Positions 1 through 64,000 of a DNA stretch of 64,000 nt are shown piece by piece (the first letter of the stretch is position 1; every line of letters begins with the position of its first letter). The notes beneath the pieces were generated by a model. It saw only the letters and a list, made by a program, of their open reading frames with translations. It did no database searches and had not been told where the DNA came from. Source of the DNA: Alopecurus myosuroides (taxonomy: Eukaryota; Streptophyta; Magnoliopsida; Poales; Poaceae); the NCBI GenBank assembly GCA_028641055.1, contig CM054058.1, positions 497,939,919-498,003,918 of the forward strand, given 5' to 3'. The translations under genes and the position numbers were made by a program.

Positions 1-219
1 CAAGAAGAAACAGACGTGTAGCGTCCGCGGCCCGCGCCGTCAGTGAGACGGGCGCACAATTAAAGCGGCGGACGGTCTTCTCTCGAGACGGCACAGAAGC
101 GCAGGGGGCGCAGCGAGTCGTCGCTTCGGCCAGTCGCGTCGCCCACGCGGCGGCCGCGCGGCTCCCCGCGCGTGCGCCAGTGTTAATGCGGGGGCGGCCT
201 TGCGGCCTGCCCGGACGGG

Positions 220-227
220 TATAAAAT
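220..227 (+). promoter_or_regulatory. TATA box of the decayed ORF at 337
   Basis: The sequence TATAAAAT lies about 117 bp before the ATG at 337, followed by a C-rich leader with a run of 14 C at 235-248. The spacing fits a plant core promoter. An ATG that overlaps the TATA box (226) is in the same frame but would be upstream of any plausible transcript start, so the start at 337 is preferred. Confidence 0.55.
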
Positions 228-336
228 GCCGCCTCCCCCCCCCCCCCCGCCGCTCTCGCCACTCACCGCTCCTCTCTCGCCGCCCTCCGCCTCTCCCCCC
301 GGCGTCCTCTGCCTCTCCCCTCGCCGCTCTGCGCCC

Positions 337-1372
337 ATGGATCCCCTCGCCGCCAAAGGATTCCCCCGCCGTTCTCTCCTCAAGCACCATGCGCACGCTC
401 TCTTCGACGCCTGGTACTTGTGCCCGCCGGACGTGCGTGCCAGGCACGTGCTCACCATTGGGCTCACTAGCGTGCCCATCCCCAACACGCCGTCGGTGAG
501 CGACGCATGCTGGGGGTAGGCGGTCTACACCCACTTATACGGGCACCTCACGCCGGAGCAGCGCGCCGATCCCTGCTGGGACCCGACGAACCCGGCGAGC
601 ACGGCGCGCTACGAGCGCGAGTTCAAGCGCCTCCCCGAGGAGTGTTGGAACCGATGGGACGGCACCTGGCCGGCGCGGCCCGCCGACGAGCGCAACAGGT
701 ACGGGCGCGACGCATTCTGGGCGCAGGAAGGCTTCACCCTCGACGCCGTCCTCAACCAGATCGCCGCCGGCAACAACCCTCGCTTCCCATGGCCGGCGCC
801 CAAGGAAAACGACGGCGACCCTGACCTCCTCCGTCTCGCGCTAGTCCTACTCCTCCGCCGACGGCTCGTCTAGGTGCTCGGGCCCGTCTCTGTGCGTCCC
901 CAAGACGGAGCCGGGGATGTCCACGCCGCCGCAGCTGCGTCCGCGCTCCGGCGGCATTCGCATTGGCGGAGGAGGCGCCTAGTCTCCCCGTCGTCGCCCT
1001 GCGCCGCCCCTCCTCGTGCCCAAGCCGGAGCCGGGGCTGCGTGTCCCCAAGGAGGAGCCGGGGCTGGAGCGCCCCCTCAGCCTCGCCGAACAGCTCCGGG
1101 CGCTCTAGGCGGCGTCGACGACGGAGGACGGCCCCGAGGGCATCAAGTCGGCGCACCTCGCGTCGTACAACACGCTGCCGCCACTGTCTGACGCAGAGGT
1201 GTCTGCGTGGTCTTTCAACGATATAGCGGCGATGACTGGCGCGCCGCTGATCGTCCTCGACCCACCGGCGGCGGCCAACGACAACGAGGCGGGGCCGAGC
1301 AACTAGGGCGGCGACGACGACGTGGAGAACTGGAGCGACGACAGCAGCGACGGCGAGTGGAGATGCTCTTAG
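337..1372 (+). pseudogene. Decayed transposon-borne GC-rich ORF (unrecognised grass family)
   Basis: Reading from ATG 337 gives a tryptophan- and proline-rich protein (motifs such as HLTPEQRADP, FWAQEGFTLD) in one frame to a stop at 871-873, with an in-frame TAG at 517-519. The reading then continues in another frame with VPKTEPG and VPKPEPG repeats and an acidic end (WSDDSSDGEW), interrupted by TAG codons near 980, 1108 and 1306 and ending about 1372. The last bases overlap GAGATGCTCTTAG, which resembles the terminal repeat of grass DNA transposons, so the ORF probably sat inside an element whose left end is outside the window. The general style matches ORF families carried by Triticeae DNA transposons, but I cannot name the function. 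It is certainly non-functional as written. Confidence 0.6.
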
Positions 1373-1374
1373 AG

Positions 1375-1621
1375 CAAGCCCAGCGTATGGATGAAGCTAA
1401 GGAAAAATGCCGAGTCGAGTCTAATGAAGCCAACGTGCTCCACCGTTTAGACTCAACCGGTAGGACTAGTAAACAAAGCATGCACCACTTTTCTCACCAA
1501 TCAAGACCTTACACGGATGAAAATAATGCTAGTTTACTCGGCCGATGTTGTGTCCAGTACTAGACTCCATGGAGGAAATCTTTTTCTTACCACTACCCAG
1601 TCCACCGTTTAGACATAGGTG
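1375..1621. other. Spacer between two transposons, no gene seen
   Basis: This stretch contains no convincing ORF. It has two similar short segments with CCACCGTTTAGAC, at about 1440 and 1600. It appears to be the target DNA into which the Harbinger-like element at 1625 inserted. Confidence 0.4.
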
Positions 1622-2030
1622 TAAGGCATCTCCAGCCGTCCCCCCCAGAGCCCCCCCAGCGGGTTTTTTTCGCGGCGGAAGCGGCGAATAGCGCCGCTTC
1701 TTCACCACTCGGCCCCCCCAGAGGCCCAAATAGCGCCGTTTCGGCGCTAAATAGCGCCGCGGCACCCAGGCCAAACCCAGCCCGCTGGGTTCGGCCTGGG
1801 GGGCGAAACTGCGCGGCCGCGCGCGTGGGCCATCTCGGTCAGCGACGCGACGGGAAAGCGCGGGAACAGAAGCCACCACCCGTGACCTCCTTCTCGGCGC
1901 CCGCGCCGTCAAAGGCTACCGGAGTTATGGCGTGGCGGCCGGCCAGTGCATGCGCCCCGGTCAAAGGCTGCCGGATTAATGGCGGGGCGGCAGCGGTGAC
2001 ACGCGCGGCGCGGCGACTGGCCCGCCAAGC

Positions 2031-2038
2031 TATAAAAA
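2031..2038 (+). promoter_or_regulatory. TATA box of the passenger ORF
   Basis: TATAAAAA lies 87 bp before the ATG at 2125 and is followed by a pyrimidine-rich leader. The arrangement mirrors that of the decayed ORF near 220, suggesting that such elements carry a conserved core promoter. Confidence 0.55.
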
Positions 2039-2124
2039 TGGTGCCCGCCCCCTCCCCGTACGCACATTCTCGCCTCCTCCCTCGCCGTTCTTTCTCCATC
2101 TTCTCCGTCCTCACCCTCGCCGCA

Positions 2125-2790
2125 ATGGATCATCTCTGGGACGCGTGGCCCGAGAGAGACTACGACGACGAGCTGCAGCCAGCGGCGCCGGAGCAGCTTC
2201 AGCCGCAGCAGGTGGCGCCGGAGCCGCTTCAGCCGCAGCAGGTGGCGTCGGAGCCGCAGCAGGTGGCGCCGGAGCCGCAGCAGGACGAGGCACGAGAAGC
2301 ACGGCGGGCTGCCCGTCAGTGGAGGCGGGAGGTGAGGAGGCAGCCGGTATGGCCCGAGCAGCACGCCGGGCTGCACTCGTTCGAGACGTCGCAGAACGAG
2401 GACGCGTACCGCGAGGTTCGCGGCGTCCTCGAGCAGGCGGCGCAGGCGGCAGAGGCGGCCGCCATCCGGGCCTCTCTGGAGACACACCAGAGGGAGGAAG
2501 CGGCGCGAGAGGTGCGCCGGCAGATGGCCGCGCGCGCTGCCTTGGCCGAGCAGGCGGGCATCATCGCCCTCTACGAGGCCGACCTGCGGCAGGTGGCGCT
2601 GCAGAGCGAGCGCCGCAGCCGCCCGTCCTCCGAGCAGGCGCAGCTGCACCGGCTGCGCCTGCAAGCACGAGCGGAGCGGGCGGAGCAACGCTGGCTCGCC
2701 GCGGCGAGCCAGAGCGAAGCTGACCCCTCCAACCAGCTGGTGGTGAAGGACCGCCGCGACGAGGACACCGCTGAAGATGACGACGCGTAG
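2125..2790 (+). CDS. Transposon-borne Gln/Ala/Arg-rich coiled-coil protein, unknown function
   Basis: This is an uninterrupted frame of 221 codons starting MDHLWDAWPERDY. I chose the ATG at 2125 because it follows the TATA box at a normal distance; the frame stays open upstream to 1825, but those codons precede the likely transcript start. Residues of about 12-55 form degenerate repeats of (Q/E)PQQVAPEP. The rest is a long Ala/Glu/Arg/Gln-rich stretch (for example EQAAQAAEAAAIRASL) that should form an extended helix or coiled coil, and the C-terminus is acidic (DEDTAEDDDA). There is no DDE transposase signature. It is the only ORF in the surrounding Harbinger-like element. I do not recognise a family. 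Its intactness beside a decayed relative suggests recent origin or constraint. Confidence 0.55.
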   Translation: MDHLWDAWPERDYDDELQPAAPEQLQPQQVAPEPLQPQQVASEPQQVAPEPQQDEAREARRAARQWRREVRRQPVWPEQHAGLHSFETSQNEDAYREVRGVLEQAAQAAEAAAIRASLETHQREEAAREVRRQMAARAALAEQAGIIALYEADLRQVALQSERRSRPSSEQAQLHRLRLQARAERAEQRWLAAASQSEADPSNQLVVKDRRDEDTAEDDDA

Positions 2791-2813
2791 GGGTAGTCGC
2801 CGCGTAGATCGAA

Positions 2814-2819
2814 AATAAA
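2814..2819 (+). terminator. Poly(A) signal after the passenger ORF
   Basis: AATAAA occurs 23 bp after the stop codon, and a second AATAAA is at 2890-2895, still within the transposon. Together with the TATA box this makes a compact self-contained transcription unit. Confidence 0.45.
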
Positions 2820-3062
2820 GTTTAGTTTAAATTTCCGTCGATGTTTTTAGTTTAATTTCCGTCGAATATGTACGCAATTTGCTTAAATCAATAAATTTCG
2901 CCTAGCTTTTCAAATTGCGTTGTTTTGGGCCGATTCTTGGGATCGGGACGCGACTGGGAGCGCTGCCCCCCAAGGTTCCAGAATAGCGCCGTTTGGCGCC
3001 GCGGCGGCCCCAAAACGGCGACGTTCTGGGCCCTGGGGGCGCAACGGCTAGAGATGCCCTAA

Positions 3063-3371
3063 GAGCATGTACAATGGGGGCGCTTACAATAGACGCTAGG
3101 GTAAAATTCCTGTCCATTACGTACAATTCCCAGCTAAGACCGGGATTTTCCGTTGTGTCCACGCATAAAGAGGCGTCGGAGCTATAGCTCTTTTTCTCCG
3201 GTACGAGACCGGTTCCTAGCTGTTGCTATCGGCGGAAACAAGCGACCCGCGTTGGGATGCAGAACGCTTAGCTGCTAATCCCGATTTTCAAGCGCCTATT
3301 AATATGGATCGGAGGGAGTATTTTTTTTCTCGCCTAAGCGCCTGGCTAGGCGACTACCGCTGTACATGCTC
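3063..3371. mobile_element. MITE with GAGCATGTACA terminal repeats
   Basis: GAGCATGTACA at 3063-3073 is matched by its inverse TGTACATGCTC at 3361-3371. The left flank is TAA (3060-3062), which is also the right target duplication of the neighbouring element; the right flank is TAG. It is 309 bp and non-coding. Near 3300-3330 it contains a Stowaway-like end (GGATCGGAGGGAGTA), probably from a nested or captured MITE. Confidence 0.6.
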
Positions 3372-3463
3372 TAGACTCAAGAATTCCACTACGCTGCACA
3401 GGCTCTTATGCTTCGTCTTCTTGTTCTCTCACCCCTAACCCTAGATCCGATCGAGCCGCCGGG

Positions 3464-5269
3464 ATGTCAGGGTCGTCAAGCCCCGACGAACTGGAGTACC
3501 TGCCACGCCCAGAAGACTCATCGATGCTACTGAAGAATGACACCTCAACACTGGCGTTAGCAATCTCGGACAAGGTCGTCTTGCCGAAGAAGGCCACCCC
3601 AATGTCGGCGTCCTCGGGAAGCTCTGAATCCGGTGAGATCTCCGAGAATGAAAGCGAAGACGAAGACCAAGACCCCAATCAGGTGTGTGGTACCGTAGAT
3701 TCTTTCGCTCTCATGCGGGCCATCTATGATTCGTTGCGCGTATGGTATGAAATACACGTTGCTGATACGAAGCCTGGCGGGCCCAAATTAATTCCATCCA
3801 TCTACATCTTGCTCTTTCCTAGTGAGTCCCTCCCCATTGTCTGTTCATTTTGCTGGCTAGCGTGCGCGCTCTTCCTAATCGTGAAGTTTCAGGTCTTTTC
3901 GAGAATTCATGGGGATATGAACGCCTGTATCCTAAGGTCATTTATGAGTGGTGTCAGTATCATGCGTACCTCCAGAAATTTTACAATCTTAACTGTAAGC
4001 CTCGTGATGATGTAGCTGCCTACTACCTGGTAATTCCCTTCTCTGACTCTGTACATTTGGCTTTTCAGCTAATTTGTACCACCCAGTATTTGTCTTCAGG
4101 AGTTCTTAATTTGCACCCATTATTTCTTTCAAGTGTCTGGAGAAGGAACTTGAATTGCGCACTGAGTGGCTGAACAATAATATCAGTGTCCCCCGAAATG
4201 AGATGAACCTGAGTAAGCGTATCCAGGGACGTGTCCTCGAACTTGTAAAATCCAAGATTGGTCGAAGCGTCACCGCTGCTAATGCTGCCAAAGTAAGCCT
4301 CCGACTCATATTAACAAGCCAAATGAATGAAATATAACAATACATCAAGTATCTGTAGTTCAAGAATTAACTAAATTGGTGTGCATTATTTTTACTCCAT
4401 TTTTTCTTCTTCCGCAAAACAAGTGTATTGCAAAGGAGACCGAGTTGATCATTGAGACACTGAGGAGAGGTCCAACTGCACCAGACCCCGAAGACCCCCC
4501 CAACCAGAGCACACATATACGAGAGCTTGCCTTCAGTTACATGTCCAAAGAGGAACATGGGTGTCAGTCTGTTACTCGTACTGTTCATCTGTTGAGAAAT
4601 GTTGTCATGGTGGTATGTATGCGAAATAGCAAGGCAATTTTTTTCTTTAGCCCGTTTGCACTCATTACAAGATAATGGTCTATATCTATCTATCTATCTA
4701 TCTATCAATGCAGGGTATTGCGAAGGAGGCTGAGCTGATGTGTGAGAATCTGCGGCGAGGGCATTTGGACTCGTATGAGATCTACCTAAACAGAGTGATC
4801 CGATGCTTTGCCATTGAACTTGCAACAGAGAAGTTGACTCATGTGATTGATCCTGCTGATATGGCTCCGAGATATAGAACTCTTGGTGAAAAGAAAATAG
4901 AACTCGCTGCGCATGTCGAAAGGGAAGCAGCAAAGAATCCCAGGTATGACACGAGAAACATTTTCCTGTTCCTACTTATCATGTTACTTTGGCGTTCGTT
5001 GTTTTCTTGCTGGCTACAGCAGTGCAATTCCTGAATTATGGAGAGAGATAATGCTTTGGCAGTTTGTTTGCAAACGTACTAAACTAGTAATAGTACACTT
5101 GTTCTCTACTATCTTCAGGCGCTACGTTGATGATCTTGACTGCGAAGAGTCTGATCGATCTTCCGAGAAGGCATCGGGGTTTGAAAACTGTGAAAAGAAG
5201 CAGCCTGAGGAAGGAGGGGGGCATCATTTGCTGTCACATGGGGACGATGAATCCACTCAGGTAGGTTGA
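3464..5269 (+). CDS. Six-exon hypothetical grass protein
   Basis: A spliced gene can be followed by frame and GT/AG sites. Exon 1 starts at ATG 3464, exon 2 is 3893-4029, exon 3 4134-4292, exon 4 4424-4612, exon 5 4714-4943 and exon 6 5119-5269 with stop TGA. The end of exon 1 is uncertain: a strong donor GTGAGAT after 3632 is phase-compatible and gives 344 residues; a weaker donor after 3689 keeps an acidic Ser/Glu tail and gives 363 residues; the donor at 3683 is out of phase. The N-terminus is Ser-rich and acidic (MSGSSSPDELEYLPRPED). Exon 2 encodes ENSWGYERLYPKVIYEW. Exons 4 and 5 both open with an IAKE-x-EL motif followed by LRRG, a duplicated exon. The leader contains CTAACCCTAGATCCGATCG, typical of plant 5' UTRs. 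I do not recognise the family and no catalytic motif is visible. It may be a multicopy grass-specific gene. Confidence 0.6.
4681..4706 (+). repeat. (TATC)n microsatellite in intron 4
   Basis: About six TATC/CTAT units run up to within a few bases of the AG acceptor of exon 5, so the microsatellite makes up part of the pyrimidine-rich tract of this splice site. Confidence 0.8.
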
Positions 5270-5395
5270 ACCTAGAAAGCATTTGGTGCAAAAGACGGTT
5301 TTAATGAACGAAGAATGATGAATTGTTGGACCCTCCTGCTTTGAAGGAGATAAACATTCTTGATGTTTTGTGAACTAACCCAACCATATATATGC

Positions 5396-5500
5396 AACAA
5401 GGATAAATAGTACTAGATTTATTTATCCTCTTAAAATTCCTATCTCAACAGTCTACCCAATAATGCCTTCACGAATATGCCCATCTCCTGCTGCCTTGTG
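5396..5500 (+). repeat. Diverged direct repeat, copy 1
   Basis: This segment (from CAAGGATAAATAGTACT to CTGCTGCCTTG) matches 6867-6970 in the same orientation with many substitutions and small gaps. Shared landmarks are AGGATAA-TAGTACT, GATGCCTTCA-G-ATATGCC and TGCTGCCTTG. It lies just downstream of the hypothetical gene. Confidence 0.6.
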
Positions 5501-5618
5501 CCACAGCCGCAGCGTTACATCTCTTTTGCAGCATGTCCTCATGTTGAAAGCTGACATCCAGCAAAGCAGACCTTGATGTCCTAGTTGGGTGAGGGAGAAC
5601 TGCATGATTTTTCATGTA

Positions 5619-5721
5619 CTCCCTCCGATCCATATTAATAGGTGCCAAAGTGGATGTATTTAGACATGTTTTATTGCTAGATACATCCACTTCAGCACCT
5701 ATTAATATGGATCGGAGGAAG
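5619..5721. mobile_element. Stowaway MITE, 103 bp
   Basis: It begins CTCCCTCCGATCC and ends with the inverted GGATCGGAGGAAG, flanked by TA on both sides (5617-5618 and 5722-5723), the Stowaway (Tc1/Mariner-derived) signature. Nearly the whole element is a hairpin. Confidence 0.85.
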
Positions 5722-5731
5722 TAGCTTTATA

Positions 5732-5855
5732 CTCCCTCCGTTCCATATTAGATGAGTCCCATTTGTCTAATTTGGAATATATTTAGACATGTTTAAGTAT
5801 ATAGGTACATCCTTATTTAGATAAATGGAAGTTAAGTATTTTGGAACGGAGGGAG
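5732..5855. mobile_element. Stowaway MITE, 124 bp
   Basis: It begins CTCCCTCCGTTCC and ends GGAACGGAGGGAG, flanked by TA at 5730-5731 and 5856-5857. It sits only 10 bp from the previous Stowaway and belongs to a different subfamily (internal TTAGATGAGTCCCATTTG). Confidence 0.88.
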
Positions 5856-5857
5856 TA

Positions 5858-6866
5858 ACACGAAGAGAACGACAACTCTCCGTTCTCTTGTCTCCCCTCA
5901 TTGTATATTATTTATGCCATCTTTAGTTCGCTTGGATCCCTTTCATAGCATGTAGCTTCCTTGCTGCAGCAGCACAACATTTCTTCATGTAGATCTTATT
6001 GCGGTCTCGAATGCAAATACAGGCCTCCAGACCCAGAGCAGCTGCATGAACGCCATCTATGCACATAACTGCGTGCTTGCATGCATGCTGTGCAGATCGT
6101 GACATGGCAGGACTCAACCGTCCTTGCTTATGGCTGCGCTTCTACCACTGGCTGCACAGCCACTGTAGCTGCTTGATGTACCTTCTCCCCTGCTTGATGA
6201 GCATCGGCTGTCAGACATGGCTTTGTGGCTATTGTGGAATCCTGCACCACATGCATAACGACTGGTATTACAGCACTTCCCTCCATCGCCACCGCGTCTA
6301 TTTTGCCTGGCTGCGCCGCCTTCAAAGATTTAGCGTCAGAGATGTTGCTGCAACAACTTCCTCCATCGCCATTGGAGATATCAACGTGAGATGTTGGAGT
6401 TAGATCTCCTTCAATTGTCATTCAAGGCGCGCGGCAGCTCAATTCCTCGCTCAAGCGAGCGAGTCGCATCTCCCGACTCGTTGGTGCGATTTCGGCAGTC
6501 ACCACCTGCTCTATAGGTGCCCGCTGTGGGTGCACCTAGGAGTAGCGCAGCATTGCCGCATGTTTGAATACCCTGCTGCTGGCCATTTTGTAACAGGCTG
6601 TTAACTACCTCTATTTGAAGATGGTCGGACCACACGGTGTAGGGGATTGTGGAGTAGGTTAGGGTAGGAGGAAGGAGGGAGAGACTAGATTGATTAGTTT
6701 CTCATTGATTGATTGGTCTGTCACGCGCTAGGGCTTCTTCTTCTTTATATAGAACAACTAACATAATCCACAAGTTCGATCTCAACTTGAATCATAAACC
6801 TAACATAACTCTACATTTCTTCGGTTACTAATTAAACCAGACTATCTAATAGACCCAACCGTACCC
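5858..6866. other. Non-coding interval with weak minus-strand coding traces
   Basis: No gene can be supported. Short minus-strand frames (5923-6117, 6128-6421, 6411-6635) have a somewhat protein-like composition but are in different frames and match nothing I recognise. They could be remnants of a retroelement or of a captured gene. A TATATAAAG-like box occurs on the minus strand near 6750. Confidence 0.3.
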
Positions 6867-6970
6867 AACAAGGATAAGTAGTACTTGATTTATTCCTTTT
6901 CTTAAACTTCCCATCACTTAACGCAATATATCCGATGCCTTCATGGATATGCCTATCTTGTGCTGCCTTG
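6867..6970 (+). repeat. Diverged direct repeat, copy 2
   Basis: Second copy of the repeat described at 5396-5500, about 1.47 kb downstream in the same orientation. Confidence 0.6.
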
Positions 6971-7442
6971 CCTTATTCACCCATGGCCGTAACAGCTTCT
7001 GCTACTTGATTTGGGGCAGTTTTTGCCCTTAATCCAAGAACAAGATTTGAATGCAGCGGCCTAAGGCAGAGTCATTGGTTGGGGCCAAGGCTCCCCATGC
7101 TCTCCATCCTGCTAGTCCTGCAATCTCCCAAGGAAAATTAACATTGCTACCTTATGTGCCCCCTCTTATCATCTTACCAAAGGGTATATATTTTGATTTT
7201 TGTCTAATGACCACAAGTTTATATGACTTTTAACAGATTGATTGTCTTGCTCCTTCCATATTACAGATTTATATGACTTCGGAATATTCAACCTTTTTAT
7301 TGTCAAAATACTATTCTTTGGCTTATCACTGGTGTTTTCTCTGATATCATCAAGAATCTGTATCATACTTATTTTCTTACCGCAGGAATGAATGATGTCT
7401 TAAATGTACGAGCATGGATAATTGAAGATGGATAGGAACTTC
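6971..7442. other. Interval with no gene seen
   Basis: AT-rich sequence with only short unsupported frames. It ends at the left target-site copy of the retroposon that follows. Confidence 0.4.
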
Positions 7443-8465
7443 TTTAATGTGCATGTTTTTTTTTTTTTGAACAAGAAGAGGGGTCTGGAAGGACCCCGAG
7501 GCTGCATTATCCCGCTGTCGGTGAAGTACATAATACAAGATGGACCAAAGAGAAAACAAAAATTACATCTGGGTCCTTAGGAAATGCAAACAAGACCTTG
7601 GAACGAAAAATAAAAAAAGCAATTAGGTCCAGGCCTTCTTCCAGCTCCAGCTCCACCAAACACAGGCATCGAAGCACGGTCCACCACAACACTATCGTGG
7701 ACTAGGCCACTTGGGGTACTGCAGCAGGAGCACACCGTACCAGAGAAGAAAACCTCCGTCATGGCATCAAGGCCGGGAGGATGATCGCCGCAGCTCGACG
7801 TACAGCAGGCGCCGAGCAGGGAGGGAGTGGCCGCCGCACGACCTGCAAATTCAACAGCTAAACTGCATGATGCAGTATGATGAGCTGTCGAGAGGGAACT
7901 CCCAAGGTTAGCCGCGGATGCAGCCGCGAATCGCCGTCATCCCGCTGCGACGAGAACAAGAGGGAGCCAGAAGCTCTGCCCACCATGGCCTCCATGGCTA
8001 GCAGGAAATGGACTCCAACCCTCTTCCACCGTAGCTGAAGAACCGGCAACACCAACCCCCAAGACTTGGAGGTGATCTTCGAACTTATTAGGGGGAGAGG
8101 AGGCACCGCCGTCCACTCCTTCCTCCAGCTCCGACCACCGGAGCAGCAGAAGAAGCAGTAACAAAACCCATCCACCGATGCGGCTCGGTCGCACCCGGCG
8201 ATGAAACCTCCGCGGCATAGCGCCAGACTGCACAAAGACAAGAAAAGCAACAAGCTCTCTACCACTACTACCTAGACTACAACTATACAGGGTGCACCGC
8301 GCTCTTCCCCCATCACAACTCCGGCCGGCGGCGCCGCTGGAGCTGATCCGGGATGGAACCGGGCGACGGCGGCAGCAGGGGTCGACTCTCGAACCTTATC
8401 CACTCGGAGAGAGAGAGGAGCTGGGACTTCCCGGGCGAGCATACCACTTAATTTAATGTGCATGT
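7443..8465 (-). mobile_element. Poly(A)-tailed retroposon (short LINE derivative) with 14-bp target duplication
   Basis: TTTAATGTGCATGT occurs at 7443-7456 and again at 8452-8465. Between them lies about 1 kb whose left end is a T-run (7456-7468), that is a poly(A) tail on the minus strand. The tail-proximal sequence resembles LINE 3' UTRs of Triticeae (TAATGCAGCCTCGGGGTCC on the minus strand). The other end is GC-rich and resembles a LINE 5' UTR. No endonuclease or reverse transcriptase is present, so this looks like a 5'-UTR-to-3'-UTR deletion derivative moved in trans. Frames inside it (for example 7858-8265 minus) have no recognisable domain. Confidence 0.8.
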
Positions 8466-9191
8466 GGTACCTTTATTTCTTTCCAAATGGTGTAGTGCAT
8501 GGGACCCGAGCTATATGTATGTTTAACTACTTCGAAATGTGGACTGTCTATCTTAAGTAACGAAACCAGGTCAAATGGCTGTCTTGATTATGTGTGGTTT
8601 GAGTACTGTATATACCATGGGCGTGTGCTGCTGTAAGTAAAGTAGTCGTACAAAACCAGGTCTATGGTGGTGCTCACGTCACTTGTGGTAGTGCTCTTTG
8701 TCGATGGATTTTTTTTTTTTTTTTTGTCGATGGATTTGGTTTTATAACAATTATCTTTGTCGATACATCGTTTTTCTTCCTCGAATATGAGCGGCTGTTG
8801 TGTCGCTGACTCGCTGGATGATTCTTCTTCTTAGTACAGGAAAAGTAATATGAGCTCCGATCTTATGAAAATATTCTATGAGAATTTTTGCGTCCATAGG
8901 ATCGGACTAGTCAGGGCATTTTATTTCTTTGCATTTCATGTTCTTTTAGTTTCCTACCCTATGAATCGAAGGAGGCTTCACACAAGATTACTCCAATGTG
9001 AGTCATGCTGCCATGAAAGAAATACATTTCATATGAAATGGAAGATGTATTCTATACATTCTCCACATTATGATTGCATATATCTAATATAGTATATTCA
9101 TCACAACAAAACCCATGCATGCTCCGAATTCAGAAATCTGGATAGCCTAGAACACATTAATTAACTGAAATGAAAATACCACATTAAACGC
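8466..9191. other. Intergenic interval; right part duplicated at 10845
   Basis: No gene is visible. A 15-bp direct repeat flanks a T-run at 8698-8737 (listed separately). Sequence from about 8995 to 9190 is similar, with divergence, to 10845-11045 (shared landmarks CATATCTAATAT and CACATTAATT), a segmental duplication about 1.85 kb apart. Confidence 0.4.
8698..8737. repeat. Direct repeat flanking a pure T-run
   Basis: TTTGTCGATGGATTT occurs twice, at 8698 and at 8723, separated only by T residues. This has the structure of a target-primed insertion in which only the poly(A) tail was copied. Confidence 0.7.
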
Positions 9192-9510
9192 TCACCTCAC
9201 CTGTCCAGCCATGGCCCGGGCGGCCGGGCCTTGTCTCTGGGACAAGGGAAAGAAGACAAGAGCCAGAAGGGAAGCAAAATGGAACTCGAGAGGATTCGTA
9301 AAAGCTGCTGCCTTTGCAGGCGATAGGCCATCGCTTCTGTTGACCCGGGTCATACAACACAAGAAAAGGGTTGCGTGCTCCCTGCGCCAACTACTGTCAC
9401 CACAAGACCATTCCTCTTTGCAATTTCAAAATGCTACGTACAACGTACTATATGAAACGACGCTTGTTTCAGTTTTCAGTAGTGCAATTCAAAAGAATCG
9501 GTAGGGACTA
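9192..9510 (-). pseudogene. Gene-family copy A: promoter plus first codons only
   Basis: On the minus strand an ATG at 9212 gives MAGQVR then a stop. The bases up to about codon 5 and the 300 bp upstream match the start and promoter of the intact copy B (13875 upward), including CTCTGGGACAAGGGAAAGAA-like sequence, AAAGCTGCTGC and GCAACTACTGTC. Similarity ends abruptly at about 9195, so the body of the gene has been lost. The similarity also continues through the position where copy B has its LINE, making copy A an uninterrupted reference for that site. Confidence 0.7.
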
Positions 9511-9553
9511 GGGACACGAGTGAGGCATCCTAGAGCTACGGATGAAAAGTTTA

Positions 9554-10727
9554 GGCCATCTCCTCCGGGGCTAGGGAACTCGTTTCAGAAAATCTCGTTT
9601 CCGCCGCTGTGGGCGCCCAGACTGGTGTGAACATTACAGTCGCCCAAAAAATATAGCGCGTAGCAGCGCGAGTCTTTTCAGACGTTGTATTTTGGTGTGC
9701 TGAAAATGGTTAATTTTTTTTAGCAAAAAAAAGAAAAACATAAATTTAAACTTAGATTTCAAACGAAACTCGAGCATATTTCGACATAGTTCAACACATT
9801 TAAAGAAAGCCCTAAGCTAGTTCTCCCTTGAACCCCGAGGTGGTGTTGTCGGACGTCATGTCGTCCCACCTCGGATCGTCCTCAGCCCAATCAGGCCACT
9901 GTCGATGTAAAATTACCCCAAGGCGGCAGCAAGCCGGGCGCACTTTTCCGCCCGCCGCGCTCCGCCCACTGCTGCGCGTAGAACATATTCTCCGTGACGA
10001 CATCTTCCACGAAGCGGTGACACCACTCCGCCATCGAGGGCTTGTCTTCTTCGGCAACAAGGAGGCAGAGCTCCTGGGGGGTTACGGCGGCGGTCGTGGA
10101 AATTCATCTTGCGTGCCGGACGCCCGAGCCACCCTGTCGCCGCGTCGTATGCACGAGCGACCTCGTAGACGATGTTCAATGTTCCGATGCCGTAGCGCGT
10201 CGTGCTGGAGCGGATCTCGGCGTAGAAGGTGTCGGAGAGCCGCGCTCGCACGCCGCGATAGCCAGAGCCGTTCGAGTGGTGCGGAGGCATCCCAGAGGAG
10301 GAGATCGTGCCTAGCAATCGATAAGCCATCTAGCTTCTCTCCGCTACGGTGACGGCTTATAACACGTCGATCCAGCTTTTCTTCCTGAACCTGGCCGAAG
10401 GAGATAGACAGGAAGGGAAGACGGTCTAATAAAATAAACCCTGACCGTGAAGGTTTCTAGTGTTGATACCGGTTGTTGGGTAACTGAAGGAAGCAAGCGG
10501 AGTGGTGGGAAGAAGAAGCTCTCAGCGCAGGGAGAGTTGGGAGAAATCGGTTGGACGGCGCGAGCTAATCCAGCGCGCTGGAAGTGGCGCGGATTATATA
10601 CCAGCACGCGGGAGACATTTTTCCACGCGCACGTTTTTCCGCCTCCGCTGGAGCTTGCGCGAAGTCTAGCTGCGCGCTAAACTAGCGGTTTTTTCCGCGT
10701 GCGACGAATACAATGTTGTAGATGCCC
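9554..10727 (-). mobile_element. DNA transposon carrying an AP2/ERF-like ORF
   Basis: The left end reads GGCCATCTCC and the right end, inverted, GGGCATCTACAAC, similar to the GGCATCTCC ends of the element at 1625. Flanks are TTA and TAA, so a clean target duplication is not evident. The only coding content is the frameshifted AP2-like ORF on the minus strand. Boundaries are approximate. Confidence 0.5.
9812..10290 (-). pseudogene. AP2/ERF-like protein, frameshifted, transposon-borne
   Basis: From ATG 10290 on the minus strand the frame encodes GYRGVRARLSDTFYAEIRS and then EVARAYDAATGWLGRPARKM followed by NFHD. This matches the AP2 domain layout (YRGVR near the start, AEIR, ARAYDAA and a final NF). 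The expected continuation (LLVAEEDKPSMAEW and YAQQWAER) lies in a second frame, and the C-terminal WAEDDPRWDD in a third, ending at 9812. At least two frameshifts therefore disrupt it. AP2-like ORFs of this kind are known as repeated passengers of Triticeae transposons, so it should not be counted as a host ERF regulator. Confidence 0.75.
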
Positions 10728-11070
10728 TAACGCGAGGGAGAAGTTCACCTTACAAGTTGGGAAAATAAAAGAGTAAAATATACCGCCTCCAAATTAAACT
10801 ATGGGAACTTCTTATATTTAGAAGCAGAGAGAGTAGTTTATTTGTTACTCATGCTGCTAGAAAAACAATATATTTTATATGGAGCTGAAGATATATCGTA
10901 ATCATTCTCGGCATGATAATTGTACATATCTAATATCTTATACTTATGGTAGAGATATGCATGAAAGCTCTGAATTTGGAATGCTAGACAGTCCTCAACA
11001 CATTAATTGAAATGGAAATAGCATGTTATACACTCTCCATCGACATAAACCCTGCTAGTCGCGAACTCTT
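10728..11070. other. Intergenic interval; duplicate of 8995-9190
   Basis: No gene. About 10845-11045 resembles 8995-9190 in the same orientation at moderate identity. The pair flanks copy A and the AP2-bearing transposon. Confidence 0.45.
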
Positions 11071-11300
11071 CTAATCTTTGTTTCCAGCTTCCATTACGGC
11101 TCTGAGCATCTCGACCCGTTGGTGCCCCCCTAGGCTGTTTTTACCTGAAATTAGCGCCGCATGGAGGCCGTCGGCGCTAATTTCAGCGTCAGGGGACGGG
11201 AAGGACGTTTCCCAGTCGAGACCCCAACAACAGGCGCCGAAATTCAAACAAATTCGACGAAATGCAGTCAGGTTGAACAAAATTTAGGCAATTTTACTAA
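11071..11300. mobile_element. Fragment of a GC-rich DNA transposon with a perfect hairpin
   Basis: Sequence composition and GAGCATCTCGACCC resemble the ends of the GC-rich grass transposons seen elsewhere in the window. It contains CTGAAATTAGCGCCG at 11145-11159 and its exact inverse at 11172-11186. No complete element can be delimited. Confidence 0.35.
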
Positions 11301-11394
11301 TATAAGCCGAATATAGGCGAGTTCATTACATAGCTATGCAATTTAAAATTAAAACATATAGAAATAAACACTACGCCTAGTTCATGCCAAGGCA

Positions 11395-11745
11395 GCGGTA
11401 GAAGTCAAATTCCCGATAGGACTCTGAAGAGTGAAGACGGGTATAACCCGGACTCACCTGTAACCTCAGGAACTTGTCTCCTATATAAAGCGAGTTCTTC
11501 GGACGTAGAAAGTTAAGTTCTAGTTCACAACAATAGCTCTCGGGACATCGAAAGGCAGAAGCGCTTCTTATAATCGAGACCTCGAATCATTGATAGCAAA
11601 GAATCTCCATAGAGGGGCCGAACCTAGATAAACTTGCTTTCTCGTTTCCAACATAAACCCTTTTGATACTTCGCTTAGAAGTTATAGCCTCACAATCTAG
11701 TTCTCGCACGAGAACAGTTGCCGTGACAACACCACGACAGGAACC
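11395..11745 (+). mobile_element. LTR retrotransposon fragment (R/U5-like)
   Basis: The segment has a TATATAAAGCGAG box followed by features common in Triticeae gypsy LTRs (CTCTCGGGACATCGAAAGGC, GGGGCCGAACCTAGATAAAC). No coding region or second LTR accompanies it, so it is a truncated remnant. Family not assigned. Confidence 0.5.
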
Positions 11746-11838
11746 CTAGGGGTACAGTACGTGTGTGATCCTCCCACGTCAAATAGTTATGTATTAAACG
11801 TGTTAAAATAGCCGACTTATTTGTGTGTGTGTTTGTGC

Positions 11839-11859
11839 GGGGGGGGGGGGGGGGGGGGG
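11839..11859 (+). repeat. Poly(G) run of 21
   Basis: An uninterrupted run of 21 G follows a short GT repeat. Such runs are prone to slippage and could form G-quadruplex structures. Confidence 0.9.
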
Positions 11860-12950
11860 ATGGACAACATAGAGTGTGTAACTGGAGTATTGCCTCCCTG
11901 TCACGGATCAAGGACCTTACAAAGTATGAGTCCGTGCCTTCCTAAGTTGGTCCTGAATTTCCAATGATGTAGATGGATAAAGCGTGAGAGATTTCTCAGC
12001 GAATTATATACCATGTAAACAAAATTAAATTTAAATAACTTTGTCCAAAATTTATATGTAAATTCAATAACTCCTACCTCGCCGTAAAATTCATGATCTC
12101 CACTAGCAATTGTGCACACTCAAAATCGCCGATTTGTCGAGAACATGCGAGACACATATGATTTCATTTAAGGCTAAGAATGTGATTCTTCAACTAGTGA
12201 CTACTCAAGTTTTGCTTGCGAAGGACATTGCACCAGCATTTACTTCGATTTGTTATGGATCGGTGTAGAGCAATTAAACTCGGTAGAGCAATAAAAGCAC
12301 AAGTATTTTTTTGAAATGTTATTTTGTTTTCTTTAATCAATGGATTTCTTTGGATTGACAAGGAATTGTTTTTCTTCTGTTCTATGGGGATTAACACTAG
12401 TTGGGGTGGCATCCGTTGCAATATCTTCAACTTTTGGCTACGATTGTAGAAGGATTTACTGCACCATCTAGAGGAGAATATCCCTCCTCCATCGTGCTGC
12501 TCAGAAGACAAAAGTCTTTTCCTGGGCAAGGAAGATCCATAGCCAATCTGGAGTATGTGGCATGAAGTTCATGAGTTTCTTGGTGACCATATGGATATCA
12601 AAACCAGAGTACTGCAGAACACAATTTCACCAACTATGGGATTCGATATCTGTCCTAGGATGGGAACAAAACAAATAACATCACAGAACATGATTAAAAC
12701 CAGGCATCTCCGATATCACAGTTCTGAGACGATATGCTGGAGCAATTCGATCGTCCACGCAGATAGATGCAGGTACCCCTTACATTACATTACCCGGCCG
12801 GAATGAATCTAAGATAGCCAGGACCGCCCAGAAATTAAACTAGCTAGTAAGTAGGTTGCAGTGTTGCATCAACTAGAAAGGATAAGTAAATTAAACGGCT
12901 GATGAGGATCAACAATGCAATGAGATCCTTTAATCGCTTGACAGCCTCGA
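11860..12950. other. Interval downstream of gene B, no gene seen
   Basis: AT-rich sequence with short unsupported frames. The stretch next to gene B (about 12760-12950) shares short landmarks such as ATCAACAATGCAA with the region downstream of copy C (28080-28330), consistent with a conserved 3' flank or 3' UTR of the family. Confidence 0.4.
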
Positions 12951-13875
12951 TCAGTCGAACAGAAGAAAATCTTCCTGCAGTGAAATGAAACAGAATGAAT
13001 TGGACATTGATTAGATTAAAGAAGATCGGAGATATAGTAGCAGCAACGCGAGGTAGTGGGCGAACCTCGAACATGGCGGCGGCTCTGTCGGTGTACTCTG
13101 CGAGGCTGGAGACCTGCTTGGGGTCGAGGAAGCTGGAGAGGGCGGCGACGGCGAGTTCCATGTGGCTGACGGCGAGGCTCACGAGGGTGCACGCTCCGTC
13201 GAGGTACTCGCGCGCCTTGTAAACGTCCGCCTGAGGGGGCTCGCCGGTGGCAGGGTCGTCCGTGAGGTCGGTCTTGGCGAGCTGCTCGGCTGCGGCGGCG
13301 ACTGGGTCGTCCTCGGGCTCGCGGGTGATGGAGGGCGGGCAGATGGCGCCGAGGGTCTCGACGCAGAGCGGGAGGTGGTGCTCCTGGGCCAGCTTGACGG
13401 CGTAGAAGGCAGCCTCGACGCGGGAGAGGGCCTCGGCTTGGGTGGTCGGGCGCGCGGGGAGGCGCTGCGCGAGGAGCTCGTCGTAGAGCTGCTCGTGGGG
13501 CATGACGGCGAACGCGGGGTTGAGGGCGGCGGTCTCGAGGCAGCTGGCTAGGTAGCGGGCGCCGAGCGTGATGCCGATGAAGTAGACCTTGGCGATGTGG
13601 GGGGTGAGGGCCAGGTCCTTCATTGTGGCGGCGAAGTACATCTGCTTGACGGCGAGCTTCTGGAGCCTGTCCGCGAGGGCGGGGTCGAGGTGCTCGACGT
13701 CCAGCGCGTACTCCCTGAGCCTGGCAGCGGTGTAGTCCTCGCTGGGGCTCGGCTGCTGCTGCAGACGGCGGCGGAGCTCCAGGAGGCGGTCGCGGTGGGG
13801 GCCGAGGTTCTTCTGGGCGAGCATGGCCTGCATGAGGACGGCTCCTAGCTCCTGCTTGCTCACCGGTCCAGCCAT
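12951..13875 (-). CDS. Gene-family copy B, intact two-exon hypothetical protein
   Basis: The model is complement(join(12951..12974,13066..13875)), 277 residues. Start ATG 13875 (MAGPVSKQELGAVLMQAMLA) is chosen because copies A and C begin at the equivalent codon; a further in-frame ATG at 13926 is not conserved. A donor GT follows the GAG at 13066 and an acceptor CTGCAG precedes 12974, so the last exon adds EDFLLFD and a TGA. Without splicing the frame also stays open to 12844. The protein is Ala/Leu-rich and predicted helical, with conserved blocks shared with copy C: GARYLASC, LPARPTTQAEA, FYAVKLA and a C-terminal FLDPKQVSSLAEYT. No membrane segment, signal peptide or catalytic motif is visible and I do not recognise the family. 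A LINE is inserted 205 bp upstream, within the promoter as judged by copy A. Confidence 0.7.
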
Positions 13876-14080
13876 GGCCGCCGCGTCTTCTCTCTGGGTT
13901 GAGTCAGGGGAAGGGAAAGAAGACAAGAGCCGAGGAGGTTAGAGGAAATGGGGAGGAGTCGTGGCGCCATCTAAAAGCTGCTGCTTTTGCAGGTGTAGGC
14001 TCTGCAGTCTGGGCCCACTTTCTCAGCCGTTGCGTCCTTTTGACCGGGGTCGTCCAACGACGGTTGCGTGCACTACTGTC
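13876..14080 (-). promoter_or_regulatory. Proximal promoter and leader of gene B, cut by a LINE
   Basis: This 205 bp matches the promoter of copy A. The promoter sequence resumes at 21645 on the far side of the LINE, so the insertion leaves only this proximal part attached to the gene. Confidence 0.6.
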
Positions 14081-14142
14081 TTTTTTTTTTTTGAATAATA
14101 GCAGGAGAGCTGCTATGTTTATTTCAGAGTGAGGGAAGCATT

Positions 14143-17100
14143 TTACATAGGTAAACTGTAAATTAAAAAAGGCAGACGCAAGGGTGATTCACCCATAGCA
14201 GAAAAAAGAAAGTAAAAAACCTCATCAGCCAGAGTCAAAAGGCGCCCCGCCTGCCTGCTCTCGTAGCACAATTGGCGCCCCAGCTTGGACCCAAACTTTG
14301 CCTCATCCTTTATCCGATTGTTGAGTGCAATTCCACTCAACTCTTTTCTGTCGAAAATTCTTCTATTCCGCTCACGCCAAATCTCCCAGTAAATTAGTTT
14401 CAAGCAGGTTGAGGCAGACTTCTTCCTCTCCTTGGAACATGAGCGCGTAATTGCGTGAAACCACTCGCTTAGTGATACCGTCTGGGAGCCCCACGTTTCC
14501 GGGTTCAAACTCGCTTCCCCGAAAAAAAACCGCCGCCCGTGACCACACCAGCCTGCTGAAAGGGCAATCCCGAAACAGGTGACTTGCTGTTTCTAGGTTT
14601 CTGCAACACAAGGGGCAGAAATAATCATTCGGCCATCCACGCTTCAACAGTTGGTCAGCCGTCAACACCCTCCCCATCAATAAGGTCCAGATGAAAAATT
14701 TGCATTTCGCCGGAGCCCATCCCTTCCAAACAGCGTTCTGGATGATGGACCTCTCTGCTCTGAGGAACTGTAACCTGTATGCCAAACTAGCCGAGTAGAC
14801 GTTCTTTTTCCCGTAGCACCATGTGATCTTATCTTGTTCTTGAGTTAGCGTAATCCTGTCCAGATCGTTTGCCAAAGAAACGAGCTGCTCGGTGTGTTGC
14901 TGGTCCAAAGAGAACCGAAGGTCCGTAAGCCATTTGTCATTGCTTAGAGCATCCTCCACCGATCTGTTTTTGCGGACTGGAATTTTGAAGAGATCAGGCG
15001 CCATCAACGCAAGCACCTGCCCGAGTAACCATTTGTCAGTCCAGAACTTCGTCGTTCTGCCATTTCCAAGTGTAACGATAGTTGCTGCCTGGAACATGCT
15101 GCGGTCTATCTTGTTGCAAGGAAGGGTGAAGTGTGCCCAGGGCTTCACCGGTTCTTCCCAACGCTGCCAAAGCCAGCGCAATCTCAAAGCTCTGCTAAAA
15201 GCGGACATACAATGAACCCCTAGTCCCCCAAGAGACTTTGGCCTGCACACTTGTTTCTAATTAACTCTGCATTTCCCACCTCCACAAGTGGATTCGCCTG
15301 CCCAGAGCCAAGCTCTCCGGCGCCTGTCAAACTCCTTCTTAACCCAAGCTGGCATCTCATGAATACTCATTTGGTAAACTGCAAGGGAGGTTAGGACTGA
15401 GTTAAGCATAACAAGTCTTCCTGCTTTGCTCAGTAATCTAGCCTTCCATGCTGCAAGATACTTGTCGACCTTGTCCAACAGAGGCTGCCACTCAGCTTTG
15501 GTGAGCTTCTTCACCGACAAAGGCATACCAAGGTAGGTACACGGGAGATGCACGATTGGCATTTGCATGTTGATTAATAAATCATCAAGGTTTATGTCCT
15601 GGCAGCTGATCGGTGTGACCGAGCTTTTGGTGAAGTTAGTAACTAGACCTGTGACATTACCAAAGCAACTGAAAACTTCCTTAATGCCTGCCAGGTCTCT
15701 AGGTGTAGGGTTGACAAAAAGTGCAACATCATCAGCAAAAAGAGACGTCCTGAAAGAACATTGCTTGCCCTTGATCTTGGAAAGCAAACCAGTTTCTGTG
15801 GCGATATCCAAAAGCCGATGAAGAGGCTCCATCGCTAGGAAGAACAGGAAGGGGGATAGAGAGTCCCCTTGCCGTAGACCACGACAGTGAGTAATCGGCC
15901 GGCCGGGCACCCCATTGACTAGAGGCCTAGAGGTGGCAGAGCGAAAAAGCATAGCCATCCAGCTCCGCCATCTCGACGGAAAACCTCTAGCCTCCAACAT
16001 GTCCAGTAGGTACGTCCACGAGACCGTATCAAAAGCTTTAGCAATGTCGAGCTTCAACAGCAGCGACGGAGTCTTAGTGCGCTGCAGATACTTCAACATA
16101 GAGTTCACATACAGGAAGTTATCCTGTATACTCCTTTTGGCGATGAAAGCACTCTGGCAGGGTGAGATCAGCTCGTCCAACCTCGGGCTCAGACGTCTAG
16201 CCAACACTTTTGTCATAAGCTTAGAGAAGGCGTGGATTAGACTGATGGGCCTATATTGAGAAATATTCGTTGGCTGATCGATCTTCGGAAGAAGGAAGTA
16301 GTGCGATGTGTTAAGACTGCCAAAAGAGCGATCATCAAGATTGTAGAACTTGTTGACTGCATTCATAACATCATCCTTAATCGTGTTCCAAGATGCCCGG
16401 AAGAAAGCTCCAGAGAAACCGTCAGGCCCTGGCGCTTTATCCAATTCGCAGTCAAAGATTGCCTCCCTCACCTCATCCGTGGTGAACCTCTCCCCTAGTT
16501 CTGACAAATCGGCCACCGGTAGCCCTAGTTGTGCCCAGTCAAGGCGCAAAGAAACAGGCACACGGGTGCCAACAATCGAGTTGAAATGAGTGTTAATAAC
16601 TTCTTCAATCTCCCCCGGCAAGGTTGCCACCCCAACATCCGACTCCAAGGAGTGAATTCTATTCTTCTGTTTTCTGCGGTCTGCCCTTATGTGAAAGAAA
16701 CGAGTGTTGGCATCACCAAGCTGTAGCCATTTAATCCTAGCCCGCTGTCTTTGCTTAACTCTGTTGATGACGGCAAGCCCCACCGTCCTAGCTTTAAGGC
16801 TAGACCGAAGATCCCTCTCATGGACAGTCAGCGGCCTCAACTCTTGTGCCTTATCTAGCCTCAGGACAATTTCTTGGGAGACAAGCATTTGTTTCTTGAT
16901 GTCCCCAATATAACACTTGGCCCATCGTGACAGATGACGCCCCAAACGCTTAAGTTTTACATCCAGCACGGCAAAGGCATTTTGGACTGTGCATGGCATG
17001 CCCCAGGACTGCTCAACCACTGATGTATAACCCTCCATGAGAGGCCAGAAGCTCTCGAAACGGAAGCGAGGCGACGAACGCAAGACCAAATCTTGCACAA

Positions 17101-17800
17101 GAAGCAAAGGGCAGTGGTCGGACATTGAGGAGGCCTGAGGGATCAGCTTGGCTGCCGGACAAACTTCCCACCACTCATTATTGGAGAAGGCCCGGTCAAG
17201 CCTAGCCAAAGTAGGTACCTGTTGCTCGTTGCTCCACGTGAATTTTCTACCAACTAGTTTGATCTCCCGTAGAACACTAGCGTCTAGAGCGGTCTTGAAC
17301 CTCCGCATCCATCTCCTATCCACCCTAGCATTGTTCTTGTCTTCATCATGCAGGATCAAGTTAAAATCGCCCAACACCAACCAAGGACCGGTTACCCCGG
17401 CATGTATCTGTACTAGCTCGTCAAGGAATTCTTGTTTTCTGGAGTCGTCACAAGGGCCATACACAGCTGTGAGAGCCCAAACTGAACCACTGATAAGGTC
17501 CTGAAAAGTAACCGTGACCGAGTGCAAGCGGATAGAGATATCGACAGCCTGCAAAATGTCCTCCCGCCAAAACACGAGAATCCCTCCTCTGGTACCAATG
17601 GAAGGAAGTGCTGCACAACCCCGCATCGACGTGCCCACGATGTCAAGCTTATCATAGTCGGATATATGAGAAAGCTTGGACTCCTGCAGGCATAGAATCG
17701 AGCAAGCACAAGAAGCTGCTAAGTCTTTTACTACCGTGCGACGCGCACGGTCATTTAGCCCACGGACATTCCAGGATAGAATTTTGTGGTGTCTAAACAT
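14143..17800 (-). pseudogene. LINE ORF2: endonuclease/reverse transcriptase, two lesions
   Basis: From ATG 17800 (MFRHHKILSWNVRGLN) the frame runs through an APE-type endonuclease (LQESKL; GDFNLI near residue 145; SDH near 225) and a reverse transcriptase (QYRPISL; LDIAKAFD near 583; GLRQGDSLSPFLF; FADD near 688). It continues with a zf-RVT zinc-binding region (CPLC and HLFRDC, at about 14560-14620). A TAG at 15257-15259 stops the frame after the thumb region, in a position where the same frame resumes directly. A second lesion is a frame change at the A-run 14522-14529 (T8 on the coding strand). All catalytic residues I can check are present. Family length of about 1,200 codons is normal for plant LINEs. 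The product copies LINE RNA into nicked chromosomal DNA. Confidence 0.9.
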
Positions 17801-18157
17801 TGGAGTTAGCTTGACAGACCCACTGCGGGGTTGAAAGCGTGCCGCAAGTGACAAAGCGAAGGCAAAAGAGGCACAAAGTGACCGATCTAACAAGCACACA
17901 AGGAATACTGATACAGTGACAACACCAAACGGAGTGTCGCGTGGTGACAAGCTGAGCTGATACAAACAGGCTAGCCCAAGTGCAGTTGTAGTGCGACCAG
18001 GTGGCAAACAGCATAGAACTGTTGCCCATCTTCTCCCACCCAACTGAGGCATGCTGATGAACATAGGACACAGAAAGCAGAAAAACTAAAGAGCTCGAAC
18101 TGAGGTAGATTTGACAATCCATTGAACAAGATAGACTGAGAGGCGGCCTAGCAATTC

Positions 18158-21100
18158 TCAACCGTTGAGAGGCGCCTCCTGGAACATGGCCATGAGCTCA
18201 TTATCAGGGATGAACACCCCTGGCCTGCCAGCTGTATCTGAGCAAACCGCCAGCCCCTGGATGTGCTGAAGAGACAAAGCCTCATCGTACAGCTTGAGGT
18301 ATTGCTGCTGCACCTCGTCATTGTAGTCCTCCTCTCTCTTGATCAATCCAATTTGCTTGCAGATGCTCGCCTGAACTTTGCGAGTGGTTGCCAAGGAAGA
18401 GAGCCTAGTGGTTGGCCTCTCGCTCCTCCGCGCGAAGGCCTGGTATCTCAGTGATCCCTCCATCTTGTCCTTCTTCTTGTGCCCACTGCTAGTGGGAAAG
18501 CCAAGGATGGAAGCCGGCATCTTACTCATCACCCTGCTTAGCAAAGAGGTCTTGGGGTCCACCTCAAGAGAGGAGACCAAAGAGGTGACGTCTTCTACCC
18601 TTTGGGTCTGACAAAGGTTTGCCGCCCGCAACGCACGCATGGCGCCGTCCCTCAAAGTGACCTCAGCTAGTACGTCGTCATCTTGCTCGTCAGAGATAGC
18701 AGCCGCGGAGTCTGAATGCACGCTTGGAGCCTGGAACATGTCACGCAGCTGCCAGCCCGCCGAGCGCTGGAGCTGATCGCCATCAGCCACTGGGACCTCA
18801 AAGATTGTGCGCTCCGGCGTGGCGTCGAGGTTGGCCTGCGCCCTGCTTGACTGCCCGATGTCGTGGAAGCCAGGCCCCGTTAGCCTACCACCGTAGGCCT
18901 GCTGAGCCTGCAACAAGCCGAAATTGTCGAGGAGGAGGTTGTCCTGCTCATCACGACGCACCGGTGGCTCCTCCAGACCCCACGTCCCGGCCCAGTCAAC
19001 ATAGGACTGAGCAATGGGAACGTGGTCGCCTGATTGCTCCAAGTAGCCGTGCCACTCCTCCGGTACCCACAGCCCTGACGTGCCATGAGGTTCGTGGAGC
19101 TGACCAGCCGTTGGCGGCAACTCCCCATCCTGCACGATGTTCGCGGACCCGCATTCTTGCATCTTTGCTGGCGGCGGCGAGATGGCCATCTCTGTAGGCA
19201 GCTCGGCCCATGGAATTAGCGGCGACAGGGGCGCCTCCCCCGAAAAGCGCGGCGAGAGAGAATCGGCTGACGGCTGCATCAGCTCATAGTGCACACCGCC
19301 CGCCTCGACTGTCTGCAAGATAGGCGACCCCAGCGACATGGGGCTCGCAGGGCGATGATGGGGCTCCCGGCCAGGCTGCACAGGAAGCCCCCCCCCCCGA
19401 GGCCATGATCTCCGTCGGAGGGGTGCGGGAGCGGCGACGCTCGTCCCACCTGGAAGTGCGCCTGGGCGCCGTCTCCACCACCGGAAGCACAAGCGCGGTG
19501 GCGATCCCCTCGGGCTCCTCCATGTGTCCCTGCCTCTGCACAGGGCTCACGGACCGCCGCCTGGACCTCTGCTCGAGAGGCAAGAGGGCATGGCGCCGGT
19601 GGCTCGGCGAGCGGCTGTGGCGTCGCCCTTGGCGGTGATAACCGCGCTCGTGCCCCCGTTGCGAGCCTTCTGCCTTGTCGCGGCCATCCCCTTCACCACG
19701 CCTCGCCTCCGACCTCTTGTTGCTCTGCTGGTCCCCTCCTCGGCCTTCGCGATCACCGTCCCCATCATTCCGGTCCTCCCTCCGGTGATTGGAAGGCCCC
19801 AGGCGGTCACGGGCAGGACGAGTTCTAGACTCGAGCGAGCCATCAACCGCGCCCAGCACCCAGTCGTGCCGGAAGACCCTTGGCCAGGGATCCCCGCGTC
19901 GCTGCTCCACCTCCGAAAGAGGGGTGTAATCCTTGACCTTGTCGACGTGCAGCACCAGTCGATACTGCGGGGCCTCCTTCCCGTCCTCCGCCGGCTTCCC
20001 CTCCGGAACGGATTCGTTCCGGTCCTTCGGTGCCCTGTCCAGGATAGAGTGACGTTTTACCTTGGGGACCAGGTCCGCATTCCAAGTCCAGACCCAAGCG
20101 AACAGCGCGGCTGTGTTGTCGCGCTTGAGGGAACGGCGCTCGATCCTGTCGAGCTCGCAGGCGCCGCCGAAGACGCCGCGTGCCGTGGACCAGTTCTAGG
20201 CATTGTGTGGCAGCCCCACCACGTCCACACGACAGTAATGCCTCCAAGTCTTCGGGTATCCACGCGAGGTGGGAGACCATGGCAGCAGGTCGAGCTTGAC
20301 GCGGCGCACGGTGATGAAGCGGAGGTCGATTGCTCTGTCGCACTGCGTCTACGTCGCGAAGCGCACCAGGAAATCCTCCGGGAAGGTCGAGGAGACGTGG
20401 ACGTCATCCCAAGCCAGGTCCAGCTGCCGCGCCAGAGCGTTGGCAATGGTGCCCGCCGTGATGTCGAGACGCTGCTCGGGCAGGGTGATGGAGAGGTGGG
20501 TGCGGCGCATCTCCGACGCCGCCATCTCCATCTCAGGCGTGCTGATGGAGGAGCTGAAGGCCTCCTCCGGCCTCCGGGAGTAGTGGCCCGGCTCGCGCTC
20601 CATCTCAGGTTGCGGGGCGAAGTGATTCCCTGGCGCAGCCGCAGCAGCTTCGGGTCTTCGGTAGCGGTTGCCGACAGAGGGGCCACCCGCGCTCACACCC
20701 GAGGTTCGAGGAGTAGGGCCAGGGGTAGCCGGAGTCGGGCGAGGCGGCGCCGCGCGAAGAGAGCCTCCTCTGCCCGGGCACTTGCGGGCAGTGTGCCCGG
20801 AGATCTTGCACAGAAGGCAACGGACCGGGCTGTGGCACTTGCGCACTTGGTGACGGAAGGAGAGGCAGCGGAAGCATGCCCCTTTGAAGGCCCGGAGCCC
20901 CTCTCGGCTGGCAGCGGCCGCAGACCGCCATGAATTGCCTCGGCGACGCCGCCCCTCCGAATCTCCTGAAGGGGAAAGAAATCTTTTGCGCCACCAGTGC
21001 TTTGGGCGCACCTCTTGCCAGGTCTCCTCACGAATCTGTCTGAACTTGTTGTTGATGGCGCTGGAAGCAGCCGCGGGTGGAGCAGGGGCCACGATAATTG

Positions 21101-21568
21101 ATCTCAGCCGCGGGGGCGCAGGAGGCAGCACGCCGGAAAGGGAAAGGGGAGGGGGAAACCCTCACCCAACCGACGGGGCACAACCCCAGGCAGCAGTGGA
21201 GGCGGAGGGGGGAGCACCTCCAACTCGCCCTGACAGCCGGGCAGCGCAGCGGCCAGCCCAGCACTTGATGGCGCAGTAGTCACCGCAGGGCGCAGCGTCG
21301 AGCAGCGCTTGCCAGGGTCGCCTGCCCCCAGATCCGTCGTGGAAGCGCATCGCGCAGGCTGATCCGCCACTCCAGCGCGCGTCTTCGCGAGGATCTCCGG
21401 AGTAATTGAGCCGAAGAGGAGAGCCAGGCCTACCGGAGAGGCCGGCAGAGCTAGGCCTGAGCCGAGAACAGGGGTGGAGGAGGAGTTAGTGGGCGTCACG
21501 GGCGGGAGTGCCCGAGACGATGGGTGGGTGGGAGAAACGCTCACGGAACGCTCGAGGGAACGCTCCAT
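18158..21568 (-). pseudogene. LINE ORF1: zinc-knuckle nucleic-acid-binding protein, broken
   Basis: The likely start is ATG 21568 (MERSLERSVSVSP). The main frame has two CCHC knuckles of form C-x2-C-x4-H-x4-C: CFRCLSFRHQVRKC at about 20876-20835 and CLLCKISGHTARKC at about 20819-20778. An Arg/Ser/His-rich basic stretch follows near 19600-19750, and a C-terminal region ends with MFQEAPLNG at 18158. Lesions are a frame change near 21110-21180, TAG at 20349-20351, TAG at 20196-20198, and a frame change at the C11 run 19388-19398. ORF1 proteins of plant LINEs coat the element RNA. The two-knuckle type fits this role. ORF1 and ORF2 are separated by about 360 bp. Confidence 0.8.
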
Positions 21569-21644
21569 TCTCCTCCCCTGTACTGTTAATTGTTGCGTCT
21601 CCCACGCATAGTTAGGAAGCGAAGCTCGTGCGTGCACTACTGTC

Positions 21645-22310
21645 ACCCACCCCCAAACGCAATTTCCTTTTTCTTTCGGGGACTACAAGACAATTCCTCT
21701 GTAATTAATAAATTGAAAATGGAGTACTGTACACAATATTTGAAATACAAATGGTCACAGAAAGTATATTGGAAAATGACCGTTGTAAAAATAGAAATCT
21801 GCTTTGCTCCTTCTGCTAGCACTATACTACTCCTACTAGTAAATGAAGTGCCAAAGACGCTTGTTTCAGTTTCCCATTAACCTCTCGTGACTTGCACCTT
21901 GTTCTAAAGGCCACAGCTGCAAACGAAAAATACATGTTACCAAAAAACACATTTATAAACGAGAAAAATAAATAAACCAAGAAAGAATTACCCTTGTACG
22001 TCCCTATGTCCTGTGTTCACGTACAGAGTTTCCCTGGCAAAATGGCTTTTCCACGGCTTGTGTAAGAAGAAGACAAAAGATCACGTGAAAAGTTCTTTTC
22101 ATCATGAAAATTGTATTTCTCTAGTGAAAGCACATTAAAAATGTACGCCGGAACACATGTTACAGGAAGGAGGTGTCACCGCCTTTGAGTTACCAGGTGT
22201 TACTGGATGTCGGGAGATACCCCGTTAGACATATCCGCAACACATAGCTATATAGCCCCAAATTGTTGGTGGCTCCGACATAAATTGGCAAGTGTATCTA
22301 ACATGGGTGT
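21645..22310. other. Distal promoter of gene B and spacer
   Basis: From 21645 to about 21890 the sequence matches the distal promoter of copy A (ACGCTTGTTTCAGTTT at 9463 and 21858), so it is the part of gene B's promoter displaced by the LINE. The rest shows no gene. Confidence 0.5.
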
Positions 22311-23165
22311 AAGAGCATCTACACCAGAACCGTCGGAAATATGTCCCCCCCCCTCCCAAGTGTCCACTTTTGGTGTGAGGGACGCATGTGAGGGTGCATC
22401 AGGGCGTCCCCACAACAATCCCATATTCTCTTTACAAATAGGTAATAGGTAGGCAGAAGAGAACACCGCCGACCTTGTCGAAAAGCTTGGCGACTTCAGT
22501 GCCATAGAAGTAGTACAATGATGACAGCGTCGAACGCCGTGTTGCTTTGATGTTGTGCGGGCCCTCGACGTAGTCCATCAGCATGAACAAAGAGCCTTAT
22601 GCTCGACGTGATGAGTTGGTCCTAGTCCCTCGTCAGCGCCGCCGCGCTCGTGTAGAAGAGCCCCCATCTGGCGCACCCTCACTAGCGTCGGCACGAGCGT
22701 GATACACGGGAGCGAGATGGAGGTAATCCGCCTATGACATCCGAGTGAAGCCATGCGCGAGATAGTCGTCTAGTCTAGTATGTCCACCCACAACTTCCCT
22801 CCCCCCCCCCCGTCAGCATCGACATAGCGCCCGCCATCTGGCGCCTCGCATCGCCGATGATGGATGGTGAAAGGAAAGAGTTGCGGAGGGAGAGAAATGG
22901 AATAGATAGGACATAGAGGATTGCGTGTGGCAATGAGCAACAATTGGCTCACTAGTCGGCCAGACCGAGAAATAATTTATGACCAGACATCTCGGGCACC
23001 TCCGAGCCGCCCTCTAAACTTGGGGGCTCTCTCGAGGGTGCCGGACATATTTTTTTCTGGTCCAAACACCTTTGGAGGCTCCCGATGTGGGCTGTTTTAT
23101 TGCCCGGATCCCTCAAAAAGTCTTTGGTATGTGCTTTGGGCGTGATCATGGAGATAATGCTCTTA
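22311..23165. mobile_element. Non-autonomous DNA transposon with AAGAGCAT ends
   Basis: The left end AAGAGCATCTACACC is matched by an inverted AAGAGCATTATCTCC at the right. No clear target duplication was seen. The interior is GC-rich on the left with no intact ORF. Boundaries are approximate. Confidence 0.45.
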
Positions 23166-23880
23166 GAGCATCTCCATAGGCACACCCAAAATTTGTGCCT
23201 GGCGCACACTTACTTTGTCCTCTTTGGGAGGTTTCGGACATCTGTCTGTCGCAATGGGGGTGCTGCCCCCAACGGCGACCCCCTAAACAAAGAAAGAAGA
23301 GTAGACCAAGTAGCAAGCAAGTTCTTCATTCATATTTTTGAGCAACCACATTACAAATTGGGCAAACACGTATTTAAAAAATCTAAACTAAACTAAAGTC
23401 GGTGCCTCTTCTTTGGCGGCACTTGGTTGCGCGAGGGGCCTACCTCGCGGGATTCCCGCGCGTCTAGTTGTCTGCATAGTCTGCATGTGCTTCTGCCTCG
23501 GTGGCATCCCGCACGGGTTATTCCGTCGCCTCCTCAACTTGTGTTGACGCGATGAAGGCCTTCGTCGTGTGCTCGGGCAATGACCAGAACCCGGTGTGCC
23601 CCTCTAAGTTGTTGTTAGGAGGCGGATGGTCGCCGTTGAAGCTATTGAGCACCTCCTCCCACTCGTCGCGGAAGAACTTCGACCAGTAGGCGCTGGCGGC
23701 GTAGTCCGTCCGGCGCAGCCACAATCCGCGGTTCCGGATAGCACGTTGTGTGGCCATCCCGGATTTTGGAATTGGTGATATCCTTGATCTGGATTTCCAA
23801 ATGTAGTATGTGTCTTTTTTTTCTACTGACACTAGGTTTATCGAATCGGAAAATATGTGCTTGATAAATCTAGTATACAA
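23166..23880 (-). mobile_element. Truncated DNA transposon with a decayed captured ORF
   Basis: It begins GAGCATCTCCATAGGCAC directly after the previous element. Its minus-strand frame (23518-23880) contains AYWSKFFRDEWEEVLNSF and GDHPPPNNNLEG, a protein-like block of a kind carried by other grass transposons. No right terminal repeat was found and the ORF has no proper start. Confidence 0.4.
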
Positions 23881-25065
23881 GTCTAAGAAAGCTGAAATTA
23901 ATTGTTGTTTTACCTGAGCAACTTGTTCTATTAAAGGGGTTGTATTGAATGGATTAAAATAGACCTGGATTAATATTTCACTTGTAGCAGAAGTGCATTA
24001 GTAACATGGGATAAATAAGATAAAATATAAATTGTTAGTGATAATTAATCTATATGACATATGATATATGTAGGCAATGCGTTCTTGAATCACTATGGCT
24101 CAGAGCACTGATTACCATAGAGTAGTTCATCCAACCTTGGCCATATCCATCGCGTGAGTTTACCTCGGTTATTAAGAATAAGTAGACAAAATCATTAAGC
24201 ACGGTGACATCATTATGATTCCTAAGAGATTCACCGTCAGCTGGTGTACTCCTCATCCTCTCACATCGTTTCACTATCAGCATTCCTTTCCTCCCTCATC
24301 ATACCTCTACATTGATTACTCTTCGGGTCTTGGGTACCTAACAAGTCCTAGAAGCGAGATACAGATACGAAAACATACACATATAACATAATTAACTCAT
24401 GAAACTAATATCCCGTGAATAAAATGGTCCACATAGCAACGAGATTATGCCTCATCCCTTAGCCCGAGTGGACTACTCACACGTCGCGATCATATCATCA
24501 ATGGAATTTTATTTGTGAATAGTACTTGTATTGAAAGATCGATAGTTATTACAAGATTGCCAGTCGCGATGAGATTTAGATTACAAAATAGTATGGCTAT
24601 GCATATGGTGATGGTGATTATGGTGGAGTGTTGATGGCCGCAACACTTCGCGGTGGTGATGAATGTCGTTGGCATCTCTCTTAGATGGCCTTTTCCTCAC
24701 TCCTTTATATTGGTAGCAAACGAAACTAGGTTTTTGAGAGATTTACTTGTAAATCGGTTCCGAATCATTTGATAACTTTAGATTGGTTTGATCTGACGGT
24801 CAAAACGTTGCATGGTACGGTCGTATGTCATCATACCCATGGTCGTTAAGTGTGTTGCGAATGCACCTTCACTTAGAATTTGCCCATTTTCTTCTTTCTT
24901 TCCATATAAGCTTGATCCTCAATGATTTCCTCGCCTAAAACTGCAGATAAAATTATCACGAGGAGATTTGGAAATGATTTGCACATAAATAATTAGTGGC
25001 AGATACAGATTTAATATATCATCATTTTCATGAAAACGATGTGATTTAGACATGAAAATAGATTC
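23881..25065. other. AT-rich interval, no gene seen
   Basis: No ORF or recognisable terminus. It may be an old retroelement remnant but I cannot support a call. Confidence 0.35.
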
Positions 25066-25376
25066 TTATGATTTACGCGCATCAACTGGCACCACGAGGA
25101 CCCCTTCCAAGCTCAGGCCGAAGCATTTCGAAAGCCCCACCTTCGACGGTATGAGGATGCCGAACTTGGTGCAGTCGCTAGCCTCCTGCCATGACAGCCA
25201 CGACTTGTCGACGTCCATGCCTGCGGTGGTGGGCGTGTGTGGATAAAATGAGAGGAGACGAAGAGATTTTTGTGCCGGAGGTGGTGCGCGTGGATGAGCA
25301 GCGAGGGGGGGGTTAATACACGGGGCCGACGGACGTTGCCGCGTTAATGGCACACACTCTTTCTAACTGCACCCTC
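25066..25376 (-). other. Possible gene fragment beside the Harbinger-like insertion
   Basis: A minus-strand frame from ATG 25218 encodes 50 residues (MDVDKSWLSWQEASDCTK start; SLEGVLVVPVDARKS end) with plausible codon use but no recognised domain. It could be a decayed exon. Evidence is weak. Confidence 0.25.
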
Positions 25377-25379
25377 TAA

Positions 25380-27587
25380 GGGCTCATTTGGTAGCCGGGG
25401 AAAAGCCCGGGATCCCGGCCTTTTCCCCGGGTGAAACCCCCCGGGTCGAATCTGGCCCGGGTAGCCTGGCTGGGCCATTTGGCACTCCGCAACGCTAGGG
25501 AGATTCGGCCCTTCCGCGACATTTCCCTGGGTTAGGGCTCCCCTAGTCGAGACATCGGGGGCGAATTCCCGAGCGAGCTCGCTCTCGCTCGTGCGGCGAC
25601 GGCGCTCGTTGGACAAGCTAGGCGGCGGCGGCAGCGGCGAGACGCCTTCCTCCGCGACCAGGAGCGAGCTCCGGCAACCATCCCTCTGCTCCTTTCCTTT
25701 GCTCCCCTCTGCTCCCGTCCCTCTGCTCCCCTCCTTTGCTCCCCTCTGCGACCAGGACTCCCCTCTGATCCCGTCCCTCTGCTCCCCTCCTTTGCTCCGG
25801 CAACAAGATCTCGAGCTCCGACAACCAGATCGACGAGCTGCTGACTCGTAGCGTGGGAGATCTGGTGTCGATGTTGGTTTTCATGGAGATTCATGTTGGT
25901 GGTTCGTGTGTTGCGTTGCATTGCAGGCACAGATGGACGGGGAGGTACGAGGCGCACCTGTGGGACAACACTTGCAGGAAGGAAGGCCAGACCAGGAAAG
26001 GAAGGCAAGGTAAGCAGGACATTCGCAACATTTGTTAGCTACATGCATGCATGGAGGACTCGCTACTGACATGGATCTTGTGTTCAAGTTCAAGTTTGAC
26101 TCTGATTTGCTTGAATGATTGCTCTTCGGTTTTATTGCTCATAACATGTTTTTATCTGTCAGATCCTTGAGTAGTGAGTCTCATGGTGATTCTCCTTCGG
26201 CTACTTGCCATCCTCAACTAGCAAGATCTGTAGTGGCAGCAAGAAGACCTTCTGGACAACAAGTGATACCTCTTCTTCTCTTGACCTTCTCGGAATATCA
26301 TTGCTCATCTTTGGTGTTGAATATACTTGCTTGCACTACCCATTTTGTATAGTCATTCTTATTTTGATTCCATGGCGAAATCGCTCTCATTTCTATACTC
26401 ATTCTTAGGACTACATATTCCATTGAAATGTCATGTACAACCATGCACAACCATTTTACATTTTCCATTGAAATATCATGTTACAGCCATGGACAACCAA
26501 GGTATCAAGTGATTCATCATCTTTTGAGCAGTAAAAATACACATTTTTTTACTAGAAACTCTGCAAACTGCATTGTTGCAAGTATTGTAAGGTTACAGTA
26601 AAGCCAGATTATGGTTATATGCTATTGATTTTGCGGCATTCTCTTTGCACGACGTTCCAAGAAAGATACTCCCAAGACTTTCATCATCTGTTCTTTGTTT
26701 AAGCCCTGCTCTTCCCTTTTTCATGTCTGTTCAGTTCCAAATTGTACTGGTCGAATTTGATGGTTTGGTCTTGGAGATGCAGAGCTTGGTAGTGCAACAT
26801 CATGACCCTCACCAGTGCCATGCTTGGTAGAAGCGATTTAATGTGACTCTCCCCTTATGCATCATTGCCTTTTCATATTCTCGCATCAAGCTATTCTTAT
26901 TAATTTTGTTTGTTGCGTAAAACATTGGCTCAACTTTGTACTGTCGTTGATTCATTTAACAAATATACCAGTAGTCTTGATTTTCCTATGCGCAATGTGC
27001 ATATAGTGGTAGTGCTCAAAAAACTTTTTACTGAAATTATTGCTAACCTCCTAACTGTTTCTTATGATTCAGCCAGTGTCGAGTTATGTTTCATGATGTC
27101 GACGCAGAATAGAGAAAGACTGGACTTTCACAAGCATCGTTAACTCGGAATCGACAGTTTGAGAATATTGAGCTTTTTGTATTAAGATATATGTATATGA
27201 TAATATGAAAACCTAGCAGTGTTGAGTACATGCTTGCTAAAATTGGCCGTTAGCTTTGTGTTCAGTACTGTACTCGAGAACCTATTAGAACGATGATGCA
27301 ATGATATAGTCTAGTTCATCACAGTGTTACTTTTGAATTTTCAGAATTATTTGTCTCATTTTTCTGTTGTATTTTAGTGGAACACTTCATTTTCTATTTT
27401 TGAAGATCTATTTCCATCATGGATTCCCCCCCCCCCCCCCCCCCCCTCCCCCCTTCCCTCGTTACCAAATGGTAACATGCATTGGGGAGATTTCTCCCCC
27501 AATAAACAGGGATCCCACCTGTCTGCCAAAATTCCCCCGAGGGGTTCACTTCCCCGGTTTTTAAACTCATCACAACCAAATGAGCCC
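25380..27587. mobile_element. Harbinger-like element, 2.2 kb, no transposase
   Basis: GGGCTCATTTGGT at 25380-25392 is matched by the inverted ACCAAATGAGCCC ending at 27587, with TAA on both sides (25377-25379 and 27588-27590). Terminal sequence and TAA duplication fit the PIF/Harbinger (Tourist-like) group. The left subterminal region is rich in CCCGGG motifs. The interior has scattered short frames but no DDE transposase, so the element is non-autonomous, possibly a carrier of host sequence. A C21 run at 27426-27446 lies near the right end. Confidence 0.75.
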
Positions 27588-27590
27588 TAA

Positions 27591-27834
27591 GGCGTTTTTA
27601 CCATACCTTTGCCACGCGCTCCAATTCCCATCGCCATGTCAGTTCTGGAGAAGATCACCGTGCTGCCGGAGCATTAGGAGGGACTTGTGGTGGTGCCCGG
27701 AAAAGGATGAGGGATTCATGGTGGTGCTAGAGAAGAAGGAGGACAAGGCGCTACTGGACCCGCAGGAGGACGAGGCACTACGAGAACATGAGAAGGATAA
27801 GGCGATGCTAGACCAGGAGGAGAACTCGAGCTAG
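27591..27834 (+). pseudogene. Fragment of a Glu/Lys/Asp-rich ORF
   Basis: The frame ends with imperfect repeats of EKxEDKALLDPQEDEALRE type and stops at 27834. Another frame starts MSVLEKITVLPEH and hits a TAG at once. Charged repeats are visible, but no family is recognised. Probably a decayed exon. Confidence 0.25.
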
Positions 27835-28350
27835 TTCAAATCGGTCAAAATCGCTCGTTAATTTGCACTCCTACCTTCATGTCAGGACTTTCGTGGTGTC
27901 TGGTGACCATGTACAACATACGTACGAATAAGAAAAGCTGGGATACACATGCAACTGATACAGAGGTTGCTATCCTGATAATCGAGCGATTGACAGAACA
28001 TTACTGATCGATATATGGCATCTCCATTATTGGCATACGCTGCTGATATCGGATTCCATCGATTACAGTTAAGATGTAGATATAGCATAGCCCCAAATCA
28101 GGGAAACTAAATAAGGTGGCCGCAGCCGTCCAGGAACTAAACGAGATAGCAGCAGATTAATCTGACATAAAAGTTTGCATAAACTAGACATCATAGATAG
28201 CTTAACTAACTGAGAACCCCTCGAGAACTGCTTAATTCGGCTTCAATCAACAATGCAAAGGAAACGGATCGATCCTTGAAAAAAAAAAGCTAATTTTAAC
28301 GGATGGGCTTTCTCCTCCCGTCGATTCAGCCTGCAGCGTAGCGAATCAGA
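27835..28350. other. Region downstream of copy C, no gene seen
   Basis: Contains short landmarks shared with the 3' flank of gene B. Otherwise no ORF or RNA gene. Confidence 0.4.
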
Positions 28351-29038
28351 TCAGATGATACCGTGTTTTTCGGTGAACTCGGCGAGGCGTGCCACCTCGT
28401 TCGGGTCGATGAACCTGGAGATGACGACGACGGCCTGGTCGACGTGCTTCACGGCGAGCTCCACGAGGTACCACGCGCGGCCGAGGGACACGGCCATTGT
28501 TATAAGCTTCTCGTTGACGGCGGCGAAGGTTTTTTTTTCCGGGCGGTCGATCTTGCCGCTGTCCTGCGTCGGCCCGGCGGCGGCCGCGTCCGGGGCCGGG
28601 GGGCACCGTGACGAGTTGCTCGATGAGGCTCCCGAGGAAGTACTCCCGGGCCAGCTTGACGGCGTAGAAGGCGACCTCGATGCTCGAGAATGCCTCCGCC
28701 TGGGTGGTCGGGCGCGCGGGGAGTTGCAGGTCGGGGAGCGCGTGGTAGAGCTGCTCGTCGGACATGGCAGCGAAGCCGGGGTTGAGGGCGAGGCCAGCGC
28801 CGTTCTCGGCCGTGATCTCCATGCAGCTGGCGAGGTAGCGGGCGCCGGCCTCGAGGCCAAGGCGGAGCGTCTTGACGAGGCCGGTGATGAGCTCCTCGTG
28901 CCTGGCCGCGCAGTCCTTCCCCGACAGCTGGAGGAACCACTGCAACAGGAGGCCGTGTTGGGCCCGGACGTTCTTCGCGGCTAACATGGCCTGCGTGAGG
29001 ACGCTCTCTAGCTCCTTCTTGCTCACCTCCCCCTCCAT
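28351..29038 (-). pseudogene. Gene-family copy C, single frameshift
   Basis: From ATG 29038 (MEGEVSKKELESVLTQAMLA) the protein is a paralogue of copy B, sharing GARYLASC, LPARPTTQAEA and FYAVKLA. It lacks about 45 residues between the N-terminal helix and the GARYLASC block. The frame breaks in a G6 run at 28598-28603 (C6 on the coding strand). The rest, ending FIDPNEVARLAEFTEKHGII, continues in the next frame to a TGA at 28351, collinear with the C-terminus of copy B but without its last intron. The single homopolymer lesion could be a real null allele or a base-calling error. The promoter of this copy is duplicated at 30910. Confidence 0.7.
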
Positions 29039-29302
29039 GGTCGCAGCCGCCTGGTGAGTCGAGAAGAGAAAGGTTGTTGAGACACACTCTCCGTGAGTGA
29101 GGCGAGCGATATATGTATTGCTTGCAGGCGATGGGGTAGGTCTGCAGGACGGCCGCACACTTTTCTCGCCTCCTTTTGATTGATTGGGGTCGTGCCTGAT
29201 AGGTGGCGTGCTCTCTGTATCTCTTAACTGATTTTCAAATTTCAAAACGTAGTACTCACTCCGATTCTAAAAAAATGTTGCTCATTTCATACTAAGTTAG
29301 TA

Positions 29303-29384
29303 CTCCCTCCGTCCACTTTTATAAGGCACACTTCTTAACATTTCAATAGTAAGAAGTGCGCCTTATAAAAATGGACGGAGGGAG
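29303..29384. mobile_element. Stowaway MITE, 82 bp, present only in unit 1
   Basis: It begins CTCCCTCCGTCC and ends GGACGGAGGGAG with TA duplicated at 29301-29302 and 29385-29386. The equivalent place in unit 2 has a single TA (31159-31160), the empty site. It is nested in an older Stowaway-like element. Confidence 0.92.
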
Positions 29385-29530
29385 TACAAAACATTATACT
29401 AAGTGAGCCATACCTTTTATGTATCAAAGTGGGCGATACTTTGTATGAAGGAAGATAGCCGCGGGCAATAGGATATATATTTGGATAATGAAGTTTGCCG
29501 AAATAGATAGCTTACATCGAGATTGGACTT

Positions 29531-29656
29531 GTGGCACCCGAGCTCCAGTGAGCTCGGTTGCTAAAATCACTTATACCAAAATTTAGAATTTTTTAAGACC
29601 TTTTACATTTTTTTTTTCAAAAAGTCGAGTTCACTGGAGCTCCGAGCCAGTGGCAC
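29531..29656. mobile_element. Foldback MITE with CGAGCTCCAGTGA repeats, unit 1
   Basis: Left CGAGCTCCAGTGAGCTCGG and right TTCACTGGAGCTCCGAG form inverted repeats around an AT-rich centre of about 80 bp. GTGGCAC occurs at both outer edges. Confidence 0.6.
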
Positions 29657-30129
29657 TTCCAATTTACATCGAACTACAAAAGCAAATCCTTTGCAGAGAA
29701 AATGCCACCAAGAGAAACAATTTCTTTTAACGATGTTAGGTTGGGCGGCCACCAAGAGACTTGTTTTCTGGCATTATGCTCCTTCCCATTCTCCAGATAT
29801 GCCAAATTTTCCCCAAACGAATCGCTTCGGGCGGCGGCCCTACCTTCTGACAAGATATCTCTAATGCTCTGACCCATTTGGTTTAAAACTGTCTGTTTCT
29901 GTTTGTGGAGACGAAATAACATGGTCCAATATGACGGACCCATTTTAGTTTTTCAGACAAATATCCATTTTTTGTCTGCACAGACTCGTTTGAGGTCTAA
30001 ATTTGAGCAGGGCTTGTAATTATTTCGCGTAAGAGCGGACAACTGCGATATCCTCCTCTTGTCCTCCCTTTTGTTAGGGCCATGGCTCCCCCATGGTTGA
30101 ATTTATTTCTGAAACACCCTAACTAAAAA

Positions 30130-30506
30130 TCCCCCGAGGAGTCTTTGTTTTAGGCCAAGTTGGGTATTTATGATAAAGGGGGTCGAGAGGAGAGCCTCGA
30201 GGATCCTAGACTGGTTGTCGGCATGGGTACCCCTTGACTGCGCCTAGAGCCCGTGTAGGGGATCCCCCTACTTACCCTTTTGGCTTCGGGAGTTTGCTGG
30301 GAAGTTAAAATTTCTGTAATTTTTTCTCGGCCCTTTGATTTTCATCCTATTTTTGCAATTCACAAACAAATAAATATGAACTGGCCTTGGGCACTGGATT
30401 AATAAGTTAGTCCAATAAATATTATAAAACCATAGTAAAAACATGTAGCAAGGATATAAAACAAACATAAACAGTAAAAAATTATATATATGTGAGACAC
30501 GTATCA
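30130..30506 (-). mobile_element. Truncated LTR (TGATACGTGTCTC start), unit 1
   Basis: On the minus strand an LTR-like sequence starts TGATACGTGTCTC and runs into ATGTTTTTACTATGG, GGCCAGTTCATATTTA and GGCCCTTTG, similar in layout to the long LTRs further right. Only its 5' portion is present, with no internal domain. The left edge is approximate. Confidence 0.5.
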
Positions 30507-31113
30507 AGGGGTGCGAGAGTAAATCGTGGTCGGTCCAGACACTTGTGGGGTGCCGCTAGGGCGTTTTTGTTGGTCCGGGTGTGGGGCGCGCCAGTGGTGA
30601 TGCTCTAAAAGCCTTAAAAAACAACATATGCCATATATCTCTCACATTCTATGTTATTTTATTACTAGTTCTTACTCGCGTGGCCGTTGAAAGATCATTT
30701 TTCGTTTTGATAATTGATGACAACACAACTTAAGGACTAATCGTTGTTTAAGTATATGCAGGATCAATTTGCAACACTCGCGAAGTGCCCCATATTCCCT
30801 AAAATATCCTTAGGGGCATCGCGACGTTTTTCTGAAGGAAGAGAGCTCAAAAGGCCAAGTCTGGGAAGCAGTTTCCCACGTGGCGGTAGTACCGGTGAAA
30901 CGACCGGTTGAGAAGAGAAAGGTTGTTGAGACACACTCTCCGTGAGTGTTCAAGGAGGCGAGCGATATATGTATTGCTTGTAGGCGATGGGGTAGGTCTG
31001 CAGGACGGCCGTCACACACTTTTCTCGCCTCCTTTTGATTGATTGGGGTCATGCCTGATGGGTGGCGTGCTCTCTGAATCTCTTAATTGATTTTCAAATT
31101 TCAAAACGTAGCA

Positions 31114-31206
31114 CTCCCTCCGATTTAAAAAAGTGTCGCACATTTTATACTAAGTCGGTACAAACATTAAACTAAGTGAGCGACATTTTTTATGGATCGA
31201 AGGGAG
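31114..31206. mobile_element. Older Stowaway-like MITE, unit 2 copy
   Basis: It runs from CTCCCTCCGATTTAAA to TGGATCGAAGGGAG. The matching element in unit 1 carries the 82-bp Stowaway inside it. Flanking TA has decayed. Confidence 0.6.
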
Positions 31207-31307
31207 TGATGTTCTGTATCTGAAGGAAGATAGCCGCCGGCAATAGGATATATATTTTGGATAATGAACGTTTGCCGAAATAGATAGCTTACATCGAGAT
31301 TGGATTT

Positions 31308-31432
31308 GTGGTACCCGAGCTCCAGTGAGCTCGGTTGCTAAAATCACTTATACCAAAATTTAGAATTTTTTAAGACCTTTCACATTTTTTTTTCAAAAAG
31401 TCGAGTTCACTGGAGCTCCGAGCCAGTGGCAC
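31308..31432. mobile_element. Foldback MITE, unit 2 copy
   Basis: Counterpart of 29531-29656 with a few substitutions. The inverted CGAGCTCCAGTGA repeats are retained. Confidence 0.6.
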
Positions 31433-31929
31433 TTCCAATTTACATCGAACTACAAAAGCAAATCCTTTGCAGAGAAAATGCCACCAAGAGAAACAATTTT
31501 TTTTAACGATGTTGGGTTGGGCGGCCACCAAGAGACTTGTTTTCTGACATTATGCTCCTACCCATTCTCCAGGTATGCCAAATTTCCCCCAAACGAATCG
31601 CTTTGGGCGAAGGCGCTGCCTTCTGACAAGATATCTCTAACGCTCCGACCCATTTGGTATAAAACTGTCTGTTTCTGTTTGTGGAGACGAAATAACATGG
31701 TCCAATATGACGGACCCATTTTAGTTTTTCAGACAAATATCTATTTTTTGTCTGCACGGACTCGTTTGAGGTCTAAATTTGAGCAGGGTTTGCATTTATT
31801 TCGGGTAAGAGCGGACAACTGCGATGTTCTCCTCTTGTCCTCCCCTGGCCTGCCTGCCAGCAGGGGCGGAACACAGGGTTTTGTTAGGACCATGACTCCC
31901 CCATGGTTGAATTTATTTCTGAAACACCC

Positions 31930-32320
31930 TAACTAAAAATCCCCCAGGGAGTCTTTGTTTTAGGCCAGGTTGGGTATTTATGATAAAGGGGGTCGAGAGG
32001 AGAGCCTCGAGGATCCTAGACTGGTTGTAGGCATGGGGTACCCCTTGACTGCGCCTAGAGCCCGTGTAGGGGCACCCCCATACTTACCCTTTTGGCTTCG
32101 GGAGTTAGCTAGGAAGTTAGAATTTCCGTAATTTTTTTCTCGGCCCTTTGATTTTCGTCCTCTTTTTGCAATTCATAAAAAAATAAACATGAACTGGCCT
32201 TGGACACTAAATTAATAAGTTAGTCTAATAAATATTGTAAAACCATAGTAAAAACATGTAGCAATGATATAAAACAAACACAGAACAATCAAAAATTATA
32301 TATATGTGAGACACGTATCA
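31930..32320 (-). mobile_element. Truncated LTR (TGATACGTGTCTC start), unit 2
   Basis: Counterpart of the LTR fragment at 30130-30506; its boundary at 32320 is the same CACGTATCA sequence. Confidence 0.5.
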
Positions 32321-32519
32321 AGGGGTGCGAGACTAAATCGTGGTCGGTCCAGACACTTGTGGGTGCCGCTAGGGCATTTTTGTTGGTCTCGACCCCAATG
32401 AGCCATTAGGGGTGCTTTGGGGTGTGGGGCGCGCCGGTGGTGATGCTCTAAAAGTCTGAAAAACAGCATATGCCATATATCTCTCACAATCTATGTTATT
32501 TTATTACTAGTTCTTACCC

Positions 32520-32871
32520 GTGTGGCGGGTGAAAGATCATCTTCCGTTTTGATAGTTGATGAAAACACAACTTAAGGACTAATCATTGTTTAAGTATATG
32601 CAGGATCCATTTGCACCACTCGCGAAGTGCCCCATATTCCCTAAAATATCCTTAGGGGCATCGCGGCGTTTTTTGAAGGAAGAGAGCTCAAAAGGTCAAG
32701 TTTGGGGAGCAGTTTCCCAGGTGGCGGTAGTACCCAGGCGGGGGCATCCGGTGGTGGTACCGGTGGTACCTCCGCCAAAATGTCACTCGGTTGGCACGTC
32801 GCGGAGGCCACCGGTAGTACCGGTGGGAGGAACCTCCGGTGTTTCCACCGATACCTCCGCTCCTTAGGTAG
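32520..32871 (+). mobile_element. Host LTR-like sequence, left part
   Basis: A plus-strand sequence (TAGTTGATGAAAACACAAC, then CGCGAAGTGCCCCATATTCC) leads into repeats of GGCCACCGGTAGTACCGGTG. It is interrupted at 32872 by the LTR retrotransposon that follows. Similar repeats resume at 39716. This looks like a different, older LTR that served as target. Confidence 0.45.
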
Positions 32872-32876
32872 GCTCC

Positions 32877-34529
32877 TGCTACGCCTTGATGGTGCCTTGA
32901 CGATGATGAATTTTAAGTCCCCAGCAACGGCGCCAGAAATTCTTGTTGCTATGGATGGCGTCTTGGGAACCCCAAGAGGAGGTGTAATGAGTACAACGGT
33001 AAGAATTTCCCTCGGTTAAGAACCAAGCTTATCAATCCGGTAGGAGAAAGAGGATCTTCGGAAGGTTGATGCCACTGACGGTGGTGATGGCGCCTCACCG
33101 GTGTCACCAACAACGTGGAACCTGCACACAACACAACCAAAATATTTTGTCCCAACGGTACAGTGAGGTTGTCAATCTCACCGGTCTTGCTGAAAACAAA
33201 GATTAGACGTATAGTGTGGAAAATGGTGTATGCTCACAACAAGTAAAGAAAGCAGGGAATTGTAGTGGTTTGTTTAAAACTGTAGGAAAATGGACCGGGG
33301 TTCATAGGTTCACTGGTGGTGTCTCTCCATAAAAGATAGCATGCTGGGTGAAGAAATTATAGCTGGGCAATTGACAAATAGAGGTTGCACCGTAGTGCAC
33401 ATTCATGACATGATGACTACTATGATATTTAATGCGGGCATTACAACAATATACATAGACCGTAATCCAACTGCATCTATGACTAATAATCCACCCTCAG
33501 GTTATCATCCGAACCCCCTTAGGTATTAAGTTGCAAGCAACAGATAATCGCATTAAGCAATGTGTGTAATGTAAGCAATGATTGTGCACGCGGGCACTCG
33601 CACCGCTGTTTTCTCGCTAGTGGCAACAGCACATCCTCCCCCGTCACGTTTCTGTCACTCGAGCACGGGCGAAAAGGAGGCATGAACCCAACTATCAAGC
33701 ATAAATACTTCCTCTTGGAGTCACTAGCAACTACTTGGCCAGAGCAACCACTAGCAACGGAGAGCATGCAAGATCACAAATAACATATGCAATAAAGACT
33801 ATAATCAACTTGGCATAAGTTCAATATTCATCGGATCCCAGCAAACACAACACATAGAATTACATAAGAACAATCTCGATCATGTTAGGGAGCTCACGAG
33901 ATCTAAACATTGAGGGATGGGAGGAGAAGACAACCATCTAGCTACTGCTATGGACCCGTAGTCCAAGGATGAGCTACTCACGCATCACTCCGGAGGCAGG
34001 CATGGTGATGAAGAGGCCTCTGGTGATGATCTCCTCTCCGGCAGGGTACCGGGAGACAGCTTCAGAACCCCCTAATCTAGGGTTGACGACGACGGCGGCT
34101 CCGGAACTTTTCGTGGATTTTTGATCAGGTACCTAGGGTTTTCCTTCGGAGGGGAATAAATAGGCGAAAGGGCGACGTCGGTAGGCTACCAGGGTGGCCT
34201 CACCACCCCAGGCGCGGCCAAGGGGGGTCGCGCCTGGCTATGGTGAGGGCCCCGTGGTGCCCGTCTTCAAATCCTCTTCGGACTTCTCGGATGCTTCCGG
34301 GGAAAATAGGAACTTCGGGATTCGTGAGGTCCAATTCCGAGAATATTTCCAGAACAACTTTTGTGAAATAAAAAACAGCAGAAAACAAGGAACTGACACT
34401 TGGCATCTTGTTAATAGGTTAGTCCCGGTAAACGTGTAAAAATGCTATAAAGAAGGGGGAAAACATGTAGCAATTGGCATAATATCAAAATGGAACATCA
34501 GAAATTATAGATACGTTGGAGACGTATCA
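32877..34529 (-). repeat. 3' LTR of element 1
   Basis: 1653 bp. Includes near its left end an internal copy of the primer-binding site (GGCGCCGTTGCTGGGGAC on the minus strand, about 32912-32932) followed by leader-like sequence, which is unusual inside an LTR. Confidence 0.85.
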
Positions 34530-37328
34530 AGCATCCCCTAAGCTTAGTTCCTACTCGTCCTCGAGTAGTTAAACGATAAAACAAAATAATTTTGAGATGA
34601 CATGCTACCACACAATCTTGATCATAATATGTAAAGCGGAGCATGTAAACTAGGATCAAATGAACTAAAACTGTGATCTATATTTGATATCAACAAGTAA
34701 TGCATAAACAAAGAAGAAAGAAGTAAAACTTTTAATGAATCAATACCAAAAGTCTATCAACCGTGCAATGTTTATTAGAGATGATTTAAGCTTTCAAGAA
34801 CAACAATATCATGCACGACAAACGATCTTCACAACCCCTCTAAGGATCAAGTCAAGCTTTCCACACGATGCAATGCTTGAATCTTAAACTATTTGCGCAC
34901 TAAAAACAAGCAAGTGTTCTGCGTTGGTCCCTGGCACCGGGATGTTATGGCAAAGAGAACATTATGGGGGGTTTGGAAGGTCAATGAAAGAAAGGCTCAC
35001 AAAGCTGAAAGTGGTCATTAGACAAGAGAAAGTCTTACAATCGAAGCTATGCAAGGAGTAGGGATTACCACACAACAGATGCACATAGAGCTATAAGTGT
35101 ATGAAAGCTCTCCAATGGAGCTAGTGGGGGTGCATCCAACTTGCTTGCTCATGAAGACCTAGAGCTCATTTGAGGAGGCTCATCATTGGAATATACAAGC
35201 CAAGTTCTATAATGTAAAGTTCCCCACATAGTTATGAATGAATGATAATATGAAAACTTTATCCAAACTGAAGTATTGGTGCTAAACATGAAGCACAAGT
35301 GTGGATAAAGGATAGTGATGCGCCCCCTCTCTCTTTATTCTCTCTTTGGCCCTTTCTTTTTTTCTTTTTGGGCCTTTTTCATTTTTTTATATATCCTCAC
35401 CGGTAGGGGCAACATCCTATATTACAATGAATCATCACACTTTTAGTACTCATAACTCATAATGGAATATCTCTGATGTATCCAACTGCATGCTCCTGCC
35501 AGTGTAGCAGTATGCATAAATAACCATGAAGCTCATCATCAAGTAACATAATGGAGGTGGATGTTGTGCAGCAATATATCTTGGAATGGCTATGAAAATG
35601 CCATGATAGGTAGTTATGGTGGCTGTTTTGAGGAAGAATATATGGGCTTATGTGTAGGAGAACAAAATCCACCCATGGGATTTGGATGCACTGACAAAGT
35701 TTGCACCAACTCTCAATGTGAGAAAGGGCAATGCACAGTACCGAAGAGGCTAGCAAATATGGATGGTGGAAGTGACAGGAACTGCAACATAGACTCACGA
35801 GTTAAAAGGTTGCTGCAAGCAAATCATCTTTACAAGGCACAATGCAAATCACTCCAAGAGGGTCCGTGGAAGTGACAAGTCACTGTTAGCTACCCCGACC
35901 GTAGCGCGCAACAAAAGGCCGGTCAGAAATGTATCACTCGTAGCAATAATATACCATTGTTTCTATCAGCTGGTAATTCAAGTTTGGAACAGTTTCAAGT
36001 TTCTTAGACCAACCATTAAAATTTTATACTTACTAGTCCTTCCCGTTTATCCATTAAGCAAATTAATATCTCAAAACAACAGCAGTGATTCAAATGAAGC
36101 AGTTTAGTGATCTACAAGACCATGCGAATTTTTCCACTATACCAACTATCACATAAGCATTTGTATTCCCAACAAAGCACATATATATGACAACAAAAAC
36201 TCTCTCTAAGCATATAGAAATGAAAACTAGAGAGTACTAAGAGCTCTAAATAAGAGATGAATGCAAAACAGGAGCTAAATAAATGCAGCAGCCAGACAAA
36301 GATTAAGAATACAAGGTATTCCCATGGAAAAGCGGAGCGTGTCACTCTCCAATAAAAGAATGCTGGGTTCCAACCAATCTTATTGCAAAAATAAAAATAA
36401 ACTGAAATAGAAAATAAAATACGCTCCAAGTAAAGCACATAAGATGTGACCGAATAAAGATATAGTTTCACTAGAAGTGACCTGATAATTTGTCGATGAA
36501 GAAGGGGATGCCTTGGGCATCCCCAAGTTTAGACGCTTGAGTCTTCTTTGAATTTTCTTGGATGTACCACCGGGGCATCCCCACTCTTAGGCTCTTCACT
36601 CTTATTGATCATGTCATATCATCCTCTTCTCTTGACCCTTGAAAACTTCCTTCACACCAAACTTCTCACAATCTTCATTAGCAACGTTAGTGCAATCAAA
36701 ATAATAAATTCACATGGTTCAGTTTCAACACAAGACTAACACTCATAAACACATTAGCTACTTTCACAACTTCTTTAAAACTCTTTTTCTCAAAAGAACA
36801 TTAAAAGAAAGAGATTAAGATGCAAATGCAATTATTGGCAGAAATCTGTCAACACAGGACAGCAGTTCAAGATGATTTTTTTCGAAAATCTTTTGTTGCT
36901 CAAATCAAAAAGTGTTCAACGAAGGAAAGTTGTGTATATAGCCTAGGATTACGCACAAAAAACTCAGTTCATTTTGAATTTTCTATGATTTTATACAAAT
37001 TTAACAGTGGACAGAAGAAATCTGTTTCCTGCGCAGAAATCCGAAATATAGTCTCAACTTTCCACTAGAGCCTTTACTTGGATCAACAAAGACACAAAAG
37101 AAAAGATACAACAGGGTTTCTAAGGAAATAGACAACACCCAGGTGCAAATAAAAAAAAAATAAACGACGGAAAACGGGTTGAAAACAAAGAAATAAAACG
37201 GGTTGTCTCCTGGTAGCGCTTTTCTTTAACGCCTTTCAGCTAGGCATAGAAAGCAACTCAAGTATTTTCAAGTGAAGAAGCATCAAAATTAACCTTAGAA
37301 ATCTCCTCAACAATGAATTGTATTTCAT

Positions 37329-37864
37329 TTATAGAAGTTTTAGATGTCCCTTTATCAGCACTTTTAGGCACACTACTTTCATCAAATGTGTTTGCAGAAC
37401 AATCCAATCAAAATTCTTTTCTAGAGCTTCATGCATTCCTACCAATTTAAATGGTATTGGTATTTTAATTTCCTTATCATTGGCTTTACTCGGTGTGTTA
37501 TTAACATCTACACATGATCCTGACATCTCAAATCGGTTAAAAACTTTTCTAGCCTCAATGGCAACATCACCAAATTTTTTAAACAAAGTTTCTAGAATAA
37601 ACTCTCTTTTTTCCTATCCTTAATGTTATCAAGGTTCAGAAACATTTGTTGTATTATGGGATTAAGGTTAACAAACCCAGCTTCCAGCATACGAACTAGA
37701 GATGTTGCATCGGTTTCATAACCTGGAGCAAGTTCAGATAAGGATCTAACCTCAAATTCTTTGTCCTTACTAACATAATTAAAGAACTCTCCAATATTAT
37801 CTTTCCCAATTATATCACCGCTACCTATTGGTATGTATTTCAAGGTAAACTTGGGTAGAATCAT
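37329..37864 (-). pseudogene. Decayed ORF of element 1, unknown
   Basis: Two minus-strand frames abut with a frameshift near 37590: the first starts MILPKFTLKYIPIGSGDII and continues LAPGYETDATSLVRMLEAGF; the second contains KKFGDVAIEARKVFNRFEMS. It lies just after the primer site and leader, the position of gag. No zinc knuckle or capsid motif is seen, so a gag identity is positional inference only. The ORF differs from that at the same position in element 2. Confidence 0.45.
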
Positions 37865-38019
37865 GATTAGAGATTAAACTAAGAGCAGAAAAGCAAAAAA
37901 TAATAGCTATGAAGTAAACTAATTTTTTTGTGTTTTCTATATAAAGAAGCAAAACAAGACAATAAACAAAATAAAGAGGTTGAGAGTGAGAGACTCCCCT
38001 TGCCAGAAGACTTCTTTCT

Positions 38020-38036
38020 CCCCGGCAACGACGCCA
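38020..38036 (-). promoter_or_regulatory. Primer-binding site of element 1
   Basis: TGGCGTCGTTGCCGGGGA on the minus strand lies 9 bases beyond the LTR end; it matches the 3' end of plant tRNA-Asp except for one base. Confidence 0.75.
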
Positions 38037-38045
38037 GAAATTCTT

Positions 38046-39710
38046 TGCTATGCCTTGATGGTGCCTTGACGGGGAGACTTCTTGATGATGATGAATTTTA
38101 AGTCCCCGACAACGGCGCCAGAAATTCTTGTTGCTATGGATGGCGTGTTGGGAACCCCAAGAAGAGGGTGTGATGAGTACAGCAGTAAGAATTTCCCTCA
38201 GTTAAGAACCAAGGTTATCAATCCAGTAGGAGAAAGAGGATCTTCGGAAGGTTGATGCCACTAACGGTGGTGATGGCCCCTCACCGGTGTCAGCAACAAC
38301 GCGGAACCTACACACAACACAACCAAAATACATTGTCCCAATGGTACAATGAGGTTGTCAATCTCACCGGTCTTGCTGAAAACAAAGATTAGACGTATAG
38401 TGTGGAAAATAGTGTATGCTTGAAGTAAGTAAATAAAGTAGGGAATTGTAGTGGTTTGTTTAACAGTGTAGGAAAATGGACCGGGGTTCATAGATTCACT
38501 AGTGGTGTCTCTCCATAGAAGATAGCATGCTGGGTGAAAAAATTACAGCTGGGCAATTGACAAATAGAGGTTGCACCGTAGTGCACATTCATGACATGAT
38601 GACTACTATGATATTTAGTGCGGGCATTACAACAATATACATAGACCGTAATCCAACTGCATCTATGACTAATAATCCACCCTCGGGTTATCATCCAAAC
38701 CCCCTTAGGTATTAAGTTGCAAGCAACAGATAATCGCATTAAGCAATGTGTCTAATGTAAGCAATGATTGTGCACACGGGCACTCACACCGTTGTTTTCT
38801 CCCTAGTGGCAATAGCACATCCTCCCCCGTCACGTTTCTGTCAGTCGAGCACATGCGAAAAGGAGGCATGAACCTAACTATCGAGCATAAATACTCCCTC
38901 TTGGAGTCACTAGCAACTACTTGGCCAGAGCAACCACTAGCAACGGAAAGCATGCAAGATCACAAATAACATATGTAATAAAGACTATAATCAACTTGGC
39001 ATAAGTTCAATATTCATCGGATCCCAGCAAACACAGCACATAGAATTACATAAGAACAATCTCGATCATGTTAGGAAGCTCACGAGATCTAAACATTGAG
39101 GCATAGGAGGAGAAGACAACCATCTAGCTACTGCTATGGACCCGTAGTCCAAGGATGAACTACTCACGCATCACTTCGGAGGCAGACATGGTGATGAAGA
39201 GGCCTCCGGTGATGATCTCCTCTCCGGCAGGGTGCCGGGAGACAACTTCAGAACCCCCTGATCTCGGGTTGACGATGACGGCGGCTGGGGAACTTTTCGG
39301 GAATTTTATCAGGTACCTAGGGTTTTCCTTCGGAGGGGAATAAATAGGCGAAAGAGCGACGTCGGTGGACCACCAGGGTGGCCTCACCACCCCCAGGCGC
39401 GGCCAAGGGGGGGCGCCTGGCTATGGTGAGGCCCCCTGGTGCCCGTCTTTGAATCCTCTTCTGACTTCTGGATGCTTCCGGGGAAAATAGGAACTTCGGG
39501 ATTCGTGGTGTCCAATTTTGAGAATATTTCGAGAATAACTTTTCTGAAATAAAAAACAGCAGGAAACATGGAACTGGCACTTGGCATCTTGTTAATAGGT
39601 TAGTCCCGGAAAACATGTAAAAACTCTATAAAGAAGGGAGAAAACATGTAGCAATTGGCATAATATCAACATGGAACATCAGAAATTATAGATACGTTGG
39701 AGAAGTATCA
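38046..39710 (-). repeat. 5' LTR of element 1
   Basis: 1665 bp, slightly longer than the 3' LTR because of about 17 extra bases (AGAAGTCTCCCC) near 38075. It also carries the internal primer-site copy at about 38102-38121. Confidence 0.85.
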
Positions 39711-39715
39711 GCTCC

Positions 39716-40420
39716 CAGCGAGCAGATTGTCACCGGTGGTGGCTCCGCCAAATCGGTGTTCTGTTGATACATCGTGGAGGCCAGGGCGGAGGCCACCGGT
39801 AGTACCGGTGGGCAGTACCTCCGGTGTAAGCACCGGTACCTCCGGTACTGCGGAACCAGCAGCGAAGGGAGGAGCTACTCGGGCGCGGGAGGAAGGGGCT
39901 CACTGGTAGTACCGGTGGAAACACCGGTACTGCCGCTGCTGCGGGAAGCGACCCGACGGCCAGATTTGGGAAGGGGTATTTAAAGCCCTTCCACTTCCTC
40001 ATAAATGCTTAAGCTTTACACCCTCTCTCCCTTAGCCATTAATGTAAGCTTCAACTCCTAGATCTCCCTCTCCAACCATCCAAACACTCTGTAACTTTGT
40101 GGAGGGCTAGAGGAGACCCAGATCCGTGATTCCACCAAAGGAATTGCAAATCCATCCACCACATCCTAGTAGATCTAGAATCCTACTTGGGGCGTAGAAA
40201 CCCTAGTAGATCTTGTGCTTGGAGCTTCCACCTTGTTGCAAGAAGCTTCAGATTGATTGAGAGCCTCCATACATCTTGTGGAGTATCCTCAGCCTTGTGT
40301 AAAGGTTTGGGCAATGCCTTCAAGTCGACCTCATAGTGGAAACGAGAATCTCCCTCACCGGAGAAGCTCAAGGAGAATAAGGTGTCGCAAAGGTAAAAAC
40401 AATTTCTCAAAGCTATTTTG
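39716..40420 (+). mobile_element. Host LTR-like sequence, right part
   Basis: The CCGGTAGTACCGG repeats resume, followed by a promoter-like GGTATTTAAAGCCC at about 39976 and a long untranslated leader-like stretch (CTCTCTCCCTTAGCC, CATCCTAGTAGATCTAG). It is consistent with the U3-R-U5 of an old plus-strand LTR interrupted by element 1. Confidence 0.45.
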
Positions 40421-41360
40421 TGCCATGTATCCATTGATTTGTTTTTAATTTATAGTTTGCATACTCTGTGTAGTGTGGACGATGTAACATTCTATGAAGC
40501 CGTGAACTTTGGTTCTAATAATGAGTTTGTGGGATCGACCGAGATACCCACCGAAGAAGCCGAGGATGAACTTGACGGTGATTAAGAGGGTTTCATCGGG
40601 GCGATGCCAAAGGGAAGATCGAGAAATTTTAGCAATCAAGAAAACCTTGTTCTTATTGCGGGATGGAAGTGGATCGGCCGTGGGCACGGAGCAACACCAA
40701 AATGCATATTGGGCAAGGGTGAAGGAGTTCTTCGATGCTCTCAACCCACATGGGAATAAAATAACCGCCATTTCTCTTATCCATCGATGGTCCACCATTC
40801 AAGCCGATTGACAAAAGTGGTCGGGGTGTTTGGCACAAATGAGAGCGATAGGGTGAGTACTTGTCTCTCATTTCACTCATGGTTCTATCTTCTATTTGTC
40901 TAACTTGTTTCTTCTCTTCGTGTGTAGAATGAGATGGCACAAAGCATGTTCTGAGGCCGTGTGAAGAAGGGAGGAAGGAAGGGAAAGGCATTCACTTTGC
41001 ATCATTGTTGGGCGGTGCTTGAGAATGATGAGAAGTGGAAGAACCGTGACATCTATGAGATCCCCAATGGAAAGAAAAATTGAAGAGTCAATTGGGAGAT
41101 CTTGTGGATGATGAGGAGGATGTGTATAGTGATGATGAGGAATAAGAGAGCAAAGTGAGCCCAACTCACAACTCATGTGCAACGACAAAGATGCCCGTTG
41201 GAAGAAAGACGAGGAAAGAGAAGACGAAGGGAAAAAGGCCGGCGATGATGACATTCAAAAATCTTTGGATGTCATTATGTCAAGTCGCAAGGAGATGAAC
41301 GAATTAAAGGCCTTAAAAATGAAGCAAATTGAAGACCTAAAAAAGTCGAGCTACGCAAGG

Positions 41361-42946
41361 TGATTGCAAACGTTGATTGTGTGTTGGAAACGCCAAGAGG
41401 AGGGTTTGATGAGCAAGTGGCAAGAATTTCCCTCAGTTAAGAACCAAGGTTATCAATCCAGTAGGAGGAAGAGGATCTCGGAAAGGTTGATGCCACTGAC
41501 AGTGGTGTTGGCGCTTCACCGGTGTCAGCAACAACGTGGAACCTGCACACAACACAACCAAAATACTTTGTCCCAACAGTACAGTGAGGTTGTCAATCTC
41601 ACCGGTCTTGCTAAAAACAAAGATTAGACGTATAGTGTGGAGAATGATGTATGCTTGCAGTAAGTAAAGAAAGAAGTAAATAATTGTGGTTTGTTTAACA
41701 GTGTGGAAACATGGACCGGGGTTCATAGGTTCACTAGTGGTGTCTCTCCATAAAAGATAGCATGCTGGGTGAACAAATTACAGCTGGGCAATTGACAAAT
41801 AGAGGTTGCACCGTAGTGCACACTATAACATGAGGATTACTATGATATTTAGTGCGGGCATTACAACAATATACATAGACCGACATCCATCTGCATCTAT
41901 GACTAATAATCCACCCTCAGGTTATCATATAAACCCCCTTAGGTATTAAGTTGCAAGCAACAGATAATTGCATTAAACAAAGTGTGTAATGTAAGCAATG
42001 GTTATGCACGCGGGCACTCTCACCGTTGTTTTCTCCCTAATGGCAACAGCACATCCCCCCTTCACGTTTCTGTCACTCGAGCAAGGTGGTGAGGAGGCAT
42101 GAACCCACTATCGAGCATAAATACTCCCTCTTGGAGTCACTACCAACTACTTGGCCAGAGTAACCACTAGCAACGGAAAGCATGCAAGATCACAAAAAGA
42201 ATACGCAAATAAAGACTATAATCAACTTGGCATAAGGTCAATATTCATCGGATCCCAACAAACACAACATATAGAATTACATAATATCAATCTCGATCAT
42301 GAAAGGTAGCTCATGAGATCTAAATATGGAGGCATATGAGGAGAAGACAACCATCTAGCTACAGCTACAAACCCGTATTCCAAGGATGAACTACTCACGC
42401 ATCACTCCAGAGGCAGACATGGTGATGTAGAAGCCTCCGGTGATGATCTCCTCTCCGGCAGGGCGCCGGAAACAGCTTCACAACCCCCCCTGATCTAGGG
42501 TTGACACTGACGGCGGCTGTGGAACTTGTCGGGGATTTTTTATCAGGTGCCTAGGGTTTTCCATCCGGGGGATTAAATAGGCGAAAGGGAAAAGGAGGTG
42601 GAGCTCCAGAGCCCCCACACCCATAGGTGGTGCGGCCAGGGGGACCCGCGCCACCCTATGGTGTGGCCCTCCTGATGCCCGTCTTCGACTCCTCTTCGGT
42701 GTTCTGGATGCTTCCAGGGAAAATAGGAACTTCGGGCTTTATGGGGTCCAATTCCGAGAATGTTTCCAGAACAACTTTTCTGAAACCAAAAACAACAGAA
42801 AACATGGAACTGGCACTTGACATCTTGTTAATAGGTTAGTCCTGGAAAACGTATAAAAATGCTATAAATAAGGGAGAAAACAAGTAGCAATTGACATAAT
42901 GTGATCATGGAGCATGAGAAATTATAGATACGTTGGAGACGTATCA
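41361..42946 (-). repeat. 3' LTR of element 2
   Basis: 1586 bp. Retains a segment (TAATCCACCCTCAGG to AGGTATTA, about 41908-41950) that is missing from the 5' LTR. Confidence 0.87.
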
Positions 42947-45928
42947 AGCATCCCCAAGCTTAGTTCCTACTCGTCCTCGAGTAGGTAAACGATAAAACAC
43001 AGTAATTTCCAAGGTGACATGCTACTAACATAAACTTGATTAATCTAATTTAAAAGCATATACACGTTGAGATCATAAAACTTCAAACACAAACATGATA
43101 AATAAAACTTTAATAATAAAGTATAGCAATTACTTTGCATCACGAAGAGTAACTCAAATAAAGGATCACGAATAATAATACAAAGAAAGGTAAACGTTTA
43201 TTTCAGGGAATATAGAAAGCATGACAAAGTGATATTTCGCTAGTCCTTAAGAGTGGGGCAAAACATAAATGCCAGGACACCTTCAAAGTTCATGAGGAAG
43301 ACTAGAAGAAATAATTTAAGAACAAATAATATCACATTATGAAGTAATTATTGATGTTTATGGGACAAATGCACATAGAACTCAGAATGGCAAAAATGCT
43401 CTCTCAACTGTGCATAAAGTTAGAAGATGGAGACTCAACATAAAATTAATAGAAAGGCCCTTCGCGGAGGGAAGTACGGATCACTCATGTGCTAGAGCTT
43501 TTATTTTATTAAACAGAGGTATTAAAAGTTTGACACCGAGTGTCTATATTTTGGGAGATGTATGCTAATGTCAAAGAATGGTAAACAGAAAATACAGTAC
43601 GTCACAAGCCAACTGGATTCACAAGAGCGGATCCCATGGCAAAGGACGCAACTGGTGTAGAAGGTCATCCCTCTTTATCTTTTGTTTACACAATTATGCT
43701 TTGACTGATAAATCAGGGGCAAAAATTGTGAAGAGAATATGTTTGCATTAATTTGGAGCTGGGCACCCCGCTGCCAGCTCTTCTATCATTTGGATAAGCG
43801 GATGAAGCCACTAGTCCAGGGTGTGAAATCCAATCAACAAGTGAGATAAAGATTCTCTATTTACGTCCTCATGAGCAAAAACAGAAACATAAAGCAGGAG
43901 TAATTTTGAAGGTTTTAAAGTTAACACATGAGCAATTTACTTGGAGTGGCAGTTAAATACCACATGTAGGTAGGTATGGTGGACACAATGAGAATTTTTT
44001 TTGGTTTAAGGGAGTTTGTAGGCACGAGTAGAGCTCATACTCAGTACCGGTGGAGGCTAGCAAAAGATTGGGAGCGACAAATCAAGAGAGCATAAGAGCC
44101 ATAATAATGCATAGCGACATAAGCATCATTAATTAAAACATAAGCAGTATCACAAGTTCAAAAACTAAGTGGTGATGGAGGCTATTCGTGACTGGTTTGT
44201 AGTCATAAACATGGTATGAGCATGCGCCAAGTCAACAAAATAAAACATTCGAAAGAGAATACCATATATTGATGCTTTACTATGACAAGAACAACTCATG
44301 AATCTTTCAAGACATATTAAACACTCTCAGCTATTTGATTCTAATGACGCTACTCAATAACCACAAGGCTATAAAATAACATTTAGCATGACATGAAAAA
44401 TTTCTAGCCACAGTCTATAAGCTTCTACTAGCACTTTTAAAAAATCTACTTCAAGCAGCAGTTTTCTTTCTCCCAACAAGCACCATACAAAACATGCTTT
44501 AACAAAAATACTCTTTATGATACAGCAAACAAACATGAGAGTATTCACATAACACTACTAAAACTAACATCTCTAATAAGAGATGCATGCAAAACAGGAG
44601 CTAAATTAATGCAGCAGCTAGATAGAGATTAAGAATACAACGTATTCTCATGAAAAAGCGGAGCGTGTCACTCTCCAATAAAAGAATGCTGGGGTGCAAC
44701 CAAGCTTATTGAAAAAGTAAAAAAAAACTGAAAGCAAAAACAAAAACAAACTTAAAAAAAAGACGCTCCAATTAAAGCACATAAGATGCGACCGAATAAA
44801 AATATAGTTTCACTAGAAGTGACCTGATAATTTGTTCATGAAGAAGGGGATGCCTTGGGCATCCCCAAGATTAGCCGCTTGATTATTCTTGGAATTTGCT
44901 GGGATATACCACCGGGGAATCCCCAAGATTAGGATTTTCACTCTTCTTGGTCACATCATCTCATCCTCTTCTTTTGACCCTTGAAAACTTCCTTCACGCC
45001 AAACTTCTCACAATCTTCATTAGCAACGTCAGTGCAATTGAAATAATAAATTCACATGGTTAGGTTTCAACACAAGTCTAACACTTAAAAACACATTAGA
45101 TACTGTCACAACTTTTTTAAAACTCTTTTTTATCAAAAGAACACCAAAAGAAAGAGATTAAGGTGCAAATGCGATAAATGACAGAAATCTGTCAAAACAA
45201 AACAACAGGTAAAGATCGATTTTTAAAAAAATCTTACTTTGCTAAAATAAAAAAGTAGTCAACTAAGAAAAGTTGCGTATATAACTACAGGATTAAGCAC
45301 AAAGAAACTCAGACCATTTTGAATTTTATGTGATTTTTAACGGAATTAACAGTGGACAGCAGAAATCTGTTTGCTGCGCAGAAATCCGAAATATAGTCTC
45401 AACTTTCCACTAGAGGCTTTACTTGGCTCAACAAAAACTTAAAAGAAAAGATACATCAGAGTTGCTAAGTAAATATACAACACCCAGGTGCAAATTACAC
45501 CAAATAAAACGAAAGCAAACGGGTTGAAAACAACGAAATAAAACGGGTTGTCTCCCGGTAGCGCTTTTCTTTAACGCCTTTCAGCTAGGCATAGGAAGCA
45601 AAGATGCTCACATAAGAAATATGAATTAAACAAAAGAGAGCATCAATAAGCAAGTATAAAACAAATTTAAGTCTAACCCACTTCCTATGCATAGGAATCT
45701 TTTAAACAAATAGATTAAAGAAGCTCAAACTAGAAATCATGGGAAGGTAGAACAAGAGCAACTTCAAAACTTTCAACAAAAAGAGAGGCGTATTAGTAAC
45801 ATGAAAATTCCTACAACCATATTTTCCTCTCTCATAATAATTTTCAGTAGCATCATGAACAAACTCAACAACATAATTATCACATAAAATATGTTTGCAT
45901 GGTCTAAAAGCACAAAATTCATATCAAG
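42947..45928. other. Non-coding interior of element 2
   Basis: AT-rich, no ORF of note. About 44580-45600 matches 36270-37260 of element 1, including AAAAGCGGAGCGTGTCACTC and TAGCGCTTTTCTTTAACGCC. Confidence 0.6.
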
Positions 45929-46875
45929 CTAAAAAACAGTGGGATCAAAATTTAAAATCAGCTCTTCTTTTCCCCCACTTTTAGCAATTACAAAACAAGA
46001 TAATTGGTCACTATTAAAAGGTATAGTACACATTATAGCAATCCTATTTTCAGTAGCATTATGATTTATAACATCAAGTAACATAGGACCATCATCAAGA
46101 GCATTATCATAAGATTTATCCAAGTAACATGGATTATCATAAATAACAGTAGCAATATCATTCTCACAAGTCTCATTCATAGTAGTATCAAAGTCAAAAG
46201 TATAGCAAGTATCAACTTCATCAAATAATGCATGAGTTAAAAAGTTACTATCATTGGGAGGTAGACATGGGTAGCTCCATTCTTTCTCCTCTTGATCATC
46301 ACTCTCCTCCTCTTTTTCATCCAATGAGCTTCCAGCTTCAGTAGTTTCTTCTTCTATAGGGTCCTGCAAGGCATCAGTTACTTCCTTAGGTTGAGAGAAT
46401 TTATTAAGACATTCCTTGTAATTATCAAAGAAATATTCAAGTATAGCATAAACCTCATATTTATAAGGTGCATCATCAATACTTTCAAGCAAATAGGCAA
46501 TTTTGAATGCACCCTTCCAAGCAATAAATTCTTCAATTTGTTCCACATCATATAATTCATAATTTCCCTTAACATAAGAAGATATGTAACATTATCATTA
46601 TACTCACATTGAAAAGGGAGGTGTTTATACCTCCTACAGCAGCAAGATTTATCAAACCAATAAGTAGCATTATAGGTGGAGCACAAGTTTTTAGCATAGT
46701 CATGCAATTTATTAATTTGCTCCCATAAGTGTATCACTTTTTGTGACAAGCGGTGTTCCTTATAATGTTTTTGTTGTTCATCCGTGAACCCACCTTGCCT
46801 AAAAGATCTAGTTTCAAAGACATCAAACATTGATAGCAAGCATGATAAAGCAAAAATAGCAAGTGGATGCTTCAC
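45929..46875 (-). pseudogene. Gag-position ORF of element 2, frameshifted
   Basis: The upstream frame (46875, MKHPLAIFALSCLLSMFDVF, with FRQGGFTDEQQKHYKEHRLS and CCCRRYKHLP) is followed after a one-base shift near 46565 by a second frame (EQIEEFIAWKGAFKIAYLLE; an acidic stretch EKEEESDDQEEKEW; FDTTMNETCENDIATVIYD) to a stop at 45929. Its position after the primer site suggests a gag-like or passenger protein, but no CCHC knuckle, protease or reverse transcriptase motif is seen. Function unknown. Confidence 0.55.
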
Positions 46876-47033
46876 TTGAAAAAACTTGAGTTGCTTTCTA
46901 TGCTATAAAGTAAACTAATTTCTTGTGTTTTTTATATAGAGAAGCAAAACAAGAAAAAAAATAAAAACAAGACAATAAACAAAATAAAGAGGTTGAGAGT
47001 GAGAGACTCCCCTTGCCAGAAGACTTCCTTCTC

Positions 47034-47050
47034 CCCGGGAACGGCGCCAA
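47034..47050 (-). promoter_or_regulatory. Primer-binding site of element 2
   Basis: TTGGCGCCGTTCCCGGGGA on the minus strand, just beyond the 5' LTR end, is complementary to tRNA-Asp with a small mismatch. Confidence 0.75.
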
Positions 47051-47057
47051 AAATCCT

Positions 47058-48594
47058 TCATTGCAAACATTGATTGTGTGTTGGAAACCCCAAGAGGAGG
47101 GTTTGATGAGCAAGTGGCAAGAATTTCCCTTAGTTAAGAACCAAGGTTATCAATCCAGTAGGAGGAAGATGATCTCAGAAAGGTTGATGCCACTAACGGT
47201 GGTGCTGGCGATTCACCGGTGTCAGCAACAACATGGAACCTGCACACAACACAACCAAAATACTTTGTCCCAACAATACAGTGAGGTTGTTAATCTCACC
47301 GGTCTTGCTAAAAACAAAGATTAGACGTATAGTGTGGAAAATGATATATGCTTGCAGTAAGTAAAGAAATAAGTAAATAATTGTGGTTTGTTTAACAGTG
47401 TGGAAAAATGGATCGGGGTTCATAGGTTCACTAGTGGTGTCTCTCCATAAAAGATAGCATGCTGGGTGAACAAATTACAGCTGAGCAATTGACAAATAGA
47501 GGTTGCACCGTAGTGCACAATATAACATGATGATTACTATGATATTTAGTGCGGGCATTACAACAATATACATAGACCTACATCCATCTGCATCTATGAC
47601 TAAGTTGCAAGCAACAGATAATTGCAATAAACAAAGTGTGTAATGTAAGCAATGATTATGCACGCGGGCACTCTCACCGTTGTTTTCTCCCTAATGGCAA
47701 TAGCACATCCCCCTTCACGTTTCTGTCACTCGAGCAAGGTGGTGAGAAGGCATGAACCGACTATCGAGCATAAATACTCCCTCTTGGAGTCACTAGCAAC
47801 TACTTGGCCAGAGTAACCACTAGCAACGGAAAGCATGCAAGATCACAAAAAGCATATGCAAATAAAGACTATAATCAACTTGGCATAAGGTCAATATTCA
47901 TCAGATCCCATCAAACACATCATATAGAATTACATAAGATCAATCTTGATCATGATAGGCAGCTCACGAGATCTAAACATGGAGGCATATAAGGAGAAGA
48001 CAACCATCTAGCTACAGCTACGAACCCGTAGTCCAAGGATAAACTACTCACGCATCACTCCGGAGGCAGGAATGGTGATGTAGAAGCCTCCGGTGATGAT
48101 CCCCTCTCCGATAGGGCGCCGGAAACATCTTCAGAACCCCCTGATCTAGGGTTGACGGTGACGGCGGCTGCGGAACTTTTCGGGGATTTTTGATCAGGTG
48201 CCTAGGGTTTTCCATTCGGGGGGATTATATAGGCGAAAGGGCAAAGGCGGTAGAGCTCCAGGGCCCCCACACCCATAGGTGGCGCGGCCAGGGGGACCCG
48301 CGCCACCATATGGTGTGGCCCCCTGATGCACGTCTTCGACTCCTCTTCGGTGTTCTGGATGCTTTCGGGGAAAATAGGAACTTCGGGCTTTGTGGGGGTC
48401 CAATTCCATGTTTCCAGAACAACTTTTCTGAAACAAAAAACAACAGAAAACAGGGAACCGGCACTTGGCATCTTGTTAATAGGTTAGTCCCGGAAAACGT
48501 ATAAAAATGCTATAAGCAAGGGAGAAAACAAGTAGCAATTGACATAATATGATCATGGAGCATCAGAAATTATAGATACGTTGGAGACGCATCA
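47058..48594 (-). repeat. 5' LTR of element 2
   Basis: 1537 bp, shorter than the 3' LTR by one internal deletion of about 43 bp at about 47602 and some small gaps. Confidence 0.87.
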
Positions 48595-48612
48595 CAAGGC
48601 GGCGGTCCAAAG

Positions 48613-49303
48613 TGACACTCGGGCCCAAACAAGCATTAAGCATAACAAGTTGCAACGACGGTAGAAAACACTAACAATGGATACTAGGCACTATGACCTA
48701 ACAGTCTGGCATTATTACATGATCGATCTCATCCAATCCCTTCCATCCCTCTCAGCCTACAGCGGTGTTTACTCACACATGGACGGGGGAATCATGGATG
48801 GTTGATGGAGAAGAGGTGGCGGTGACGATGGCGATGATCTACTCCGAATCCCCATCCCGACAGGGCGCCAAAACAGGAACTTCTGATCCCCGAATAGAGT
48901 TTCGAGGTGGCGGCGGCGCTCTATGGTGTTTTCTGGAATATGACGAACCCCCTATTGTTTTAGGGTTACGAGCGATAAGTAGTCGAAAGGGGATCCTGAG
49001 GGGGTGCTTGGGGGCCCCACACCACCAGGTGGCGCGGCCTAGGGGGCGCCCAGGGGTGGTGTGGCCCCTCCTAGCCCCCCTCTGGGTCTCCTTCTGGCTC
49101 CGGGGGTCTTCGGGTGTTTTAAGGTCTTTGGGATCTTTTCTGGATATTTTCCCGAAAGTTGATTTTCCTGCACAAAAACAATATACCAAGATAATTCTAC
49201 TGAAAACAACGTTAGTCCGTGTTAGTTGTATCCAAAACTCACAAGTTTAGAGACAAACAATAGCAAAAGTGTTCGGAAAAGGAGATACGTTTTGGACATA
49301 TCA
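48613..49303 (-). mobile_element. Solo or truncated LTR, about 690 bp
   Basis: On the minus strand it starts TGATATGTCCAAAACGTATC and ends CCCGAGTGTCA, so it has TG...CA ends. There is no partner LTR or interior. It is inserted in the Harbinger-type ORF1 only 13 bp from the insertion point of element 2. A clear 5-bp target duplication is not visible (CAAAG left, GTGGC right), so a deletion at one edge or a misplaced boundary is possible. Confidence 0.55.
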
Positions 49304-49959
49304 GTGGCCGAGGAGAGGAGGGCGGCGACCGATGAGTTTAAGGCGGCGATCGAAGATAGAAAGGTGGCCATGGATGAGAGGAAGCTCACGATGTAGGAGT
49401 CTCATAAGGCTATGGAGCTCGAGCGTCAACTCATGTTCATGGACACAAGCACAATGGATGAGAAACTAAAGGCATATGTGCAGATGTGCCAGTGATGAAT
49501 TGTTGAGGAATAAGCAAATGATGGCCAGCTTACATGGGTGCCATGGGAGGAGCAAATGGGAGGTGGTGGAGTTGGTGGAATGGAGAGCTTTGGAGGTGGC
49601 TATGGAGGTGGCTTTGGAGGTGCAAACGTTGGAGGTGGCTATGGAGGTGCAGACTTTGGAGTTGGCACAAGTGGTCCTACGGTTGCAAGCAACAACACCA
49701 ACATCAACATGCCCAATGACATCGCGGAGAAAGAAAAAGAAGCAACCAATGACAAGACCACCGAGGAGTAGTGTTTATTTATATGTTTGTTGTTCGTGTT
49801 CGCGTTGTTATTTCTATGTTGATGAATCATGAGACATTCGTATTGAGCTACCGTATGCTTGAACTATGCTAATTATGTGAAATTGTGTTCGTGTTCATTC
49901 AATATTTTTAGGTGAAATTATGTGAATTTATTTTAGCTTATTTCATATTATTTATTGAG

Positions 49960-50140
49960 CTATATGTGCAAACATATATAAAATATAGAGGTAGTCCGGC
50001 CACAGTCATGCCCTATATAGGGCAGCCGTTGGAGCAGTGCGGTGCCAGTCGCCATTTTGCTGCCCTAAAAAAGATATAGGGCAACCCTGTAACACCCAAA
50101 GTGGCTGCCCTATATAGGGCTGCTGTTAGAGATGCTCTAA
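49960..50140. mobile_element. Right end of the transposon that carried the split ORF1
   Basis: Repeats of CTATATAGGGCAGCC type lead to a terminus TTAGAGATGCTCTAA, similar to other DNA transposon ends in the window. It lies 370 bp beyond the stop of the Gly-rich tail, as expected for the 3' end of the element carrying the ORF1. Confidence 0.45.
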
Positions 50141-51327
50141 ATTACCAAAAACTAACACATTTAGGAAAGTGGTTATCGGTCGGTACCTGTCTTGGTATTT
50201 TTTCCTTAAAAAATCTACCAAATATAGGACCAACGACCATGAAAAACGCCGATTGTCCTTTAACACCATGTTGATAGCAGTTCTAACATGTGGAGCCTAC
50301 TTGTCAGAGCTAAGTTGGCAGCACATGTGGATGTGGAGCTGAGGTGGACGTGGGACCCACCTGTCAGCCCCTCTTTTTTCCCTCTCTCTCTCCTTCTTCC
50401 TCAAACTCTCGCTCGCAAATCTTCTATGGTGTTGCCCCTACTACATCGGGCTACGGCTCCCCCGCCGTCCACCCCTACCCCCACCCCGATGTCACCTCCT
50501 TCCTTCCCCAAAGCCCATGTCGCCGCTCTGCCGCCCTCAGTGCTCTGCACAAGGCACCATGCATGTGGACGCGTGTCAGGGCACATGTGGAGTCGAGATT
50601 GAGGCACTGGAGTGCCCAAATCGAGCGTGGAGGCGTGGCTCTACCACGTATGCATGTCCACTTCAGCTTTTCATCCAGGTATGCTGCCTAATCATCCCTT
50701 GGCCCTACCGGTCAGCATTGCTATCAAAAAGCATTTAGACAAAAATCAGTCCAAATTGTTGTCATTGGTCCGATGGCCGGTAGTTTTTTCAAAAAAATTG
50801 TCAAGATTGGTACTAACTCGTATCTAGTGCTTCAAATGTAGTAGTTATTTTTTTTTTTTTTGTAATTTAATTCCCGGACACAATGAAAGAGCCCGTGGTC
50901 TTTTATGCCATTGCCAGCCGGCAATCAGCACGAACCACAGGCCCCCATGGACCATGGCCTATCCCAGCACTAGAGTGCATTACGTTATGGGCCTACTTTG
51001 CCTGCCCTAAATGCTTCCCAGGCACGGGGAAGGCGTGTGGAAACTGTTAGCGTGTCATCAGAAGAAAGCGTTTTTTAAAGCTTAAGAACTTTCCTTGGTT
51101 CTTCTCGAGTCAGAAGATTTATGTACTCCACAAAGAAAGGCACAAAGCCCCCCCTGTTGAAGTGGTGGGCATACCATACCAGCATGTGCAGAAGATCTAT
51201 CATGTGCTTGATGGCATTCCACTTCCCTGTTCTGTTTTTCCGTGCTACGGTGCCACGTCTCTTCGCACCTCACCGCTCGCCGACAGGCGGGACCGGACAC
51301 GCGCTGGCCCCAGGTGCCGTTCCGGCC
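50141..51327. other. Interval left of the Mutator array, no gene seen
   Basis: GC-rich patches (around 50290-50650) include the grass-typical GTGGGACCCACCTGTCAG; short overlapping frames there have no recognised domain. A T-run lies near 50850. The end, GTTCCGGCC, is the left junction of the array. Confidence 0.35.
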
Positions 51328-54300
51328 GGAAATTAATCCTATACGACCAGGGTCGTACCTCCCAAGGCTGGACCACCTCCTCCAATCGACACCTGGATTC
51401 CCTTTTTTTTTTGCGAGAAGCAGCTTATCCCCAATCTCTCCCGAATCGTCTCGCCTTCACACGCTCTGCTGCTAGTCCAAGCTCGTCGGTGCATCCACCG
51501 GCGGCCAGCGCTGTCTCCTAATTTCCACAGCCACGCTTGTCGGCGTATCCAGCGAACTCGCGTGCTTCCCGGCATCCATGCCCACGCTCGTCGGCGGATC
51601 AGCCAGCGCTCGCCAGCGTGCACGGCCGCGCTCGCCGGCGTCCATGGCCGCGCTCGCCAGCGCCCATGGCCAGTGATGGATTGCCCAACGCTCGCGGGTG
51701 CCGGGGATGCTGCACAGCGTATGCTTCCTCCTCTACCTCAACATCTACGGGCACCTCCATTACCGGCGAGTCGGCTGTCTGAAGAAGTTCAACGGAGCAC
51801 AACAACCAGCTCCAGGCCAGAGACCAAGCAAATACGGTACGTTACACATAGAATCTCAGAAATTGTAATCTCACACATCTACAACCCTGATTAATCAGGC
51901 ATTCACGCAGAGTACCACGGGCTAGTAATCCAAACGTACAGTACTCTTCCTGGCTACAACATTTACAAATTGTTTTTTAGATTCACTCAAGTTACAAATT
52001 GTAAGTACTACCATACTTTAATTAGTACTAGTACTCCAGGCTATGTTACTAGTACAAAGAAACCTTAACTAGTACTAGTACTCCAGGCTGTAGCGAGAAC
52101 CATTGTGCACAAGATATATTCATCACTATCACAAGATGTATTCACCAATAAGCACACAATATTAGAATAAAAGGATGTCTTCAGTGTTATGTTGGAACAA
52201 GTATTAGAAAATTTTAGCTGACATGCCCAGCTAACTAGCAGTAAGGCGCCATCATAACACATCACTGCTGAAACTTTGATGTACTAGCACCTTCGCCAAA
52301 ATCCAATTGACGAGCAGTCGGTGGTATTGTGCTATCTCCGTGAACTTCAAACAATAATCTTGTAAACTCTCCTTGGATAGATGGAATGGGAACTGACGGA
52401 TACTCTCCGGATGGCATGACTGTGTATGGATTTATATTATCAACACAATGAAATTCCAAAGCTCTAGTTGTGGGCGGAACAAAAACTGACGGATACTCTC
52501 CAAATGGCATGGTTGGTGGATTTGTATTATCAGCACGATGAAATTCCAAAGCTCTAGTTCTGGGTGGAACAAGTACTGATTCCTTTGCTGCATGGTTTGC
52601 ATCTTTTCCTGCATATTGTGTGTGTAAACAAGAAATTAGAAAACTGAAACCTTGCTATTTATTTGCACTTAACAAGTCAGTGTACCTTTTTTCTTGCCTT
52701 TCTTTGCTCCCTCTAGCACATCTTTTGATCTTTTGTTCATCGGACCTTTTATTCTTTCAGGAGCTTTAAACGGTACCGTTGTTTTGGCGATATCTTCAGT
52801 AGTTTCAGGGGAACTTTCAGGCTCCTCATCTTCATCCAACTTTAGCTTGCTAAGTAAATCGTCTGCTTCCAAAGCCAACTTATCAATACCATTGTTAAGG
52901 TACACAAGAACCTCCTTCGAAGTTTTACACTTCAATCCAAGTGACATCATCTTTCGAGAAGTGTGTGCAAACATGGATTCTAGGGTATCATTGATATTGA
53001 GTTCGGATTTAAAAATTTCTTGCTTCGCATATTTTGTCCATCTGTTCAGTATGTACTGCCTTGGTAGGGTAATGATATTGCAGCAGGTGAAAACCTTATG
53101 AGCATGCTTGCATAATATACCTACAATATTAAGAAAAAATTCATTAGGTAAACCCAAATATTGTCATATTAAAGAATAGATAGAGAGAGAGAGAGTACAT
53201 GTAATACATACCTATACACCCATACAACCTGCATGAACAAGATATCTCCAATGTACTTGGGTTAAAAGCCACTATGGCTTCATCATTCTTGTACTGGAAG
53301 GATGTCACCTTGTAAGTGCTAATTGTGCCGTAGACACGCACTAAAACACATGACAAAGAAAATTGCTTTTTGAATTCCTCTTCAAACTCGGAGTAGAGTG
53401 TCCTAGTATATGACTCAGCTGCAGTCTTCAACAATGGTAGGTCAGATATGCAAAGTACCGGGTCGGTATGGCGTGATTTGTAGTCTTCATACTTCTCTTT
53501 CCTACGAAGACGAGAAGTGCACTTATCGTATGCTTGTAGAAATTCAGAGAGGCAAAGTTTTTTGCGAAAACTTTTCTTGAACACATTGTTCATTCCTTCG
53601 CTCCTCTGGGTCGACGTCATGTCTGCACTAAAAGACTCTCGCCGATAAATAGTAGCCCACTTCTCACGCAACTTGTACAAATTATTTAGCCAAGAATTCC
53701 CCACAACCTGGTATTTCGCCAATAGCTCGTGCCATCTATTCTCAAAATGTGCCACTGATCTATCTTCATACACACATCTCTTGAATCCTTTAAGAAACTC
53801 GGGATGGTCACTGATTACTTGACTTAGGTGTTTGGCGGCATTTTGATACAAATGCCATAAACAAAGACGATGGAATATACCGGGGAATACATTTCCAATA
53901 GCCTTTATAATGGCAGCACATTGATCAGTGAATATTGTTTCAGGCTGCTTACCGGACATAGCTTGTAGGAAGGTTCTAAAAAGCCACTCGAATGAATCTG
54001 CACTTTCATCAAATAGCAAGGCTGCACCAAAAAGGATAGTCTGTTTGTGATGGTTAACACCAATAAGAGGAGCGAATGGCATTTTAAACTTATTTGTTGA
54101 GAATGTGGTGTCAAATGAAATAGCATCTCCAAAGACAGAATAATCCATGATAGCTTGTCCATCTGCCCAAAAGATATTCATTATTCTACCATCATCTTCT
54201 TTTGATGTGTGCACGGCATAGAAGAATGAAGGGTCCTCAACTTGCTTATTCTTTAAATACTCCATTAGTGTGGCTGCATCATTGGATTCTAAATACTTCT

Positions 54301-55451
54301 TGCGCTCACTTCTTAAGTAATTGTTGCAATCCATTTGCATGAAAGGTACACCATCCTTACCATACCATTGCTCACAGAAATCATATATTTCGGCTTGTGT
54401 AATTCCCGATGCTCTCATTTGATTAATCATGTGGCGGTCAACATCTAAGAGTTGACGCTGAGATCTAAGCATGTGCCTCTTATCAGGACTTACGAGCTGA
54501 TGATTGTGGTCAAGGATAACTTTCTGAATATTCCAAATACCCTCTCTAGTGACGGTGAACTGAACACGAGCCATACAAGCACACCTCGAAGTAGCTTGTT
54601 CTTTCTGGGTTACGTGTGTTGGATGATTAGCCTTCACACCTGACTTGCTACAAACAAAATGTCTGGAAGATAAAGTTCCATCTGCTCTCTGCTTCCTGTG
54701 GCACCTCCTAATGCTGAATCCATTGGCTTTACCATAAGAATTATAAAATTTGTATGCCTCTTCCTCGGAATGAAAGATCATCCCAACTTTTGGGACATTT
54801 GTGTCTGATGAATTTTGATTATCAGCCTGCAACGACATTTACTTTACTGTCAGTTGTTGATGATCATATTGCAACAAACATTGTAGACTGATTAGTAGTT
54901 TTACATTATCTCCATCTTCCACGTCAAGATCGTTTCTTGGTGTGTTACTTGCCCTTGGCTGTCCGCTGGTTACATCCTCCGTAGCACTCAAATTTTCTAA
55001 TGGTGATTGTTGCTGAGAGTTTGCAATCAATTAATAGAGGGTTTGGGTAGTCATTACATGTACGTATATAGATAAAAATTGTATAAAGCAGACTGGTACA
55101 TACCATAGGTGCAGGGGCCGTGGGAAGAGAAGGTTGGGGCGGAGGGGCTGCCATCCGTATTCCCTACCCGTGCGCCGCGCTGCTGCTCGATGACTTGCGG
55201 CGTTGTCGCCGGGATCTTGCTGTGCCGTCGCCGTCGATGGCCACGTGAGATGAGAAGAGAAAGAAGAGTGGTTAGGGAAACCAGATTGTGTTATCGTGGG
55301 AAGCGGGAATAGCGTTTTGGTCGTTGGGGAAGCGATCTAGCAGGCGTGTGGATGACTGCTTTGCTTTAAGATCTGGTTTGCTACGTGGCAGACGTACCAG
55401 GTGGTCCAGCCTTTTGGGAGGTACGACCGTGGTCGTATAGGATTAATTTCC
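51328..55451 (-). mobile_element. FAR1-type Mutator-like element, tandem copy 1
   Basis: Terminal inverted repeats are 51 bp on the left (51328-51378, starting GGAAATTAATCC) and 53 bp on the right (55399-55451). They differ by one substitution and two extra bases. The element encodes a five-exon FAR1/MULE transposase on the minus strand and no other supported gene. About 900 bp between the left repeat and the transposase stop contain short repeats (TTAACTAGTACTAGTACTCC twice near 52020-52090). The next copy starts after only CGGCC. The left flank is GTTCCGGCC. No 9-bp target duplication can be confirmed because the right edge of the array is outside the window. Confidence 0.88.
52262..55154 (-). 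CDS. FAR1/MULE-type transposase, copy 1 (intact)
   Basis: The model is complement(join(52262..52608,52686..53120,53212..54826,54905..55012,55104..55154)). All introns have GT-AG ends, phases agree throughout, and the CDS totals 2556 nt, 851 residues. The FAR1 DNA-binding domain (about 69-163) starts GMIFHSEEEAYKFYNSYG and keeps the zinc-binding Cys/His pattern, ending HNHQL. The MULE catalytic core follows: FDTTF with D292, FTDQ with D354, the CLWH pair C375/H378, and RSEGMNN with E463. The SWIM zinc finger C583-x-C585...C595-x-H597 spans intron 3, which supports the splice model. The C-terminus carries two repeats ending GEYPSV. Known relatives (FAR1/FHY3, Jittery-like transposases) bind terminal repeats and move DNA; FHY3/FAR1 are domesticated versions. 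The terminal repeats here argue for a transposase, not a host regulator. Confidence 0.9.
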
Positions 55452-55507
55452 CGGCCGGAAATTAATCCTATACGACCAGGGTCGTACCTCCCAAGGCTGG
55501 ACCACCT
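55399..55507. repeat. Near-palindromic junction between Mutator copies 1 and 2
   Basis: The right repeat of copy 1 (to 55451), the 5-bp spacer CGGCC and the left repeat of copy 2 (from 55457) together form an inverted repeat with arms of about 51-53 bp. The same arrangement recurs at 59529-59637 and 63659-63767. Confidence 0.9.
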
Positions 55508-58500
55508 CCTCCAATCGACACCTGGATTCCCTTTTTTTTTTTGCGAGAAGCAGCTTATCCCCAATCTCTCCCGAATCGTCTCGCCTTCACACGCTCTGCT
55601 GCTAGTCCAAGCTCGTCGGTGCATCCACCGGCGGCCAGCGCTGTCTCCTAATTTCCACAGCCACGCTTGTCGGCGTATCCAGCGAACTCGCGTGCTTCCC
55701 GGCATCCATGCCCACGCTCGTCGGCGGATCAGCCAGCGCTCGCCAGCGTGCACGGCCGCGCTCGCCGGCGTCCATGGCCGCGCTCGCCAGCGCCCATGGC
55801 CAGTGATGGATTGCCCAACGCTCGCGGGTGCCGGGGATGCTGCACAGCGTATGCTTCCTCCTCTACCTCAACATCTACGGGCACCTCCATTACCGGCGAG
55901 TCGGCTGTCTGAAGAAGTTCAACGGAGCACAACAACCAGCTCCAGGCCAGAGACCAAGCAAATACGGTACGTTACACATAGAATCTCAGAAATTGTAATC
56001 TCACACATCTACAACCCTGATTAATCAGGCATTCACGCAGAGTACCACGGGCTAGTAATCCAAACGTACAGTACTCTTCCTGGCTACAACATTTACAAAT
56101 TGTTTTTTAGATTCACTCAAGTTACAAATTGTAAGTACTACCATACTTTAATTAGTACTAGTACTCCAGGCTATGTTACTAGTACAAAGAAACCTTAACT
56201 AGTACTAGTACTCCAGGCTGTAGCGAGAACCATTGTGCACAAGATATATTCATCACTATCACAAGATGTATTCACCAATAAGCACACAATATTAGAATAA
56301 AAGGATGTCTTCAGTGTTATGTTGGAACAAGTATTAGAAAATTTTAGCTGACATGCCCAGCTAACTAGCAGTAAGGCGCCATCATAACACATCACTGCTG
56401 AAACTTTGATGTACTAGCACCTTCGCCAAAATCCAATTGACGAGCAGTCGGTGGTATTGTGCTATCTCCGTGAACTTCAAACAATAATCTTGTAAACTCT
56501 CCTTGGATAGATGGAATGGGAACTGACGGATACTCTCCGGATGGCATGACTGTGTATGGATTTATATTATCAACACAATGAAATTCCAAAGCTCTAGTTG
56601 TGGGCGGAACAAAAACTGACGGATACTCTCCAAATGGCATGGTTGGTGGATTTGTATTATCAGCACGATGAAATTCCAAAGCTCTAGTTCTGGGTGGAAC
56701 AAGTACTGATTCCTTTGCTGCATGGTTTGCATCTTTTCCTGCATATTGTGTGTGTAAACAAGAAATTAGAAAACTGAAACCTTGCTATTTATTTGCACTT
56801 AACAAGTCAGTGTACCTTTTTTCTTGCCTTTCTTTGCTCCCTCTAGCACATCTTTTGATCTTTTGTTCATCGGACCTTTTATTCTTTCAGGAGCTTTAAA
56901 CGGTACCGTTGTTTTGGCGATATCTTCAGTAGTTTCAGGGGAACTTTCAGGCTCCTCATCTTCATCCAACTTTAGCTTGCTAAGTAAATCGTCTGCTTCC
57001 AAAGCCAACTTATCAATACCATTGTTAAGGTACACAAGAACCTCCTTCGAAGTTTTACACTTCAATCCAAGTGACATCATCTTTCGAGAAGTGTGTGCAA
57101 ACATGGATTCTAGGGTATCATTGATATTGAGTTCGGATTTAAAAATTTCTTGCTTCGCATATTTTGTCCATCTGTTCAGTATGTACTGCCTTGGTAGGGT
57201 AATGATATTGCAGCAGGTGAAAACCTTATGAGCATGCTTGCATAATATACCTACAATATTAAGAAAAAATTCATTAGGTAAACCCAAATATTGTCATATT
57301 AAAGAATAGATAGAGAGAGAGAGAGTACATGTAATACATACCTATACACCCATACAACCTGCATGAACAAGATATCTCCAATGTACTTGGGTTAAAAGCC
57401 ACTATGGCTTCATCATTCTTGTACTGGAAGGATGTCACCTTGTAAGTGCTAATTGTGCCGTAGACACGCACTAAAACACATGACAAAGAAAATTGCTTTT
57501 TGAATTCCTCTTCAAACTCGGAGTAGAGTGTCCTAGTATATGACTCAGCTGCAGTCTTCAACAATGGTAGGTCAGATATGCAAAGTACCGGGTCGGTATG
57601 GCGTGATTTGTAGTCTTCATACTTCTCTTTCCTACGAAGACGAGAAGTGCACTTATCGTATGCTTGTAGAAATTCAGAGAGGCAAAGTTTTTTGCGAAAA
57701 CTTTTCTTGAACACATTGTTCATTCCTTCGCTCCTCTGGGTCGACGTCATGTCTGCACTAAAAGACTCTCGCCGATAAATAGTAGCCCACTTCTCACGCA
57801 ACTTGTACAAATTATTTAGCCAAGAATTCCCCACAACCTGGTATTTCGCCAATAGCTCGTGCCATCTATTCTCAAAATGTGCCACTGATCTATCTTCATA
57901 CACACATCTCTTGAATCCTTTAAGAAACTCGGGATGGTCACTGATTACTTGACTTAGGTGTTTGGCGGCATTTTGATACAAATGCCATAAACAAAGACGA
58001 TGGAATATACCGGGGAATACATTTCCAATAGCCTTTATAATGGCAGCACATTGATCAGTGAATATTGTTTCAGGCTGCTTACCGGACATAGCTTGTAGGA
58101 AGGTTCTAAAAAGCCACTCGAATGAATCTGCACTTTCATCAAATAGCAAGGCTGCACCAAAAAGGATAGTCTGTTTGTGATGGTTAACACCAATAAGAGG
58201 AGCGAATGGCATTTTAAACTTATTTGTTGAGAATGTGGTGTCAAATGAAATAGCATCTCCAAAGACAGAATAATCCATGATAGCTTGTCCATCTGCCCAA
58301 AAGATATTCATTATTCTACCATCATCTTCTTTTGATGTGTGCACGGCATAGAAGAATGAAGGGTCCTCAACTTGCTTATTCTTTAAATACTCCATTAGTG
58401 TGGCTGCATCATTGGATTCTAAATACTTCTTGCGCTCACTTCTTAAGTAATTGTTGCAATCCATTTGCATGAAAGGTACACCATCCTTACCATACCATTG

Positions 58501-59581
58501 CTCACAGAAATCATATATTTCGGCTTGTGTAATTCCCGATGCTCTCATTTGATTAATCATGTGGCGGTCAACATCTAAGAGTTGACGCTGAGATCTAAGC
58601 ATGTGCCTCTTATCAGGACTTACGAGCTGATGATTGTGGTCAAGGATAACTTTCTGAATATTCCAAATACCCTCTCTAGTGACGGTGAACTGAACACGAG
58701 CCATACAAGCACACCTCGAAGTAGCTTGTTCTTTCTGGGTTACGTGTGTTGGATGATTAGCCTTCACACCTGACTTGCTACAAACAAAATGTCTGGAAGA
58801 TAAAGTTCCATCTGCTCTCTGCTTCCTGTGGCACCTCCTAATGCTGAATCCATTGGCTTTACCATAAGAATTATAAAATTTGTATGCCTCTTCCTCGGAA
58901 TGAAAGATCATCCCAACTTTTGGGACATTTGTGTCTGATGAATTTTGATTATCAGCCTGCAACGACATTTACTTTACTGTCAGTTGTTGATGATCATATT
59001 GCAACAAACATTGTAGACTGATTAGTAGTTTTACATTATCTCCATCTTCCACGTCAAGATCGTTTCTTGGTGTGTTACTTGCCCTTGGCTGTCCGCTGGT
59101 TACATCCTCCGTAGCACTCAAATTTTCTAATGGTGATTGTTGCTGAGAGTTTGCAATCAATTAATAGAGGGTTTGGGTAGTCATTACATGTACGTATATA
59201 GATAAAAATTGTATAAAGCAGACTGGTACATACCATAGGTGCAGGGGCCGTGGGAAGAGAAGGTTGGGGCGGAGGGGCTGCCATCCGTATTCCCTACCCG
59301 TGCGCCGCGCTGCTGCTCGATGACTTGCGGCGTTGTCGCCGGGATCTTGCTGTGCCGTCGCCGTCGATGGCCACGTGAGATGAGAAGAGAAAGAAGAGTG
59401 GTTAGGGAAACCAGATTGTGTTATCGTGGGAAGCGGGAATAGCGTTTTGGTCGTTGGGGAAGCGATCTAGCAGGCGTGTGGATGACTGCTTTGCTTTAAG
59501 ATCTGGTTTGCTACGTGGCAGACGTACCAGGTGGTCCAGCCTTTTGGGAGGTACGACCGTGGTCGTATAGGATTAATTTCC
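55457..59581 (-). mobile_element. FAR1-type Mutator-like element, tandem copy 2
   Basis: Repeats copy 1 with a period of 4130 bp; the only difference I noticed is a T-run of 11 instead of 10 (55532-55542 against 51403-51412). Same terminal repeats, same orientation, followed by CGGCC (59582-59586). Confidence 0.9.
56392..59284 (-). CDS. FAR1/MULE-type transposase, copy 2 (intact)
   Basis: Exons are 56392-56738, 56816-57250, 57342-58956, 59035-59142 and 59234-59284. The translated main exon and C-terminal exons are identical to copy 1, with all catalytic and zinc-binding residues kept. Confidence 0.9.
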
Positions 59582-59586
59582 CGGCC

Positions 59587-62500
59587 GGAAATTAATCCTA
59601 TACGACCAGGGTCGTACCTCCCAAGGCTGGACCACCTCCTCCAATCGACACCTGGATTCCCTTTTTTTTTTTGCGAGAAGCAGCTTATCCCCAATCTCTC
59701 CCGAATCGTCTCGCCTTCACACGCTCTGCTGCTAGTCCAAGCTCGTCGGTGCATCCACCGGCGGCCAGCGCTGTCTCCTAATTTCCACAGCCACGCTTGT
59801 CGGCGTATCCAGCGAACTCGCGTGCTTCCCGGCATCCATGCCCACGCTCGTCGGCGGATCAGCCAGCGCTCGCCAGCGTGCACGGCCGCGCTCGCCGGCG
59901 TCCATGGCCGCGCTCGCCAGCGCCCATGGCCAGTGATGGATTGCCCAACGCTCGCGGGTGCCGGGGATGCTGCACAGCGTATGCTTCCTCCTCTACCTCA
60001 ACATCTACGGGCACCTCCATTACCGGCGAGTCGGCTGTCTGAAGAAGTTCAACGGAGCACAACAACCAGCTCCAGGCCAGAGACCAAGCAAATACGGTAC
60101 GTTACACATAGAATCTCAGAAATTGTAATCTCACACATCTACAACCCTGATTAATCAGGCATTCACGCAGAGTACCACGGGCTAGTAATCCAAACGTACA
60201 GTACTCTTCCTGGCTACAACATTTACAAATTGTTTTTTAGATTCACTCAAGTTACAAATTGTAAGTACTACCATACTTTAATTAGTACTAGTACTCCAGG
60301 CTATGTTACTAGTACAAAGAAACCTTAACTAGTACTAGTACTCCAGGCTGTAGCGAGAACCATTGTGCACAAGATATATTCATCACTATCACAAGATGTA
60401 TTCACCAATAAGCACACAATATTAGAATAAAAGGATGTCTTCAGTGTTATGTTGGAACAAGTATTAGAAAATTTTAGCTGACATGCCCAGCTAACTAGCA
60501 GTAAGGCGCCATCATAACACATCACTGCTGAAACTTTGATGTACTAGCACCTTCGCCAAAATCCAATTGACGAGCAGTCGGTGGTATTGTGCTATCTCCG
60601 TGAACTTCAAACAATAATCTTGTAAACTCTCCTTGGATAGATGGAATGGGAACTGACGGATACTCTCCGGATGGCATGACTGTGTATGGATTTATATTAT
60701 CAACACAATGAAATTCCAAAGCTCTAGTTGTGGGCGGAACAAAAACTGACGGATACTCTCCAAATGGCATGGTTGGTGGATTTGTATTATCAGCACGATG
60801 AAATTCCAAAGCTCTAGTTCTGGGTGGAACAAGTACTGATTCCTTTGCTGCATGGTTTGCATCTTTTCCTGCATATTGTGTGTGTAAACAAGAAATTAGA
60901 AAACTGAAACCTTGCTATTTATTTGCACTTAACAAGTCAGTGTACCTTTTTTCTTGCCTTTCTTTGCTCCCTCTAGCACATCTTTTGATCTTTTGTTCAT
61001 CGGACCTTTTATTCTTTCAGGAGCTTTAAACGGTACCGTTGTTTTGGCGATATCTTCAGTAGTTTCAGGGGAACTTTCAGGCTCCTCATCTTCATCCAAC
61101 TTTAGCTTGCTAAGTAAATCGTCTGCTTCCAAAGCCAACTTATCAATACCATTGTTAAGGTACACAAGAACCTCCTTCGAAGTTTTACACTTCAATCCAA
61201 GTGACATCATCTTTCGAGAAGTGTGTGCAAACATGGATTCTAGGGTATCATTGATATTGAGTTCGGATTTAAAAATTTCTTGCTTCGCATATTTTGTCCA
61301 TCTGTTCAGTATGTACTGCCTTGGTAGGGTAATGATATTGCAGCAGGTGAAAACCTTATGAGCATGCTTGCATAATATACCTACAATATTAAGAAAAAAT
61401 TCATTAGGTAAACCCAAATATTGTCATATTAAAGAATAGATAGAGAGAGAGAGAGTACATGTAATACATACCTATACACCCATACAACCTGCATGAACAA
61501 GATATCTCCAATGTACTTGGGTTAAAAGCCACTATGGCTTCATCATTCTTGTACTGGAAGGATGTCACCTTGTAAGTGCTAATTGTGCCGTAGACACGCA
61601 CTAAAACACATGACAAAGAAAATTGCTTTTTGAATTCCTCTTCAAACTCGGAGTAGAGTGTCCTAGTATATGACTCAGCTGCAGTCTTCAACAATGGTAG
61701 GTCAGATATGCAAAGTACCGGGTCGGTATGGCGTGATTTGTAGTCTTCATACTTCTCTTTCCTACGAAGACGAGAAGTGCACTTATCGTATGCTTGTAGA
61801 AATTCAGAGAGGCAAAGTTTTTTGCGAAAACTTTTCTTGAACACATTGTTCATTCCTTCGCTCCTCTGGGTCGACGTCATGTCTGCACTAAAAGACTCTC
61901 GCCGATAAATAGTAGCCCACTTCTCACGCAACTTGTACAAATTATTTAGCCAAGAATTCCCCACAACCTGGTATTTCGCCAATAGCTCGTGCCATCTATT
62001 CTCAAAATGTGCCACTGATCTATCTTCATACACACATCTCTTGAATCCTTTAAGAAACTCGGGATGGTCACTGATTACTTGACTTAGGTGTTTGGCGGCA
62101 TTTTGATACAAATGCCATAAACAAAGACGATGGAATATACCGGGGAATACATTTCCAATAGCCTTTATAATGGCAGCACATTGATCAGTGAATATTGTTT
62201 CAGGCTGCTTACCGGACATAGCTTGTAGGAAGGTTCTAAAAAGCCACTCGAATGAATCTGCACTTTCATCAAATAGCAAGGCTGCACCAAAAAGGATAGT
62301 CTGTTTGTGATGGTTAACACCAATAAGAGGAGCGAATGGCATTTTAAACTTATTTGTTGAGAATGTGGTGTCAAATGAAATAGCATCTCCAAAGACAGAA
62401 TAATCCATGATAGCTTGTCCATCTGCCCAAAAGATATTCATTATTCTACCATCATCTTCTTTTGATGTGTGCACGGCATAGAAGAATGAAGGGTCCTCAA

Positions 62501-63711
62501 CTTGCTTATTCTTTAAATACTCCATTAGTGTGGCTGCATCATTGGATTCTAAATACTTCTTGCGCTCACTTCTTAAGTAATTGTTGCAATCCATTTGCAT
62601 GAAAGGTACACCATCCTTACCATACCATTGCTCACAGAAATCATATATTTCGGCTTGTGTAATTCCCGATGCTCTCATTTGATTAATCATGTGGCGGTCA
62701 ACATCTAAGAGTTGACGCTGAGATCTAAGCATGTGCCTCTTATCAGGACTTACGAGCTGATGATTGTGGTCAAGGATAACTTTCTGAATATTCCAAATAC
62801 CCTCTCTAGTGACGGTGAACTGAACACGAGCCATACAAGCACACCTCGAAGTAGCTTGTTCTTTCTGGGTTACGTGTGTTGGATGATTAGCCTTCACACC
62901 TGACTTGCTACAAACAAAATGTCTGGAAGATAAAGTTCCATCTGCTCTCTGCTTCCTGTGGCACCTCCTAATGCTGAATCCATTGGCTTTACCATAAGAA
63001 TTATAAAATTTGTATGCCTCTTCCTCGGAATGAAAGATCATCCCAACTTTTGGGACATTTGTGTCTGATGAATTTTGATTATCAGCCTGCAACGACATTT
63101 ACTTTACTGTCAGTTGTTGATGATCATATTGCAACAAACATTGTAGACTGATTAGTAGTTTTACATTATCTCCATCTTCCACGTCAAGATCGTTTCTTGG
63201 TGTGTTACTTGCCCTTGGCTGTCCGCTGGTTACATCCTCCGTAGCACTCAAATTTTCTAATGGTGATTGTTGCTGAGAGTTTGCAATCAATTAATAGAGG
63301 GTTTGGGTAGTCATTACATGTACGTATATAGATAAAAATTGTATAAAGCAGACTGGTACATACCATAGGTGCAGGGGCCGTGGGAAGAGAAGGTTGGGGC
63401 GGAGGGGCTGCCATCCGTATTCCCTACCCGTGCGCCGCGCTGCTGCTCGATGACTTGCGGCGTTGTCGCCGGGATCTTGCTGTGCCGTCGCCGTCGATGG
63501 CCACGTGAGATGAGAAGAGAAAGAAGAGTGGTTAGGGAAACCAGATTGTGTTATCGTGGGAAGCGGGAATAGCGTTTTGGTCGTTGGGGAAGCGATCTAG
63601 CAGGCGTGTGGATGACTGCTTTGCTTTAAGATCTGGTTTGCTACGTGGCAGACGTACCAGGTGGTCCAGCCTTTTGGGAGGTACGACCGTGGTCGTATAG
63701 GATTAATTTCC
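59587..63711 (-). mobile_element. FAR1-type Mutator-like element, tandem copy 3
   Basis: Third complete unit with the same T11 run, the same repeats and spacer CGGCC at 63712-63716. I saw no difference from copy 2. Confidence 0.9.
60522..63414 (-). CDS. FAR1/MULE-type transposase, copy 3 (intact)
   Basis: Exons are 60522-60868, 60946-61380, 61472-63086, 63165-63272 and 63364-63414. The protein is identical to copies 1 and 2. Confidence 0.9.
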
Positions 63712-63716
63712 CGGCC

Positions 63717-64000
63717 GGAAATTAATCCTATACGACCAGGGTCGTACCTCCCAAGGCTGGACCACCTCCTCCAATCGACACCTGGATTCCCTTTTTTTTT
63801 TTGCGAGAAGCAGCTTATCCCCAATCTCTCCCGAATCGTCTCGCCTTCACACGCTCTGCTGCTAGTCCAAGCTCGTCGGTGCATCCACCGGCGGCCAGCG
63901 CTGTCTCCTAATTTCCACAGCCACGCTTGTCGGCGTATCCAGCGAACTCGCGTGCTTCCCGGCATCCATGCCCACGCTCGTCGGCGGATCAGCCAGCGCT
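63717..64000 (-). mobile_element. FAR1-type Mutator-like element, copy 4, cut by window end
   Basis: Only the first 284 bp (left terminal repeat and T11 region) are inside the window. The array therefore continues to the right for an unknown number of units. Confidence 0.88.

Follow-up and report, generated by a model that had tools for sequence, protein, structure and literature searches.

A Mutator-like element (MULE) of Alopecurus myosuroides forms an array of head-to-tail copies in which every join carries the same five bases, CGGCC, and these are also the last bases of the host DNA preceding the array. Joins of the same kind, with short spacers equal to one edge of a flanking 9-mer, occur at further loci of the family, one of which unites two different elements. 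The pattern suggests, with roughly an even chance of being right, that a transposase joined an incoming element to the terminus of a resident copy and that recombination then amplified the product.

The C2 array and its transposase

The window, that is, the whole stretch of 64,000 nucleotides analysed, contains three full copies and the start of a fourth in one orientation, as the initial annotation had described, and the assembly holds four copies at this C2 locus, of 4,124-4,128 bp each. Copy 1 (51328..55451, 4,124 bp), copy 2 (55457..59581, 4,125 bp), copy 3 (59587..63711, 4,125 bp) and the in-window start of copy 4 (63717..64000) all lie on the minus strand, which encodes the transposase. 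The single spacer noted earlier, CGGCC, is present at all three joins (55452..55456, 59582..59586 and 63712..63716). It also stands directly left of copy 1 (51323-51327), as the last 5 bp of the left-flank 9-mer GTTCCGGCC (51319..51327). The right edge of the array falls outside the window, copy 4 ending at C2:498007762 (window coordinate 67844), and the outer flanks, GTTCCGGCC and CCCCAACAC, show no target duplication.

The array does look recent, with copies 2 and 3 identical and copy 1 set apart from them by one homopolymer base, being one T shorter in a T-run. Copy 4, mostly beyond the window, carries eight short indels and one substitution that break its transposase frame in the assembly, so that the transposase described as intact is so in copies 1-3, where a frame of 564 codons is open. 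The terminal inverted repeats of copy 1 measure 51 bp at the left end (51328..51378, plus strand) and 53 bp at the right end (55399..55451, minus strand; measured on copy 2 and placed on copy 1), with 94% identity between the ends.

The main exon of the transposase occupies 53144..54838 in copy 1, 57274..58968 in copy 2 and 61404..63098 in copy 3, always on the minus strand; in copy 1 its last codons run on into a probable intron. A probable next exon in copy 1 (52669..53157, minus strand, with a putative splice site) is likely to hold the remainder of the zinc-finger motif of its relatives; the pieces of this SWIM zinc finger, split by the probable intron, were aligned by eye with relatives and neither gave a Pfam match. 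In Pfam searches with the copy 1 protein, the MULE transposase domain PF10551 scored above its cut-off (E 1.5e-30), the FAR1 DNA-binding domain PF03101 was recognised (E 1.7e-18) and PF00872 passed with 30 bits against a curated cut-off of 21. On these sequence features the element is classed as Mutator-like, in agreement with the initial annotation, by its MULE domain, its terminal repeats and the 9-bp duplication norm of its family, and as a FAR1-type MULE by its FAR1 domain. The transposase is related to the IS256 family, as indicated by PF00872 and by fold matches: its best PDB profile match is ISCth4, a weak one (E 0.0068), and all five structure matches of the modelled protein at E <= 0.001 are ISCth4 chains (TM 0.25-0.48), the model itself being modest (pLDDT 70.6, pTM 0.51).

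Joins across the family and the origin of their spacers

Ordinary insertions of the family normally duplicate 9 bp of target. Among the matches listed, 31 of 47 unique pairs were exact 9-bp duplications and 36 of 47 were so within two mismatches. The survey scored 58 loci, seven of them with one end only; 57 were among the matches listed (420 + 422 counted) and one came from another search, and the sample leans to young copies because of how its loci were drawn. L018, L019, L036 and longer or decayed copies other than L013 were left out. The 54 pairs obtained were reduced to 48 without repeats of the same insertion, and the pair at L025 221-501, a loose false match, was dropped before counting. 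Nine pairs were neither 9-bp duplications (within two mismatches) nor 5-bp ones (L024, L029-E1, L034, L035, L046, L048, L053, L061 and L072), the duplication at L024 being 10 bp with one mismatch.

Head-to-tail joins between members of the same terminal-repeat family occur at four loci besides C2, two on C3, one on C6 and one on C7, with spacers of 5, 5, 5 and 7 bp, respectively. When facing well-kept ends 0-30 bp apart were sought genome-wide, all 41 forward matches fell within these five loci (two C7 arrays 29 kb apart being taken as one), with a spacer of 5 bp in 35 and of 7 bp in 6, and the reversed-pattern control of this search gave no match. Old pairs are missed because junction searches require well-kept ends. 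The assembly holds about 30 copies in the C6 array, and the units differ from one another in sequence at three loci (C3:22.8 Mb, C3:225 Mb and C7).

At all five loci the spacer equals one edge of the known flanking 9-mer, as can be seen when it is bracketed: GTTC[CGGCC] at C2, [GTTGA]ATTG at C3:22.8 Mb, [GCCCG]AAAA at C3:225.5 Mb, [GTGGG]ATGG at C6 and TC[AAGCAAT] at C7. The chance of such an edge match is at most 0.004 per 5-bp locus. Of the two sides of an intact join, one is the exact terminal base, and at four of the five loci the other is 5 bp further out. The array at C3:22.8 Mb is still bracketed by a full 9-bp duplication, GTTGAATTG, and is the only one whose two outer edges still match as a duplication; this is not so at C2 and C3:225.5 Mb, the right edge at C6 is lost, and so is the left edge at C7.

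The locus at C3:225.5 Mb is a mixed pair, in which a different element is inserted exactly at the end of the resident, with a 5-bp duplication. The neighbour, E2, differs from the resident E1 in 99 alignment columns and from an element on C1 in three, and is bordered by GCCCG on each side.

Possible routes to the joins

In the proposed mechanism, the FAR1-type MULE transposase would accept the end of a copy already in place as a site for joining. One transposon end would attack host DNA at a distance of 5 bp, or 7 bp in the case of one locus, beyond that end, which would leave two head-to-tail copies separated by 5 bp of flank. If the donor were the same element, supplied for example by the sister chromatid or by a circle, a uniform dimer would result; a different donor, as at C3:225.5 Mb, would give a mixed pair in which a 5-bp duplication replaces the usual 9. 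A direct dimer could then be lengthened by unequal recombination, to four copies at C2 and about 30 at C6. Of the three mechanisms that the initial annotation had offered, insertion of the element into its own end gains most support because joins occur at five loci, obey a common spacer rule and once involve a different element, with the transposase the presumed maker of the join. Unequal exchange is a likely route of dimer growth, as in the 30-copy C6 array, but cannot alone make the first join, and a circular intermediate is compatible with the observations.

The joins could instead stem from a replication or repair accident, such as a template switch or gap repair after sister-chromatid excision, that doubled the element without any transposase-made join, unequal exchange then expanding the product. 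Spacers that are pieces of the element's flank are what would be expected if copying overran an end by a few bases, and the units at C3:22.8 Mb bear 79-bp tandem right-end terminal repeats resembling such accidents. This explanation is nevertheless considered unlikely, given that intact joins are exact to the terminal base on one side and, at four of five loci, 5 bp out on the other, and that a mixed pair is impossible from the copying of one element.

The arithmetic of the spacers (5 + 4 = 9 and 7 + 2 = 9) would also fit an ordinary 9-bp insertion whose target took in 4 terminal bp of the resident copy and the adjoining 5 bp of flank, the 4-bp overlap (GGAA/TTCC) with the end of the new copy collapsing afterwards. 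A lone element at C3:79.7 Mb looks alike beside host GGAAATTA, with the 5-bp duplication GATAA. Such collapse is not obligatory, however: at C1:604.8 Mb a lone element inserted into the target TATTGGGAA retains its whole 9-bp duplication, and at C3:461.7 Mb AGAAGGAA (8 bp) stands on each side of a 30-bp remnant, these two cases coming from a search for uncollapsed ones and therefore giving no rate. Moreover, an additional 4 bp is missing at all three scorable outer edges (C2 left, C3:22.8 right and C3:225 right), which makes this route quite improbable.

Still less credence is given to a circle route, in which the two ends of the element would be closed on each other across 5 bp of flank and the resulting circle would enter a resident copy by homologous recombination, or be rolled out, to yield the array. 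It does predict the first two joins at C3:22.8 Mb, where the order is 9-bp duplication, copy, 5 bp, copy and so on to the closing 9-bp duplication, and PMC3942029 cites circles of maize Mu1 and Mu1.7 and of a yeast MULE, but the mixed pair, composed of two internally dissimilar elements, is left unexplained. Finally, an assembly artefact, with the tandem copies at C2 arising by graph expansion, is very improbable: eight of the nine copy 4 differences are short indels, resembling uncorrected read errors, and the exact copy number at C2 is the assembly's alone, but non-array sequence flanks this array on both sides, and the pattern across the family is beyond what assembly error can explain, because the spacer rule recurs at the three loci with sequence-different units, which cannot be expansions.

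Comparison with known systems, and exceptions

Joining by the transposase at a resident terminus would resemble what is seen in the bacterial Mutator-family elements IS256 and ISCth4, whose transposases, of related fold, join two ends and retain between them a few bp of flank taken from one side or the other. Tandem dimers of IS256 have reportedly been found. According to excerpts of PMC7780238, the flank-derived junctions, from either end, measure 5, 6, 7 or 19 bp in IS256 and 6-8 bp in ISCth4, and ordinary insertion of ISCth4 duplicates 8 bp, exceeding its most used spacer. End-to-end junctions with a short spacer from either flank are found in the plant family too, as chromosomal joins rather than intermediates; the bacterial junctions are known as intermediates or in vitro, whereas the plant MULE is known from chromosomal arrays alone. 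A more specific reading, put forward tentatively, is that the plant MULE may perform an asymmetric IS256-like strand transfer, in which one end attacks 5-7 bp beyond another end of the same or of a different copy, that the genome keeps the head-to-tail products, and that the array of about 30 copies could be a satellite in the making. The eukaryotic MULE Muta1 is said, from work of Liu and Wessler in 2017, to follow a hAT-like hairpin cut-and-paste path, and this was counted against IS256-like joining in the C2 family. A circle-forming chemistry common to eukaryotic MULEs and their bacterial relatives has already been proposed (PMC3942029, in part).

IS30 is comparable in its left-right joins, fixed spacer and use of a resident end as target. 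In excerpts of PMC9333248 its joins are left-right only, with a spacer fixed at 2 bp in contrast to the plant MULE; its dimers can form on partly replicated DNA and are very unstable on high-copy plasmids but, on the chromosome, stable enough to spread, and many-copy arrays are not described in those excerpts.

Among plant elements, Ferguson and Jiang (2012) described MULEs that have acquired multiple or tandem copies of a terminal repeat within one element, the internal repeat having no flanking duplication; in tomato, the only transposase-bearing example was decayed (PMC3310237, in the sections available). The 79-bp tandem right ends at C3:22.8 Mb recall these elements, but the arrays repeat whole elements, intact transposase frames included, with a flank-derived spacer; extra internal terminal repeats within a single outer duplication are absent at C2 and only partly matched at C3:22.8 Mb. 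The SaTar MULE multimers of guayule and rice are likewise non-nested and end-to-end, but unite unrelated elements in association with microsatellites, and their authors suggest, as a speculation, that filler-containing circles and homologous recombination were involved (PMC5907723, in part). Here the C2 copies are the same element, as are those of most arrays, and the joins at C2 and the other loci consist of 5-7 bp of ordinary flank without microsatellite. In Arabidopsis, alternative transposition of VANDAL21 is also thought to use the ends of two neighbouring copies of a plant MULE, but starts from head-to-head copies about 200 bp apart and gives deletions, inversions and complex changes (PMC12312487, in part) rather than head-to-tail arrays with a fixed spacer.

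The literature surveyed, in which subscription journals were largely missing, yielded no account of MULE arrays with fixed spacers taken from the flank, which does not prove that none exists. For the proposed sharing of circle-forming chemistry with bacterial elements, flank-derived spacers of 5-7 bp in chromosomal arrays provide a sequence signature scorable in any long-read plant genome, the family also supplies a candidate transposase to assay, and the joins offer a concrete first step from DNA transposon to tandem repeat.

Several look-alikes and exceptions were encountered. Same-strand ends 1,319 bp apart at C1:37.4 Mb belong to a larger duplication including flank, a different phenomenon; a match with a 19-bp spacer at C1:333.75 Mb has no family end within 4 mismatches; and those at C1:628 Mb (22-bp spacer) and C6:18.7 Mb (17-bp spacer) were taken as chance from the letters alone. 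A degenerate pair on C1148, with an 11-bp spacer, was interpreted as an ordinary case of neighbouring elements; the first of them has a 9-bp duplication with one mismatch. The lone element at C3:79.7 Mb was also rejected as an instance of end-like targeting, being a weak case that the control did not support: outside arrays and pairs, 14 loci (with one repeat family entered as a single locus) had GGAAA within 0-14 bp of an end-like match, the distances being spread from 1 to 14 and only one of them being 5. Within the arrays, the spacer and the 21 bp after it are missing from the third join at C3:22.8 Mb, and C7 has one join where degenerate ends are 2 bp apart as well as one truncated unit. 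Lastly, 5 bp is not a general value, because direct joins in a second FAR1-MULE family, 36% identical at the protein level, contain 1 bp.

The tandem array on contig C2

The window covers C2:497939919-498003918, and its last 12.7 kb (from position 51328) contain three complete copies of a FAR1-type Mutator-like element (MULE) and the start of a fourth, as stated in the initial annotation, with copy 4 running past the window to C2:498007762 on the same contig. As assembled, which also applies to the copy number, copies 1-4 measure 4,124, 4,125, 4,125 and 4,128 bp. There is no difference between copies 2 and 3, and the homopolymer base said to distinguish copy 1 is indeed one missing T. Copy 4 shows one substitution and eight short indels, this bias suggesting uncorrected read errors rather than age. 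The common 5-bp CGGCC reported between units was recovered at the joins; host sequence left of copy 1 reads GTTC-CGGCC, and the spacer is host flank. The outer right flank is CCCCAACAC, and loss of a right-hand duplication exactly at the element terminus would be needed to account for the outer flanks.

The element ends in GGAAATTAATCCTATACGACC... and carries terminal repeats of 51/53 bp (94% identity). Its 564-codon frame encodes FAR1 (E 1.7e-18), MULE (E 1.5e-30) and Transposase_mut (E 3.3e-7) domains; from alignment to relatives by eye, it seems to run out in an intron, the next exon lying in an adjacent 162-codon frame. The closest proteins are from Avena, Hordeum, Festuca and others, which points to a grass genome. 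The modelled transposase (pLDDT 70.6, pTM 0.51) matched five PDB chains at E <= 0.001, each being ISCth4, an IS256-family transposase. A 90-bp tandem repeat (2.1 copies, window 52391-52579) lies inside the element, likewise in copies 2 and 3, and a LINE-type frame encoding reverse transcriptase and endonuclease domains occupies window 15260-18085 on the minus strand.

Related arrays in the same genome

A search of the 3.57-Gb genome for facing ends 0-30 bp apart returned 41 forward matches versus 0 in the control: three at C2, two at C3:22.8 Mb, one at C3:225.5 Mb, 29 at C6:346.08-346.10 Mb and six at C7:343.04 and 343.07 Mb. The spacer measured 5 bp in 35 and 7 bp in six, every one of the latter at C7. 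Other formulations of the search yielded, in addition, one pair on C1148 (11-bp spacer) and three further matches that are taken as chance.

The non-autonomous array of four units at C3:22844136-22847500 has GTTGA at two joins and a 9-bp duplication, GTTGAATTG, at both outer edges; its third join has no spacer, the last unit lacking its first 21 bp. Units vary in substitutions and in the count of 79-bp tandem right ends. These (L010 4843-5079 and 5790-5947; three in unit 1, two in unit 2) join an internal site to the exact terminus, and resemble the tandem terminal repeats described by Ferguson and Jiang. At C6:346084004-346102475 (L038-L040), a satellite-like array of MULE-derived units comprises, as assembled, 30 units: 29 are complete at 625 bp, 28 of them identical and the other differing by a single change, and the 30th is truncated at 202 bp. 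The joins there are GTGGG, the left flank is GTGGGATGG and the right flank is lost. In the C7 arrays, units of roughly 200 bp (189-200) are joined by AAGCAAT, some joins being irregular, and one of the two arrays has right flank TCAAGCAAT. A 1.3-kb tandem duplication (99.7%), flank included, lies beside or across family ends at C1:37422000-37431500 (L018).

Ordinary insertions and the origin of the joins

The 21-bp family end (up to 3 mismatches) gave 420 + 422 genome matches versus 18 + 30 for the reversed control, those examined being mostly elements of about 200 bp. Duplications were surveyed at 58 loci, nearly all taken from the listed portion of these matches, yielding 47 unique complete elements (48 minus one false pair). 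The 9-bp duplication was exact in 31 of the 47 and present with at most 2 mismatches in 36; nine had neither a 9-bp nor a 5-bp duplication. Two had 5 bp alone, one at C3:225.5 Mb adjoining another family member and one at C3:79.7 Mb adjoining a look-alike end.

If a 9-bp target ended in GGAA, collapse of its overlap with the element's own GGAA could reduce it to 5 bp; against this, TATTGGGAA stands uncollapsed on both sides at C1:604.8 Mb, as does the 8-bp AGAAGGAA around a 30-bp remnant at C3:461.7 Mb. This remnant (L093, C3:461.68 Mb) consists of the two element tips alone, and is read as an internal deletion or excision relic.

The adjacent elements E1 and E2 at C3:225.5 Mb are arranged E1 - GCCCG - E2 - GCCCGAAAA. 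Since E2 differs from E1 in 99 alignment columns and from an element at C1:585.9 Mb in only three, it probably came from elsewhere, landing exactly at the E1 terminus with a 5-bp duplication. Such a mixed pair cannot result from one element being copied, and it supports end-targeted joining.

In bacterial relatives, one end is linked to the DNA immediately beyond the other end, so that the junction retains flank from either side, 6-8 bp in ISCth4 and 5, 6, 7 or 19 bp in IS256 (PMC7780238). Circular forms of several prokaryotic superfamily members are said to include 6-10 bp of one flank (PMC3942029). IS30 can insert at its own ends, and it forms dimers between copies and probably on partly replicated DNA as well (PMC9333248). 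The arrays described here share the anatomy of these products, the observation in this genome being of chromosomal anatomy only. By analogy, the transposase would join copies end to end, the donor being perhaps a sister copy or a circle, and the array would then expand.

A second FAR1-MULE family

Protein search found another FAR1-MULE, 36% identical to the C2 transposase, within C7:52377920-52410340 (L094-L100). It has two direct pairs, at C7:52.38 and 52.40 Mb, the copies within a pair being 4,995 bp apart, and at the joins its ends (GGGGCTTGCC) are separated by 1 bp; direct stacking therefore extends past the C2 family, and 5 bp is not universal. Both pairs have the same join and may represent a single event. 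A large inverted duplication seems to include part of the cluster, the outer flanks of L099 and L100 being reverse complements.
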